From: Oscillospiraceae bacterium
GTDB lineage: Bacteria > Bacillota > Clostridia > Oscillospirales > Ruminococcaceae
NCBI GenBank assembly: GCA_021201235.1
Contig: JAJQFI010000006.1
Location: 1 to 50,800, forward strand
Reading direction: 5' to 3'
Length of the DNA stretch: 50,800 bases
The notes beneath the pieces were generated by a model, which did not search any database, had not been told where the DNA came from, and saw nothing but the letters and a program-made list of their open reading frames with translations. This document shows positions 1 through 50,800 of the stretch, in pieces (within the stretch, counting starts at the first letter, position 1; the number at the start of each line of letters is the position of its first letter). Made by a program: the position numbers and the translations under genes.

Positions 1-56
1 GAACCCCCGACCTGCTGATTACAAATCAGCTGCTCTACCAACTGAGCTACACCAGC
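1..56 (-). tRNA. tRNA-Thr(TGT), partial at window edge
   Basis: Read on the minus strand, the sequence from 56 downwards starts with the acceptor arm GCTGGTG. It continues through a D-arm (GCTCAGTTGGTAGAGC) and an anticodon stem GCTGA/TCAGC around the seven-base loop TTTGTAA, then enters the T-arm (GGGGGTTC). The anticodon is TGT, which reads ACA, so this is a threonine tRNA. The 3' half of the T-arm and the acceptor 3' strand lie outside the window. Confidence 0.95.
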
Positions 57-77
57 AAGCACTCAACAACGTATGGT

Positions 78-106
78 ATGATAACATATCGGGGCTCAAA
101 TGTCAA
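78..106 (-). promoter_or_regulatory. Promoter of tRNA-Thr
   Basis: On the minus strand a perfect -35 TTGACA (101-106) is followed after exactly 17 bases by TATCAT (78-83). TG one base before the -10 adds an extended -10. Transcription would start near 71, about 15 bases before the mature tRNA 5' end at 56. Confidence 0.8.
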
Positions 107-121
107 GCGTTTTTTGAAATA

Positions 122-167
122 TTTTTTTAAAAAGCTCAACGCAGGGCACTTGCTAACCCTGCGTTGA
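122..167 (-). terminator. Intrinsic terminator of the beta-propeller gene
   Basis: The minus strand shows the inverted repeat TCAACGCAGGG / CCCTGCGTTGA (157-167 with 136-146), followed by GC and a run of six T. It starts 24 bases after the stop codon of the beta-propeller gene. Confidence 0.85.
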
Positions 168-190
168 AAATTTATCAGAGAAAAATGAAT

Positions 191-2401
191 TTACCAGGTG
201 GTGTGCCCCGAATAGCTCGACTCGATCAGATCCGCCGAGCCGATTATCGAGACGGAGCTCGAGCCGACCGAGAGCGCATAAACTCTGCCGTCGCTCATGA
301 CATAGAGGATTCCGTTCGAGAGCTCAGCTCTTCCAAACTCGAATGCGCTGTCGACCTCGTGGGTCTCGACCGTTCCGACAAAGGTGAAGCCCGTGTCGCC
401 AAGCTTATAGATCGCATAGGTGCAACAATAATCGAAGCCGTCGAAGTATTTATACGGAACACCGACAAGACCGTTTGCGGCATCCAGATAGAGAATTCTG
501 TTGTCGCTGAGAGCCGGACTGTCGCAGTCCTCGGAGGAAATCATCGTCTCCGCAGAAACAGCCAACTCGCCGATGCTGTCTGTCTTGAGATATGCGAGCA
601 TCAGCATTCCGTTGTCGTCCTCGGTAAGGGTGATATAGCCGTCGCCGAAGGATTGAAGCCCGAGCGTCAGGTCGACGCTGTCGTTACTCTCGATAATAGC
701 AGGATTCGACGGGTCGGAGAAGTCCGCCACCTTGGTGTCGTCCCCATTTCCGATAATCACCTTCATGCCGTCGAAGGTCACCGTCTGATAAGCCGACGGG
801 AAATCAGCCTCCGAGAGGAGATTCAGGTTTTCGTCGAAAGCATAGACGGCTGTTATATACCCGTTCTCGCCGCTTCTCAACGTCGCAACAAGAAGAACGT
901 CGCCATTAAGGCTTATTCCGCCGGTAAGGGCAACGCCCTCGATGGTTGCGGAATAGCTGAAGGTCGCCGCTCCGCCCGAAAGGGTGAGCTTTTCAACGGA
1001 GGTCTCCTCCGTTCCGGTGTAGCCGAAGACATAGACCGCATCCTCCGAAACGACCACCTTGCCCTCAGAGCCGAGAACCGCCTGAACGGAAACGGGGCAC
1101 GACGGGAGCGCCGCCGCAATTCCTCCGACGACGGTGTAATCAAGCGTCGAGAAGGTTTCGGGGATAAGGATGTTTGTCGCTTCTATATAGAGCTTTTCGC
1201 CATTTACGGTGTAGCTCGGGACATAGCTGTCAAGATTGTCGCCCGTGAGAAGCGTATTATGGTATTCATCATAGCTTGTGACGACGTAGACATAGCCGTT
1301 ATCGAAGACGGATTCGAGATAGCTTCCGCTGAACGAGACCACAGAGGATGTAGTGATGCTTCCGTCAGTCGAGATGTCATAGACAACGACCTCGGCTGAG
1401 TAGCTCGTGACGGTGTTCCCGTCGTCCGAATATACGGAGGAAAGGATCCCCTCAACAAGCGATTCTTCGGTCGTCGCATTCGCCTGAATTGAAACCGGCT
1501 CCTCGGTCGTTACCGAGTAGACCGCGATGAGTCTTGAATCGACGGCATAGATTTCCTCGAGCACTCTCGTCTCGAAAAGACCGTTCTCGGGGACGGCGTC
1601 GCCGATATACTCGAGCGTGCCGCAGTCGGAAAGGATGACCTTGACGGTGCTTCCGTCCTTGATGTAGATAATGTCGTTGCAGATAAGATAGTTGTCGTCG
1701 AGCTCGCCCTCGGCGATTGTCGGGAGCCTTACTCCCTCGCTCAGGGTTACGTCCGGCTCGCTGTCGGTTGTCTCGACGCTTTCGGAGGCTTCCTCCTCGG
1801 TCGGGCTTGTAGCCTCCGGCTCGGTAGCCGTGGCTACGGAAGCGTCGGTCTCGGTGCCCAAATCAACGGTGCTGTCCGAGTCGCTTGTGCTCTCGGAGCC
1901 GTTTTCGTTGTAAGAATTTTCAATCTCGGCGATTGCGGAATCAAGGGTTACTTTATCCTCGTCGTCGGCATAATATTTCTTGAAGGTCTTGTGGATTTCG
2001 TCATAGTCGGAAGCATAGGTTGAGCCCTTCGAGTCGGTCTCGACAGTCTCGACCTCGCCGAGATCAAAGTATCTCACGCATCCGAGAACGAGCGCCGCAC
2101 ATGCCGCAAGCGATGCGACGGTGCGATAGATTCTTGTGCGCTTTGAAGAAGAGCTGACTGTAATCTGCTTCTTTTCAGGCTTCTTATTCGCCTTTTCGGT
2201 TGTATCGATAGAGTCGACAGAGGTCGGGACTTCGTTTGCAGTAACGGTTATCTCAGACCTAAGCTCAGAACTCTTAGACTCAGCCCGAGCTGTTTCCATC
2301 TGATGGGCTTCCAGAAACGCAACGATATTGTCCGGCTCAAGTCTTTCCGGCACGGAAATATTCTGCATCATTTCCCAGTAAACACTGTTCTTATTAGCCA
2401 T
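191..2401 (-). CDS. Membrane-anchored beta-propeller protein, partner of an ECF sigma factor
   Basis: Start chosen at 2401 (MANKNSVYW), because AAAGGAGTG lies just upstream; a longer frame to 2467 would read through an intergenic palindromic repeat. The 736-residue product has about 90 cytoplasmic N-terminal residues, one hydrophobic segment at about 92-109 (SLAACAALVLG), an acidic Ser/Thr/Glu-rich linker (about 120-230) and a long extracytoplasmic region (about 235-736). That region has repeated beta-strand blades with spaced Asp/Gly turns, resembling the secreted beta-propeller family (PF09826, COG4880). It lies directly downstream of an ECF sigma gene. By analogy with sigma/anti-sigma operons the cytoplasmic N-terminus may hold the sigma factor and the propeller may sense an envelope signal. 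No canonical zinc anti-sigma motif is visible. Family call is good; regulatory role is inferred. Confidence 0.75.
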   Translation of the reverse strand: MANKNSVYWEMMQNISVPERLEPDNIVAFLEAHQMETARAESKSSELRSEITVTANEVPTSVDSIDTTEKANKKPEKKQITVSSSSKRTRIYRTVASLAACAALVLGCVRYFDLGEVETVETDSKGSTYASDYDEIHKTFKKYYADDEDKVTLDSAIAEIENSYNENGSESTSDSDSTVDLGTETDASVATATEPEATSPTEEEASESVETTDSEPDVTLSEGVRLPTIAEGELDDNYLICNDIIYIKDGSTVKVILSDCGTLEYIGDAVPENGLFETRVLEEIYAVDSRLIAVYSVTTEEPVSIQANATTEESLVEGILSSVYSDDGNTVTSYSAEVVVYDISTDGSITTSSVVSFSGSYLESVFDNGYVYVVTSYDEYHNTLLTGDNLDSYVPSYTVNGEKLYIEATNILIPETFSTLDYTVVGGIAAALPSCPVSVQAVLGSEGKVVVSEDAVYVFGYTGTEETSVEKLTLSGGAATFSYSATIEGVALTGGISLNGDVLLVATLRSGENGYITAVYAFDENLNLLSEADFPSAYQTVTFDGMKVIIGNGDDTKVADFSDPSNPAIIESNDSVDLTLGLQSFGDGYITLTEDDNGMLMLAYLKTDSIGELAVSAETMISSEDCDSPALSDNRILYLDAANGLVGVPYKYFDGFDYCCTYAIYKLGDTGFTFVGTVETHEVDSAFEFGRAELSNGILYVMSDGRVYALSVGSSSVSIIGSADLIESSYSGHTTW

Positions 2402-2450
2402 CCCGACACTCCTTTCTATTGAAATTAATTTTGTGCGATTTCTATTTGAC

Positions 2451-2472
2451 GGGCGGATAATATCCACCCCTA
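2451..2472. repeat. Dispersed palindromic repeat, copy 1
   Basis: GGGCGGATAATATCCACCCC followed by TA: a near-perfect hairpin in the 73-base gap between the sigma factor stop and the propeller start. It belongs to the repeat family also seen near 7149, 10534, 11830 and 20632. Confidence 0.75.
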
Positions 2473-2474
2473 CA

Positions 2475-3020
2475 CTAATCAGATAGTGCTTTCCTTAGCT
2501 TCTGCTTAGCTCTCGCGATATACGTTCGCACGGTGGCGTTGTTTATCTCGGTGATTTTGCTCACCTCGTCGCTCGTGTAGCCGTAGATGGCGTTAAGCGT
2601 GAAGCAAATCTTTTCGTTGTGACTCAGTCCCTCGATGTGCTCGAGTAGCTCGATTCCCTCGTACTTCGCTTCGTTGACGGGGATGTCGTTCATCTCGCCC
2701 TCTTCGGCGTCTTCATAGTCCGAGGTGGTGGAGCTTATATACTCTCGCTGACTGATATATTCCGCCTGTTTTCGCTTGATTTTTGCGGTCAGGATTTTGA
2801 CCATCCAACCCTGGAAAGCCTCTTCGTTCTTGAGATTCTTAATCCCCGTGAAGGCATCCAGAACCGCGTCGCTCACGGCATCCGCCGCATCGTCCGCATT
2901 GTTAAGGTTACACAGTGCGTAGTAATAAAGGTCTTTATAAATGGCGGAATAAAGCTCGCCGAACGCAGAAGCATCGCCCCGCCTTGCACGGGTCACAAGC
3001 TCCTTGAAGTCGGATTTCAT
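2475..3020 (-). CDS. ECF-type RNA polymerase sigma factor (sigma-70 family)
   Basis: A 181-residue protein of typical ECF length. Residues about 18-80 form sigma region 2 (FGELYSAIYKDLYYYALCNL, acidic DDAADAVSDAVLDAF, then FQGWMVKILTAKIKR). Residues about 120-178 form region 4, with a helix-turn-helix (YTSDEVSKITEINNATVRTY) ending in the usual basic tail ARAKQKLRKAL. An acidic linker (about residues 98-112) joins the two. GAGGTGAG lies before the start codon. It directs core polymerase to a small regulon that cannot be read from here. The next gene, a membrane-anchored propeller protein, is probably its membrane partner. A minus-strand promoter with a leader of about 210 bases lies upstream. 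Confidence 0.9.
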   Translation of the reverse strand: MKSDFKELVTRARRGDASAFGELYSAIYKDLYYYALCNLNNADDAADAVSDAVLDAFTGIKNLKNEEAFQGWMVKILTAKIKRKQAEYISQREYISSTTSDYEDAEEGEMNDIPVNEAKYEGIELLEHIEGLSHNEKICFTLNAIYGYTSDEVSKITEINNATVRTYIARAKQKLRKALSD

Positions 3021-3160
3021 ATATCAGTCTCACCTCGATTCGCTGTAAGATATTATATTACCACTATCCACACAGCCTCTTCATCGAGGTGCTTCTGTAT
3101 AAATAGTGTCCGAAAAACCCGATTTTGTTTCAACCGAAATTAAAAAATTTTTTTGAACCC

Positions 3161-3231
3161 CCTGCGGATGGGTCATGGTGGAAGTTTGCCGAAGGCAAAT
3201 CTTCCGCAGGAATGAGCAACGCTCATTCCTG
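3161..3231. repeat. Structured GC-rich inverted-repeat block in the sigma-factor leader
   Basis: Three nested or overlapping inverted repeats are present. CAGGAATGAGC/GCTCATTCCTG (3207-3217 with 3221-3231) has a 3-base loop. GGAAG-TTTGCC/GGCAAA-T-CTTCC (3180-3205) has a single bulge. An outer stem CCTGCGG/CCGCAGG (3161-3167 with 3204-3210) encloses the second hairpin and shares bases with the first. It could be a small mobile repeat or a leader RNA. It occupies most of the gene-free stretch 3021-3373, together with the promoter at 3234-3262 and the terminator at 3317-3341. Confidence 0.6.
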
Positions 3232-3233
3232 TT

Positions 3234-3262
3234 ATTATACACGAATTCGTTCCCGATTACAA
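3234..3262 (-). promoter_or_regulatory. Promoter for the sigma factor / propeller operon
   Basis: Minus-strand TTGTAA (3257-3262), a 17-base spacer and a perfect TATAAT (3234-3239). Transcription would begin near 3227 and cross the hairpin block before reaching the sigma factor start at 3020, a leader of about 210 bases. Confidence 0.6.
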
Positions 3263-3316
3263 GACACTCTGACAAAAAACATCATTTTATACAACTGTTT
3301 TAACATGGCGTGTCAA

Positions 3317-3341
3317 GAGAAAAGCCGGCACGAAGCCGGCT
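3317..3341 (-). terminator. Intrinsic terminator of the fibronectin-III-like gene
   Basis: Minus-strand AGCCGGC, loop TTCGT, GCCGGCT, then TTTCTCTT. It starts about 33 bases after the stop codon at 3374. Confidence 0.75.
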
Positions 3342-3373
3342 CTCTCCTGCTTTAATCGATTGCGCGTAACTTT

Positions 3374-5788
3374 TTACTTGACGGTAACAGACATGTAGCT
3401 GCAAGCCTTGAGGTCGGTTGAAAGGTCAGTCTGATAAGGAACCGCTACAACTCTTACCTTGTAGGTTGTGCCGGATGTAAGACCGGTGATTGTGGTCGAG
3501 GTGCCGCTTGTTACGGTAGCCTTGCACTTGTAGGTGGAGCTTGAACCCTCGGCAACATAAACCTTATAGCTGGTTGCGCCGGAAACGGCAGTCCATGAAA
3601 CGGTTATCGAACCGGTTGCGGAGCTTGTTACGGATGTCAGGCTCGAAAGAGTTGCCGTGCTTGCTACGGGATCGGTAGCGGTGACGGTAGAGGTCTTTGT
3701 CGAGCAGGTGATGGTAGCGGTGCCGGAGCTGTAGCCGGTATTAGCTACTACATAGAAGTCATAGCTTGTGCCGTCGTTAAGACCCGTGATGGTAACAGCG
3801 GTCTTCTTGACGGTTCCTGCCTTCTTCCAGGTGGAGTTAGAGGATCTCTTCCAGTAAACGGTGTAGGAAGTAGCATCGTCAGCCGCAGTCCAGGAAAGGG
3901 TGATCTTTCCGCTGTTGCCCGAAGTAGCCTTGAAGGAAGTCGGGTAGACGGAAGCGTCACTGTCGGAAGAGGAGCTGGTGTTGGAAGAGGAACCAGAAGA
4001 GTTTGAAGATGAGGTTGTTGCCGCAATGTTTGCCAAGGCGCAAACTCCGAGAGAAGTTCCATATGAGTTGTAAGCTACGACATAGAGAGTACAAGTTGAA
4101 GTATTAGCTACAGGAATTGTTGCGCTTGTTGTAGTTGTAGTTGTACTGACTCCCTTTTCGTTGTCCGCAAAATAAGTAAGGACATAGGCAGTAGCACCAG
4201 AAACTGAATTCCAAGTAACAGTCATAGAAGACGTTCCAGAGACAACAGTACAATTTTCGCCACTTGTAGTAGTTCCAGTTGTCGTGGAAGTGCCACTTGC
4301 CTTAAATAAAGTAGTTCCGACCGTACCCAATGAAGTCAACGTCCCACTACTTACATTATATGCTACAACACTTACAGCATAAGTAGTTCCACTTGTGAGA
4401 CCAGTAACGTCGTAATAACTATAAGAGGAAGAAACATAACCCGTTTTGCTACCTACAGTTACTACATAATATGTAGCATTTGAAACCGAGTTCCAACTAA
4501 TTCTGTAGGTAAGACCATTACTATCGGTTTTCAGATAGGTGGCAGTTATGGTAGAGGTAGCAGTTCCAGATGCAGATGTTCCACCCGCAGTAAATGTACA
4601 AGAGCCAACAGTTCCTAAAATTGTCCCTGATGAATTGTAGGCATAAACTACAACACTGTAACTTGTTCCTAAACTCAAACCTGTTATCTGATAATAAGTA
4701 GAAGTAGTCTTTCCATAATAATTTTCGTTGACATATACATAATAGCCAACGGTAGAGCTCGAATAAGCACTCCAAGTGGCAGTATAAGAATACAATCCAT
4801 AGGAGTTTGTACCATTGTTTGTATAGTAGACTCCATTAGTAGTCCCCGTACCAGAAGAGTTCGAGCCAGAAACGATTGTTGCAGTTCCGATTTTTGTAGC
4901 TGTTCCCGTCGCACTCGTTCCTGTGTAACCATACAACGTTACATAGTAAGTATAACCAGCAACAAGATAAGCTGAATAGGACGTCACGGTCGAGCCTAAT
5001 GTCTGTGATCCAGAACCTGCACCATTGGAAGTATAAGTAATCTTATACGAAGCAGCACCGGTAGAAGTCCAAGAGAAGCTGTAAATGTAAGCACTGTATG
5101 TAGAGCTATAACCCGAGTTAGTAACAGTCATACCATCTGCAGTAATTCCACTCGAGGTATTCGTTGTTCTGTTGGTCCAAGTACCGATTGTAGTTGCAGT
5201 TCCTGTTCCGCCTGCAAGAGTGTAGCCTATTACGGTTACAGACCTCAGCGAAGAGTAAGCAACAGAAGAAATGGTGTACGGGCTGGATGTCACAACAACA
5301 GAGTTAGTAGTACCGCTCGTTGTGGTATAGTTGACAACGTAGCTTGCATACTTGCTATTCGTTGTGAACGATACAGTCGAAGAGGTGTTGCCTGATACGG
5401 TAACAGTTCCATCTGCGTTCGAGCTTGAATCAGTGTAGGTAGCAACAACGGACTTTGAATCAGTTGCAACGGGTGAACTGCTCGATGAAGAGTAAGCCTC
5501 AACAGTGAGTACGTAAGTACCCGAAGCGGTGATAGCCTTGCCCTGACCAGATAAAGCTGAAGTTGCCTTTGTTCTGGAAACAAGATATGAACCTGTGGTA
5601 GTGTTATAGACGGAATAATAGTAGTAATCAACCGTGGTAGTTCCACTATAAGTCCAGCCATAAGACACTTTGTTGTTCGAAGCAGAGATTGTAAGACCTA
5701 AGTCGTCTTCTGCTGCAACCGCAACAACACTGAGCATAGAAACTGCCATTACCAAAGCAGTGACTATAGCTAAAATTCTTTTGGTCAT
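3374..5788 (-). CDS. Secreted fibronectin type III-like repeat protein
   Basis: The 804-residue protein begins with a signal peptide (KRILAIVTALVMAVSMLSVV, cleavage probably after VAA near residue 26). The rest is built of about eight modules of 80-95 residues rich in Ser, Thr, Gly, Tyr and Val. The most recognisable fibronectin III signatures are WTAADDATSYTVYWKRS with ITGLNDGTSYDFYVVA, and a final module with WTAVSGATSYKVYVAEG with TGLTSGTTYKVRVVA. The protein ends four residues after the last strand, with no LPxTG motif or membrane anchor, so it is probably released or held non-covalently. GGAGTG lies upstream of the ATG. Its own promoter and terminator make it monocistronic. Third codon positions between about 4050 and 5300 are visibly more A/T-rich than in the flanking modules. 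Function is unknown; carbohydrate or host-surface binding is plausible. Confidence 0.8.
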   Translation of the reverse strand: MTKRILAIVTALVMAVSMLSVVAVAAEDDLGLTISASNNKVSYGWTYSGTTTVDYYYYSVYNTTTGSYLVSRTKATSALSGQGKAITASGTYVLTVEAYSSSSSSPVATDSKSVVATYTDSSSNADGTVTVSGNTSSTVSFTTNSKYASYVVNYTTTSGTTNSVVVTSSPYTISSVAYSSLRSVTVIGYTLAGGTGTATTIGTWTNRTTNTSSGITADGMTVTNSGYSSTYSAYIYSFSWTSTGAASYKITYTSNGAGSGSQTLGSTVTSYSAYLVAGYTYYVTLYGYTGTSATGTATKIGTATIVSGSNSSGTGTTNGVYYTNNGTNSYGLYSYTATWSAYSSSTVGYYVYVNENYYGKTTSTYYQITGLSLGTSYSVVVYAYNSSGTILGTVGSCTFTAGGTSASGTATSTITATYLKTDSNGLTYRISWNSVSNATYYVVTVGSKTGYVSSSYSYYDVTGLTSGTTYAVSVVAYNVSSGTLTSLGTVGTTLFKASGTSTTTGTTTSGENCTVVSGTSSMTVTWNSVSGATAYVLTYFADNEKGVSTTTTTTSATIPVANTSTCTLYVVAYNSYGTSLGVCALANIAATTSSSNSSGSSSNTSSSSDSDASVYPTSFKATSGNSGKITLSWTAADDATSYTVYWKRSSNSTWKKAGTVKKTAVTITGLNDGTSYDFYVVANTGYSSGTATITCSTKTSTVTATDPVASTATLSSLTSVTSSATGSITVSWTAVSGATSYKVYVAEGSSSTYKCKATVTSGTSTTITGLTSGTTYKVRVVAVPYQTDLSTDLKACSYMSVTVK

Positions 5789-5880
5789 TTTTATGACACT
5801 CCTTTTTTCAAAAATTTTTTTGATTTCCCCTTGAGAATAGATAAACGCAGTTCATCTAGTTCCCACAGGTTACCGAGTAC

Positions 5881-5909
5881 ATTATAACATCTTTTTGTCC
5901 CGTTGTAAA
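5881..5909 (-). promoter_or_regulatory. Promoter of the fibronectin-III-like gene
   Basis: Minus-strand TTTACA (5904-5909), a 17-base spacer, and TATAAT (5881-5886) with TG one base before it (extended -10). The predicted untranslated leader is about 87 bases. Confidence 0.8.
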
Positions 5910-6002
5910 CCTCGAATTATTAATTTTCACAGGGTAAAAATTAATTTTTCGACCCGGAATCACATTTCCGAGGTTGCAATTCGTCCGAAAAGGTGTTACA
6001 CT

Positions 6003-6008
6003 TATAAT
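6003..6008 (+). promoter_or_regulatory. Probable -10 element of galM
   Basis: A perfect TATAAT stands 76 bases before the galM start. A TTGCAA at 5974-5979 is 23 bases upstream, too far for a normal -35, and the correctly spaced hexamer (TTCGTC) is poor. Only the -10 is therefore called. Confidence 0.35.
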
Positions 6009-6083
6009 ACAAATTGAGTGGCGCAATTATTGCACCCGAGAAAAATATTTTTCAAAAAATTTTTTGAAAGGACTTGAAAACCT

Positions 6084-7130
6084 ATGACAACTGTAACAAG
6101 AAGAGACTTCGGATGCCTCTCGACAGGCGAGGCTATCTCGCTCTATGAGCTCAAAAACTCCATCGGCGCCTATGTCGAAATCATCACCTACGGCGGAGCT
6201 ATCCGCTCGATAAACGTCCCGGACAAGAACGGCTATATTGCCGACGTAGCTCTCGGATATGACGACATTTCCGGCTATGAGAATCAGGACAAGTACATCG
6301 GCGCACTCATCGGTCGCCACGGCAACAGAATCGAGGACGCAAAGTTCAAGCTCGGCAGAAAGACCTATACCCTCGGCAAGAACGACGGCAGAAACAACCT
6401 TCACGGCGGCTTCGAAGGCTTCAACAAGAAAATCTGGGACGCATCCGTTGACGGCGAGAAGCTTGTTCTTAAGTACACCTCCCCCGACGGTGAAGAGGGC
6501 TTCCCCGGAGCACTTCACGTCACCGTCAAGTACTCCTTCGATGACGACTGTGCACTTAAAATCGACTACAACGCGGTAGCCGAGAGCGACACCATCTGCA
6601 ATCTGACGAACCACTGCTACTTCAACCTTGACGGTCAGGGCACAGGCTCCATCGAGAAGCACTCCCTCAAGATCAACGCCACCCACTTCACTGTCGGCAA
6701 TTCCGAGTGTCTCCCCACCGGCTATGTCGCAAAGGTTGAGGGCACGCCGCTCGACTTCACCGACTTCCACGTCATCGGCGAGAGAATCAACCAGAAGCAC
6801 GAGCAGCTCGTCTTTGCGGGCGGCTACGACCACAACTGGTGCCCGGACGGCGAGGGCTTCCGCCATATGGCGACCCTCAAGGCGGCTAACACCGGACGCA
6901 CGATGGAAGTATGGTCCGACACTCCCGGCATGCAGTTCTATTCCGGCAACTTCCTCGACGGCACAGCCCCCTACGGCAAGAACGGCAAGCCGATTGAGAA
7001 GCGCGACGGTCTCTGCCTCGAAACCCAGTTCTACCCGAACGCCATGAAGTTCGACAACTTCGAGAAGCCGATTTTGAAGGCTGGCGAGAAGTATCATCAC
7101 GTTACGGTGTATAAGTTTGGTGTAAACTGA
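6084..7130 (+). CDS. galM: Aldose 1-epimerase (mutarotase)
   Basis: Interconverts the alpha and beta anomers of galactose and glucose in the cytoplasm, feeding the Leloir pathway. The 348-residue length is typical of GalM. Family blocks are in order: substrate-site GRHGNRIEDAKF (about 74-85), NLHGGFEGFNKKIWDA (about 104-119) with the conserved His, NLTNHCYFNLDG (about 174-185) with the catalytic-type His, GGYDHNWCPDG near 250, and CLETQFYPNA near 312 with the catalytic Glu. GAAAGGAC precedes the ATG. No other galactose genes are next to it. The palindromic repeat and T-run after its stop may end the transcript. Confidence 0.93.
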   Translation: MTTVTRRDFGCLSTGEAISLYELKNSIGAYVEIITYGGAIRSINVPDKNGYIADVALGYDDISGYENQDKYIGALIGRHGNRIEDAKFKLGRKTYTLGKNDGRNNLHGGFEGFNKKIWDASVDGEKLVLKYTSPDGEEGFPGALHVTVKYSFDDDCALKIDYNAVAESDTICNLTNHCYFNLDGQGTGSIEKHSLKINATHFTVGNSECLPTGYVAKVEGTPLDFTDFHVIGERINQKHEQLVFAGGYDHNWCPDGEGFRHMATLKAANTGRTMEVWSDTPGMQFYSGNFLDGTAPYGKNGKPIEKRDGLCLETQFYPNAMKFDNFEKPILKAGEKYHHVTVYKFGVN

Positions 7131-7148
7131 TTGTAAAGACACAATAGC

Positions 7149-7176
7149 GGGCGGATAATATCCGCCCCTACTTTTT
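7149..7176. repeat. Dispersed palindromic repeat, copy 2, probably acting as galM terminator
   Basis: GCGGGCGGATAATATCCGCC continues to CCCTAC and a run of five T (7172-7176). The perfect GGGCGGATA/TATCCGCCC hairpin followed by a T-run would work as an intrinsic terminator 20 bases after the galM stop. Confidence 0.75.
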
Positions 7177-7193
7177 GTTCTATATAAATTTGC

Positions 7194-7226
7194 TCCTTCA
7201 TATGTTGTACCAACACATATGGAGGA
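7194..7226 (+). promoter_or_regulatory. Hairpin sequestering the ribosome-binding site of the DUF2508 gene
   Basis: TCCTTCATATGT (7194-7205) pairs with ACATATGGAGGA (7215-7226) over 12 consecutive pairs, including one U-G, with a 9-base loop. The 3' arm contains the whole Shine-Dalgarno GGAGG, 8 bases before the ATG at 7234. When folded, translation should be blocked. Confidence 0.65.
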
Positions 7227-7233
7227 TTTTGCA

Positions 7234-7476
7234 ATGTCGAAATTTGTCGAAAAGCTGAACAAAAAATCACGAAAACAAAAACTCCTTGCTATCGAAGCCG
7301 ATATCAAGGAGATTTCTGATGCTATGGAAATTACGGAGAGCTGTTTTAACGAGACGACCGACAGCGACCTGATGGACGCACTTATCTATGACCGTGCGGC
7401 GCTTGAGTCCCGTTATAACTATCTGATAAGAGAGCTCAAGACTCTTGAGGCACTCGAAGAGTGCTTTACTCAATAA
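7234..7476 (+). CDS. DUF2508 (YaaL-like) small protein
   Basis: The 80-residue start MSKFVEKLNKK is preferred over an ATG 15 bases upstream, because that upstream ATG overlaps the GGAGG that must serve as ribosome-binding site. The protein is mostly alpha-helical and charged, with a likely coiled coil. The pattern AIEADIKEISDAMEITESCF, then TDSDLMDALIYDRAALESRY and NYLIRELK, matches the DUF2508 family, whose B. subtilis member is YaaL. No molecular function is established for the family. Its 3' end overlaps the convergent YczE-type gene by 11 bases. Confidence 0.7.
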   Translation: MSKFVEKLNKKSRKQKLLAIEADIKEISDAMEITESCFNETTDSDLMDALIYDRAALESRYNYLIRELKTLEALEECFTQ

Positions 7477-8122
7477 ACCTGCCGATGCGCTTGCGAACGG
7501 CTTCCGCCATGGGTCCTATCGTAAGAGCCATCAGAACCGTCACGATTCCGACCGTGCCGCCGATGAGATATCCGAGAACGGCATAGCCGCCGTCCCAGAG
7601 GATTCTGACGACTCTGAACGGGAGCTTTTTCTGCGCCTTGAAGATGATTTCGGGAATCGAATCATAGGGCGACGCGCCGAGTCCGACCGAGGTGTAGACC
7701 GCAACCGAGAAGACGAATATGCAGAGAATCACCACGCAGGCGACAATCTTCTCGGGCATCGTCGTGAACGCGAAGTCGGGCAAAAGAAGTGTCCGAAGCC
7801 ACGTCATGAAATCGCAGGCATAGCCGACGATGAACATGTTGCAGACGGTTCCGATGCCGATGTTCTCCCTCCCCTTCCAGAAAACGAAGACGAAGAGAAC
7901 GCAGTTGATAAGCGCCTGCCAGCTCCCGAAGCTCATGCCGAGGATTTCCGCCATGGCGAGATTCACGACCGAGCAAGGGTCGGTGCCCCACGCAAGAAGG
8001 TTCAGCCACGACACGCAAAAGCCCATCATCGTGACCGCCACGACGCAGAGAATAACCCGCCGAGCCATGTGCGGCTTGCGGAAGATTGATATAAGAAAGT
8101 CTTTCATATTTGTAGCCGTCAA
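7466..8122 (-). CDS. YczE/YitT-type integral membrane protein
   Basis: The 218-residue protein has about five hydrophobic segments, starting with ILCVVAVTMMGFCVSWLNLL. It carries the glycine-rich signatures of the YczE family: GTDPCSVVNLAMAEILGMSFG, GIGTVCNMFIVGY, VGLGASPYDSIP and GGTVGIVTVLMALTIGP. The substrate is unknown. The start is ambiguous. A TTG at 8122 directly follows the argF stop (TAA-TTG) and has AAGGG about five bases upstream; an ATG five codons later (8107) has a poorer site. Coupling to argF makes it the last gene of the arginine operon, so a role in arginine or ornithine export or uptake is possible but only inferred. Confidence 0.8.
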   Translation of the reverse strand: MTATNMKDFLISIFRKPHMARRVILCVVAVTMMGFCVSWLNLLAWGTDPCSVVNLAMAEILGMSFGSWQALINCVLFVFVFWKGRENIGIGTVCNMFIVGYACDFMTWLRTLLLPDFAFTTMPEKIVACVVILCIFVFSVAVYTSVGLGASPYDSIPEIIFKAQKKLPFRVVRILWDGGYAVLGYLIGGTVGIVTVLMALTIGPMAEAVRKRIGRFIE

Positions 8123-9112
8123 TTATACCCTTGTCAGTGTAGAAGCCATAACCGCCTTGATGGTGTGCATGCGATTCTCCGCTTCCTGGAAGACAGCGGA
8201 CTTCGGGCTTTCGAAGACCTCGTCGGTGACCTCCATGCAGTCGATGCCGAACTTCTCGTTTATCAGCTTGCCGGTGGTGGTCTTCAAATCGTGGAAGGAC
8301 GGCAGACAGTGCATGAATACGGCGTTGTCGGTGGCGTTCATGAGCTTTGAGTTTACCTGATAGGGACTGAGGTCGGCGATTCTTTCAGCCCAGACCTCGT
8401 CCGGCTCGCCCATCGAGACCCACACGTCGGTATAAACGACGTTCTGTCCCTTGGCGGCTTCGGCGGGGTCTTCGGTCAGAGTGATGCTTCCGCCGCTCTC
8501 TTTCGCGAGCTCTTCGCAAGTCTTTACGAGCTCTGCGTTCGGGAAGTATTTTGCGGGAGCGCAGGCGGTGAAGTTCAGACCCATCTTTGCACAACCGACC
8601 ATAAGCGAGTTGCCCATGTTGTAGCGGGCATCGCCCATATAGAGGAAGTTGATGCCCTTCAGGTGCCCGTAGATTTCTTTTATCGTGAGGAAGTCGGCAA
8701 GAATCTGCGTCGGGTGGAACTCGTTCGTAAGCCCATTCCAGACGGGAACGTCGGAATACTTCGCGAGCTCCTCGACAATTTCCTGCCCGTAGCCGCGGTA
8801 TTCGATTCCGTCGAACATCGAGCTTAAGACTCTTGCCGTGTCGGCGATGCTTTCCTTCTTGCCAATCTGTGAGCCCGACGGGTCAAGGTATGTGCAACCC
8901 ATACCCAAATCGTGAGCGGCAACCTCGAATGAGCAACGGGTGCGGGTACTCGTCTTCTCAAAGATGAGGGCAACGTTCTTGCCCTCGCAGAGCTTGTGCG
9001 CAACTCCCGCCTTTTTCTTCGCCTTGAGGGTCGCCGCAAGCTCGATAAGCCCTTCTATTTCATCGGGAGTGAAGTCAAGAAGCTTCAGAAAATCCCGTCC
9101 GTAAAGATTCAT
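8123..9112 (-). CDS. argF: Ornithine carbamoyltransferase
   Basis: Makes citrulline from ornithine and carbamoyl phosphate in arginine synthesis. The 329-residue protein has the carbamoyl-phosphate loop [20 protein letters not shown] (about 52-71), the [11 protein letters not shown] motif (about 132-142), the ornithine-site segment [14 protein letters not shown] and the family signature MHCLPSFHD (about 268-276). A C-terminal [14 protein letters not shown] matches the family. The MHCLP motif separates it from aspartate carbamoyltransferase. Its start overlaps the argH stop by 4 bases (ATGA). It is part of argG-argH-argF under tandem ARG boxes. Confidence 0.95.
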
Positions 9113-10509
9113 TTCTGTTCAAATCCCTTCTTAAGATTACTTATTCTTTCTTTTGCATCGGCAATCTGCTTCTCGACGGAGCTTATCGAGGTTCCGCCCT
9201 CGCTGATTCTCTTGTCGACGCAGGTCTTGAGGTCGATTTCAGCGTACAAATTGCTATCAAATAAGTCGCTGAATTCCCTATATTCTTCGAGAGTCATCGT
9301 CTCCAAAACTTTGCCTGTCTCGATACACTTCGCGACGATTCTGCCGCTTATCTTATATGCGCTTCTGAACGGCAAGCCCTTTCTGACGAGATAGTCCGCC
9401 AGGTCGGTGGCGTTGATGAAGCCCTTCTGCGCCGCAGTCATCATGTTTTCGCGGTTCGCCTTCATCGTCTCAACCATTCCGGTGAAGACATCGAGGCACA
9501 TCTTGACAGTGTCGATTCCGTCGAAGAGACACTCTTTATCTTCTTGCATATCTTTGTTGTATGCCAACGGCAAGCCCTTGAGTACGGTGAGAATAGTAAT
9601 CAGATCGCCATAAACTCTTCCGGTTTTGCCACGAACAAGCTCCGCCATGTCGGGGTTTTTCTTTTGCGGCATGATTGACGAGCCGGTGGTGAAGCTGTCC
9701 GAGAGCTCGACGAATTTGAACTCCCAGCTCGACCAGAGAACTATTTCCTCGGAAAATCTCGAGAGGTGCATCATGATGATGGACAAATCCGAGAGGGTCT
9801 CGCAGACGAAATCCCTGTCCGAAACGCCGTCGATGCTGTTTCTGCAAACCGAGTCAAAGCCTAATTTTCTTGCCTCATATCCCCTGTCGGTCTGATATGT
9901 AGTACCCGCCAGCGCGCAGCTTCCAATCGGCGAAACGTTGACCCGGGCTTTTGCGTCCTCGAGCCTCGAGATGTCTCTTCCCAGCATCTCGACATAGCAC
10001 ATCAGCTGATGCCCGAAGGTGATGGGTTGCGCTCTCTGGAGATGAGTATAGCCGGGCATGACGTAGTCCTTGTATTCTTCGGCTTTTGCGACAACAGCGT
10101 CGCACAAATCGATAAGCTTTTCCTGAATCAAGCCAATTTCTGAGCGTGTGTACATTCTCGTATCGAGCGCCACCTGGTCGTTACGGCTTCTTGCAGTATG
10201 AAGCTTCTTTCCGACATCGCCCAAGCGGGAGGTCAGCACCTCCTCGACGAACATATGGATATCCTCGCAATCGGGGTTGATTTTGAGCTTTCCCGAGTCG
10301 ATGTCGGATAAAATCTCCGAGAGACCGTCGATAAGCTGATTCGCTTCGTCCTCCGAGATAATCCCCGTCGCCCCAAGCATAGAAGCATGAGCCATACTGC
10401 CGGTGATATCCTCGCGATACATCCGGCTGTCGAAGTGAATAGACGAGTTGAAGTCGTCGGCGAGGGTGCTTGTGTCGCCGCTAGTTCGACCTGCCCACAT
10501 TTTTGCCAT
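9109..10509 (-). CDS. argH: Argininosuccinate lyase
   Basis: Cleaves argininosuccinate to arginine and fumarate. The 466-residue protein has the fumarase/aspartase-superfamily signature [15 protein letters not shown] (about 280-294) with the catalytic Ser loop, an N-terminal [35 protein letters not shown] (about 106-120) and [11 protein letters not shown]-like [21 protein letters not shown] lies 8 bases before the ATG. A palindromic repeat separates it from argG upstream, and it overlaps argF downstream. Confidence 0.96.
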
Positions 10510-10533
10510 TGCAAAACCTCCAATAAATCGTTT

Positions 10534-10558
10534 GGGCGGATATTCTGTCCGCCCTTAC
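10534..10558. repeat. Dispersed palindromic repeat, copy 3
   Basis: GGGCGGATATTCTGTCCGCC continues with CTTAC: a 7-8 bp stem in the 61-base gap between argG and argH. It is within the transcribed operon, so it would act at RNA level, for example as a processing or stability hairpin. Confidence 0.7.
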
Positions 10559-10570
10559 AGATATTTGAAA

Positions 10571-11806
10571 TTATTTCAGACCATTCTTCGCTTTCATCTT
10601 CGCGTAAACCTTGGTCGGGAGACCGTAGAGGTTGATGAAGCCGCCGGCGTCCTTCTGGTCGTAGACCTCGTCCTCGTCGAATGTAGCGATTTCGGGGTCG
10701 TAGAGGGAGTAAGGCGAGGTTACGCCTGCGTTGATGATGTTGCCCTTATAGAGCTTCAGGGTGACGTCGCCGGTGACGGTCTTCTGCGTCGACTTTACGA
10801 ATGCCAGAATTGCCTCGGTAAGAGGAGTGAACCACTGAGCGTTATATACGAGCTCCGCAAGCTTCTGAGCTACGAGAGACTTGTAGTGAGCGGTTTCTTT
10901 GTCAAGGGTGATGGTCTCGAGGGTTTCATGAGCGTGGTAGAGGATAGCGCCGCCGGGGGTCTCGTAAACGCCTCTGCTCTTCATGCCGACAAGGCGGTTC
11001 TCGACGATGTCAAGAAGTCCGATGCCGTTCGCACCGCCAAGCTTGTTGAGCTCTGTAACGAGCTCGGTAGCGGTCATCTCTACGCCATTAACAGCGGTCG
11101 GAACGCCCTGCTCGAAGTGAAGCTTTACATAAGTAGGCTCATCGGGAGCCATTTCGGGCGAAACGCCCATCTCGAGGAAGCCGGGCTTGTTGTACTGCGG
11201 CTCGTTTGCCGGGTCTTCAAGGTCGAGACCTTCGTGGGAAAGATGCCAGAGATTCTTATCTTTGGAGTAATTGGTCTCACGGTTAATCTTGAGGGGAACG
11301 TTGTGCGCCTCGGCATAGTCGATTTCCTCGTCGCGGGACTTGATGTCCCACTCTCTCCAAGGAGCGATAATCGGAATATCGGGAGCGAAAGCCTTGATAG
11401 CAACTTCGAAACGAACCTGGTCGTTGCCCTTGCCGGTGCAACCGTGGCAGATGGCGTCTGCACCTTCCTTGATTGCGATTTCGGCGATTCTGCGAGCTAT
11501 CGGAGGACGTGCAAAAGCGGTGCCGAGGAGATATTCCTCATACTTCGCACCAGCCTGAACGCAGGGGAAGACGAAATCGGTGAGGAATTCTTCGGTCAGG
11601 TCCTCGATATAGAGCTTCGAAGCGCCGGTCTTGAGAGCCTTCTCCTCGAGCCCGTCGAGCTCAGTTCCCTGTCCGACATTAGCCGAAACAGCGATAATCT
11701 CGGGGTTATTGTAATTCTCCTTGAGCCACGGGATGATGATGGATGTGTCAAGTCCGCCAGAATAGGCGAGAACGATTTTTTTGATGTTTTCTTTTTTTAT
11801 ACTCAT
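10571..11806 (-). CDS. argG: Argininosuccinate synthase
   Basis: Joins citrulline and aspartate using ATP to give argininosuccinate. The start at 11806 ([18 protein letters not shown]) is chosen over an ATG five codons upstream, because that upstream ATG is part of the GGAGG ribosome-binding site. The 411-residue product carries the PP-loop [20 protein letters not shown] (about 13-32), [13 protein letters not shown] (about 120-132), the citrulline/aspartate-site segment and [17 protein letters not shown] near 275. It is the first gene of the arginine operon. Its leader contains a double copy of the dispersed palindrome, and its promoter is covered by two ARG boxes. Confidence 0.96.
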
Positions 11807-11829
11807 ATTGTGAGCCTCCAATGATTTAT

Positions 11830-11902
11830 TGTAGGGGCGGATATCATCCGCCCGTTATTTCGTCGCGATGTCAGGTTCGGGCGGATAATATCCGCCCCTA
11901 CA
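11830..11902. repeat. Dispersed palindromic repeat, copy 4: inverted pair (73 bp)
   Basis: Two hairpin copies face each other. One starts TGTAGGGGCGGATATCATCC; about 25 bases later its partner reads CGGGCGGATAATATCCGCCC and CTACA. The whole 73 bp unit has terminal inverted repeats, as expected for a paired REP element or a very small MITE. It sits in the transcribed leader of argG, between promoter and start codon. Confidence 0.75.
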
Positions 11903-11918
11903 TCTTGAACACCGCCCT

Positions 11919-11947
11919 ATTATATCACTACTTGCATAATTATGCAA
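11919..11947 (-). promoter_or_regulatory. Promoter of the argG-argH-argF-yczE operon
   Basis: Minus-strand TTGCAT (11942-11947), a 17-base spacer and a perfect TATAAT (11919-11924). The -35 lies inside ARG box 1, so ArgR binding would block polymerase directly. The leader to argG is about 105 bases. Confidence 0.8.
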
Positions 11948-11969
11948 CCCTTTTGAATAAAAATTCACT
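11931..11969. promoter_or_regulatory. Tandem ARG boxes (ArgR operator)
   Basis: Two perfect 14-base palindromes are present: TGCATAATTATGCA (11933-11946) and TGAATAAAAATTCA (11954-11967). Extended to the usual 18 bases, they are separated by exactly 3 bases, the classical spacing for a hexameric ArgR repressor. The second matches the consensus core TGAATWWWWATTCA. The distal box abuts the purL stop codon. Confidence 0.85.
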
Positions 11970-14900
11970 CAGTTTTTCTTGAAATAGTTCACTGCGGCTT
12001 CGAACATGTGGATGTCGTAGTTGCCGGGGACGTTTTTGTAGAGCCCGGAGCCGGTTCTTTCCGAGTGTCCCATCTTGCCGAAGACCCTGCCGTCGGGCGA
12101 AGTGATACCCTCGACCGCAAAGAGCGAGCCGTTCGGGTTGTATCTTACGTCCATCGAGGGGTTTCCACCCAAATCTACATACTGCGTGGCAATCTGTCCG
12201 TTCGCGGCAAGCTCCCTTATAAGCTCCTCGCTTGCGAGGAATCTGCCCTCGCCGTGGGAGATGGGGACGTTCACGATGTCGCCGACGTTCATGAGTGAAA
12301 GCCACGGAGACTTGTTCGAGGCAATTCTTGTCCGAACAATCTTCGACTGGTGGCGGTTGATGACGTTAAACGTCAAAGTCGGGCAGTTCTCGTCGGTGTC
12401 GATAATCTTGCCGTACGGCAGAAGTCCGAGCTTGATTAACGCCTGGAAGCCGTTGCAGATTCCCGCCATGAGTCCGCCTCTGTTGTCGAGCAAATCATGA
12501 ACGCCGTCCTTGATTTCGGCATTGCGGAAGAATGCAGTGATGAACTTGCCGCTTCCCTCCGGTTCGTCGCCGCCCGAGAAGCCTCCGGGGATGAAGACCA
12601 TCTGCGCAGACTTCAATTTTTCGGCAAATGTTTTAACGCTTCTTGAGATGCCCTCCGCCGAAAGATTGTTGATAACTAAGATTTCGGGTTCAGCACCCGC
12701 ATCGGCGAAGGCTTTCGCCGAGTCGCACTCGCAGTTGGTTCCAGGGAATGCGGGGATAAGAACCTTCGGGGAAACCCCTCCACCGGCTATCGCCGGTCCC
12801 CCTCCCCTTTCAGGGGAGGCTTTTTCTGCTCCATCAGAAGCTTGTACAGGAGCACTCATAGGCTCCCCTGAAAGGGGAGCTGGCGAGCAAAGCGAGCCTG
12901 AGGGGTTTCCAATATTGCACGCATAAACCGATTCAAGCTTATTCTCATAAGGCTTTGAGAGCTCTGCAAGAGTGATTGTCTCATCGCCGTAGGTAATAGC
13001 CTCTTCTTCGGTGATCTCACCGAGAAGCTCGGCGTCCAAGTCCTCAGTGGCTTCGAGGATAAATGCGCCGTAGTTATAGCCGAAGATGTCGGGAGTCGAA
13101 GCGAACTTGAAGCCGATTCCGTTGCCGATGCCCATCTTGAAGATTGCTTCGGCAATGCCGCCGGCGGTCGGGGTGTATGCCGCCGCTATCTTGCCGGCTC
13201 TCATCCACTCGGTAACTTTTGCGTAGACCTCAAGAAGCGAACTTGTAATTGGCAGATTATTCTCGTCATAGTCGGGCTTGATAAAGTATACTTTATGTCC
13301 GGCTTCTTTAAATTCCGGGCTGATTATATTGTCGGTTTTGGAAGTGGTGACTGCGAACGAGACGAGCGTCGGGGGAACGTCGATGTCCTCGAAGGTTCCG
13401 CTCATCGAATCCTTGCCGCCGATAGCGCCTATCTTAAGCTCAAGCTGTGCCTTGAATGCGCCGAGGAGAGCCGCCAACGGCTTGCCCCAGCGCTTCGGAT
13501 CTTTGTTCGGGTGCTCAAAGTACTCCTGGAATGTAAGATAAACCTCTTCGTCGTCGAACTTCGCGCCCGTTGCGACGAGCTTCGAGACGGATTCGATAAC
13601 GGCGAGATATGCGCCGTGATAGGGCGACTTCTCGGTGATATAGGGGTTGTAGCCGTATGCCATGAGCGAGCAGGTGTCGGTGTGCTTTTTCTCGACGGAG
13701 ACCTTCTGCACCATCGCCTGAATAGGCGTGAGCTGATTCTTGCCGCCAAAGGGCATGAGAACTGTTCCTGCACCGATGGTCGAGTCGAATCTCTCCGAAA
13801 GACCTCTCTTCGAGCAAATATTCAAATCTCCCGCAAGCTTGAGATAATTCTCTCTGAAATCGCCGGTGACAGTCTTCTTATAATCCTGAAGCTTAGCCGG
13901 TGCGGCATCGATATGCTTCTCGGCACCGTTCGAGTTGAGAAACTCACGGCTGAGGTTGACAATCGACTTGCCGTTCCAGTTCATGACGAGCCTCGGCTCA
14001 GCCTTTACCTCCGCAACCTTGCAAGCCTGCAGGTTCTCGGAATGTGCAATCTCGAGGAATCTCTCTAAGTTTTCCGGCTCGATTACAACCGCCATTCTCT
14101 CCTGAGATTCGCTGATTGCAAGCTCTGTGCCGTCGAGTCCTTCGTATTTCTTCGGGACTGCATTCAGGTCGATTTCCAAGCCGTCGGCAAGCTCGCCGAT
14201 TGCGACCGAAACGCCGCCTGCGCCGAAGTCGTTGCACCTCTTTATCATGAGGGATGCTTCGCGGTTTCTGAACAGCCTCTGGAGCTTTCTTTCCTCGGGG
14301 GCGTTGCCCTTCTGGACCTCCGCGCCGCAGGTTTCAAGGGAAGTGAGTGTATGTGATTTTGATGAGCCCGTTGCGCCTCCGCAACCGTCGCGTCCGGTAC
14401 TGCCTCCCAAAAGTATCACGATATCTCCCGGCTGGGGGACTTCTCTTCTTACGTTCTCCTCGGGAGTGGCGGCGATTACTGCGCCGATTTCCATTCTCTT
14501 CGCGGCATAGCCGGGGTGATAGATTTCGTCGACGATGCCGGTCGCCAAGCCAATCTGGTTGCCATAGGACGAATATCCCGCGGCGGCAGTCGTGACGATT
14601 TTACGCTGGGGGAGCTTGCCCTTGATGGTCTCGCTGACGGGAACGGTCGGGTCGGCGGCGCCGGTAACTCTCATAGCGCCATAAACATAGGCACGCCCCG
14701 AAAGCGGGTCTCTGATAGCTCCGCCGATGCAGGTTGCCGCACCGCCGAAAGGCTCAATCTCGGTCGGGTGATTGTGGGTTTCATTCTTGAAGAGAAGAAG
14801 CCAGGGCTCGCTCTTTCCGTCAACGTCGATATTCATCTTGACGGTGCAAGCGTTGATTTCTTCCGATTCGTCAAGATGCGTGAGCTTGCCGGTTTTTCTT

Positions 14901-15721
14901 AGATACTTGACCGCCAAGGTCGCAATATCCATAAGGCAAACGGGCTTGGTTCTGCCGAGGAATTCACGGGTCTTTATGTACTCGTCATAGGCGTCCTGCA
15001 AAAGCTTATCTTCAAATTCTACGTTGTCGATGACAGTCAGGAAAGTGGTGTGACGGCAGTGATCCGACCAATATGTATCAATCATCCTGATTTCCGTCAG
15101 AGTCGGGTCGCGCTTCTCCGAGCGGAAATAGCTCTGACAGAAAGCGATATCGTCATCATCCATCGCGAGCCCGTAGCTCTTTACGAACTCGTCAAGCCCC
15201 TTTTCGTCAAGCTCGTTGAAGCCGACGAGCGTCTTGACCTCGGTCGGGATGTCGTAATTTAAGTTGAGGGTCTCGGGCTTATCAAGGCTTGCCTCCCTCG
15301 CCTCAACGGGGTTTATAACATATTTCTTGATTTTCGCAATATCTTCATCCGAAATATCGCCGTAGAGGCAATAAATCTTTGCGGTTCTGATGAGCGGACG
15401 CTCGCCCTGAGAGATAATCTGGATGCACTGCGAAGCGGAATCGGCTCTCTGGTCGAACTGACCGGGGAGATACTCGACAGCAAAAACGTAAGCTCCCTCG
15501 GTGTCGATTTCGTCCGAGACTATATCAAGCTGAGGCTCGGAAAAGACCGTCTTCTTTGCGTACTCGAACAGCTCCGGCGTGATGTTCTCGGCGTCATAGC
15601 GGTTTATGAGCCGGACGTTCCGAAGACCTTCTATGCCAAGAAGCGTCCTCGCCTCGTCCAGAAGCCCCTTAGCCTCCGCCGCAAGCTCTTTTCTTTTTTC
15701 GGAATATACTCGATATACCAT
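11969..15721 (-). CDS. purL: Phosphoribosylformylglycinamidine synthase, single-chain, with in-frame insertion
   Basis: Converts FGAR to FGAM using glutamine and ATP (step 4 of purine synthesis). The 1,250-residue protein is the large fused type. It has an N-terminal domain, a synthetase core with ETHNHPTEIEPFGGAATCIG (about 312-331) and IRDPLSGRAYVYGAMR, and a C-terminal class I glutaminase from about residue 985. The glutaminase includes PGTNCECD, the nucleophile elbow MAGICNGFQ and the catalytic-type ISHGEGRF, so both active sites look intact. Residues about 938-984 are encoded by a 141-bp palindromic element lying in the linker between synthetase and glutaminase. The gene is stop-start coupled to purD (TAATG) with GGAGG upstream. 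It is last in the pyr-pur run and is followed at once by the arg operator. Confidence 0.95.
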   Translation of the reverse strand: MVYRVYSEKRKELAAEAKGLLDEARTLLGIEGLRNVRLINRYDAENITPELFEYAKKTVFSEPQLDIVSDEIDTEGAYVFAVEYLPGQFDQRADSASQCIQIISQGERPLIRTAKIYCLYGDISDEDIAKIKKYVINPVEAREASLDKPETLNLNYDIPTEVKTLVGFNELDEKGLDEFVKSYGLAMDDDDIAFCQSYFRSEKRDPTLTEIRMIDTYWSDHCRHTTFLTVIDNVEFEDKLLQDAYDEYIKTREFLGRTKPVCLMDIATLAVKYLRKTGKLTHLDESEEINACTVKMNIDVDGKSEPWLLLFKNETHNHPTEIEPFGGAATCIGGAIRDPLSGRAYVYGAMRVTGAADPTVPVSETIKGKLPQRKIVTTAAAGYSSYGNQIGLATGIVDEIYHPGYAAKRMEIGAVIAATPEENVRREVPQPGDIVILLGGSTGRDGCGGATGSSKSHTLTSLETCGAEVQKGNAPEERKLQRLFRNREASLMIKRCNDFGAGGVSVAIGELADGLEIDLNAVPKKYEGLDGTELAISESQERMAVVIEPENLERFLEIAHSENLQACKVAEVKAEPRLVMNWNGKSIVNLSREFLNSNGAEKHIDAAPAKLQDYKKTVTGDFRENYLKLAGDLNICSKRGLSERFDSTIGAGTVLMPFGGKNQLTPIQAMVQKVSVEKKHTDTCSLMAYGYNPYITEKSPYHGAYLAVIESVSKLVATGAKFDDEEVYLTFQEYFEHPNKDPKRWGKPLAALLGAFKAQLELKIGAIGGKDSMSGTFEDIDVPPTLVSFAVTTSKTDNIISPEFKEAGHKVYFIKPDYDENNLPITSSLLEVYAKVTEWMRAGKIAAAYTPTAGGIAEAIFKMGIGNGIGFKFASTPDIFGYNYGAFILEATEDLDAELLGEITEEEAITYGDETITLAELSKPYENKLESVYACNIGNPSGSLCSPAPLSGEPMSAPVQASDGAEKASPERGGGPAIAGGGVSPKVLIPAFPGTNCECDSAKAFADAGAEPEILVINNLSAEGISRSVKTFAEKLKSAQMVFIPGGFSGGDEPEGSGKFITAFFRNAEIKDGVHDLLDNRGGLMAGICNGFQALIKLGLLPYGKIIDTDENCPTLTFNVINRHQSKIVRTRIASNKSPWLSLMNVGDIVNVPISHGEGRFLASEELIRELAANGQIATQYVDLGGNPSMDVRYNPNGSLFAVEGITSPDGRVFGKMGHSERTGSGLYKNVPGNYDIHMFEAAVNYFKKN
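12770..12910. mobile_element. MITE-like palindromic element inserted in frame within purL
   Basis: The 141-bp element has perfect 11-bp terminal inverted repeats GGAAACCCCTC / GAGGGGTTTCC. It also has internal hairpins: ACCGGC-TATC-GCCGGT, CCTCCCCTTTCAGGGGAGG and GCTCCCCTGAAAGGGGAGC. It is 47 codons long and open in the purL frame. It adds a Gly/Pro/Ser/Ala-rich stretch (for example PERGGGPAIAGGGVSP) unlike the rest of PurL. No clear target duplication is seen. It recalls in-frame palindromic elements known from Rickettsia, but is not related by sequence. Confidence 0.8.
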
Positions 15722-16986
15722 TACTTTCTTGCCTCCAAAGCTCTTTTTCCTATATCTTTCCTCATATACTGATTGTCAAAGTGAATCTTTTCGGTCAGCT
15801 TATATGCTTTTTCAATCGCCTCGGGAAGGGTGTCAGCTGTCGCAGTAACTCCCAAGACTCTTCCTCCTGAGGTCACGAGCTTGCCGCCTTTTAGAGCGGC
15901 ACCGGCTACATACACATTCGGTGCAACATCCTCGGGGATGGTGATTTCATAGCCCTTCTCATATGCGACGGGATAGCCCTTCGACGCCATTACGACACAG
16001 CAGGCGCTTCCCTGAGAAAATTCGACCTCGGTCTCCGAAAGAGTGCCGTTTGTGCAAGCCTGCATAATCGTGAGCAAATCGCTCTTCAAGAGTGGCAGGA
16101 CGACCTGGGTCTCCGGGTCGCCGAAGCGGCAGTTATACTCGATGACCTTCGGACCATCCGGAGTGAGCATAAGTCCGAAGTAAAGGCAGCCCTTGAAGGT
16201 TCTCCCCTCTTTATTCATGGCGTCGATGGTCGGGAGGAAAATCTTTTCCATGCACTCAGCCGCCACTTCTTCGGTATAGTAGGGGTTCGGGGCGATTGTG
16301 CCCATGCCGCCGGTGTTGAGCCCCGTGTCGCCGTCGCCGGCGCGCTTGTGGTCCATAGACGAAACCATCGGCTTCACGACCTTGCCGTCTGTGAACGAGA
16401 GAACCGAGACCTCGGGACCCGTGAGGAACTCCTCGACGACAATCTCGTTTCCGCTTGCGCCGAACTTCTTGTCAATCATGATGGTCTTGACGGCGTCGAT
16501 TGTCTCTTCGCGTGTCATGCAGACGAGCGCTCCCTTGCCAAGAGCCAAGCCGTCGGCTTTTACGACCGTCGGAATCGGTGCGGTTTCGAGATACTCGAGA
16601 GCCTTCTCCGCATCGTCAAATACTTCATACTTTGCTGTCGGGATGCCGTATTTCTTCATCAGGTTCTTCGAAAAGACCTTACTGCCCTCGATAATAGCGG
16701 CGTTCTTCGCGGGACCGAAGCAGGGAATCCCCGCCTCGTTCAGCGCATCGACGCACCCGAGAACAAGCGGGTCATCGGGAGTGACAACGGCGTAATCAAT
16801 CTTGTTTTCCGTAGCAAACTTCACAATTCCGTCGATATCGGTAGCCGAAATGTTGACGCACTCCGCATCAGCGGCGATTCCGCCGTTACCCGGCAAAGCG
16901 TAAATCTTCTCGACATCTTTATTTTCAAGTAGCTTTTTGATAACCGCATGCTCACGTCCACCGGAGCCGACGACTAATAGATTCAT
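15721..16986 (-). CDS. purD: Phosphoribosylamine-glycine ligase (GAR synthetase)
   Basis: ATP-grasp ligase joining phosphoribosylamine and glycine (step 2 of purine synthesis). The 421-residue length is normal. The N-terminus is the family signature MNLLVVGSGGREHA; the ATP-grasp core includes VVKADGLALGKGALV (about 142-156), and the metal-binding signature YNCRFGDPETQVVLP is near residue 288. GGAGG-like TGGGAGGAATAAG precedes the ATG. The stop overlaps the purL start by one base. The upstream gene is the AICAR transformylase, 21 bases away. Confidence 0.96.
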   Translation of the reverse strand: MNLLVVGSGGREHAVIKKLLENKDVEKIYALPGNGGIAADAECVNISATDIDGIVKFATENKIDYAVVTPDDPLVLGCVDALNEAGIPCFGPAKNAAIIEGSKVFSKNLMKKYGIPTAKYEVFDDAEKALEYLETAPIPTVVKADGLALGKGALVCMTREETIDAVKTIMIDKKFGASGNEIVVEEFLTGPEVSVLSFTDGKVVKPMVSSMDHKRAGDGDTGLNTGGMGTIAPNPYYTEEVAAECMEKIFLPTIDAMNKEGRTFKGCLYFGLMLTPDGPKVIEYNCRFGDPETQVVLPLLKSDLLTIMQACTNGTLSETEVEFSQGSACCVVMASKGYPVAYEKGYEITIPEDVAPNVYVAGAALKGGKLVTSGGRVLGVTATADTLPEAIEKAYKLTEKIHFDNQYMRKDIGKRALEARK

Positions 16987-17007
16987 ATCTTATTCCTCCC
17001 AAATAAA

Positions 17008-18192
17008 TCAGTGATGGAAGAGGCGCATGCCGGTAAACGCCATAACCATTCCGTATTTGTTGCACCTCTCGATGCAGACGTCGTCGCGGATGGAGCCGCC
17101 GGGCTCGGCGACGTACATGACGCCGCTACGATGCGCTCTTTCGATGTTGTCGTCGAAGGGGAAGAAGGCATCGGAGCCACAGCTTACGCCTGTGATGCTG
17201 TCGAGGTATTCTCTCGCTTCGGCATCAGTAAGAGGCTCGGGCTTCTCGGTGAAGTATCTTTCCCATACGCCGTCGGCGGTGACGTCCTCTTCGTTCTTGT
17301 TGATATATCCGTCGATAACGTTGTCACGGTCGGGTCTGCCGAGGGTATCTTTGAACGGGAGGTTCAGAACCTTGTCATGCTGACGGAGGAACCATGTATC
17401 GGCTTTTCCTCCTGCCAATCTCGTGCAGTGAATTCTCGACTGCTGTCCCGCACCGACGCCGATAGCCTGTCCGTCATAGGCATAGCAGACGGAGTTCGAT
17501 TGTGTATACTTAAGCGTGATAAGCGAGATAATCAGGTCTCTTGCCGCATCATCGGGGAGGTCTTTGTTTTCCGTCACGATGTTCGAGAGGAGCTCGCGAT
17601 TGATTTCAAAGTTGTTTCTCCCCTGCTCAAAGGTGATGCCATAAACCTGCTTGTGCTCAATCGGGTCGGGAACGTAGTCGGGGTCAATTTTAACTATGTT
17701 GTAGTTCCCCTTCTTCTTCGACTTGAGAATCTCGAGAGCTTCGTCTTCATAGCCGGGAGCGATGATTCCGTCGGAGACCTCGCGCTTTACAAGCAAAGCG
17801 GTCTTCACGTCGCAGACATCCGAAAGTGCGACCCAGTCGCCGAACGAGCACATTCTGTCTGTTCCTCTTGCTCTTGCATAGGCGCATGCGAGCGGAGACT
17901 CGTCCAAGCCCTCGATGTCGTCGACAAAGCAAGCCTTCTTTAGCTTTTCAGGAAGCGGAAGACCGACCGCCGCACTCGTCGGGCTGACATGCTTGAAGGA
18001 TGCCGCCGCAGGGAGTCCGAGAGCTTCCTTGAGCTCTTTGACTAACTGCCACGAATTGAATGCGTCCAAGAAATTGATATATCCCGGTCTGCCGTTCAAG
18101 ATTTCGATAGGCAGGTCTGACCCGTCGTGCATGAATATCTTCGACGGCTTCTGGTTCGGGTTGCAACCGTATTTGAGTTCAAATTCTTTCAT
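17008..18192 (-). CDS. purH: AICAR formyltransferase, stand-alone (PurH C-terminal domain only)
   Basis: Transfers the formyl group from 10-formyl-THF to AICAR (step 9 of purine synthesis). At 394 residues it begins directly with the transformylase block FELKYGCNPNQKPSKIFM. It carries the catalytic Lys-His pair in AASFKHVSPTSAAVG (about 63-77), SVCYAYDGQAIGVGAGQQSR (about 233-252) and SDAFFPFDDNIERAHRSG (about 349-366). The N-terminal MGS-like IMP cyclohydrolase domain of the usual bifunctional PurH is absent. The neighbouring PurO-type gene supplies that step. GAGGAGACCAAC lies just before the ATG. Confidence 0.92.
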   Translation of the reverse strand: MKEFELKYGCNPNQKPSKIFMHDGSDLPIEILNGRPGYINFLDAFNSWQLVKELKEALGLPAAASFKHVSPTSAAVGLPLPEKLKKACFVDDIEGLDESPLACAYARARGTDRMCSFGDWVALSDVCDVKTALLVKREVSDGIIAPGYEDEALEILKSKKKGNYNIVKIDPDYVPDPIEHKQVYGITFEQGRNNFEINRELLSNIVTENKDLPDDAARDLIISLITLKYTQSNSVCYAYDGQAIGVGAGQQSRIHCTRLAGGKADTWFLRQHDKVLNLPFKDTLGRPDRDNVIDGYINKNEEDVTADGVWERYFTEKPEPLTDAEAREYLDSITGVSCGSDAFFPFDDNIERAHRSGVMYVAEPGGSIRDDVCIERCNKYGMVMAFTGMRLFHH

Positions 18193-18209
18193 GATGTTGG
18201 TCTCCTCTC

Positions 18210-18947
18210 TTATTTCTCGTTCTTGTTTATAAGCCTGTACTCGCTCCTGCCGGTTTCAAGGTTTATGTATTCGACATAAAGCGAAATCTTGTTGTCCTCG
18301 TTCAAGCCTTCCCAGATGCTGTCCGCAAACTCGTCTATGCTGTCGGGCACGCTGATTCTCTCCGGCTCGCCCTGGAATGTCGGGATCGGGTTGCCGTCTG
18401 TAACGTAGGTGTGGATGAAGTGTCCGAGCCCCGGCTTTGCGGGATATGAATATGTATATCTTGCGCAGTCGGACCCTTCGGCGTCAATGCTCTTAAGTAT
18501 ACTCATCTGATAGGAGTATCTATCTCCGAACTGCAAAACTGCGCTGATTCTCGGCGTCCAGTTCGGGGCGTCCGGCTCGAACTCTCTTGACTCGAGGGCT
18601 TCCGAAAAGCTCTTGCCCTCTTTCAAGCCGTCATAGATGGTGTCGGTCTGGTCGCCGTTCGTGACGATTACACTATTTTCGATGCTTCTTACAGCCGCAT
18701 AAATGATGAGGCTCGGGTCCTCGACCAGGGACGCATCGAAAGGCTCGGTATAGAGCGTGTCGCCCTTGAGGGTGAAAATTCGGTTACGGCTGTTACTGCT
18801 TCTTCCCATGATGAAATAGGCATAAGCCGCGTTTTTGCCGTCCTCCGTAAGACCGACGCAGATGCCTCTTCCTACATAGGGGTTGCCATTAATACGGTCA
18901 TAGATTGATTTCTTCTCGTAAATATCTCCGATATTTTTATCCATCAT
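18210..18947 (-). CDS. purO: IMP cyclohydrolase, PurO type
   Basis: Closes FAICAR to IMP, the last step of purine synthesis. The protein of about 245 residues shows the PF07826 pattern first known from archaeal PurO: NPYVGRGICVGLTEDGKNAA (about 18-37), YAYFIMGRSSNSRNRIF, and later PNWTPRISAVL and YPAKPGLGHFIHTY. The start is one of several in-phase ATGs. The 18947 start gives an ATGA overlap with the purN stop and lies behind AAGGAG. Its placement beside a PurH lacking its cyclohydrolase domain strongly supports the function. Alternative starts at 18944 and 18953 change only one or two residues. Confidence 0.88.
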   Translation of the reverse strand: MMDKNIGDIYEKKSIYDRINGNPYVGRGICVGLTEDGKNAAYAYFIMGRSSNSRNRIFTLKGDTLYTEPFDASLVEDPSLIIYAAVRSIENSVIVTNGDQTDTIYDGLKEGKSFSEALESREFEPDAPNWTPRISAVLQFGDRYSYQMSILKSIDAEGSDCARYTYSYPAKPGLGHFIHTYVTDGNPIPTFQGEPERISVPDSIDEFADSIWEGLNEDNKISLYVEYINLETGRSEYRLINKNEK

Positions 18948-19558
18948 TTGCACTCCTTGCTTTCCATAATCTCTTTTGAAACAAGCTCAGCCGCCTCGGG
19001 GAGAAGCTTCCATTCCGCTTCCTGCATGACCCGAAGCTGTAACGATTCCGGCGTGTCGTCCGGATTTATATAAACGGCTTTCTGGAGAATAATCTCCCCG
19101 CCGTCGGGAATCTCGTTGACGAAATGAACGGTGGCGCCCGTGACCTTGACGCCCCGTGCAAGTGCTGCCTCGTGAACCTTCAGCCCATAATAGCCCTGCC
19201 CGCAGAAGGACGGTATCAGCGACGGGTGGATGTTGATGATTCTTCGGGGGTATCTCTTGGTGAAATCCTCCGAAAGAATGCTCAAAAATCCCGCTAATAT
19301 AATCACTTCGGCTCCGGTTTCATCCAAGAGCTCGATTATTCTCGCCTCGAACGCTTCCTGCGTCATCTCTTTTTTCGGGACAGCAACGCCCGGGATTCCG
19401 GCTTTCTTCGCCCGCTCGAGAGCATAAGCTTCCCTGTTGCTTGCGATTACTATCACAATCTCGCCGCTCTTGATGACCGAGCCCTGCGCATCGATAAGCG
19501 CCTGCAGGTTCGTTCCACCGCCGGAAACGAGAACCGCTATTTTAGTCTTTTCCGACAT
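18944..19558 (-). CDS. purN: Phosphoribosylglycinamide formyltransferase (GART)
   Basis: Formyl-THF-dependent formylation of GAR (step 3). The 204-residue protein has the N-terminal KIAVLVSGGGTNLQALIDA (about 5-23). The active-site block RRIINIHPSLIPSFCGQGYY contains the Asn-x-His of the formyltransferase fold, and VTGATVHFVNEIPDGGEII (about 133-151) supplies the catalytic Asp. A GAGGT site lies within the end of purM, one base separates the purM stop from this ATG, and purO overlaps its 3' end. Confidence 0.95.
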   Translation of the reverse strand: MSEKTKIAVLVSGGGTNLQALIDAQGSVIKSGEIVIVIASNREAYALERAKKAGIPGVAVPKKEMTQEAFEARIIELLDETGAEVIILAGFLSILSEDFTKRYPRRIINIHPSLIPSFCGQGYYGLKVHEAALARGVKVTGATVHFVNEIPDGGEIILQKAVYINPDDTPESLQLRVMQEAEWKLLPEAAELVSKEIMESKECK

Positions 19559-19559
19559 C

Positions 19560-20603
19560 TCAGACTACCTCAATCTTTCTGTCGGACTTGACAATCTTGC
19601 CGATTACATAGGCTTCCTCGCCCTCGGCATGAAGAATCCTGAGCGCTTCGCCCTCGTCCTCCTTCGAAACAACAATGCTCATTCCGACGCCCATGTTGAA
19701 AGTGTTGAACATGTCTCTCTCGGAGATTCTGCCCTTTTCGGCGATGAGATCGAATATCGGGGGCACCTTGACCGCTGACTTTTCAATCAGGGCGCAGTAG
19801 CCGTCGGGGATGCTCCTCGGGATATTTTCATAGAAGCCGCCGCCGGTGATATGGGAAATGCCCTTGACCTTGACGCTCTCAAGGAGCTTGAGAACCGGCT
19901 TGACATAAATCTTTGTGGGAGTCAGAAGGGTTTCGCCGATCGACTTGCCGCCAAGCTCCTCAAGAGGGGTCTTGATGTCGGCGGTCTCGACGTTAAGAAC
20001 CTTTCTTACGAGCGAGAAGCCGTTCGAATGAACGCCGCTCGAGGGAAGAGCGATGATGACGTCGCCTTCCTGCATTGTCGAATGGTCTATAATCTTCTCC
20101 TTATCGACGATTCCGACCGCAAAGCCGGCAAGGTCGTATTCATAAGCCTTGTAGAAGCCGGGCATCTCTGCGGTTTCGCCGCCGATAAGAGCCGCATCCG
20201 ACTGGACACAGCCGTCGCAGATGCCGCCGACGATATCCGCAATCTTCTCGGGATAATTCTTGCCGCAGGCGATATAATCAAGGAAGAAGAGCGGCTTCGC
20301 GCCACAGCAGATGATGTCGTTGACGCACATCGCGACGCAGTCGATGCCGACCGTGTCGTGCTTGTCCATAAGGAATGCAATCTTCAGTTTTGTGCCGACG
20401 CCGTCGGTGCCGCTGACCAAGACCGGGTGCTTCATCCCCTCGGTATTGAGCTCAAAGAGCCCGCCGAAGTCGCCGATGCCGGAGCAAACCCCCTCGGTAA
20501 CGGTTCTTGCGATATGCTTTTTCATAAGCTCAACAGCCTTGTAACCGGCGGTAATGTCAACCCCCGCCGCAGCGTAGCTTTCGGAACGTGATAAGTCGTT
20601 CAT
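19560..20603 (-). CDS. purM: Phosphoribosylformylglycinamidine cyclo-ligase (AIR synthetase)
   Basis: Converts FGAM to AIR with ATP (step 5). Start chosen at 20603 ([20 protein letters not shown]) because GGAGAG lies 8 bases upstream; a longer frame would read through the palindromic repeat. The 347-residue length is typical. Signatures are [20 protein letters not shown] with VGTKLKIAF (about 51-79), [20 protein letters not shown] (about 98-117), [11 protein letters not shown] near 147 and [16 protein letters not shown] near 251. It is followed by purN after one base. Confidence 0.95.
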
Positions 20604-20631
20604 CAATATCTCTCCATTCAAAATTATTTCT

Positions 20632-20660
20632 TGTAGGGGCGGATGATATCCGCCCCTACA
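20632..20660. repeat. Dispersed palindromic repeat, copy 5
   Basis: TGTAGGGGCGGAT, loop GAT, ATCCGCCCCTACA: a 13-bp perfect stem filling most of the 58-base purF-purM gap. It is the longest symmetric copy in the window and lies inside the transcribed operon. Confidence 0.8.
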
Positions 20661-20661
20661 T

Positions 20662-22086
20662 TTATTCGCACCCATTCCAGCAGTATGTACATATATCTTC
20701 ACGGTCGATGCCTATAGCCTCACACAACCCATCCAACGTCTGGAATTCGAGGGTTGAGAAGTGAAGCTTGTCGCAGACGGCTTGGCGGAAGCTCTTGCCT
20801 CTTTCCGTCGTCGGGTCGCTGTATTCTTCGAGGTGGTTGAAGCCCTCCTCGCCTTCAAGCTCCATTATCGTCGAGCGTGTTATGAGCTCCATGTCGCTCG
20901 TCGAGCGCGAGAACGCAAGATACTTGCAGCCGTACATAATCGGTGGGCAAGCGGAGCGCATGTGGACGCTCTTGGCGCCGTTGGCATAGAGGAACTCGAC
21001 CGTTTCGCGGAGCTGTGTGCCTCGGACTATCGAATCGTCGACAAAGAGCAAATCCTTGCCTCTTATAAGCTCGTGAACGGGAATCTGCTTCATCTTTGCG
21101 ACGGTGTTTCTTTCCGACTGCTCCGCCGGCATGAAGCTTCGGGGCCAGGTCGGGGTGTATTTTATAAACGGTCTTGCGAACGGCACGCCGCTTTCACGGG
21201 CATAGCCGATGGCGTGCGGCGTTCCAGAGTCGGGCACTCCTCCGACATAGTCGATGTCGGGGAGCTTGCCGCTTTCGCGATCGTTATCAGCCATGATTTC
21301 GCCGTTGCGGTACCTCATCATCTCGACGTTGACTCCCTCATACGAAGAGGTCGGGTAGCCGTAATAGGACCACAGGAACGCACAGATTCTCTTTTTCTTC
21401 TCGGGAGCCTTCAGGACGTTCACGCCGCCCGAAGTCAGCTCGACTATCTCCCCGGGACCGAGTTCCCTGACGGTGGTATAACCGAGCTTCATATAGGCGA
21501 AGTCCTCGAAGCTTACGCAGAAGCCGTGCGGGTTCTGCCCGATGGAAACCGGGAGTCTTCCGTATTTATCTCTTGCGGCGATTATATTGCCGCCGTCTTT
21601 TAAGATAAGTATCGAAGCCGTTCCCTCGATTTCGCTCTGGGCGAAAGCAATGCCCTCTTCAAAACTCGATTTCTGGTTTATTAGAGCCGCAATCAGCTCG
21701 GTTGAGTTTATCTTGCCGCCGGTCATGGCGTTGAACTGCCCGCCGGTGTGGTCGAAGTATTTGTCCATGATGTCGTCGATGTTGTTGATGATTCCGACGA
21801 TGCAGATGGCATATGTCCCGAGCCTCGAGCGGATGAGAAGCGGCTGAGGGTCGCTGTCGTTGATGCAACCGATTGCCGATGTGCCCTTCATCTCGCTGAA
21901 AACATGCTCGAACTTCGTCCGAAAAGGTGAATTCCCGATGTGGTGAATGCTTCTCTGAAGACCTTTTCCGGGATCATATGCCGCTATGCCTCCGCTCTTG
22001 GTTCCAAGGTGCGAGTGGTAGTCGGTTCCGTAAAACACGTCTTCAAGTGCGTACTCGTTTCCTATAGCTCCGAAAAATCCGCCCAT
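20662..22086 (-). CDS. purF: PurF-like amidophosphoribosyltransferase lacking the catalytic N-terminal Cys
   Basis: Expected role: first step of purine synthesis, PRPP to phosphoribosylamine. Start at 22086 ([20 protein letters not shown]) is fixed by ACAGGAGGGAACCT upstream. The 474 residues show an Ntn glutaminase domain (1 to about 235) and a phosphoribosyltransferase domain with the PRPP loop [16 protein letters not shown] near 345. The C-terminal [10 protein letters not shown] matches iron-sulfur ligands of the B. subtilis-type enzyme. The residue after Met should be the nucleophile Cys (MCGVFG in active enzymes), but here it is Gly (MGGFFG). Glutamine-binding motifs are also altered ([20 protein letters not shown]). 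It may use free ammonia, receive it from a partner, or be a paralogue. Its position between purE and purM supports a real purine role. Confidence 0.82.
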
Positions 22087-22111
22087 AGGTTCCCTCCTGT
22101 ATATATTTATT

Positions 22112-22609
22112 TTATCTGTTCGCCAATTCCTGCGAAACTTTTTCGTCTTTCTCAAGTACTTTCTTTCTGTCGGCTTCTCTCTTGGCTTTCAGTTTTGCGG
22201 AGAGTTCCTCGTCCGAAAGCGCAAGCATCTCAGCCGCCAATAAAGCCGCATTTGCGCCGCCTCCGATTGCAACCGTAGCAACCGGGATTCCGCTCGGCAT
22301 CATGACCGTCGACAGAAGTGCATCCATGCCGTCAAGAACGCTCGACTTGCAGGGAATGCCGATGACCGGGAGCGTGGTGTTTGCGGCAATAACTCCTCCG
22401 AGATGCGCCGCCATTCCGGCAACGGAAATGATAACCCCGAAGCCGTTCTTTTCGGCATTCATGGCGAAATCCCTCGCCTCGTTGGGTGTACGATGCGCCG
22501 AATAAACATGCGCCTCGTAGGGAATCTCTAACTCTTTAAGGACCGCAACCGCCTTTTCAACAACCGGCAAATCGCTGTCACTGCCCATTATGATTGCAAC
22601 TTTTTTCAT
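22112..22609 (-). CDS. purE: N5-CAIR mutase (PurE class I)
   Basis: Rearranges N5-CAIR to CAIR (step 6b). The 165-residue length matches class I PurE. Motifs: VAIIMGSDSDLPVVEKA (about 4-20) with the substrate SDSD, YSAHRTPNEARDF (about 36-48), VAGMAAHLGGVIAANTTLPV (about 63-82) and GIPCKSSVLDGMDALLST. GGAGGTAAAGAG precedes the ATG. It stands 13 bases after pyrB and is thus the junction of the pyrimidine and purine parts. purK, purC and purB are not in the window. Confidence 0.95.
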   Translation of the reverse strand: MKKVAIIMGSDSDLPVVEKAVAVLKELEIPYEAHVYSAHRTPNEARDFAMNAEKNGFGVIISVAGMAAHLGGVIAANTTLPVIGIPCKSSVLDGMDALLSTVMMPSGIPVATVAIGGGANAALLAAEMLALSDEELSAKLKAKREADRKKVLEKDEKVSQELANR

Positions 22610-22622
22610 CTCTTTACCTCCA

Positions 22623-23711
22623 TTACTCCGCTCTGGTCTCGCAATATTTGCACCGCCAGATGTTGTTTTCTTTATCCGTCAGCTTGAACGCCTGCGGGAG
22701 CTCCTGCTCGGTTGAGGTTATGCACCTCGAGTTGCGGCAGGTGAATTTGTCGGTGATGATTTCCTCGCCCTGCTCCTGCGGCTCGTTTACGTCGTTTTCG
22801 ATGAGCCCGAGAAGCTTCATTATAAGTGCCATGCGGATGTATCTGCCGTTGCGGGCTTGCTTGAAGTAGCACGCTCTCGGGTCGTCGTCGACGGCGACCG
22901 AAATCTCGTTTACTCTCGGAAGCGGGTGAAGAACAATCATGTCCTTCTTTGCGAGCGCCATCTTCTCGGGCGTCAGGATATACGAATCCTTGAGCCTGAA
23001 ATACTCGTCCTCGCTGACAAAACGCTCTTTTTGTATTCTTGTCATGTACAGAATGTCGAGCTCGCCGATTACTTCCTCGAGCGACTTGCTCTCGCAGTAC
23101 TCCAAGCCTTTATCAATAATGTACTTGCCCTTGACGAAGTACGGGAGTCGGAGCTCCTCGGGCGATATGAGAACGAACTTTATGCCCATGTATCTCGACA
23201 TAGCGGATATCAAAGAGTGCACCGTTCTGCCGAAGCGCAAATCCCCGCACAAGCCCACTGTCAGGTTGTCAAACCTACCCATCTCGTGACGGATGGTCAT
23301 CAGGTCTGTCAGCGTCTGCGTCGGGTGATAGTGCCCGCCGTCGCCGGCATTTATAACCGGGACGCTCGAGTGCATTGCGGCGACAATCGGGGCGCCCTCC
23401 TTCGGGTGACGCATGGCTATTATATCCGAATAGCCGCTGACCATAACCGCCGTGTCGGCGACGCTTTCGCCCTTTGCCGCAGAGCTCGACGACTGCTCCG
23501 AGAAGCCGAGGACTTCGCCGCCGAGTGACAGCATAGCCGACTCAAAGCTCAGCCTTGTTCTCGTCGACGGCTCATAAAAGAGGGTCGCAAGAATTTTACT
23601 GTGGCAGACGTCGCCATAGTCGGCGGGGTGCAATATAATATCGTCCGCAACCTCTATAAGCTTGTCGATTTCAGCCGTGGACAAATCCAGGATGTTGATA
23701 AGATGCCTCAT
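22623..23711 (-). CDS. pyrB: Aspartate carbamoyltransferase with fused PyrI-type zinc domain
   Basis: Makes carbamoyl-aspartate from carbamoyl phosphate and aspartate (pyrimidine step 2). Residues 1 to about 305 are a complete catalytic chain: [16 protein letters not shown] (about 49-64), [14 protein letters not shown] (about 77-90), [11 protein letters not shown] (about 132-142), [12 protein letters not shown] (about 160-171) and [10 protein letters not shown] (about 265-274). A C-terminal tail of about 45 residues contains CRNSRC and, 23 residues on, CKYC. That is the exact C-x4-C-x23-C-x2-C spacing of the zinc domain of the E. coli regulatory subunit PyrI. The PyrI nucleotide-binding domain is missing and no separate pyrI is present. 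The stop/start region overlaps pyrE by 4 bases. Confidence 0.93.
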
Positions 23712-24364
23712 CTTTTCGCTCCGTTAATCTTGAGATAGTTCTTTATTCTCTCTACGTTCTCCTCGTTTTCGGGATTCTCTTCGAGATACTCGATAATATC
23801 GTAGACATCGACGACCGAATAGACCGGGAAGCCGAATTCCGACTCGATTTCAGACATTGCGCTCGCTTCGGTCTTGCCCTTCTCGCCTCTGTCGACCATG
23901 ATTATGACAGCCGCAACCTTGATTCCCTCAATCTTCGAAAGAATCTCCATGCTCTCTCTTATTGCAGTCCCTGCGGTGATGACGTCCTCGACGATTACGA
24001 CCTCTTCACCGGGCTGAGGCTTATAACCGACGATGGTTCCGCCCTCGCCGTGGTCCTTCGCCTCTTTACGGTTGAAGAAGAACGGCAAATCAAGCCCCTT
24101 CCCCGCAAGCGCCACAGAAGCCGAAACCGCAATCGGGATGCCCTTGTATGCGGGACCGTAGAGGACGGTTTTCTTGTCGCCCAGCTTCTCAAGATAGGTC
24201 TTGGCATAAAACTCGCCGAGTTTCGAAATCTCCTCACCGGTCTTTATCTCGCCGGCGTTGATGAAATAGGGAATCTTCCTGCCGCTCTTCGCGGTAAAAT
24301 CGCCGAATTTGAGCACTCCGGTGGACTCCAGAAATTCTATAAAATCGTGTTTGTATTGTTCCAT
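23708..24364 (-). CDS. pyrE: Orotate phosphoribosyltransferase
   Basis: Adds PRPP to orotate to give OMP (pyrimidine step 5). Start at 24364 ([20 protein letters not shown]) follows GGGAG and lies one base after the pyrF stop; a five-codon longer frame has no better site. The 218-residue protein contains [14 protein letters not shown] (about 27-40), [20 protein letters not shown] (about 67-86), the flexible-loop [13 protein letters not shown] and the PRPP signature [19 protein letters not shown] (about 119-137). The 3' end overlaps pyrB by 4 bases. Confidence 0.94.
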
Positions 24365-24365
24365 G

Positions 24366-25067
24366 TTAATCTCCCACAAAATCGTTGACGCAACGCTGAT
24401 ATGCCGCCACCGGGTCCTCCGCCTGCGTAATCGGTCTGCCGACCACGATGTAGTCAGATCCGACCTCTTTTGCGTGTGCAGGAGTCATAACCCGCTTCTG
24501 GTCGTCATTCGAGCCGTCGGCGAATCTGACGCCCGGGGTGACGGTGAGGAAGTCTTTTCCGAGAGCCTTGTGGATAAATCCCGCCTCGTGGGGCGAGCAG
24601 ACAACGCCGTCCAAGCCGCTGTTTCTTGCGTTTTCGGCATACGAGAGAACCGTCTCGGTCATCAGCCTGTCTATAAGAAGCTCTTCATGCAAAGCCTTAT
24701 CGTCCGTAGATGTAAGCTGTGTGACGGCGATGAGCTTCGGGCGGATGCCGTCCGCACGGGTCAAGCCCTCGAGTGCCGCCTTCATCATTGCGCTTGTGCC
24801 AGCCGCGTGGACGTTGACCATATCGACATCGAGCGAGCTAAGTACCTTCATAGCGGATTTTACTGTATTAGGGATGTCGTGGAGCTTCAAATCAAGGAAA
24901 ATCTTGTGTCCACGCGCCTTGATTTCACGGACGATGTCGGGACCCTCGGCATAGAAAAGCTCCATGCCAATCTTGACAAAAGGCTTCTCATTTTCGAACT
25001 TGCTTAAGAATTCAAGCGTCTTCTCCTTCGAAGGGAAATCGCAGGCGATTATAACGTCCTTACCCAT
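24366..25067 (-). CDS. pyrF: Orotidine 5'-phosphate decarboxylase
   Basis: Decarboxylates OMP to UMP (last de novo pyrimidine step). The 233-residue protein is a TIM barrel with N-terminal [18 protein letters not shown], the catalytic Lys/Asp array [17 protein letters not shown] (about 56-72), [20 protein letters not shown] (about 177-196) and the phosphate-binding [26 protein letters not shown] lies before the ATG, and the start overlaps the pyrD stop by 8 bases, so translation is coupled. Confidence 0.95.
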
Positions 25068-25992
25068 TGTGTGCTCCTCCTATGATGTCTGATAAACCGT
25101 CGATTCCGTACTTGTCCATAGCCGCCGGCAAATCCTCAATAATCTTCTTGCAAATCATTGGGTCGACGAGGTTCATGGCGCCGACGCCTACTGCAGTCGC
25201 ACCGGCAAGCATCATTTCGATGACGTTGTCAGCGCTCGCAACTCCGCCGATTCCGACAATCGGGATGTTCACGGCATCGTAGCACTGATATACCAATCGA
25301 AGGGCTATCGGATAGGTAGCCGGTCCCGAATATCCGCCCATCTTGTTGGCGATAATCGGCTTCTTAGTCCTCAAATCTATTCTCATACCGAAGAGGCAGT
25401 TTATAAGGCTCAAGCCGTCCGCTCCGCCCTCTTCGCAAGCCTTTGCAACCGGGACGATGTCTGTAACATTCGGGGTTAATTTGGCGATAATCGGCTTATT
25501 TGTGATTTCACGGACAGCCTTGATGGTCTCATAGGAAGCCTTCGGGTCGGTGCCGATGCTCATGCCGCCGCAGGAGATGTTCGGGCAGCTGATGTTGACC
25601 TCGAACCAGCCTATCATGTCACTAACGTCCGACTTGTCAAGCTTTTCAATCGCCCTGACATAATCATCAAGGCAAAAGTCGCTGACGTTCGCCATGACCT
25701 TCTTGTGGAAGCACTTTCTGAGCTTCGGGAGTTCTTCGGAGATTACCTTGTCAACGCCCGGGTTCTGGAGCCCGATTGAGTTGACGATTCCCGAGGTCGT
25801 CTCGGCGATTCTCGGCGTCGGGTTGCCGAATCTTTCTTCTATTGTCGTGCCCTTGAACGAGAACGTTCCGAGCATGTTTATATCGTAGAGCTCTGCAAAC
25901 TCCCAGCCATAGCCGAAGGTTCCGCTTGTCGGGATAACCGGGTTGTCAAGCTCTATTCCGCAGAGTGTCGTTTTTAATCTGTTATCAGCCAT
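25060..25992 (-). CDS. pyrD: Dihydroorotate dehydrogenase, class 1B catalytic subunit
   Basis: FMN enzyme oxidising dihydroorotate to orotate; with PyrK it passes electrons to NAD+. Start at 25992 ([20 protein letters not shown]) follows GGGAGGAAATGTG and overlaps the pyrK stop (TGATG). The 310-residue protein has [11 protein letters not shown] (about 22-32), [12 protein letters not shown], the [12 protein letters not shown] loop bearing the catalytic Cys typical of class 1B (about 133-144), [11 protein letters not shown] near 166 and the FMN-phosphate segment [20 protein letters not shown]. Its partner pyrK directly upstream supports class 1B. Confidence 0.95.
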
Positions 25993-26732
25993 CACATTTC
26001 CTCCCAGATGATTTCTTCGCTCGAAAGAACGGGTCCTTCGCGGCAGATTCTCTTGAAGCCGTTCTTCGTCTTGCAGGAGCATCCCATGCACGCTCCGAAG
26101 CCGCAGCCCATTCTCTGCTCAAAGCTGTATTCGCCCTCGTATTTCATAACCTTAGCCATAGCCTTGAGCATCGCCATCGGTCCGCAGGCGTAGAAGTAGG
26201 AGTAATCAAGGCTCGGAATCACATCCGTAACCATTCCCTTTTCGCCCTTCGTGCCGTCCTCGGTGACGACAACGACGTTCGCGCCGAGTGCCGTAAATTC
26301 CTCTTCATAGAAGACTTCATCGACGGTCTTGAACCCCAAAACCACAGTAGGCTTTTTGCCCTCGGCTACAAGCTTCTTGCAGAGGTTATACATCGGCGGC
26401 AAGCCAACTCCCCCGCCGACAAGAAGCGGAGTCTCGCCGCTCTTCGAGACGTCAAAGCCGTTTCCGAGCCCGACGAGAATATCGAGCTCGTAACCCTCGG
26501 AAAGGGTACTCATAAACTCGGTGCCGTTTCCGACGGTCTTGTAAATCAGGGTCATGGTGCTGTCGTCATAATCGCAGACGGAAATCGGTCTGCGGAGGTA
26601 GAACCCCTCGAGCCTGATATTGACGAACTGCCCGCAGTTCTTAATCCCACTCACGTCGCCGCCGAGAATCATGCGATATGTCCCCTTGGCAATCTTTTCG
26701 TTTTCGAGAATTTTGTAGATGTTGTCGGTCAT
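25992..26732 (-). CDS. pyrK: Dihydroorotate dehydrogenase electron-transfer subunit
   Basis: FAD and 2Fe-2S subunit that links PyrD to NAD+. The 246-residue protein has the FAD motif YLRRPISVCDYDD (about 46-58), a nucleotide-binding LLVGGGVGLPPMYNLCKKL (about 103-121), a second Rossmann segment SYFYACGPMAMLKAM and the 2Fe-2S cysteine cluster MGCGFGACMGCSC, with a fourth Cys in FKRICREGPV near the C-terminus. AAAGGAT precedes the ATG; the start overlaps the pyrC stop by 4 bases (ATGA). Confidence 0.95.
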   Translation of the reverse strand: MTDNIYKILENEKIAKGTYRMILGGDVSGIKNCGQFVNIRLEGFYLRRPISVCDYDDSTMTLIYKTVGNGTEFMSTLSEGYELDILVGLGNGFDVSKSGETPLLVGGGVGLPPMYNLCKKLVAEGKKPTVVLGFKTVDEVFYEEEFTALGANVVVVTEDGTKGEKGMVTDVIPSLDYSYFYACGPMAMLKAMAKVMKYEGEYSFEQRMGCGFGACMGCSCKTKNGFKRICREGPVLSSEEIIWEEM

Positions 26733-27943
26733 ATTTTTATCCTTTCAGTTGTTATACATTTTCCATAAACCGTCCGTCCCGCAAACGGCGTAGCCCGTCC
26801 CATTGTCTTGAATTCATCGGGATTGATGGCGTAGGGCGTCGCTATTTCAAATACCGCAAAGCCGGGGTCTTCTTCGATGCCGAAGCGTTTTCTTGGGTTT
26901 ATCGACATCAGCTCGACGAGCTTTTCAAGGGTGATGATGCCCTTCTTCACGAGCCCGGTATAGAGAACCGGGAAAGCTGTCTCGAGCCCGACTATTCCCA
27001 TGGCGCTCATTTCGAGCCCCCGGGATTTCTCCTCGAGGGAGTGCGGCGCGTGGTCGGTCGCTATCATGTCGATGGAGCCGTCGATGATTCCCTCTATCAG
27101 CGCCTCCTGGTCGGCTTTTGAGCGGAGCGGCGGGTTCATCTTGAAGCGCCCGTCTTTCTCGAGATCTTCGTCGCAGAGGACAAGATAGTGCGGTCCTGTC
27201 TCACAGCTAATGTCGACGCCGCGCTTTTTTGCGTCACGAATCAGGGCGACGCTTTCTTTTGTCGAGATGTGGCAGACGTGATATTTGGCGCCCGTCTTCT
27301 CGGCAAGGGCTATATCCCGCTCAATCTGCTTATATTCGCTCTCGCTTGAAATTCCCCTATGGTTGCGGGTTTTACAATAAACTCCATCGTGTATGTAGCC
27401 GCCGTTAAGAAGCGAGTTGTCCTCGCAGTGGGCGGCGATTATCTTGCCGAGAGATTTTGCCTTGAGCATTGCCGCTTCCATCATGTCAAACTCCTGCACG
27501 CCGTGCCCGTCATCCGAAAAGGCGCAGACATAGGGGCTCATCGAATCCATATCCGAAAGCTCTTTCCCAAGCTCACCGACTGTAATAGCGCCGTAGGGAA
27601 TCACACGCACCGCGGCGTCTTTCTCTATGATATCAAGCTGAACGCGAAGATTTTCAAGGCTGTCGGGAACGGGATTCAGGTTAGGCATGGTGCAGACGGT
27701 CGTATATCCCCCGTTTTTCGCCGCAAGGGAGCCCGAGCGAATAGTTTCTTTATATGAAAAGCCCGGCTCTCTGAAATGCACATGTACATCGCAAAGACCC
27801 GGGACGATTATATAGTTTTCAGGAAAAGACGACATAGAGTCGGGCATAAAGCCGCAGGAACACAGATACTCCTCGGCAAAAAGGCGCTTTTCCTCATTAA
27901 GGTAGACAGACTTTATTCCAACTGCCCCTAAAGAAGCTCCCAT
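26729..27943 (-). CDS. pyrC: Dihydroorotase
   Basis: Zinc amidohydrolase cyclising carbamoyl-aspartate to dihydroorotate (pyrimidine step 3). The 404-residue class I type protein has VPGLCDVHVHFREPGFSYKE (about 48-67) with the HxH metal motif, NGGYTTVCTMPNLNPVPDS (about 79-97), metal-site histidines in AAHCEDNSLL and YHVCHIST, and IDMIATDHAPHSLEEKS near 300 with the catalytic Asp. GGAGGAG lies 9 bases before the ATG. It is the first gene of the pyr-pur run. The leader is only about 27 bases, too short for a PyrR attenuator. Confidence 0.95.
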   Translation of the reverse strand: MGASLGAVGIKSVYLNEEKRLFAEEYLCSCGFMPDSMSSFPENYIIVPGLCDVHVHFREPGFSYKETIRSGSLAAKNGGYTTVCTMPNLNPVPDSLENLRVQLDIIEKDAAVRVIPYGAITVGELGKELSDMDSMSPYVCAFSDDGHGVQEFDMMEAAMLKAKSLGKIIAAHCEDNSLLNGGYIHDGVYCKTRNHRGISSESEYKQIERDIALAEKTGAKYHVCHISTKESVALIRDAKKRGVDISCETGPHYLVLCDEDLEKDGRFKMNPPLRSKADQEALIEGIIDGSIDMIATDHAPHSLEEKSRGLEMSAMGIVGLETAFPVLYTGLVKKGIITLEKLVELMSINPRKRFGIEEDPGFAVFEIATPYAINPDEFKTMGRATPFAGRTVYGKCITTERIKI

Positions 27944-27978
27944 AACGCCGACTCCTCCTCAATCCGAAAGTTACTTCA

Positions 27979-28007
27979 AGTATAACAGATTGTAAGGCGA
28001 AAGTCAA
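27979..28007 (-). promoter_or_regulatory. Promoter of the pyr-pur gene run
   Basis: Minus-strand TTGACT (28002-28007), a 17-base spacer and TATACT (27979-27984) with an extended TG. The -35 overlaps the stop codon of the preceding gene. No further strong promoter is apparent before the arg operon. Confidence 0.8.
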
Positions 28008-28930
28008 GCCTTGATAATTTTATACAGAACCGCTTCCGCAAACACAAGCGGGCGATTATATCTGAAGAACACGATGCCATCCGAAGGGGCGGTGATGCGT
28101 TCGACGACGTTGCCCTCGAGCGGGTCAAGGATTTCGCAGAGGAGTTGTCCCCTCTCGAAGGAGTCACCCGTTTCCACATAGGGGCGATATATTCCCGCCT
28201 TGGTCGAGTGGAGCTGAATGAGCTCCGATTCGGAGATAATCTCGGTCAGGCTTCCGCCGGGGATTTTCTGAGTGGTGATGCCGTTCTTGTTAGCAAATCT
28301 GAGAACAGCGTCAATCGCAATCTTCGCCGACGGCAGGTCAATCTGGTCTGTGGCGTTTGTGTAGAGTGAGAAAGCCTTGGTCTCCCAAATCTGCCAGTTG
28401 TAGTTAAGCGTCGTGGTGTCGTAGGGTCTCGGAGTACGGATGAAAGCATAAGGCAGTCCGAAATCGGTCATATAGCCGTGGTCGGTAAACCCGGTCTCCA
28501 TCAGCTTGACGTGCGACAGGAAGTCGCCCTGCTGATAGAAGCTTGCAAACTGGATGCCGAATTTATACCCTTGGATTTCCTCGAAGAGCCCGTCGGCGAT
28601 TCTCTGGGTGGTTTCGCCCATATCGTAGCCGGGGAACATGCGGTTGATGTCGGTGTTGTCCATCGTCCAGAACCGCTTGCCGATGTTCATCGAATAGTAG
28701 TTGACGCACGGGATGATTAAAATCTCGTGGTTCGGGGCGATTTTGCCCTCTTTTTCGAGGCGCTTGAACTTCTGAACAAGCTGAGATGCGACATACATCT
28801 GCTGAACCTCATTGCCTCGCATAGAGCCTACGATGCAGAGTGCCTTTTCGCCGCCGCCGAAGCGGTAGCCGATGATGTCCATCGGTTCACGATAGGGGGA
28901 TGTTATCGAATAGATGGTCTCTTTACGCAT
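28004..28930 (-). CDS. Aspartoacylase/AstE-family protein with lost catalytic residues (pseudoenzyme)
   Basis: Start at 28930 (MRKETIYSITSPYREPMDII) follows GGGAGG and overlaps the upstream gene by 8 bases. The 308-residue protein has the fold-wide landmarks of the M14-like succinylglutamate desuccinylase/aspartoacylase family (IVGSMRGNE near 33-41, DINRMFPGYD near 94-103) and the same C-terminal beta domain as its neighbour. Compared with that neighbour, the zinc His of HGxE is Arg38, the second zinc His is replaced (Ala129 in IQFAS), and the catalytic Glu in VEMG is replaced (Tyr190). Glu41 alone remains. It is unlikely to hold zinc or hydrolyse, and may bind the same ligand or pair with the active copy. 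It ends the five-gene operon. Confidence 0.75.
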   Translation of the reverse strand: MRKETIYSITSPYREPMDIIGYRFGGGEKALCIVGSMRGNEVQQMYVASQLVQKFKRLEKEGKIAPNHEILIIPCVNYYSMNIGKRFWTMDNTDINRMFPGYDMGETTQRIADGLFEEIQGYKFGIQFASFYQQGDFLSHVKLMETGFTDHGYMTDFGLPYAFIRTPRPYDTTTLNYNWQIWETKAFSLYTNATDQIDLPSAKIAIDAVLRFANKNGITTQKIPGGSLTEIISESELIQLHSTKAGIYRPYVETGDSFERGQLLCEILDPLEGNVVERITAPSDGIVFFRYNRPLVFAEAVLYKIIKA

Positions 28931-29867
28931 TGTGAACACCTCCCAGAATTCTTGCAATAAGCGAGCCGCCGTAGACGACGGGATATTCACGAAGCGTGAA
29001 GATTCGCCCGTCGCAGGGAGATGTGACGTATTCCTCGACATGCCCGGTTGTCGGGTCGAGAACGTCGCCGATATGGTCGCCTTTCTTTATATCTACCCAG
29101 TGCTCGACGCAGGGGACGAAGATTCCGGCGGCGGAGGAGTTGACGAACGAAACCTCGTGGTCGGTCGAAAGGATGGGCTTGCGGACCGGCTCGGTCTCGC
29201 CTGTCCAGATGCCGATGCTCCCCAGTAAATTCAGGATTCCCGCAACAAGCTGGTCACAGTATTCTTTTGTAATCCTCATGCCGACACCCATCTCGACGAC
29301 GAGGGTTTTCGTGCCGATTGAGTTTAAGCTGTAGGCAAGCGTCGATTCAAGAACGGTCGCCGAGCTGTGAACCCAGATAAAGTCGGTCCCGAGCATTTCG
29401 GCATACGGGACTAATTCATCAGCCGTAATCTCATTAATACGCACCTGCGGTATCTCTCTTAAGTAAATATTACTTGCGTGGATGTCGATGCAGATGTCGG
29501 CGCCCTTGATGTCGTTCACGATGTCATAAGCGATATGCTCCGCCATGGTGCCGTCGGGGGTGCCGGGGAAGATTCTGTTCATATCAAGGTCAAACATCGG
29601 CATGCCCCTCTGAATGGAGTCGACGCCGAGGGGGTTCAGCGCCGGATAAATGTCGACGATGCCCTCAAGATTTGATGCGCCTTTTGTCAATATGTCCGCA
29701 AGTCTGGCGCAGACAAGCTGACCCTCCAGCTCGTCGCCGTGGGTTCCCGTGACAATACAAGCACGCTTCTTTCTTTTCGTGGAGCGTGCCATATTCGAAA
29801 TTCGGTTTTTGCGGATAACGAGGTTTTCATTAACCGCAAGCGAAGCTTGGGCGATGGTTTCTATCAT
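28923..29867 (-). CDS. Aspartoacylase/succinylglutamate desuccinylase-family metallohydrolase
   Basis: The 314-residue protein shows an intact zinc site of the AstE/AspA family: TGTHGDELEGQ with His43 and Glu46, IDIHASNIYL with His130, substrate-arginine region DLDMNRIFPGTPDGTMAEH (about 94-112) and catalytic Glu192 in LVVEMGVG. Family members remove an acyl group from an N-acyl amino acid or trim amide bonds. The substrate cannot be read. The C-terminal 100 residues form a small beta domain (FVPCVEHWVDIKKGDHIGDV). AAGGG precedes the ATG. It follows the transglutaminase gene by 15 bases and overlaps its inactive paralogue. Confidence 0.85.
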   Translation of the reverse strand: MIETIAQASLAVNENLVIRKNRISNMARSTKRKKRACIVTGTHGDELEGQLVCARLADILTKGASNLEGIVDIYPALNPLGVDSIQRGMPMFDLDMNRIFPGTPDGTMAEHIAYDIVNDIKGADICIDIHASNIYLREIPQVRINEITADELVPYAEMLGTDFIWVHSSATVLESTLAYSLNSIGTKTLVVEMGVGMRITKEYCDQLVAGILNLLGSIGIWTGETEPVRKPILSTDHEVSFVNSSAAGIFVPCVEHWVDIKKGDHIGDVLDPTTGHVEEYVTSPCDGRIFTLREYPVVYGGSLIARILGGVHNA

Positions 29868-29882
29868 AGGTTGTTTTCCCTT

Positions 29883-30656
29883 CTACTGTACAATTTGTGA
29901 TTTCACCGTCTGTGTCGACTCAGTTATCCCCACATAGCACCCCGATTCAATCGGGCAGTCGGCGTAGTCCCTGCCGTGGCAGAGCTTGAGGTAGTGGGTG
30001 CTGATGAGGCAGTTGTTGACGGGGTCGAGCCCGTACCAGCGGGAGCCGTCGTTCACCTCGACCCATGCGTGGGTTTCGCCCTCGTCGCAGGCAAGCCCGG
30101 CGACATATCTGTAGGGGATTCCGCCCATGCGGCAGAGCGCAAGCATGATGTGGGCATAGTCCTGGCAGACGCCCTTGCCGAGAGTTAAGGCTTCTTCTGC
30201 CGTTGTATGCACATCGGTGACGCCCTTCTCATAAGTCATGTATTCATAAAGGCTGTCGGCGAGCGAAAGAGCCCTGTACAGCACGTTCGATTCGGTCGGC
30301 TGATGCGCTTCGTAAAACGCCGTAAGAGCCTCGCCGGGATGCGTCAGAGGCGACTGATAGGCATACATGACCGGAGCCTTGCCGGAAACGGTATAGCTCG
30401 AGGTGATGGACGCCGTGCCTTTTACCGAGAATGAGAATTTATCATGCGGCTTTTCGATTCTGCCGCAGAGGAGCGAGTTGCCGAAGCTGTCGCGCGAGTT
30501 CCAGATAACCCCTCCGACAGGCTGAATAGTGTATTTCGGCTCGCTGATAATCTGCCGGTCGTCCGAAAACGGCAGGCAACGGAGCGTGAAGCAGTGGGAG
30601 CTTATCGGGCTTGCGAAATCAAACTCGGTGCTGTATTCAAATGTCAGCTTCTTCAT
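29883..30656 (-). CDS. Transglutaminase-like cysteine peptidase/amidase
   Basis: The 257-residue protein has an N-terminal beta domain (residues 1 to about 90) like that of bacterial transglutaminase-like proteins, and a papain-fold core. The triad is visible: Cys164 in GKGVCQDYAH, His196 in GETHAWVEV and Asp211 in YGLDPVNN. There is no signal peptide, so it acts in the cytoplasm. Such proteins usually cut or form isopeptide or amide bonds. It overlaps the alpha-E gene by 20 bases, with GAGGTG before its ATG. Homologues accompany alpha-E and circularly permuted ATP-grasp proteins in other bacteria, supporting a joint peptide pathway. Confidence 0.88.
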   Translation of the reverse strand: MKKLTFEYSTEFDFASPISSHCFTLRCLPFSDDRQIISEPKYTIQPVGGVIWNSRDSFGNSLLCGRIEKPHDKFSFSVKGTASITSSYTVSGKAPVMYAYQSPLTHPGEALTAFYEAHQPTESNVLYRALSLADSLYEYMTYEKGVTDVHTTAEEALTLGKGVCQDYAHIMLALCRMGGIPYRYVAGLACDEGETHAWVEVNDGSRWYGLDPVNNCLISTHYLKLCHGRDYADCPIESGCYVGITESTQTVKSQIVQ

Positions 30657-31350
30657 CAGTTTTCACCTCAACAAGTCTCGAAATGAGCGACAGTGCCTCG
30701 AGCCGACAGCTCTCGATTCCCTTTCCACGGGTCAACAGCTTCTCAAGGCTCTCGTATGCCTCAACGTTCAGAACGTGGTTATAGACGTTTTCATAGGGAT
30801 GCACGAGCCCCGTGAGATAATTAAATACTCTCCGTATATCTTCGTCCTTATATGACAATCTGACAAACAAATCGAGACGCTCGACCGCCTTGCCGATATA
30901 AATCAGATCCCGCCCCTCAAGGTCCCCCATATTGTCCTCGGCGCTTTCCCAGAAGGCGTATAAATCGTCTCTTACGGGGAGAAGGTCATAGCGCACTTTG
31001 CGGGTGCCTCTTACGGATTTGAACTTGTTCAGCGCAAGCTGTAAGTATGAAAGCGAAGAAGACTTAATAGCCTCACGGAGAACGATTCCGTTGTCCATAG
31101 CCCGCTCAAGATTCGAGCGGAGGGAGTTTGGGTCGGTCTTGTCGAAAAGATACCTGTCGAAAAAGTCGCTGTCGTCTGTGTAGATGTTCGGCGCACCGAT
31201 TTTTTCAAGATAGTTCTTGTATGATTCCTTATCGACATCTATCATCAGGTCGAAATAATTGAAGAACGAATTAAGGGTCGTGAAGACACGCTCGGTGTAT
31301 CTTCCGAGCCAATATAAATTGGAACCGTTTAATCTTGTGATAGTACCCAT
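30637..31350 (-). CDS. Alpha-E domain protein (DUF403), short form
   Basis: The start block MGTITRLNGSNLYWLGRYTE with the invariant Glu-Arg, followed by SNLERAMDNGIVLREAIKS and the helical remainder, matches the alpha-E family. This is an all-helical domain that co-occurs with circularly permuted ATP-grasp ligases. At 237 residues it is shorter than the usual length of about 310. Its biochemical role is not known; a docking or catalytic part in peptide synthesis has been proposed for the family. GGAGGAGG, which also encodes the terminal Gly-Gly-Gly motif of the upstream ligase, is the ribosome site; the reading frames overlap by 22 bases. Confidence 0.85.
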   Translation of the reverse strand: MGTITRLNGSNLYWLGRYTERVFTTLNSFFNYFDLMIDVDKESYKNYLEKIGAPNIYTDDSDFFDRYLFDKTDPNSLRSNLERAMDNGIVLREAIKSSSLSYLQLALNKFKSVRGTRKVRYDLLPVRDDLYAFWESAEDNMGDLEGRDLIYIGKAVERLDLFVRLSYKDEDIRRVFNYLTGLVHPYENVYNHVLNVEAYESLEKLLTRGKGIESCRLEALSLISRLVEVKTDEEADI

Positions 31351-32657
31351 GTGTCTTTAAAGCCTCCTCCTTGAGATGAATTTACGACGAACGAATCGGG
31401 ATTTCGTGAGAACCTCGTCAAGCCGCTCGTCCAGACCTTGGTGGTCTCGCCCGAAAGCACGAAAGCACGCAAGTCGGCTTTACGGGGAACCGTCGTGCCG
31501 TCGTCGCTTAAGATGTCGAGGTCGATGAAGTCGATTACTTCCTGAGCTATGAAGCGCCTTGACTGCTCGGTGATAAGCGTCCGCCAGTTGCTGAGCTGTT
31601 CCTTGGTCATGTCCCGACCGAAGACTGCTCCGTAGCCACCGGCTTCTGAGACATCTTTGACAACCAAAGTCTCAAGATGGTCGAGGACATACTTTCTGTC
31701 CTCCTCGTAATAGGGCAAATAGGTCGGGGCGTTCTTCAAAATCGGCTCTTCGCCGAGGTAATATTTAATCATCTTCGGGACGAAGTAATAGATGCCCTTG
31801 TCGTCCGCAACGCCGTTGCCGGGTGCGTTCATGATGGCGACGTTTCCGGCTCTGTAGGCGTCCATGATGTGCGGCACACCGATTAAGGATTCGAGCACGA
31901 AGGTCATCGGGTCGAGGTATTCATCCGAAATTCTTCTGTAGACCGTGCCGACACGGGTTCTGCCGCCCTGATAGTCGCGCATGTATAGAATATTGTTCTC
32001 GACAAAGAGGTCGCTGTTCTGAACGAGCACCGCGCCGGTTCTCTCCGCCAGATAGGAATGCTCGAAATAAGCGGCGTTATAGTGCCCAGGGGTCAGAATA
32101 ACGTTGATGCCGCCGCAGTTGACGCTGTCCATCGTGTCCTTCAGGAGCGAGGCGTAATTTCTGTTATCGACTACGGACACATCGTGGAAGACATCCGGGC
32201 TGGTCATGCGGCAGAGCTTCCTTGCGATAAGCGGGTAGGAAGCGCCCGAAGGAATACGCAAATTGTCCTCAAGAATATACCAAGTGCCATCTTTGGCTTG
32301 CACCAGATCAATGCCGGAAATATGGCTGTAGACACCGTGGGCGGGAGTCACTCCCTCGCACTGCGGCAGATAGCCCTTTGATATGTAGACAAAGTCTGCG
32401 GGGATTACTCCGTCCTTAATAATCTTCTTCTCGGAGTAGATATCCTTCAAAAACAAATTCAGAGCGTCGACACGTTGGATAAGTCCCTTCTCCATATCTG
32501 CGAAGTCGGACTTAGTGATGATTCTGGGGATGGCGTCGAACGGGAAGAGCTGTTCCTTGAAGACGCCGTTTTTATAGATTCCGAACTTGACGCCATACCG
32601 GGCAAGAAGCTCGTTTATCTCACGGGTGTTGGCAACGGGTGTGTTCATAGCATTCAT
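31329..32657 (-). CDS. Circularly permuted ATP-grasp type 2 ligase
   Basis: Predicted ATP-dependent carboxylate-amine ligase. The start at 32657 (MNAMNTPVANTREINELLAR) is a choice; ATG at 32648 has a slightly better GAG site, and a longer frame to 32729 would read through the leader hairpin. The protein of about 442 residues contains GIDLVQAKDGTWYILEDNLR, RIPSGASYPLIARKLC and the family C-terminal SSQGGGFKDTWVLS, the hallmarks of CP_ATPgrasp_2 (PF14403). Members are thought to make peptides or amides; no substrate is known. It heads the operon ligase, alpha-E, transglutaminase, active and inactive aspartoacylase-like proteins. Confidence 0.88.
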   Translation of the reverse strand: MNAMNTPVANTREINELLARYGVKFGIYKNGVFKEQLFPFDAIPRIITKSDFADMEKGLIQRVDALNLFLKDIYSEKKIIKDGVIPADFVYISKGYLPQCEGVTPAHGVYSHISGIDLVQAKDGTWYILEDNLRIPSGASYPLIARKLCRMTSPDVFHDVSVVDNRNYASLLKDTMDSVNCGGINVILTPGHYNAAYFEHSYLAERTGAVLVQNSDLFVENNILYMRDYQGGRTRVGTVYRRISDEYLDPMTFVLESLIGVPHIMDAYRAGNVAIMNAPGNGVADDKGIYYFVPKMIKYYLGEEPILKNAPTYLPYYEEDRKYVLDHLETLVVKDVSEAGGYGAVFGRDMTKEQLSNWRTLITEQSRRFIAQEVIDFIDLDILSDDGTTVPRKADLRAFVLSGETTKVWTSGLTRFSRNPDSFVVNSSQGGGFKDTWVLSQD

Positions 32658-32675
32658 CTCAATTCTAAAAAATGC

Positions 32676-32704
32676 AAAAAGACGCCCAAGAAACCTTGGA
32701 CGCC
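32676..32704 (-). terminator. Terminator-like hairpin in the leader of the ATP-grasp operon
   Basis: Minus-strand GGCGTCCAAGG, loop TTT, CTTGGGCGTC, then TTTTT GC and TTTTTT. It lies after the dehydratase-activase gene and could end that transcript. A good promoter just upstream (32720-32748) also places it in the 5' leader of the ATP-grasp mRNA, so it may act as an attenuator. Confidence 0.75.
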
Positions 32705-32719
32705 TTTGCCACTGTATTA

Positions 32720-32748
32720 AGAATAACACACTAAAGCTAAAATTTCAA
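32720..32748 (-). promoter_or_regulatory. Promoter of the ATP-grasp/alpha-E/transglutaminase operon
   Basis: Minus-strand TTGAAA (32743-32748), 17-base spacer, TATTCT (32720-32725) with an extended TG. The start would be near 32713, immediately before the hairpin at 32676-32704. Confidence 0.65.
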
Positions 32749-32785
32749 CGGTGAATTTTGGACAAAGATTTGCGGGAGAAATGCT

Positions 32786-35700
32786 TTACCCATTGTTCAT
32801 TATTAACATTTGTAGTCTATTCTCCACATTCGCAAGACTCGTATCCGGGTCCAAATCCAGTGGGAGAATTGAGATATCCGGGTGCTTATCCTTCAGGCTC
32901 TTGATGACGCCCCTGCCGCAGATGTGGTTCGGGAGACAGCCGAAGGGCTGAAGGATGATGAACGACTTCACGCCCTTTTCGGCGTAGTGGTCAATCTCCG
33001 CCGCCATCAGCCAGCCTTCGCCACAGCTGAGGGTCTTCGGGATGATGTCGCTTACCGAATCATAAAGCTTGTTCGGCGAGAGGACTTTTTCGTAGAGCGG
33101 ATGCTTCACGGCGACTTTTTCGAGCTTGTCCTGAACGTAGTTGAAGAGGAAATCAACGGCGAACGGATAGGGGAAGATGTTTGCCTTGTAATCGCTTATC
33201 TCGCTCATCGTCGCGAGGAAGTCCTTTCTTAACTGGTCGGTGACCCTCGGGAAGACGGCTTCCATGCCGTTCGACTCGAGATATCGCTCAATATGGAAGT
33301 TCGAGCCGGGGTGGTATGTAACAAGTAGCTCGCCGGTGACGAATACTCTTGGCTTAAGATTCGTCCTGTCATAGGGAATCTTCGCCATGTCGTCGATGGT
33401 CTCGGAGAAGGCTTTTCGGGCTTCCTTTATGCTTTTTTTGATGCCGTCGGCAAGCTTGTTGATGCAAGCCATATAGACCCTATCGGTCTCGCCGGGATTG
33501 ATTTCATAGGGGCGAATCTTGCGGGCGATGTCCGTGAGGATGTCCATCATCTCGAACACCCAGACAGCTTCGAGGACTGCGCTTACTCCGAGGAGGAACA
33601 CTCCCGGGTGCATGTCTTTCGAGTCGCCGCCGTCGGTCGTGAGAATCGGCACTTCGGTGAAGCCTGCGCTGTCCAAGCCCTTTCTCAGGAGCCCGGCATA
33701 GTGGGACATACGGCAGTCGCACTGGAACTTGACCATGCCGACCGCAACCTCATCCTGCTTGTAGTTGCCCTTCTGGAGCTCGCCTATGAGCTCGCCGATT
33801 ACCATCTGGCAGGGGAAGCAGATGTCGTTGTGGACATACTTCTTTCCGAGGGCGATTTCGTTCGGTCCGCCGATGGGGATGGTCTTGACCATGAAGCCCT
33901 CTTTTTCGCAGATTGCCTGGAGCAGAATCGAGACCTCTTCGGATATATTCGGAATCAGAAGCGTGCGGATTTTCTTGTCTTTTTTATAGAACTTCGCGGG
34001 GCTCGGTTCAGGCAAAGGCTTCGGCGGGTTGTCAAGCCCCAGATTCCTGCGGATTTCGACCGTCTCGATGAACGACTGAACCCTGATGCCGAGAGAGCCC
34101 GAGGCGTCGCTTTCGTCGATCTTCAAAATCAGCGGCGGCTTGTCGCTCGTGGTGGTCATGATGCGGATGATCTCGTCCGAGAGAATCGCGTCGTGCCCGC
34201 AACCGAAGCTCACGAGCTGGACATATTCGAGCTCCGGCTCCCGGGCGGCGATGACCGCCGAGGCGAGCATGCGGGTGTGGAAATCGTTGGTGATTTCGGC
34301 ACGGGTGTTGTGCAGGTCGACTTCGTTCAAGCCCGGCAGGCTGTCCGCAGTCAGAACCGCTACGCCCTTCTCGGTGAACTTCTTCGAGATGTCGTGGCTT
34401 ATAAATCTGTCGGTGTGGTAGGGTCTGCCCGCTAAGACAACGGCGAACTTGCCCTCTTTCTTAACGTCTGCAATGATTTCTGTCGCCCTGTCGGTAAGCG
34501 TCTTTCTGAAGAGCTTTATCGCCGATTCAGCCTGAGTGAAAGCCTGCTCGGCTTCTTTTTCTGAAGCTCCGAGCTCCTTGACGGCATATTCGCAAATCTG
34601 CGTGTGGCGGTTCTTCTCCGAGAACCAGTGGAAAATCGGCGTGTCGAACACGACGCCATAGCGCTCGGCGGGATTCTGCGAGTTCTTCACGACCATCGGG
34701 TAGCCCTGAACGACTGAGCAGACGTACGGGCTCTGCTTATCGACGCCTTCCGGCGGCATGTGCATGACATAGGGCATGAAGATGCGGTCTACGCCCTTCT
34801 TGGCGAGGTCAGCGATGTGCCCGTGGGCAAGCTTCGCCGGGAAGCAGATTGTGTCCGAAGCGACGAACGAGATGCCGCTTTCATACATTCCCCTCGAGCT
34901 CGGCGAGGAGAATCTGACTTTATAGCCGAGTGCTTTGAAGAATGTGCTCCAGAAGGGCATGCTGTCCCAGAATTCGAGGACTCTCGGGAGCCCGACGGTG
35001 ACGTTCTTTTCTTCGCAGACGGGTGTCACGTCGTAGTCTTTGAAGAGTAGCTTTTCGCGCTCTATGTACAGATCGGGCGCCTTCTTCGGCTTCTCGAGTG
35101 GTTCTGAGCCTTCAAGCTCAGCGCCGCGCTCGCAACGATTGCCGGTGACCCATGCCCTTCCCGATGAAAATCTCGTAATGGTGCGCTTGCAGTGATTTGC
35201 GCAATGCGGGCAGGCTACGCCCGTCTCGGTGGTGTAATCGAAGCCTCTGACGGCATCAAGACCGATAAATTTCGTTTTGCCTTTCATCTTGCGCCTTGTG
35301 AGAATAGCCGCGCCGACGGCTCCCATCTCGCCGGGATAGGGCGAAAGGGTTACGTTCTTGCCTAAATAGTCTTCCAAGGCTTTCAGAACCGCAAAATTCC
35401 GGAAAGTTCCGCCCTGAACGACAACTCGGCTTCCCAATTCATCCGTGTTCGAGATTCTGACTACTTTTGTGAATACATTCTCTATAATCGACCGGCAGAG
35501 ACCCGCCATGATGTCGTCGGGGAGCTTGCCGTTGCGCTGTTCGTTAATGATGGTGCTGTTCATGAAGACGGTGCACCGGCTCCCAAGGTGTGCGGGGTGC
35601 TCCGAGCGGAAAGCCGATTCGGCGATGTCCTCAACTTTTATCCCCAAGGAGGAGGCAAAGTTCTCGAGGAACGACCCACAGCCGGAGGAGCAAGCCTCGT

Positions 35701-37090
35701 TAAGCGTCATGTTCGTGATGACGCCGTTTTTCATCCAGATAGCCTTCATGTCCTGACCGCCGATGTCAAGAAGAAAATCGGTGTCGGGGAAGTACTTGAG
35801 GCACCCCTGCGAATGGGCGACCGTCTCGACGATGTGATAATCGGCGTTGAATGCGCTTGCGAAGAGCTGTTCGCCGTAGCCGGTGGTGCCAACGCCGAGG
35901 ACCTCGAGCTTGATGCCCTGCTCGGCGTATTTGTCCTCGAGGTCCGAAAGCCCCTTGCAGATGACCCGAAGCGGCTCGCCGTTGTTGTTCGAGTAGAACC
36001 GGTCGACAATTCGCTCGTGCTCGTCCATAAGGACAAGCTTCGAGGTGGTGCTTCCCGAGTCGATGCCGATATAAACTTTCAGAACGCCGTTTTCGGTGAT
36101 GGGCTCTTCGAGTTCCCGAAGCTCCGCCATATGCCTCGCTTCAAACTCTTCCCTGTCGGCTTCACTCTTAAAGAACGGTGGCGCGGATTCACTGCCGTTT
36201 ACATCGTCCTTGGCCGCTTCGAGCCTTGCGATAAGCTCGTCGGCGGTGTATGCTTCGTCTCCCGAAAGCCTCTCGGCGGCGATTGCCGTGCCGTAGGCGA
36301 CAATGGTCTCCGGGTACTCGGGGATTACTATATCAGATTCCGAAAGATTAAGCCTCTCGGCGAAAACTTTTATGAGCGTTGGGTTGAATGTAAGCGGTCC
36401 GCCCTCGAAGATTATCGGGGCTTTGAGCTCGAGCCCCTGCGAAAGCCCGCCGATGGTCTGCTTCGCGATGGCGTGGAAGGATGAAAGCGCGATGTCTTCA
36501 CGCTTTGCGCCCTGTATCAGTAGCGGCTGGATGTCGGTCTTTGCGAAAACTCCGCACCGACCCGAGATGTCGAAAACGGTCGTGCCCTTTTCGGCAAGCG
36601 CTTCGAACTCCTCGGTCTTGACGCCAAGAAGCTTTGCAATCTCGTCGATGAATGCGCCCGTGCCGCCGGCACAGCTTCCGTTCATTCGCATGTCGGAGGT
36701 CATCAGTTCGCCGGTGTGCTCGTCCTTGCGGAAGAAGACGACCTTTGCGTCCTGACCGCCGAGCTCGACTGCCGTGCGGACGTCGGGATAGAGCTTCTTG
36801 ACCGCCGCGGCGTTCGCGACGACCTCCTGTATAAACTGAATCCCCGCCGCCTCTGCGACCGGCTTTCCGCCCGAGCCGCAAACGGCTGAACGGAACTTAA
36901 CGCCCGGGAATCTTTCCGAGACTTCTCTTAATAGCCCGATTGCCGTCTCACGCTGACGGGCATTGTGCCTTAAATATCTTGAAAACAAAACCTCATCCGA
37001 ATCGGGATTTTTCACGACGACCTTGACCGTCGTCGACCCGACATCGATGCCGAGAAGCAGAGCCTTCTCTTTTGAAACTGTATCTGTCAA
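32786..37090 (-). CDS. 2-hydroxyacyl-CoA dehydratase activase-type fusion protein
   Basis: A 1,434-residue fusion. Residues about 8-270 and 345-620 are two BadF/BcrA-type ASKHA ATPase domains (LLLGIDVGSTTVKVVVKN with AVELGGQDAKVVFF; VYIGIDSGSTTSKLVL with LLDIGGQDMKAIW). Each has the cysteine motif that binds a bridging 4Fe-4S cluster (MNGSCAGGTGAFIDE; NEACSSGCGSFLENF). A DUF2229 segment (VGLPRVLEFWDSMPFW, SDTICFPAKLAHGHIADL) and an HgdB-like tail (YVHNDICFPCQMVIGEL, FQCDCRMSHYAGLLRKG) follow. Activases of this class use ATP to inject an electron into a dehydratase or reductase; the target of the giant form is unknown. The start TTG at 37090 is preferred because GGAGGAG lies seven bases upstream; a longer frame to 37174 crosses a leader hairpin and has no site. 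Monocistronic. Confidence 0.88.
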   Translation of the reverse strand: MTDTVSKEKALLLGIDVGSTTVKVVVKNPDSDEVLFSRYLRHNARQRETAIGLLREVSERFPGVKFRSAVCGSGGKPVAEAAGIQFIQEVVANAAAVKKLYPDVRTAVELGGQDAKVVFFRKDEHTGELMTSDMRMNGSCAGGTGAFIDEIAKLLGVKTEEFEALAEKGTTVFDISGRCGVFAKTDIQPLLIQGAKREDIALSSFHAIAKQTIGGLSQGLELKAPIIFEGGPLTFNPTLIKVFAERLNLSESDIVIPEYPETIVAYGTAIAAERLSGDEAYTADELIARLEAAKDDVNGSESAPPFFKSEADREEFEARHMAELRELEEPITENGVLKVYIGIDSGSTTSKLVLMDEHERIVDRFYSNNNGEPLRVICKGLSDLEDKYAEQGIKLEVLGVGTTGYGEQLFASAFNADYHIVETVAHSQGCLKYFPDTDFLLDIGGQDMKAIWMKNGVITNMTLNEACSSGCGSFLENFASSLGIKVEDIAESAFRSEHPAHLGSRCTVFMNSTIINEQRNGKLPDDIMAGLCRSIIENVFTKVVRISNTDELGSRVVVQGGTFRNFAVLKALEDYLGKNVTLSPYPGEMGAVGAAILTRRKMKGKTKFIGLDAVRGFDYTTETGVACPHCANHCKRTITRFSSGRAWVTGNRCERGAELEGSEPLEKPKKAPDLYIEREKLLFKDYDVTPVCEEKNVTVGLPRVLEFWDSMPFWSTFFKALGYKVRFSSPSSRGMYESGISFVASDTICFPAKLAHGHIADLAKKGVDRIFMPYVMHMPPEGVDKQSPYVCSVVQGYPMVVKNSQNPAERYGVVFDTPIFHWFSEKNRHTQICEYAVKELGASEKEAEQAFTQAESAIKLFRKTLTDRATEIIADVKKEGKFAVVLAGRPYHTDRFISHDISKKFTEKGVAVLTADSLPGLNEVDLHNTRAEITNDFHTRMLASAVIAAREPELEYVQLVSFGCGHDAILSDEIIRIMTTTSDKPPLILKIDESDASGSLGIRVQSFIETVEIRRNLGLDNPPKPLPEPSPAKFYKKDKKIRTLLIPNISEEVSILLQAICEKEGFMVKTIPIGGPNEIALGKKYVHNDICFPCQMVIGELIGELQKGNYKQDEVAVGMVKFQCDCRMSHYAGLLRKGLDSAGFTEVPILTTDGGDSKDMHPGVFLLGVSAVLEAVWVFEMMDILTDIARKIRPYEINPGETDRVYMACINKLADGIKKSIKEARKAFSETIDDMAKIPYDRTNLKPRVFVTGELLVTYHPGSNFHIERYLESNGMEAVFPRVTDQLRKDFLATMSEISDYKANIFPYPFAVDFLFNYVQDKLEKVAVKHPLYEKVLSPNKLYDSVSDIIPKTLSCGEGWLMAAEIDHYAEKGVKSFIILQPFGCLPNHICGRGVIKSLKDKHPDISILPLDLDPDTSLANVENRLQMLIMNNG

Positions 37091-37102
37091 CCTTACTCCT
37101 CC

Positions 37103-37133
37103 AAAAAATGTCCCTTCGGGCAGTTGCCCGACA
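37103..37133 (-). promoter_or_regulatory. Leader hairpin before the dehydratase-activase gene
   Basis: The minus strand reads TCGGGCA-AC-TGCCCGA with outer TGTC/GACA pairing, then TTTTTT and the GGAGGAG ribosome site. The fold resembles a weak intrinsic terminator in the roughly 95-base leader and may attenuate transcription. Confidence 0.4.
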
Positions 37134-37192
37134 CTTTCCGAATCAGTGTCGTATAATTTAACCACAATCGACAAAATTCGATATTCAGAGTT

Positions 37193-37221
37193 ATTTTACC
37201 ACAACGGAAAAAGAAAGTCAA
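37193..37221 (-). promoter_or_regulatory. Promoter of the dehydratase-activase gene
   Basis: Minus-strand TTGACT (37216-37221), 17-base spacer, TAAAAT (37193-37198) with extended TG. It is part of the 304-base gene-free stretch 37091-37394, which also holds the leader hairpin, the divider hairpin and the divergent promoter. Confidence 0.75.
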
Positions 37222-37283
37222 CGACAACCGAGGGGACAAGGTGGGATATATGGGAGACTTTCGGCTGAAGCCGGAAGGCAAAA

Positions 37284-37309
37284 AAAAGCATCGGTGCTCC
37301 GATGCTTTT
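37284..37309. terminator. Bidirectional terminator-like hairpin between divergent promoters
   Basis: AAAAGCATCGG, loop TGCT, CCGATGCTTTT: an 11-bp stem with A-run and T-run on either side. It lies between two outward-facing promoters, so it ends no visible gene. It may insulate them or be left from an older gene order. A smaller CGGCT/AGCCG hairpin sits next to it at 37262-37273. Confidence 0.65.
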
Positions 37310-37326
37310 CATGTTTTTTTTGTCTC

Positions 37327-37355
37327 TTGACGGAAGCGAAAATTTATGATAAAAT
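37327..37355 (+). promoter_or_regulatory. Promoter of the AAA ATPase / GH13 pair
   Basis: TTGACG (37327-37332), 17-base spacer, TAAAAT (37350-37355) preceded by TGA (extended -10). The leader to the ATPase start is about 33 bases. Confidence 0.75.
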
Positions 37356-37394
37356 ATGATTCATCACCGATTTTCATAAATTTGGAGGTATAAC

Positions 37395-38618
37395 ATGGCA
37401 TATATTCAGCGAGAACTTGAGCGAAAATTCCTACGGCTCAATGACTTCTTCAAAGTCATTCTTGTGACCGGTGCCCGACAGGTCGGAAAAACAACTATGC
37501 TCAGGCATCTGGCTTCGGAAGACAGAACCTATGTCACCCTTGACAACTCCATGGCGAGGGAGCTCGCCAAGTCCGACCCGGTCTTGTTCTTCCAGACCTA
37601 CAAGCCGCCCGTACTCATAGACGAAGTTCAGAAAGCGCCGGAGCTGTTCGAGCAGATAAAAATAATCTGCGACGAGAGCGACGAAAAGGGGCTTATCTGG
37701 CTTACAGGTTCGGAGCAGTTCGAGATGATGAAAAACGTCCGTGAAACCCTTGCCGGAAGAATCGGGATATTGGAGTTATACAGCCTCTCCGAAAGAGAAA
37801 AATCGGGCGTTATCTTTGACGACGAGCTTGATTTCTCGTTCGACGCACTCAGGAGCAGACAACGTCAGCTTCCCAAAAACGACGTAATCAAAGTGTTCGA
37901 GAGCATCTGGGAGGGCGGAATGCCGCAGGTTCAGGGCGTTGACGGCGAGCTCAGGCAGGAGTATTTCAATTCCTATATCGACACCTATCTCATGCGGGAC
38001 GTGACCGAAGCAGGAGGAATCACCGACTCGGTAAAATTCCGGAGATTTCTTTCGGGATGCGCTTCGCTCGTTTCCGAGCAGGTCAACTACAGAACTCTGG
38101 CGGAAGCGGCTGATATTTCTCCGTCGACGGCAAAGCAGTGGCTCAGCGTTCTTGAGGGCTTGCACATCGTCTATCTCTTGGAGCCGTACTCAAACAATGC
38201 GCTCAAGCGTCTCTCGAAGACACCGAAGCTCTATTTCTGCGACACGGGGCTCTGCACCTATCTGTCGATGTGGCTCACACCCGACACTCTTCGGAACGGT
38301 GCGGCAAGCGGGCATTTCTATGAGAATTACGTCGTTATGGAGCTTGTCAGGAACTATGCCTATGCGAAGTCGAAGGCAAACATCACCTATTACCGCGACT
38401 CAAACCTGAAGGAAATCGACGTTTTTGTCGAGGAGAACAACGTCATCCATCCACTCGAAATCAAAAAAAGCGCCTCGCCAGACCGCCGCGAGGTCAAGAA
38501 ATACGACGTTCTTGACAGGGCATCACTGAACCGAGGCGCCGGCGGCATAATCTGCATGTACGAAGAGCCGATGCCGATTGACGAAAACAACTCATTCATT
38601 CCGAGTAATCTGATTTAA
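37395..38618 (+). CDS. AAA family ATPase with C-terminal DUF4143
   Basis: The 407-residue protein has Walker A VTGARQVGKTTML (about 25-37), Walker B PPVLIDEVQKAPELF (about 70-84), sensor-like LIWLTGSEQFEMM and an arginine-containing LAGRIGILELYSLSERE. A middle winged-helix (YRTLAEAADISPSTAKQWLS) and a C-terminal DUF4143 nuclease-like region (FYENYVVMELVRNYAY, ITYYRDSNLKEIDVFVEENN, HPLEIKKSASPDRR) follow. The last block has the E/D...E-x-K layout of PD-(D/E)xK folds. The family is widespread in anaerobes; its role is unproved, with defence or DNA transactions suspected. GGAGG precedes the ATG, and the GH13 gene follows by 25 bases. Confidence 0.88.
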   Translation: MAYIQRELERKFLRLNDFFKVILVTGARQVGKTTMLRHLASEDRTYVTLDNSMARELAKSDPVLFFQTYKPPVLIDEVQKAPELFEQIKIICDESDEKGLIWLTGSEQFEMMKNVRETLAGRIGILELYSLSEREKSGVIFDDELDFSFDALRSRQRQLPKNDVIKVFESIWEGGMPQVQGVDGELRQEYFNSYIDTYLMRDVTEAGGITDSVKFRRFLSGCASLVSEQVNYRTLAEAADISPSTAKQWLSVLEGLHIVYLLEPYSNNALKRLSKTPKLYFCDTGLCTYLSMWLTPDTLRNGAASGHFYENYVVMELVRNYAYAKSKANITYYRDSNLKEIDVFVEENNVIHPLEIKKSASPDRREVKKYDVLDRASLNRGAGGIICMYEEPMPIDENNSFIPSNLI

Positions 38619-38643
38619 GACCATGTAGAAAGGAGACCAAACT

Positions 38644-40218
38644 ATGCCTACAACAAACCAGCCTATCCGGCGCCAGCCGGGTTGGCTCGACAATGCTATC
38701 TTTTATGAAATCTATCCGCAGTCCTTCTGCGATTCGAACGGCGACGGAATCGGGGACTTCGAGGGAATCATCTCGAAGCTCGACTACATCAAGGAGCTTG
38801 GGTGCAACGCCATATGGATGAATCCCTGCTTTGAATCGCCCTTCGGCGATGCGGGGTATGACGTGTCCGACTACTGTAAAGCCGCACCGAGATACGGCAC
38901 AAAAGAAGATCTGAAGCGGCTTTTCGGCGAGGTTCACAAACGCGATATGCACATTCTTCTTGACCTCGTTCCCGGGCACACCTCCGTCGAGCACAAGTGG
39001 TTCAAGGAGTCGATGAAGGCGGAGAAAAACGAATTCACCGACCGATATATCTGGACTGACAGCGTCTGGGAGGCACCGGTTGGCTGTGGCTACCTCAGTG
39101 GAATTGCCAGCCGCGACGGAAACTGCGTCGTCAACTTCTTCTCCCACCAGCCCGCTCTTAACTATGGCTACTACAAGCCCGACCGTCCGTGGCAACAGAG
39201 TATAGACAGTCCCGGTGCAATCGCAACCCGGGAAGCATTGAAAGACATCATGCGCTTCTGGCTCGGGATGGGGTGCGACGGCTTCCGGGTCGACATGGCG
39301 GGGTCGCTCGTCAAGCAGGACGAGGACTCGAAGGGCACAATCGCCCTCTGGCAGAACATCCGCGAATTCTTGGACGAAGAATTCCCCGATGCCGCCATAA
39401 TTTCCGAATGGGGAGAGCCGGACAAGAGCCTGCAGGGCGGCTTCCACATGGACTTCCTTCTCCACTTCGGACCCTCGCACTATAACGACCTCTTCCGCTG
39501 TGAGGAGCCGTTCTTCTCGGACAGAGGCAAGGGCGACGTCTCGGAATTTGTGGCGAAGTATAAAGAGAACTACGAGAAGTCGGAGCGCAAGGGGCTTATC
39601 TGCATCCCCTCCGGAAATCACGACATGGACAGGCTCGCCCGCTCAATCCACGGCGACAATCTGAAAATCGCGTTTGCGTTCCTCCTGTCCATGCCCGGCG
39701 CGCCGTTCATCTATTACGGCGACGAAATCGGGATGAGATATGTCGAGGGGCTCACGTCCGTCGAGGGCGGCTTCTCGAGAACCGGCTCTCGCTCCCCGAT
39801 GCAGTGGGACGACACCACCAACGCCGGCTTCAGCTCTGCCCCGAGGGAGAAGCTCTACATAAAGCTCGATGAGAGCAAAGACCGCCCGACCGCAAAGGCG
39901 CAGATGTCGGACGAAAGCTCACTCCGAAGTGAGATAAAGCGGCTGATAGAAATCCGCCAGTCCCACCCTGCCCTTATGAACAAGGGCGAAATCGAATTCG
40001 TCTATGCCGAAAAGGGCGCCTATCCCCTCGCCTACCTCCGGAGCAGTGGATTTGGGGACGAGAAAATCCTGGTCATTCTGAACCCCGCGGACAGGGAGAC
40101 CGGCTTTGAGTGCGACTATGCGCTCGGCGAGAAAGTCTACTCCTTCGGCGGGAAGGTCACCCAGCAGGGCAAAAAAATAACCGTCCCCGCAAAGACGGCG
40201 GCGTTTATCGAGGTCTGA
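38644..40218 (+). CDS. GH13 family alpha-glucosidase
   Basis: Cytoplasmic glycoside hydrolase, probably acting on short alpha-glucosides. The 524-residue protein has the GH13 regions in order: IFYEIYPQSFCDSNGDGIGD (about 20-39), DLVPGHTSVEHKWF, DGFRVDMAG with nucleophile Asp217, IISEWGEP with acid/base Glu255 and SGNHDMDR with Asp327. The segment RTGSRSPMQWDDTTNAGFSS resembles oligo-1,6-glucosidase and related enzymes. There is no signal peptide. The exact linkage and GH13 subfamily cannot be told. AGAAAGGAGACC precedes the ATG. It shares a transcript with the AAA ATPase, with no obvious functional link. Confidence 0.9.
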   Translation: MPTTNQPIRRQPGWLDNAIFYEIYPQSFCDSNGDGIGDFEGIISKLDYIKELGCNAIWMNPCFESPFGDAGYDVSDYCKAAPRYGTKEDLKRLFGEVHKRDMHILLDLVPGHTSVEHKWFKESMKAEKNEFTDRYIWTDSVWEAPVGCGYLSGIASRDGNCVVNFFSHQPALNYGYYKPDRPWQQSIDSPGAIATREALKDIMRFWLGMGCDGFRVDMAGSLVKQDEDSKGTIALWQNIREFLDEEFPDAAIISEWGEPDKSLQGGFHMDFLLHFGPSHYNDLFRCEEPFFSDRGKGDVSEFVAKYKENYEKSERKGLICIPSGNHDMDRLARSIHGDNLKIAFAFLLSMPGAPFIYYGDEIGMRYVEGLTSVEGGFSRTGSRSPMQWDDTTNAGFSSAPREKLYIKLDESKDRPTAKAQMSDESSLRSEIKRLIEIRQSHPALMNKGEIEFVYAEKGAYPLAYLRSSGFGDEKILVILNPADRETGFECDYALGEKVYSFGGKVTQQGKKITVPAKTAAFIEV

Positions 40219-40235
40219 CCGAAAACAGGCATAAT

Positions 40236-40274
40236 AAAAGCGGCTTCACCCGGGATGGGTGAGGTCGCTTTTTT
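40236..40274. terminator. Bidirectional intrinsic terminator
   Basis: AAAAGCGGCTTCACCC, loop GGGAT, GGGTGAGGTCGC, then TTTTTT. It lies between the convergent GH13 and short-chain dehydrogenase genes and has an A-run on its left arm, so it can serve both strands. Confidence 0.88.
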
Positions 40275-40292
40275 GTGATTATATGGAGTTGT

Positions 40293-41063
40293 TCAGCAGG
40301 TCATACCGCCGTCAACGACGATGTCCTGTCCTGTAATGTATCTGGAAGCATCAGAAACAAGGAACAAAACAGTGTTTCCGATATCGTCAACCTTTCCGGA
40401 ATCACGCAGGGCAATATTGGGAATAAACTGCTCAAGGAAAGCCGGATCCTTGACATAGTCCTGTGTCATTTCTGTCTCGACCATTCCGGGCAGGATGGAG
40501 TTGACACGAATCTTCTGGGGACCAACCATTCTGGCAAGAGTCTTAACCATGCTCCACATTGCGCCCTTGGAAGAAGCATACGCTACGGAGCTCATGCCTG
40601 ATCTTATAGCCGCAACAGAGGAAATATCAACGATTGAACCTCCGCCGACCTTCACCATCTCAGGATAAACATACTTTATCATATAGTAGATTCCATCGAA
40701 ATTAACGCTCATAACGTTGTGAAGATTGTCTGCTTCAAATTGCTCTTCGACAGGAGAATACAGTGTTGAGCTTCCTTCTATGCCTGCACAGTAAACCAAT
40801 GCGTCCACACGACCAAAAGCCTTTACGCACGCATCAACAGCGTTCTTGCAATTCTCTTCGCTGGAAGTATCACAAACCATATATTCGCAGATGCCACCAT
40901 TGCTCGTTATTTCCTTCTGAACATTTGCCAGCTTGCTTTCCCGTCTCGCAAGGATAAAGACCTTTGCCCCTGCCTCAGCGAGAATCTTGGCTGTGCCGGC
41001 ACCCATTCCTGAGCTTGCGCCTGCAACCAATGCTACCTTTCCGTCCATTCTGAATGCATCCAT
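40293..41063 (-). CDS. Short-chain dehydrogenase/reductase
   Basis: A 256-residue classical SDR. The nucleotide-binding motif AGASSGMGAG is at about 15-24, an acidic VCDTSS follows, VYCAGIEG replaces the usual NNAG, the catalytic Ser is in SIVDISSVAA (about 146-155) and the YASSKGAM motif holds the Tyr-x3-Lys pair (about 165-169). ITGQDIVVDGGMTC closes the protein in normal fashion. The Arg after the second strand (ARRESK) suggests NADPH. The substrate is unknown. Codon use is slightly more A/T-rich than in neighbours. The upstream AAAGG is rather far from the ATG. Monocistronic. Confidence 0.9.
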   Translation of the reverse strand: MDAFRMDGKVALVAGASSGMGAGTAKILAEAGAKVFILARRESKLANVQKEITSNGGICEYMVCDTSSEENCKNAVDACVKAFGRVDALVYCAGIEGSSTLYSPVEEQFEADNLHNVMSVNFDGIYYMIKYVYPEMVKVGGGSIVDISSVAAIRSGMSSVAYASSKGAMWSMVKTLARMVGPQKIRVNSILPGMVETEMTQDYVKDPAFLEQFIPNIALRDSGKVDDIGNTVLFLVSDASRYITGQDIVVDGGMTC

Positions 41064-41151
41064 TTAAATACACCATGCCTTTCTTAAGTTTTATCATACA
41101 AAATCTTTCCCGAATGATTGTGACATCATAGTGCCACTCGGGTTTATTCAT

Positions 41152-41180
41152 ATTGTAACTGATTATACAAAAAAATGCAA
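41152..41180 (-). promoter_or_regulatory. Promoter of the short-chain dehydrogenase gene
   Basis: Minus-strand TTGCAT (41175-41180), 17-base spacer, TACAAT (41152-41157). The leader of about 80 bases includes an imperfect inverted repeat (CCCGAATG and CACTCGGG, near 41109-41142). Confidence 0.6.
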
Positions 41181-41244
41181 CCGCTTTGAGAAAAAAATTA
41201 TGAACCTTTTATGAACAAATGCCGGTTTCATACATCAAGCGCAT

Positions 41245-42870
41245 CTACAGCAGGAACTCCGACGTCATCCTTAAAACCGCTTGGATAATCAATCTCAGGG
41301 GCTCGTCCAGATATTGAGAGGCAAGAACGGAAGTCTCTTCGCCGCAGGTCAGGCATGCTGTGACAACCGTGGCGGTTCTGTAGTTATCAGCTCCGACTAA
41401 GACAGGCACACTGCCGGAATATGTGTGTCCGAGAGCCTCCGTCTCGCTGTCAATGTAGCTGTCGCCGCAGACTGAACAGGTATGAACGGTATATCCGCCC
41501 TCGGTGCAGGTCGGTTCTGTTACGGTTTCCTCATAGTTGTGACCGGTAGCTTCCGTTTCGCTGTCGGTATAGGTGTCGCCGCAGTTGGAGCATACATGGG
41601 TTGTGTACCCACCCTCGGTGCAGGTTGGTTCTGTTACAATCTCTTCATAGCTATGACCGGTCGCTTCTATAACAGTATCGCTGAGCAAAATTTCGGTCGT
41701 GGCGTCCTCGTCGCTGAAATAGGTGTCACAGCCAGAGCAGTACCAATAGTCGATGTTGCCCTTCGTTGTGCATGTGGCGCTTTTTGCCTTGGTTTTGGTC
41801 AAAGTATGAGTGTGCACCTCCTCGACTGTCTCCTCGGTAGTCTTGTTGGAGGTCTCGAGAGTCAGATAGCTTGACGGGTACAGCGACAATGTCACGCTGT
41901 CGTAGGTATAGGTGACGGTTTTTGATTTGGTAACGAAAGTATAGCCGGAGGAATCGCTCGAGTCGGCATCGCTTGCGCAAACCATGAAGAGCCCTCCGTT
42001 CTGACCGACAGTGCCGGCGTCGCTGTTGGTGACATCAACAAGATAGTTGACGCCGTCGAGGCAGACAATATTCCACATGTGAGTCCCGTCGCCGGTGCCT
42101 CCTGTCACTGTGCCGCTGACCGTGATGCAGTCGATGCCCGCAAGGTCGCAGAGATACTTGAACGCCTTTGAATAGCCCTCGCAGACGACATTAGTCGAGG
42201 TGTCCTGATCGAAGACATAGACGAGCTGCCAGATGTCGCCATAGTCTGCGTCCGAATGGTCGCTGTCATATGAGACCAGGGAGCAGATGGTGTCCTTAAA
42301 CGCTGTGAGCTTTTCCTCGTCGGAGCAGCTCGCATATTTCTTTACGATCGACTGTGCATATTTTGCGGCTGTCTGCGCCGCGGAAATCTTCGTCGAGTCG
42401 ACGGTGGTGGACGAACCTCCCGACTGATAATCGGTCGCTACCGGCAATGTCACCGTAATCGTGGCAATCAGCTCCGTGTCCCAACCGGAAAACTCCTCTT
42501 CCGCATATGCTTCAGCTCTCTTATCAATCCAGTAAAACTCGTAAGGACAATCATAGATAAGATAACTGATAATCAGATTTAAGTCGAGCGTTTCCGCAAA
42601 AGCATTTGCCGCATTTTCCATGGTTCTGTCATCGATAATCCGGGCTACGCCCAGAGAAGTTGTGTCACAGCTGACCTCTATTGTGACAACCGTCGACGAT
42701 ACCGTGCCGTCGGCAATATTTTTTATCGCCGCCTTCAGCTTCCGGTATGCCTCGAGATTGACGCCGCTCAGCGCGTCCTCACCGTTGTAGCTTGCGGACA
42801 GAGGCACCGGCATGAGCTGAACCGCCATTACAACTGCAATAATTAAAGATAAGATTTTCCTTGATTTCAT
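41245..42870 (-). CDS. Secreted transglutaminase-like surface protein with Cys-pair repeats
   Basis: Start at 42870 (MKSRKILSLIIAVVMAVQLM, a signal peptide) follows AGGAAGAAAG; a longer frame would read through a leader terminator. The 541-residue protein has a transglutaminase-like core with Cys230 in NVVCEGYSKAF, His264 in GTHMWNI and Asp279 in YLVDVTNS. The C-terminal region (about 372-520) has three or four repeats of the type CTEGGYTTHVCSNCGDTYTD followed by SETEATGH, each with paired Cys that could bind metal. No sorting motif is visible. The last 20 residues look atypical; another frame there continues further, so a small frameshift is possible. It probably acts on the cell wall or secreted proteins. 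Confidence 0.82.
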   Translation of the reverse strand: MKSRKILSLIIAVVMAVQLMPVPLSASYNGEDALSGVNLEAYRKLKAAIKNIADGTVSSTVVTIEVSCDTTSLGVARIIDDRTMENAANAFAETLDLNLIISYLIYDCPYEFYWIDKRAEAYAEEEFSGWDTELIATITVTLPVATDYQSGGSSTTVDSTKISAAQTAAKYAQSIVKKYASCSDEEKLTAFKDTICSLVSYDSDHSDADYGDIWQLVYVFDQDTSTNVVCEGYSKAFKYLCDLAGIDCITVSGTVTGGTGDGTHMWNIVCLDGVNYLVDVTNSDAGTVGQNGGLFMVCASDADSSDSSGYTFVTKSKTVTYTYDSVTLSLYPSSYLTLETSNKTTEETVEEVHTHTLTKTKAKSATCTTKGNIDYWYCSGCDTYFSDEDATTEILLSDTVIEATGHSYEEIVTEPTCTEGGYTTHVCSNCGDTYTDSETEATGHNYEETVTEPTCTEGGYTVHTCSVCGDSYIDSETEALGHTYSGSVPVLVGADNYRTATVVTACLTCGEETSVLASQYLDEPLRLIIQAVLRMTSEFLL

Positions 42871-42890
42871 AGTCTTTCTTCCTGAATTTT

Positions 42891-42929
42891 CGCAAAACAA
42901 AAATCTCTTCCGGCGAACCGAAAGAGATT
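42891..42929 (-). terminator. Terminator in the leader of the secreted transglutaminase gene
   Basis: Minus-strand AATCTCTTTCGG, tetraloop TTCG, CCGGAAGAGATT, then TTTGTTTTG. It is a 12-bp intrinsic terminator located between this gene's own promoter and its start codon, about 20 bases before the ATG, so it is likely an attenuator. Confidence 0.8.
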
Positions 42930-42976
42930 CCAAGATAAACACACAAATCCATCCGGTCCCCCTGCTGTATGCTAAA

Positions 42977-43005
42977 ATTGTAGCATATCAAGGCGGGATT
43001 GTCAA
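42977..43005 (-). promoter_or_regulatory. Promoter of the secreted transglutaminase gene, with palindrome
   Basis: Minus-strand TTGACA (43000-43005), 17-base spacer, TACAAT (42977-42982) with extended TG. The -10 is embedded in the perfect palindrome TATGCTA-N6-TAGCATA, which could be a repressor site. Confidence 0.8.
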
Positions 43006-43043
43006 CTGGGGTTGGGGGTGGGAAGGGTGAAAATGAGCAAAAC

Positions 43044-43077
43044 AAAGGCGACCAACTTTTGACAGTCAGTCGCCTTT
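43044..43077 (-). terminator. Intrinsic terminator of the Cna_B adhesin gene
   Basis: Minus-strand AAAGGCGACTGACT, loop, AGTTGGTCGCCTTT, then GTTTTG. An almost identical hairpin stands at 50674-50706 behind the related upstream gene. Confidence 0.85.
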
Positions 43078-43090
43078 GGGTTTTATTATG

Positions 43091-44401
43091 TTACCTTCTC
43101 TTCGAAGCCGTCGCCGCAAGTGCGGCAATCACCATCGGGAGAACGGAAAGTGCCAGTCCGGTTATCGGGTTGCTTTCCGGCTCGGAGGGCTCCGAGGGCG
43201 CCTCGTCATCCTCCGTTTCGGTGTTTGTATCCTCTTCCGGCTCGTCAAGAGTGTCTTCAGGGATATGAGTGTTGGTCACTGTATACGACCAGTCACCGGT
43301 GCTTCTTATGAATGAAGAGTATCCGTCGGGAACGTCAACCTCAACAACGGTATAGCTGTATGCAAGGCTTCCGTTGCGGACAGGGAGATTTGTGAAGCTC
43401 GCCGTCCAGTTGTTGGTCTCGGAAAGGGTGACCGTCCTGCCGGTTGCCACTCCGTTCTGATAGAGCGCAACGGTTACGCTTGAAGGTCTCAATCCGTCAG
43501 CATCGTCCTCGTCAACCCAGATCTTTCTGACTATCAGATTCGTATAGGTCTGCCTCGGTCCTTCGCTCGGGGTGTGGGTGTTCGTAACGGTGAACCCGCT
43601 CGAAGCGTCGCCCGAAATTTCCGCTGTGTATCCGCTCGGCACGGTCTGCTCTTCAACGGTGTATACAATCTCCGTTCCACTCGAGTACTTCGCAAGTCCC
43701 GTCCACTCGTATGTCCAGCTGTTGCTCTCGCTGAGTTCGGCTGTCCCGACCTCGGCGCCGTCCGCAAGAAGCGTTATGGTGACGCTGTCGGGGCGGATGT
43801 TGTCCTTGTCGCTTGAGTCATCCCAGACCTTGGTCACGCTTACGCTTGTCGTCTCCGGCGTGTGGGTGTTAGTGATGGTGATGACTCCGGTGTTTGCGTC
43901 GGTCGAGCAGGTCGCCGTGTAGCCGTCGGGGACCGTTGTCTCCTCAACAGTGTATATTATTTCAATCTCGGCGTTACTGCTCGCATCGTAATAGTACTTC
44001 GGAAGGCTGTTCCATGTGTAGCCTGTGGTCTCGGCTGAGAGGGTCCGGGTGTCGGTATAGACGGTAGCTCCTGCGGCTGTGCCGGTGATTGTCACCGCAT
44101 ACTCTGCGCGCTTTCCGTCCTGATTGCCGTTGTCGTTCCAGTACTTGACGGCGGTGACGCTTGTCGTTTCAAGGGTGTTGATTACGTTGTAGCCGCTGAC
44201 AGTTGCAGTATAGCCGGTTACATCTTCTTTCTCGATAGTATATTCGATTAAGTTACCGTCCTTATACTTATCAAGATTGTCAAAGCTGTATGCCCAGTTA
44301 TCGCTTGCCGAAACGGTCACGCTGTCAATCTTTGTGCCGCCTGCCAGAAGGTTGATGGTTATCGATGCGGGGCGGGTATCATACTGATTATTGCTGTCTC
44401 G
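43091..44401 (-). pseudogene. C-terminal part of the Cna_B adhesin, beyond an in-frame TGA
   Basis: Directly continues the frame of the adhesin gene after the TGA at 44402-44404, so no frameshift is involved. It encodes the rest of Cna_B repeat 9 and repeats 10-12 (for example TTSVTAVKYWNDNGNQDGKR, TTSVSVTKVWDDSSDKDNIR). An acidic linker and the cell-wall anchor follow: NPITG (43157-43171), a hydrophobic segment LALSVLPMVIAALAA and basic KRR. NPxTG resembles the (N/S/P)PxTG motifs used by some clostridial sortases. An internal ATG at 44320 lacks a clear ribosome site. Without readthrough this part is not made and the adhesin would be secreted unanchored. Confidence 0.85.
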
Positions 44402-47400
44402 TCAGCTCTTTCTGCCGCTTACCGAGGTTGTCTCGGGAATGTGGGTGTTTGTGATGTCATAGCCCTGATATGTTGCGGTGTAGCCACTGACAGCCATTTC
44501 CTCAACTGTGTACTGGATAAGAGTGCCGTTTTCATACTTCGGGAACTCGCCGAAGCTGTAGCTCCAGTCGCCGTTCACATCCGGGGCAACGGTCACCGTG
44601 TCGATAACCGTGCCGCCCTTAAGAAGGTTGACGGTTATCTCGGTCGGGCGGATGCCGTCCTGATTGTTTGCGTCGTCCCACGTCTTGGTGCCGCTGATTT
44701 CAACAGTTGCGGGAGTGTGGGTATTGGTGACGGTCAAGCCCAAATAGGAGGTCGTGTAACCTGCAATAGCGGTTATCTCCTTGACCGAATAGGTTATCTT
44801 TTTTCCGCCGGAATAAACGGGCAGATTATCAAAGGTATACGTCCAGCTGTCGGCGGTGGAGTCTCCGGTCAAGCCGACCTCTCTGTAAACGCTTCCATTC
44901 GCAAGAAGCTGGATTACAACTCTTGTCGGGCGGATGCCGTCCTGATTGTTCGCATCATTCCAGACCTTGGTGACGGTTACTTCTGTGTCTTCCACAGTGT
45001 GGGAGTTGGTGATTACAATCTCGGTGTCAGCACTGCCTGTAATTTCAGGGGTGTATCCTGACGGGATTCCGGTCTCTTCAACCGTGTAGACTATATCCTT
45101 GCCGTTTTCGGTCTTGGGAAGATTAGTCCATGTATAGGTTCTGTCGGTCTTGGAAAGAGTCACGGAATCGACTTTTTCAGTGACACCGTCGACAGTCTTG
45201 TACAGTGTTATTTCGTAGTCGGCACGCAAACCATCCTGGTCTCCGCCGTCCACCCAGTACTTGACCACTGTAACGCTTGTGTAATCGGGTGCATAGGTGT
45301 TGGTTACCGTGAACTCATAGGTCGAGTTCTGGACGACAGCCTTGACATAGTTATCGGGAACAGTCGTCTCGTCAACGAGATAGGTTATGAGATAGCCGCC
45401 GCTGTACTTGTCAAGATTTGTCCATGTGTAGGTGTAGTTATTATCGACAGAGGTTATCGTCTGTGAATCGGTATAAACGGTGACGCCGTTTGCAACGCCC
45501 GTGAGAGTCACAACATATGAATCTCGCTCGGTCTCATAGCCGGTGTCGTCCCAGACCTTGGTCACGCTTACCTCTGTAACCTCGGGTGTATGGGTGTTGG
45601 TGATGACATAGCCGCTCGAAGCGTTGCCGGTGATAACGCATGTATAGCCGTCAACGGTGATTTCCTTGATGGTGTATTCAATCAGCTTGCCGCTTTCATA
45701 CTTTGGAAGACCGGTGATTGTCTTCTCCCAGCTGTTGCCGATGTTAAGGCTGATGGTGTCGTAATACGAACCGTTCGCATAAAGCTCAACCTCGACATAG
45801 AGCGGTCGCTTGCCGTCCTGATCGTTATTGTCCTCCCATACCTTCTTTACGGTAATCTCGGTTTCCTCGGGAGTATGGGTGTTGATGATATTGTAGCCGC
45901 TGTAGGTCGTTGTATAATCCGCAACGGCTTCTTCCTCAACGGTGTAGGTTATCAGGTTGCCGTCCTTGTACTTGTCAAGACCTGTGAAGCTGTAGGTCCA
46001 GTTGCCACCGGAACCCGGAGTCACGGTCAGGGTGTCGACAACGGTGGTGCCGTCAGCGATGAGGTTGACTGTAATCGAGCTCGGGCGGATGCCGTCCTGG
46101 TCGCTTGCGTCGTTCCATGTCTTCGTGCCGCTGATGTCGACGGTTTCGGGAGTGTGGGTGTTGGTGATGACGGCGGTGTAAACTCCGTTGCCGGTCTGAA
46201 CCCACGAGGAAACCTTCCAGCTATAGCCGGTCACGTCGGTTTCAACAAGGGTGTATACATTCGCCTTGCCCGAGGTGTAAAGCGGCAGGTCTTCAAATGA
46301 GCCCGACCAGCTGTTGGATTCGCTCAGGATTACCGATTTGCCGGTGGTGGCGCCGTTGCAGTAAAGGGTGATGGTGACAGTTCCGGGGCGGATGCCGTCC
46401 TGATTATTCGCGTCGTCCCAGACCTTACTGAACTCGAAGCTGATGGTTTCGGGCGTATGGGTGTTGGTGATGGTGAAAACGGTCTCGTCAGTGTTCGATT
46501 CCGACTTGGAGGTGTAGCCTGTAACCGCTGTTTCAACCACTTCGTACTCAATAAGCTTGCCGTTTTCGTACTTGGGAAGACCCGAGAAGGTTTCCGTCCA
46601 GCCGCCTGCGGCTGTAAGCGTCAGAGTATTGGCAGTCGGCTGACCTCCCTTATAGAGGGTGACCACAACGCTTGTCGGGCGGATTCCGTCCTGATTTTCG
46701 TTGTCGTCCCAGACCTTGTTGACGGTTATCTCGGTTGTTTCAAGCCTGTTTGTGAAGCTTGCCGAGACGGTCTTGTCCTGGGTGATGGTGCCTGTATTGC
46801 CGCTGTAGGAAACGAGGGTATAGCCCGAAAGGGTTGCCTCAGTCACTGTATAGCTTGCGTTTGCGGGAAGACCCGAGATGGTTATCGTCTCGTCGTCCTT
46901 TAAGGTCACGGTTGCAACGCCGCTCGAGTTGAAATCGACGCTGGTAACTGACGAGCCCTTTATCGCAGTATAGCTGTTGTCGGCGGCAGAAGCCATCGTT
47001 ATGGTGAAGGTGAACTCCGTCGTGTCGCTGTCGACGTTTGAAACGGTCTTGCTTATCGCAAGGCTTCCCGCGGCGGCTTCGTTGGAAATGTAAACCGTCT
47101 TGCTTCCGTTATAGGGGTATGCGGCGAATTCGGTATAACCATAAGCCGAAATGGCGCTCACATAGGTATCATATCCCGTGTCGTCCCTGATGATGAAGTA
47201 GTACTTGGTCTCATCAAGCTTGTAGCCTTCGGGAGCATATGTCTCCACATAATAGTAGAGGGTGTTCGTGAAGAGTGCAGAGGTGCCGTCGTCCTTCTTG
47301 CCAAAGGTCAGCGAGCCGCTTGTATCGGTCTCTTCTGTTGCGGAATATGACCAGGTGTTTGTGCTGAGGTCATAGACGTACAAATCGAAGGTTGCTCCGG

Positions 47401-50326
47401 GAACAGCGTGGCTCACGTCGTTTGCATCAATCTTGTTTATCGTCAGGCTTCCGTTGTGTCCGGTTGCATAGGCTTCGGGAACCTCAATCTCAATATCGGT
47501 CGAGGTGCTGTCCGAGGTGGAATCCTTGCCGCTCAGTGTTGCAACGTTCTGTACCGACACAGTCTCGCCGTCGTTTCCGGTGACGTAGACCTTATAGGTG
47601 ACAATCATCGCGAGCTCGTCGGGAACTGTGAGGGAGATGGTCGAGGTTCCGTCCTGATTGAGAGTATAGGACGAGGTGAACCCGATGGCATTGCCGCTCA
47701 TATCGACCACGGTGATGCTGTCAAGGATGAACGAGGCGTTTGCGCTCAGGGTGTCCGAAAGCACAACCATGTCGCCCGATACAAGGTCATCAGCCGTCTG
47801 GTTGACATAGATGCTGTATTCGAGCTGATTTACGCCGCCGGATGCAACTGCGGCATGCTTGCTAAGGATGATTTCGTCGACCTCAACAGTCGCTTTGTCG
47901 TCGCCGTAGATTTCGGTTCCATCGCCCCACTGGGCGCTGTTGGTGAACGATACCTTGCCGTCGCCGTCGTCATCAACCATGTTGGTGATCTTGGTCTGAT
48001 AGGTGATGGTGATATGCGACCAACCGTAGGATGAATCCGGATCGGACAGGTCGTCAATAGTGAATGTAAGAACATTGCCGCTTATGGAAGGAGTGATGCT
48101 CTTATTGCTGAAGAGCATGTCGTTGTAACCGGTAATGGTATAGGTAGCCGAGCCGTCAACATAGCTCATGCCGTCGGGCAGGGTGTCGGTTACATAGTAG
48201 GTCTTCCCTGCCAGGTTTGCATTCGGGTTGCCCCACTCATTTTTGTTGAGCACTATCGTCCATGTAGCAACGTTTTCGTTGACGGTACCGGTCTTGTTGA
48301 TAAGCTCGGCAATGGTAACGGACGAGCTGTCGCCCTCGTTATAGGAGCTGCCCTCAATCTCGTACTCAGAGGCTACGGTATTGGTGGCATAGATATACTC
48401 GCTTCCGTTCTGATACTGATACGTTACGTCATAGGTGATATAAACGATTTCGGTCAGAGTGATTGCAAAGTCAATCGTGAAGCCGCGATTGTCGTTGCTC
48501 CATGTGACCGAATAATCGGTGCCGGCGACATAGGTCTTGCCCGAGGCGCCGGTTACTTTAAGCGAGCTCTGGACATAGGCGCCGCTGTAGCTGTCGGTGA
48601 GCATATCGTTGAGAATCATGTCGTCAACGCCGGAGTACTGTGTCGGGTCGATTGTGATTGTGAAGCTTGCGGTCGGGGTTCCCAACGCTTTGCCGGTTCC
48701 CGATTTGCTCACGATGTCGGGACTAAGCGTCGGCGTCGATGTGGGATAATAGGTGGCTTCGCCGGTGTCGGTGTTGCCGTCGTCGTCGGTGATGCTGTTG
48801 GTATACTTGGTTGTAGTGTCGGGAACATCGTCCGCCGCTACTGTCGTGTAGTAGATTATTCTGTAGGCTTCGCCCTTGTCGGTGCTGTCGTCATAGGTGT
48901 CCTTGCCATAGGTGAAGCTGTCCGGGAAGGTATAGACAAGCTGTCCGCTCGAATTGACATGGCTCGAAACGGAGCCCGTGTAGACATCCGGCCAGTAGCC
49001 TCTTGAAACGGTTATGTCACCGGTAAAGGTCTGCCCTGCGGCGGGAGTGTCGGTAACGGTAACTCCGAATACTGTCGAGAACTGGTCGGGAGTGACCCAG
49101 ACTGTCCAGACTATGAGGAGCGATCCGTCGTCCAGCTTGCTGACGTTTCCGGACTTTGAAAGCTGGGACTTCTGGAAGGTAACGGTTGTCGTTTCATCAA
49201 TACCGCCGCTTCCGCCGTTCCACGACCAGGTCGCGTTGTTTGTTGTGTCGGACAGATTGTCGGTGTCGACGACATTGACGGTATAGATAATGGTGTGATT
49301 TCCTATCGCCAGAGTTCCGAGGCTTCCGGTCGCAACACTGCCATTGACCGAGAAGCTGTTTGAAACGTCGGTGCCGTCAAGATAGAACGAGCCGGTGAAC
49401 TGAAGATTGCTTCCGAGAGTGTCGGTCAGAACGAAGTTCTCCGCCGCCGTTCCGGTTATACTGAGATTGATGGTGAATGTGATGGTGCCGTCGTCATTTA
49501 TGACATAGCTCTTGGAGCCGTCTACTTCGCCGTCTTCAAGCTTGATGGTTATCTCGGTAACACCCTCAAACTGGATAACAACCTCGGTCTGTCCGTCCGT
49601 AGCGGAGGAATCAAGAGCCGCACTGAAGGCAAAGGTTCCCGTTATGTCGCTGTTCGTGGCAAGCCATGTCGTGTCAAAAATCAGATAGACGACGCCGTTC
49701 TGTATAACGTAGGAGCCGATTTCACTTCCGTCCCTGCTGTTATACAGCTTGTGGGTTCCCTCCTGAATTTCGCCGAGAACAGAATCGGGCAGTTCATAGT
49801 AGACGGTATTCTGGTTTACGGTCGGATCATAGCCATCATGGAAATCATAGGAAAATGTAAATGTATAAACGGTATCGCGTTCATAAGCCGTGTTTGGGTC
49901 AACGACCTGACCGTTTACAGTAACCTGCAGGGTGATATTTGCGGAGCCGGTCAGATTAACCGGTATTCCGACTATACCGGAAATATTGCTGTAATCGTCA
50001 GCAGATACCGCAAGAAGTGAATTTGTGAGAAGAGCTGTATTCTCTTCTGCTATCGTGTTATCATCTGTTAATTCATTGCTGTTTGTGAGCGAATTATCGT
50101 CTGTGGATATGCCGGCATCTGCCGTTGTGCTGTCATCTGTTGATGTGTCTGCTTCTGTTGTTCCGTTATCGGAATAGGTTTCGTTGCTGTCGGCTTCATC
50201 CTCCACAGATGAAGAAACAATTACAGACGAAAAAGAATCATCACCGATAATGGTCGTCGGGATGGTTCCTATGCACATCGTAATTGCCAACAGCAGGCAT
50301 GCTGTCTTTTTCAGTAGTTTGTTCAT
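44402..50326 (-). CDS. Large Cna_B-repeat surface adhesin, interrupted by a premature TGA
   Basis: The first 1,974 of about 2,410 codons. A signal peptide (KKTACLLLAITMCIGTIPTT) and an acidic Ser/Thr region (to about 110) are followed by a series of collagen-adhesin or Ig-like domains (about 115-950), then a SpaA-like domain near 955-1070 (LTINKIDANDVSHAVPGATF, APEGYKLDE). A pilin-type domain (about 1082-1190) and Cna_B repeats from about 1195 come next, each starting K-x-W-x-D (TVNKVWDDNENQDGIRP) and ending TITNTHTPE. Lys, Glu/Asp and Asn positions fit self-formed isopeptide bonds. In repeat 9 the Trp codon of K-x-W is TGA (GRKS-stop), ending the frame. GGAGG lies upstream of the ATG, and a strong promoter with a structured leader of about 250 bases precedes it. 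Confidence 0.88.
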   Translation of the reverse strand: MNKLLKKTACLLLAITMCIGTIPTTIIGDDSFSSVIVSSSVEDEADSNETYSDNGTTEADTSTDDSTTADAGISTDDNSLTNSNELTDDNTIAEENTALLTNSLLAVSADDYSNISGIVGIPVNLTGSANITLQVTVNGQVVDPNTAYERDTVYTFTFSYDFHDGYDPTVNQNTVYYELPDSVLGEIQEGTHKLYNSRDGSEIGSYVIQNGVVYLIFDTTWLATNSDITGTFAFSAALDSSATDGQTEVVIQFEGVTEITIKLEDGEVDGSKSYVINDDGTITFTINLSITGTAAENFVLTDTLGSNLQFTGSFYLDGTDVSNSFSVNGSVATGSLGTLAIGNHTIIYTVNVVDTDNLSDTTNNATWSWNGGSGGIDETTTVTFQKSQLSKSGNVSKLDDGSLLIVWTVWVTPDQFSTVFGVTVTDTPAAGQTFTGDITVSRGYWPDVYTGSVSSHVNSSGQLVYTFPDSFTYGKDTYDDSTDKGEAYRIIYYTTVAADDVPDTTTKYTNSITDDDGNTDTGEATYYPTSTPTLSPDIVSKSGTGKALGTPTASFTITIDPTQYSGVDDMILNDMLTDSYSGAYVQSSLKVTGASGKTYVAGTDYSVTWSNDNRGFTIDFAITLTEIVYITYDVTYQYQNGSEYIYATNTVASEYEIEGSSYNEGDSSSVTIAELINKTGTVNENVATWTIVLNKNEWGNPNANLAGKTYYVTDTLPDGMSYVDGSATYTITGYNDMLFSNKSITPSISGNVLTFTIDDLSDPDSSYGWSHITITYQTKITNMVDDDGDGKVSFTNSAQWGDGTEIYGDDKATVEVDEIILSKHAAVASGGVNQLEYSIYVNQTADDLVSGDMVVLSDTLSANASFILDSITVVDMSGNAIGFTSSYTLNQDGTSTISLTVPDELAMIVTYKVYVTGNDGETVSVQNVATLSGKDSTSDSTSTDIEIEVPEAYATGHNGSLTINKIDANDVSHAVPGATFDLYVYDLSTNTWSYSATEETDTSGSLTFGKKDDGTSALFTNTLYYYVETYAPEGYKLDETKYYFIIRDDTGYDTYVSAISAYGYTEFAAYPYNGSKTVYISNEAAAGSLAISKTVSNVDSDTTEFTFTITMASAADNSYTAIKGSSVTSVDFNSSGVATVTLKDDETITISGLPANASYTVTEATLSGYTLVSYSGNTGTITQDKTVSASFTNRLETTEITVNKVWDDNENQDGIRPTSVVVTLYKGGQPTANTLTLTAAGGWTETFSGLPKYENGKLIEYEVVETAVTGYTSKSESNTDETVFTITNTHTPETISFEFSKVWDDANNQDGIRPGTVTITLYCNGATTGKSVILSESNSWSGSFEDLPLYTSGKANVYTLVETDVTGYSWKVSSWVQTGNGVYTAVITNTHTPETVDISGTKTWNDASDQDGIRPSSITVNLIADGTTVVDTLTVTPGSGGNWTYSFTGLDKYKDGNLITYTVEEEAVADYTTTYSGYNIINTHTPEETEITVKKVWEDNNDQDGKRPLYVEVELYANGSYYDTISLNIGNSWEKTITGLPKYESGKLIEYTIKEITVDGYTCVITGNASSGYVITNTHTPEVTEVSVTKVWDDTGYETERDSYVVTLTGVANGVTVYTDSQTITSVDNNYTYTWTNLDKYSGGYLITYLVDETTVPDNYVKAVVQNSTYEFTVTNTYAPDYTSVTVVKYWVDGGDQDGLRADYEITLYKTVDGVTEKVDSVTLSKTDRTYTWTNLPKTENGKDIVYTVEETGIPSGYTPEITGSADTEIVITNSHTVEDTEVTVTKVWNDANNQDGIRPTRVVIQLLANGSVYREVGLTGDSTADSWTYTFDNLPVYSGGKKITYSVKEITAIAGYTTSYLGLTVTNTHTPATVEISGTKTWDDANNQDGIRPTEITVNLLKGGTVIDTVTVAPDVNGDWSYSFGEFPKYENGTLIQYTVEEMAVSGYTATYQGYDITNTHIPETTSVSGRKS

Positions 50327-50440
50327 TGATTTCCTCCTTTGCGTAAATGGTTAAACTCCTTTGCCAAAGCAGATATAATCGCCCTTCCACACATCAGCTC
50401 ATTAAAGCGTTTTTGCAAATAAAAACCCTTCAAAGCGGTC

Positions 50441-50583
50441 GGAGATTGGTCTGACTGCTCTGGAGGAAGATATAAAAAATCTCCAAAGCAAATTTGTTTT
50501 GGGGAGGTTATTCAGGTGCTGCTATGCAGTACCTCCCGGCGATGAGACGGTGATCCGTCGGGGCTGTATAACTACTTTCAGTA
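50441..50583 (-). promoter_or_regulatory. Structured leader RNA of the adhesin gene (riboregulator candidate)
   Basis: The transcript begins near 50582. It contains GACGG-AUCA-CCGUC, a CUGC-AUA-GCAG hairpin and an enclosing stem GGGAGGU/ACCUCCC (50531-50537 with 50502-50508). The same CUCC stretch can instead pair with UUUGGAG just before UUUUUU (50474-50507), a terminator-like fold. The GGAGAUU can in turn pair with AAUCUCC at 50441-50447. Three mutually exclusive CUCC/GGAG pairings suggest switching. I cannot match it to a known riboswitch class. With the promoter and terminator it fills the 406-base gene-free stretch 50327-50732. Confidence 0.5.
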
Positions 50584-50588
50584 TGGTT

Positions 50589-50617
50589 ATATTACCATAA
50601 AATGAGTGAGATGTCAA
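50589..50617 (-). promoter_or_regulatory. Promoter of the Cna_B adhesin gene
   Basis: Minus-strand perfect TTGACA (50612-50617), 17-base spacer, TAATAT (50589-50594) with extended TG. Confidence 0.82.
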
Positions 50618-50673
50618 CGGCTTTTTTAAAAAAGTTTTCGTAAAGAGTGAATTATTTTGCAGACGGGCAAAGC

Positions 50674-50706
50674 AAAGGCGACCAACCTTTACGGTCAGTC
50701 GCCTTT
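50674..50706 (-). terminator. Intrinsic terminator of the upstream related adhesin
   Basis: Minus-strand AAAGGCGACTGACC, loop GTAAA, GGTTGGTCGCCTTT. It is nearly identical to the hairpin at 43044-43077, showing that gene end and terminator were duplicated together. The T-run is weak. Confidence 0.75.
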
Positions 50707-50732
50707 TGGTGTCTATTCAGTTCGGTGCGATG

Positions 50733-50800
50733 TCAGAAGACATCATCTTCCGTATCTGAGTTTGTATCCTCAATCGGTTCATCAATATTGACCGTTTCCT
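50733..50800 (-). CDS. C-terminal end of a second adhesin-like protein, partial
   Basis: The last 22 codons before a TGA read TVNIDEPIEDTNSDTEDDVF, clearly related to the acidic linker DTLDEPEEDTNTETEDDEAP near the end of the Cna_B adhesin downstream. The frame stops where the other protein goes on to its NPITG anchor, so this copy lacks a sorting signal and membrane segment. Too short for open-frame detection; identified by similarity to its neighbour and by the shared terminator. The 5' part is outside the window. Confidence 0.7.
   Translation of the reverse strand, partial: ETVNIDEPIEDTNSDTEDDVF

Follow-up and report, generated by a model that had tools for sequence, protein, structure and literature searches.

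The nearest described counterpart of the locus reported here is the Anbu operon, whose four genes keep a conserved order (PMC6376114), and which responds to nitrogen in Pseudomonas and Burkholderia. The ATP-grasp/Alpha-E/transglutaminase system described with Anbu is not known to have an established function; in the Yersinia bercovieri operon neither peptidase activity of Anbu nor stable partners were found (PMC6376114). On the regulatory side, the closest comparison is with leader RNAs bound by ANTAR proteins, for which a hexaloop word, AGCAANGRRGCUY, has been published (PMC3369931). The ANTAR protein EutV requires both hexaloops in vivo (PMC3369931, PMC8934654), and the 2022 EutV-RNA structure paper treats the role of single hexaloops in ANTAR function as an open question (PMC8934654). 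Among the papers listed by literature searches, none connects this set of genes with ANTAR or with pairs of AstE-like proteins.

Here I describe a five-gene cluster in a 50,800-nucleotide stretch of DNA from an Oscillospiraceae bacterium (hereafter the window). The reading that I favour, with some reserve, is that of a nitrogen-limitation operon of Clostridia, in which a putatively ANTAR-attenuated ligase-deacylase cluster carries an M14-like pair in place of Anbu.

Gene layout and protein families

All five genes lie on the minus strand. The first encodes a CP-ATP-grasp ligase of type 2 (442 aa, 31329-32657), matching CP_ATPgrasp_2 (PF14403) at E 4.6e-138 and the structure 3n6x at E 3.7e-118. 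It is followed by a short form of Alpha-E (237 aa, 30637-31350), matching PF04168 at E 4.6e-17 over positions 7-164 of the 294-position model, and by a transglutaminase-like cysteine enzyme (257 aa, 29883-30656; Transglut_core 2.6e-20, Bact_transglu_N 2.4e-11), whose triad C164, H196 and D211 is conserved. The last two are AstE1, an AstE/AspA-type M14-like zinc hydrolase with a complete zinc site (314 aa, 28923-29867; AstE_AspA_cat E 4.4e-24), and its zinc-less paralogue AstE2 (308 aa, 28004-28930; AstE_AspA_cat E 8.4e-10). None of the five proteins scored above the cut-off of a curated NCBIfam family.

A previous sequence-only reading of the window had claimed these five identities, which the family profiles bear out, and a tight packing of the genes, which the coordinates confirm (three junctions overlap, by 22, 20 and 8 bases, and at the fourth the genes stand 15 bases apart). 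It had also taken the short Alpha-E for a lineage-specific version; this does not hold, as 62 aligned proteins, among them that of the window, measure 222–239 aa (incomplete proteins were excluded).

The AstE1/AstE2 pair

In AstE1, residues H43, E46, H130, E192, N97 and R98 are retained in 18 of 18 aligned homologues, and the protein shows the family profile, the fold, the zinc ligands and the catalytic glutamate of the AstE/AspA hydrolases. In AstE2 the position of the first zinc histidine is arginine in 18/18 aligned homologues, and that of the catalytic glutamate is tyrosine in 17/18 and phenylalanine in the other one, while E41, N96 and R97 are kept (18 aligned homologues). The roles of these residues are presumably those of their counterparts in the AstE/aspartoacylase family. 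Since AstE2 keeps the profile and the fold with the zinc histidine and catalytic glutamate replaced, it is best described as a pseudoenzyme of this family, and the proposed pairing of an active with an inactive enzyme is upheld.

Both proteins match the whole-chain fold of the AstE/AspA hydrolases DoeB, Mlr6093 and CphZ, and AstE1 likewise keeps the zinc site. The identity to the best structures is just 15–23%, and the likeness to CphZ is at the level of the fold alone. The matches are to small-molecule and dipeptide hydrolases. Unlike these three enzymes, AstE1 has a partner paralogue lacking the zinc site, and its neighbours are an ATP-grasp ligase and Alpha-E.

Distribution of the cluster

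The cluster is widespread in gut Clostridia, with the cultured Ruminococcus flavefaciens FD-1 and Ruminococcus sp. YE71 among its carriers. Among the 80 best named loci, 61 show the gene order of the window, so the arrangement is not due to chance; conservation beyond the source genome, which the sequence-only reading had named as a test, is thereby seen. That reading had also asked whether AstE-like genes mostly lie outside such clusters, which they do not: of the 80 best AstE2 loci, 70 still have one or more of the remaining three genes. Of 295 genomes sampled from the source genome's order, 15 have Alpha-E; all of these carry the AstE2 gene, and the proteasome/Anbu profile PF00227 is above its cut-off in none of these 15 (six sub-threshold matches at E ≤1, the best at 5.9e-4). 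This supports the idea that the AstE-like pair holds the protease position. In genome G054, initially counted as being without Alpha-E, the trio is present but its Alpha-E gene is disrupted.

That the AstE pair is restricted to the full cluster was considered and rejected. Of the 22 genomes with AstE2 in the order sample, 6, which belong to one genus, have the pair without the trio adjacent, as do two further genomes of the class; in these the absence of Alpha-E is genome-wide, and that of the ATP-grasp and transglutaminase genes refers to the neighbourhood of the pair. Together with its leader, the pair is sometimes retained where the remaining three genes have been lost, so it probably has a role independent of them.

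No extra partner gene is common to the whole set of 80 loci, considering ORFs of at least 100 aa. An ABC-transporter-like family lies near the cluster at 18 of them, in scattered positions, and subsets have FUSC-family (15 loci), peptidase C26-like (10), RelA/SpoT-like (9) or citrate synthase (6) neighbours; except for FUSC, the names of the neighbour families were assigned by eye.

These observations bear on a tagging role, in which the ligase and transglutaminase would attach a small group to a protein or peptide and the AstE pair would remove it. De-tagging has been proposed for the Anbu operon (PMC6376114), as has a peptide-synthesis system (PMC5666114), and the conserved triad of the transglutaminase-like protein would suit it. 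I nonetheless regard tagging as unlikely here: no gene for a carrier or tag peptide is found repeatedly next to the cluster (among ORFs of at least 100 aa, a limit that short peptides would escape), the fold matches of both AstE proteins fall among small-molecule and dipeptide hydrolases, and the pair survives where the other genes are missing.

The leader RNA

The promoter and leader hairpin that had been placed ahead of the genes were both located, on the minus strand. The promoter is of the sigma-70 type (TTGAAA-17-TATTCT, 32720-32748), found by a promoter-like scan and with a similar site close upstream of the hairpin in most relatives, and the hairpin is an intrinsic terminator, a putative attenuator, of 13 pairs (32678-32707), found by a terminator-like scan and by folding. 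Such scans also yield chance sites (seven promoter-like against 3.9 expected, and seven terminator-like against 5.0). The 35-nt hairpin stretch folds at -18.4 kcal/mol (z -5.2), with none of 200 shuffles equally stable, and the terminator shows covariation among relatives. In Rfam searches, the sole match in the window at the gathering threshold is a tRNA at the window edge; the leader has none at that threshold, its best being an sRNA family at E 0.013, with half its gathering score.

Overlapping the 5' arm of the terminator is an ANTAR-type hexaloop mini-hairpin (ggc-AAAGGC-gtc, 32699-32710, minus strand), recognized by comparing its word with that of PMC3369931. The leader word in this arm, AGCAANGGCGCUY, is found within one mismatch in 38 of 78 leaders, and a hexaloop with A1 and G4 overlaps the arm in 65 of 71 terminator-bearing leaders, and likewise in the window. 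The -10 box lies a median of 14 nt from the hexaloop stem (in the window it ends at 32720 and the stem starts at 32710), which leaves no room for a second, upstream hexaloop hairpin in the leaders, the window's included. The leader therefore looks like a single-hexaloop ANTAR element. To judge from its sequence, the hairpin looks like a nitrogen attenuator, overlooked as such by the previous reading, of a type common to ammonia-assimilation genes.

Alternatively, this could be an ordinary or otherwise regulated attenuator, whose resemblance to the ANTAR word arises by coincidence in a terminator arm rich in G+C. Such a reading would account for the single hexaloop and for the mini-hairpin of the window being unstable when folded by itself. 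The element is also missing from one operon leader (G543), not clear in three others (G008, G350, G618), and absent from the standalone pairs at L135, L056 and L347-L350. Moreover, the stem columns of the mini-hairpin overlap with those of the terminator and hence do not covary independently of it. Against it, the A1/G4 hexaloop and the unpaired AGCAA, which lies outside the terminator stem, are both conserved, the word recurs as counted above, the element precedes the operon of the ANTAR gene itself, and an ANTAR protein match is found in 21 of 23 genomes. I therefore think it improbable. Of the two operon genomes without an ANTAR match, G288 has the element and G543 is the one whose leader lacks it.

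Other genes with the element

The source genome encodes an ANTAR protein (C28, E 1.5e-13), the gene of which sits in a glutamine synthetase-glutamate synthase (GS-GOGAT) cluster. The word alone is not enriched in this genome (41 copies, against 33 for the word read backwards). Three of the 41 copies overlap a terminator, against 0.63 expected: those of the five-gene operon, of glutamine synthetase III (GSIII, followed by amtB-PII), and of the glutamate synthase-glnA-ANTAR regulator operon. This excess is modest taken alone, and the terminator filter was devised after the GSIII and GOGAT leaders had been inspected; the backward-word control gave four cases, too few for use.

In relatives, the element is found upstream of amtB, glutamine synthetase III and citrate synthase. 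At genome scale the covariance model R1 misses the leaders of GSIII and GOGAT, which reach E 0.076 and 0.57 in 133 kb; its three matches at E ≤1 in the source genome do not include them, and two of the three are not leaders of nitrogen genes. That amtB is a universal direct target was rejected. The source genome's amtB, located after GSIII, has no element directly upstream, and the element is seen by eye in about 6 of 23 amtB stretches (L246, L247, L252, L257, L258, L261). R1 matched 7 of the 23 at E ≤1 (eight matches), lying within the amtB leader in L247 and L257; for at least L241, L243, L255, L260 and L263 the listed ORF is unusable as the amtB start.

Natural-product pathways include ATP-grasp ligases and acyl-removing hydrolases. 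The cluster could thus make a secreted or signalling amide, merely induced by nitrogen shortage, with the AstE pair stripping a protecting acyl group, and its patchy spread (15 of 295 genomes) is typical of accessory traits. However, no transporter or precursor gene is conserved beside the cluster across families, and the leader type that it has in common with GS, GOGAT and AmtB speaks for a place in core nitrogen metabolism. This explanation appears quite unlikely.

Proposed function

The cluster probably serves in nitrogen shortage, making and hydrolysing an amide compound, because it appears to share its RNA switch with the ammonia-assimilation genes of the cell. Regulon membership, read from the leaders, looks like the stronger part of this proposal; the chemistry and the substrate I infer. 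Making and cleaving an amide, as the sequence-only reading suggested, is plausible: of that interpretation, the gene identities, the active/inactive pair and the protease-position swap stand, and the lineage-specific Alpha-E falls.

In the proposed mechanism, transcription would begin just upstream of the terminator hairpin, the 5' arm of which may alternatively form the mini-hairpin with its six-base loop. When nitrogen is short, the mini-hairpin would be held by the ANTAR protein that the glutamate synthase-glnA operon encodes. The terminator would then fail to form, and the operon would be transcribed along with the genes for glutamine synthetase III, the ammonium transporter and GOGAT-GS. 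At the expense of ATP, the ATP-grasp enzyme with its Alpha-E partner would form an amide from an amine or amino acid, and the transglutaminase-like enzyme would transfer or trim this amide. AstE1, probably paired with AstE2 (in which the Asn-Arg is kept), would hydrolyse an N-acyl amino acid or isopeptide, freeing amino nitrogen. The M14 pair would occupy the place that Anbu has in the four-gene operon of other bacteria.

A fuller version, which I offer as a tentative and somewhat doubtful extension, comprises a complete nitrogen-switched amide cycle, a zinc-less AstE2 acting as sensor or scaffold, and a class of ANTAR attenuators, so far undescribed, that have a single hexaloop close to the promoter. 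Were this so, the CP-ATP-grasp, Alpha-E and transglutaminase proteins would make a small reserve compound akin to cyanophycin, or an adduct that captures amines, from which the zinc hydrolase and its dedicated zinc-less paralogue would free the nitrogen. The same attenuator class would also run GS, GOGAT and AmtB in gut Clostridia, and lineages with the hydrolase pair alone would consume a compound produced by others.

The nitrogen link indicates when to look, under ammonia limitation, and what to assay, namely AstE1 on N-acyl amino acids and isopeptides, and so offers a concrete route to the function of an old puzzle operon. The single-hexaloop leaders bear in turn on the question raised by the EutV-RNA structure.

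Comparison with known systems

The clostridial leader resembles the ANTAR attenuators of the EutV, NasR and AmiR type (PMC3369931) in its A1/G4 hexaloop over the 5' arm of a terminator, in a 13-base word equal bar one position, and in having nitrogen-gene targets. It is unlike them in its one hexaloop, directly behind the promoter with no space for an upstream hairpin. For NitR of Clostridium acetobutylicum and Clo1313_2030 of C. thermocellum, the ANTAR gene lies in a GS-GOGAT cluster, as in the source genome, and the excerpted text of PMC4676874 does not name an ATP-grasp/Alpha-E operon as a target.

With the Anbu operon, the cluster shares the ATP-grasp, Alpha-E and transglutaminase-like genes, in that order, in the window as in the loci that keep the gene order. 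It differs in having two M14-like genes instead of Anbu, and in its control, by sigma-54/NtrC for the Anbu operon and, it would seem, by a leader RNA in Clostridia. The cluster would thus be an Anbu-less version, tied to the nitrogen regulon in culturable bacteria, with a mechanism different from NtrC and apparently the same signal.

The operon and its leader hairpin

The window contains everything that the sequence-only reading had described: the five genes in that order and with those overlaps, the promoter and the leader hairpin. They lie on the minus strand and encode an ATP-grasp protein (31329–32657), Alpha-E (30637–31350) and a transglutaminase-like protein (29883–30656), hereafter the trio, followed by the M14-like zinc hydrolase AstE1 (28923–29867) and its zinc-less paralogue AstE2 (28004–28930), hereafter the pair. 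A BadF/BcrAD-type activase gene (1462 residues) lies upstream on the same strand, and a dihydroorotase-type gene downstream, then genes reading by eye as pyrimidine biosynthesis. Elsewhere in the window, a protein distinct from the operon's transglutaminase-like product combines a transglutaminase-like region with repeated C-terminal units (41245–42942, by eye). A very long surface protein with Cna-B-like repeats (43091–50326, by eye) appears as two minus-strand ORFs (44402–50326 and 43091–44320), which may be a single gene broken by a frameshift or in the assembly of the repeats.

I extracted 78 operon leaders, 71 of which contain a terminator-like hairpin by my own filter. The filter finds none in L022, L053, L099, L105, L118, L129 and L138; a covariance model of the leader does detect one in L099. 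Among the 71, setting aside eight different-looking hairpins and exact repeats left 57 leaders, of which 44 were aligned. In this selected set, on which the terminator pair counts rest, 98.2% of cells are paired, and the 45 compensatory cells and the covariation score exceed all 500 shuffles; five pairs are changed on both sides, which 12 of the 500 shuffles reach.

The 5′ arm of the terminator carries the word AGCAANGGCGCUY. Ramesh et al. (2012; PMC3369931) report that AGCAANGRRGCUY, the word at the 5′ base of eut terminators, folds into an A1/G4 hexaloop. With up to one mismatch this published word occurs in 38 of the 78 operon leaders, against 0.4 expected, and with up to two in 47, against 5.2; full matches number 0/78, because position 9 is C in operon leaders. 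Of the 71 hairpin leaders, 65 have an A1/G4 hexaloop closed by 3 bp or more. The stem of this mini-hairpin, whose columns are partly those of the terminator, is 87.5% paired with 11 both-side changes, and exceeds all shuffles on three measures and not on the two counting pairs or pair types; it is ggc/guc in the window, and agc/gcu, gac/guc or aac/guu in other leaders. The window mini-hairpin is unstable beside the terminator, which is what one would expect of a mini-hairpin that needs a protein to hold it.

The minimal ANTAR site has been redefined as one hexaloop, while eut antitermination is reported to need both, and the same article raises the question of what single hexaloops do (PMC8934654). 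The −10 box and the hexaloop stem are separated by a median of 14 nt (quartiles 9 and 18), the true distances being shorter in several leaders, including that of the window, where the script-chosen promoter is too far upstream. The −10 box of the window ends at 32720 and its hexaloop stem starts at 32710, too close for an upstream hairpin with linker to fit. In L123 and L140 the interval between promoter and hexaloop stem contains a first complete attenuator. Two complete attenuator hairpins stand in series 5′ of the ATP-grasp gene in L110 (4097–4229) and L117 (915–1047), and serial double hairpins are also seen there, by eye, in L107, L123 and L140.

A leader shared with ammonia-assimilation genes

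In the window's own genome (GCA_021201235.1), the degenerate word RGCAANGRCGYY occurs 41 times, versus 33 for the backward word. Three of the 41 sites overlap a terminator, against 0.63 expected from the 184 of 12,000 random positions that pass the same filter, which was set after the leaders of glutamine synthetase III (GSIII) and GOGAT had been viewed. These sites precede the five-gene operon; GSIII, behind which come an amtB-PII fusion and a gene reading as asparagine synthetase; and an operon that comprises GOGAT-type genes, glnA, a response regulator with ANTAR and pyrG (by eye). All three have a promoter directly upstream, and the ANTAR match in the GOGAT-glnA operon is the only one in the genome. 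Longer loops keep the GSIII and GOGAT leaders from being found at genome scale by the covariance model alone, which scores them at E 0.076 and 0.57, respectively, in 133 kb. Membership of the operon in a leader-controlled set common to ammonia-assimilation genes is supported at the level of sequence, and the cluster looks to be under a single-hexaloop ANTAR nitrogen attenuator. In the same genome the leader model also matches 5′ of a gene read as pyruvate:ferredoxin oxidoreductase (L226 1501–1554, equal to 163038–163091 of contig C28; E 0.0026); no promoter adjoins this match, which could be an ordinary terminator.

The element was also searched in 12 whole genomes and 80 loci (the best 80 of at least 584), the latter being neighbourhoods of the operon and not a random sample; target genes were named mostly from reading translations, some by family search. 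In these relatives it precedes AmtB, GSIII, citrate synthase and glutamine-dependent NAD synthetase, as well as peptidase C26-like, FUSC-family and hydantoinase-like genes and transporters. Matches without clear meaning lie before pyruvate:ferredoxin oxidoreductase, lactate dehydrogenase, and small or unassigned genes. The FUSC-family gene is a recurrent target in Ruminococcus-type loci (L074 150–204, L082 2736–2785, L093 2740–2793, L097 2607–2660, L101 2729–2778 and L110 2656–2707), the L082 copy having a Pfam match. Next to the cluster, a peptidase C26-like gene, by eye of the gamma-glutamyl hydrolase type, bears its own element (L075 4813–4867, L079 9683–9737), a hint of gamma-glutamyl chemistry.

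Of 23 genomes, 21 have an ANTAR match. The other two are G543, whose operon leader shows no element, and G288, which has several. Among distant operon leaders, the element is found in G424 (by script) and G594 (by eye), and no clear element is seen in G008, G350, G543 and G618.

Conservation and loss of the operon

Alpha-E was found in 15 of 295 genomes sampled from the order. An AstE2 profile matches 28 of these at E ≤ 1e-3, of which 22 are strong (E < 1e-50, a threshold chosen in this analysis) and six fragmentary or weak; all 15 Alpha-E genomes fall within the strong set (p 3e-20 under an assumption of independent genomes that does not hold). A class sample (n = 291), which overlaps the first in the positive genomes G000, G031 and G067, has Alpha-E in seven and AstE2 in 14 at E ≤ 1e-3, ten strongly, with all seven among the ten.

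The sequence-only reading had called for a neighbourhood search, and the cluster indeed proves conserved beyond its own genome. Among AstE2 relatives in named species genomes (the best 80 of at least 584 loci, 54–100% identity, hence biased towards relatives of the window), 61 of 80 have the full order ATP-grasp, Alpha-E, transglutaminase, AstE1, AstE2, two place the trio and the pair in divergent orientation, and 70 retain at least one trio gene. Of the ten without, L065, L091, L102 and L114 start at or near a record edge, and L113, L126, L127, L130, L131 and L135 have the pair alone. The full cluster occurs, for example, in Ruminococcus flavefaciens FD-1, Ruminococcus sp. YE71 and Faecalicatena contorta. 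In G204 about 24 kb of one contig separate the pair from the trio. In G288 (L027 6108–7783 and L213) the operon and an asparagine-synthetase-like gene diverge from a common promoter region.

The cluster is patchy: of the sampled genomes that belong to the genus of the window, two have neither Alpha-E nor AstE2. Operon copies are broken or partly deleted in L053 (G319), L060 (G201) and L345 (G054), consistent with repeated loss. Several standalone pairs carry traces of the trio: a leader element and a 22-residue ATP-grasp remnant in L127, a 26-residue ATP-grasp remnant with no visible leader in L113, and a leader with a 66–76-residue Alpha-E remnant in L130. An ANTAR-like leader lies directly 5′ of the pair in L126, L131, L055 (by eye) and L343, with weaker candidates in L344 and L346, and no element is visible before the pair in L135, L056 and L347–L350. 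These remnants and leaders indicate more than one loss of the trio, with the pair and often its switch retained, and so suggest a separate role for the pair.

Proposed function

The regulatory claim is the strong part of this proposal; for the chemistry, I infer that the ligase would make an amide, and that AstE1 with AstE2 would hydrolyse an N-acyl amino acid or isopeptide, returning nitrogen. The ATP-grasp protein of a Yersinia bercovieri operon is reported to release phosphate from ATP (PMC6376114). A precedent for the proposed hydrolysis is the cyanophycin nitrogen-reserve pathway, which uses M14/AstE-like isoaspartyl dipeptidases (PMC10206079; PMC12661447).

Elsewhere, four-gene operons include the proteasome-like protein Anbu, and Anbu-type genes are reported to depend on NtrC in Burkholderia cenocepacia (PMC5491218); in Pseudomonas putida, their levels on nitrate are reported to exceed those on ammonium (PMC8050072). 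None of the 15 Alpha-E genomes has PF00227 over the cut-off, with sub-threshold matches (E up to 1, best 5.9e-4) in six; the pair therefore occupies the place that Anbu has elsewhere, in line with the earlier proposal of an M14-like pair in the protease position. Compared with the known ATP-grasp/Alpha-E/transglutaminase system, the present cluster lacks Anbu and possesses instead an M14 enzyme and pseudoenzyme pair.
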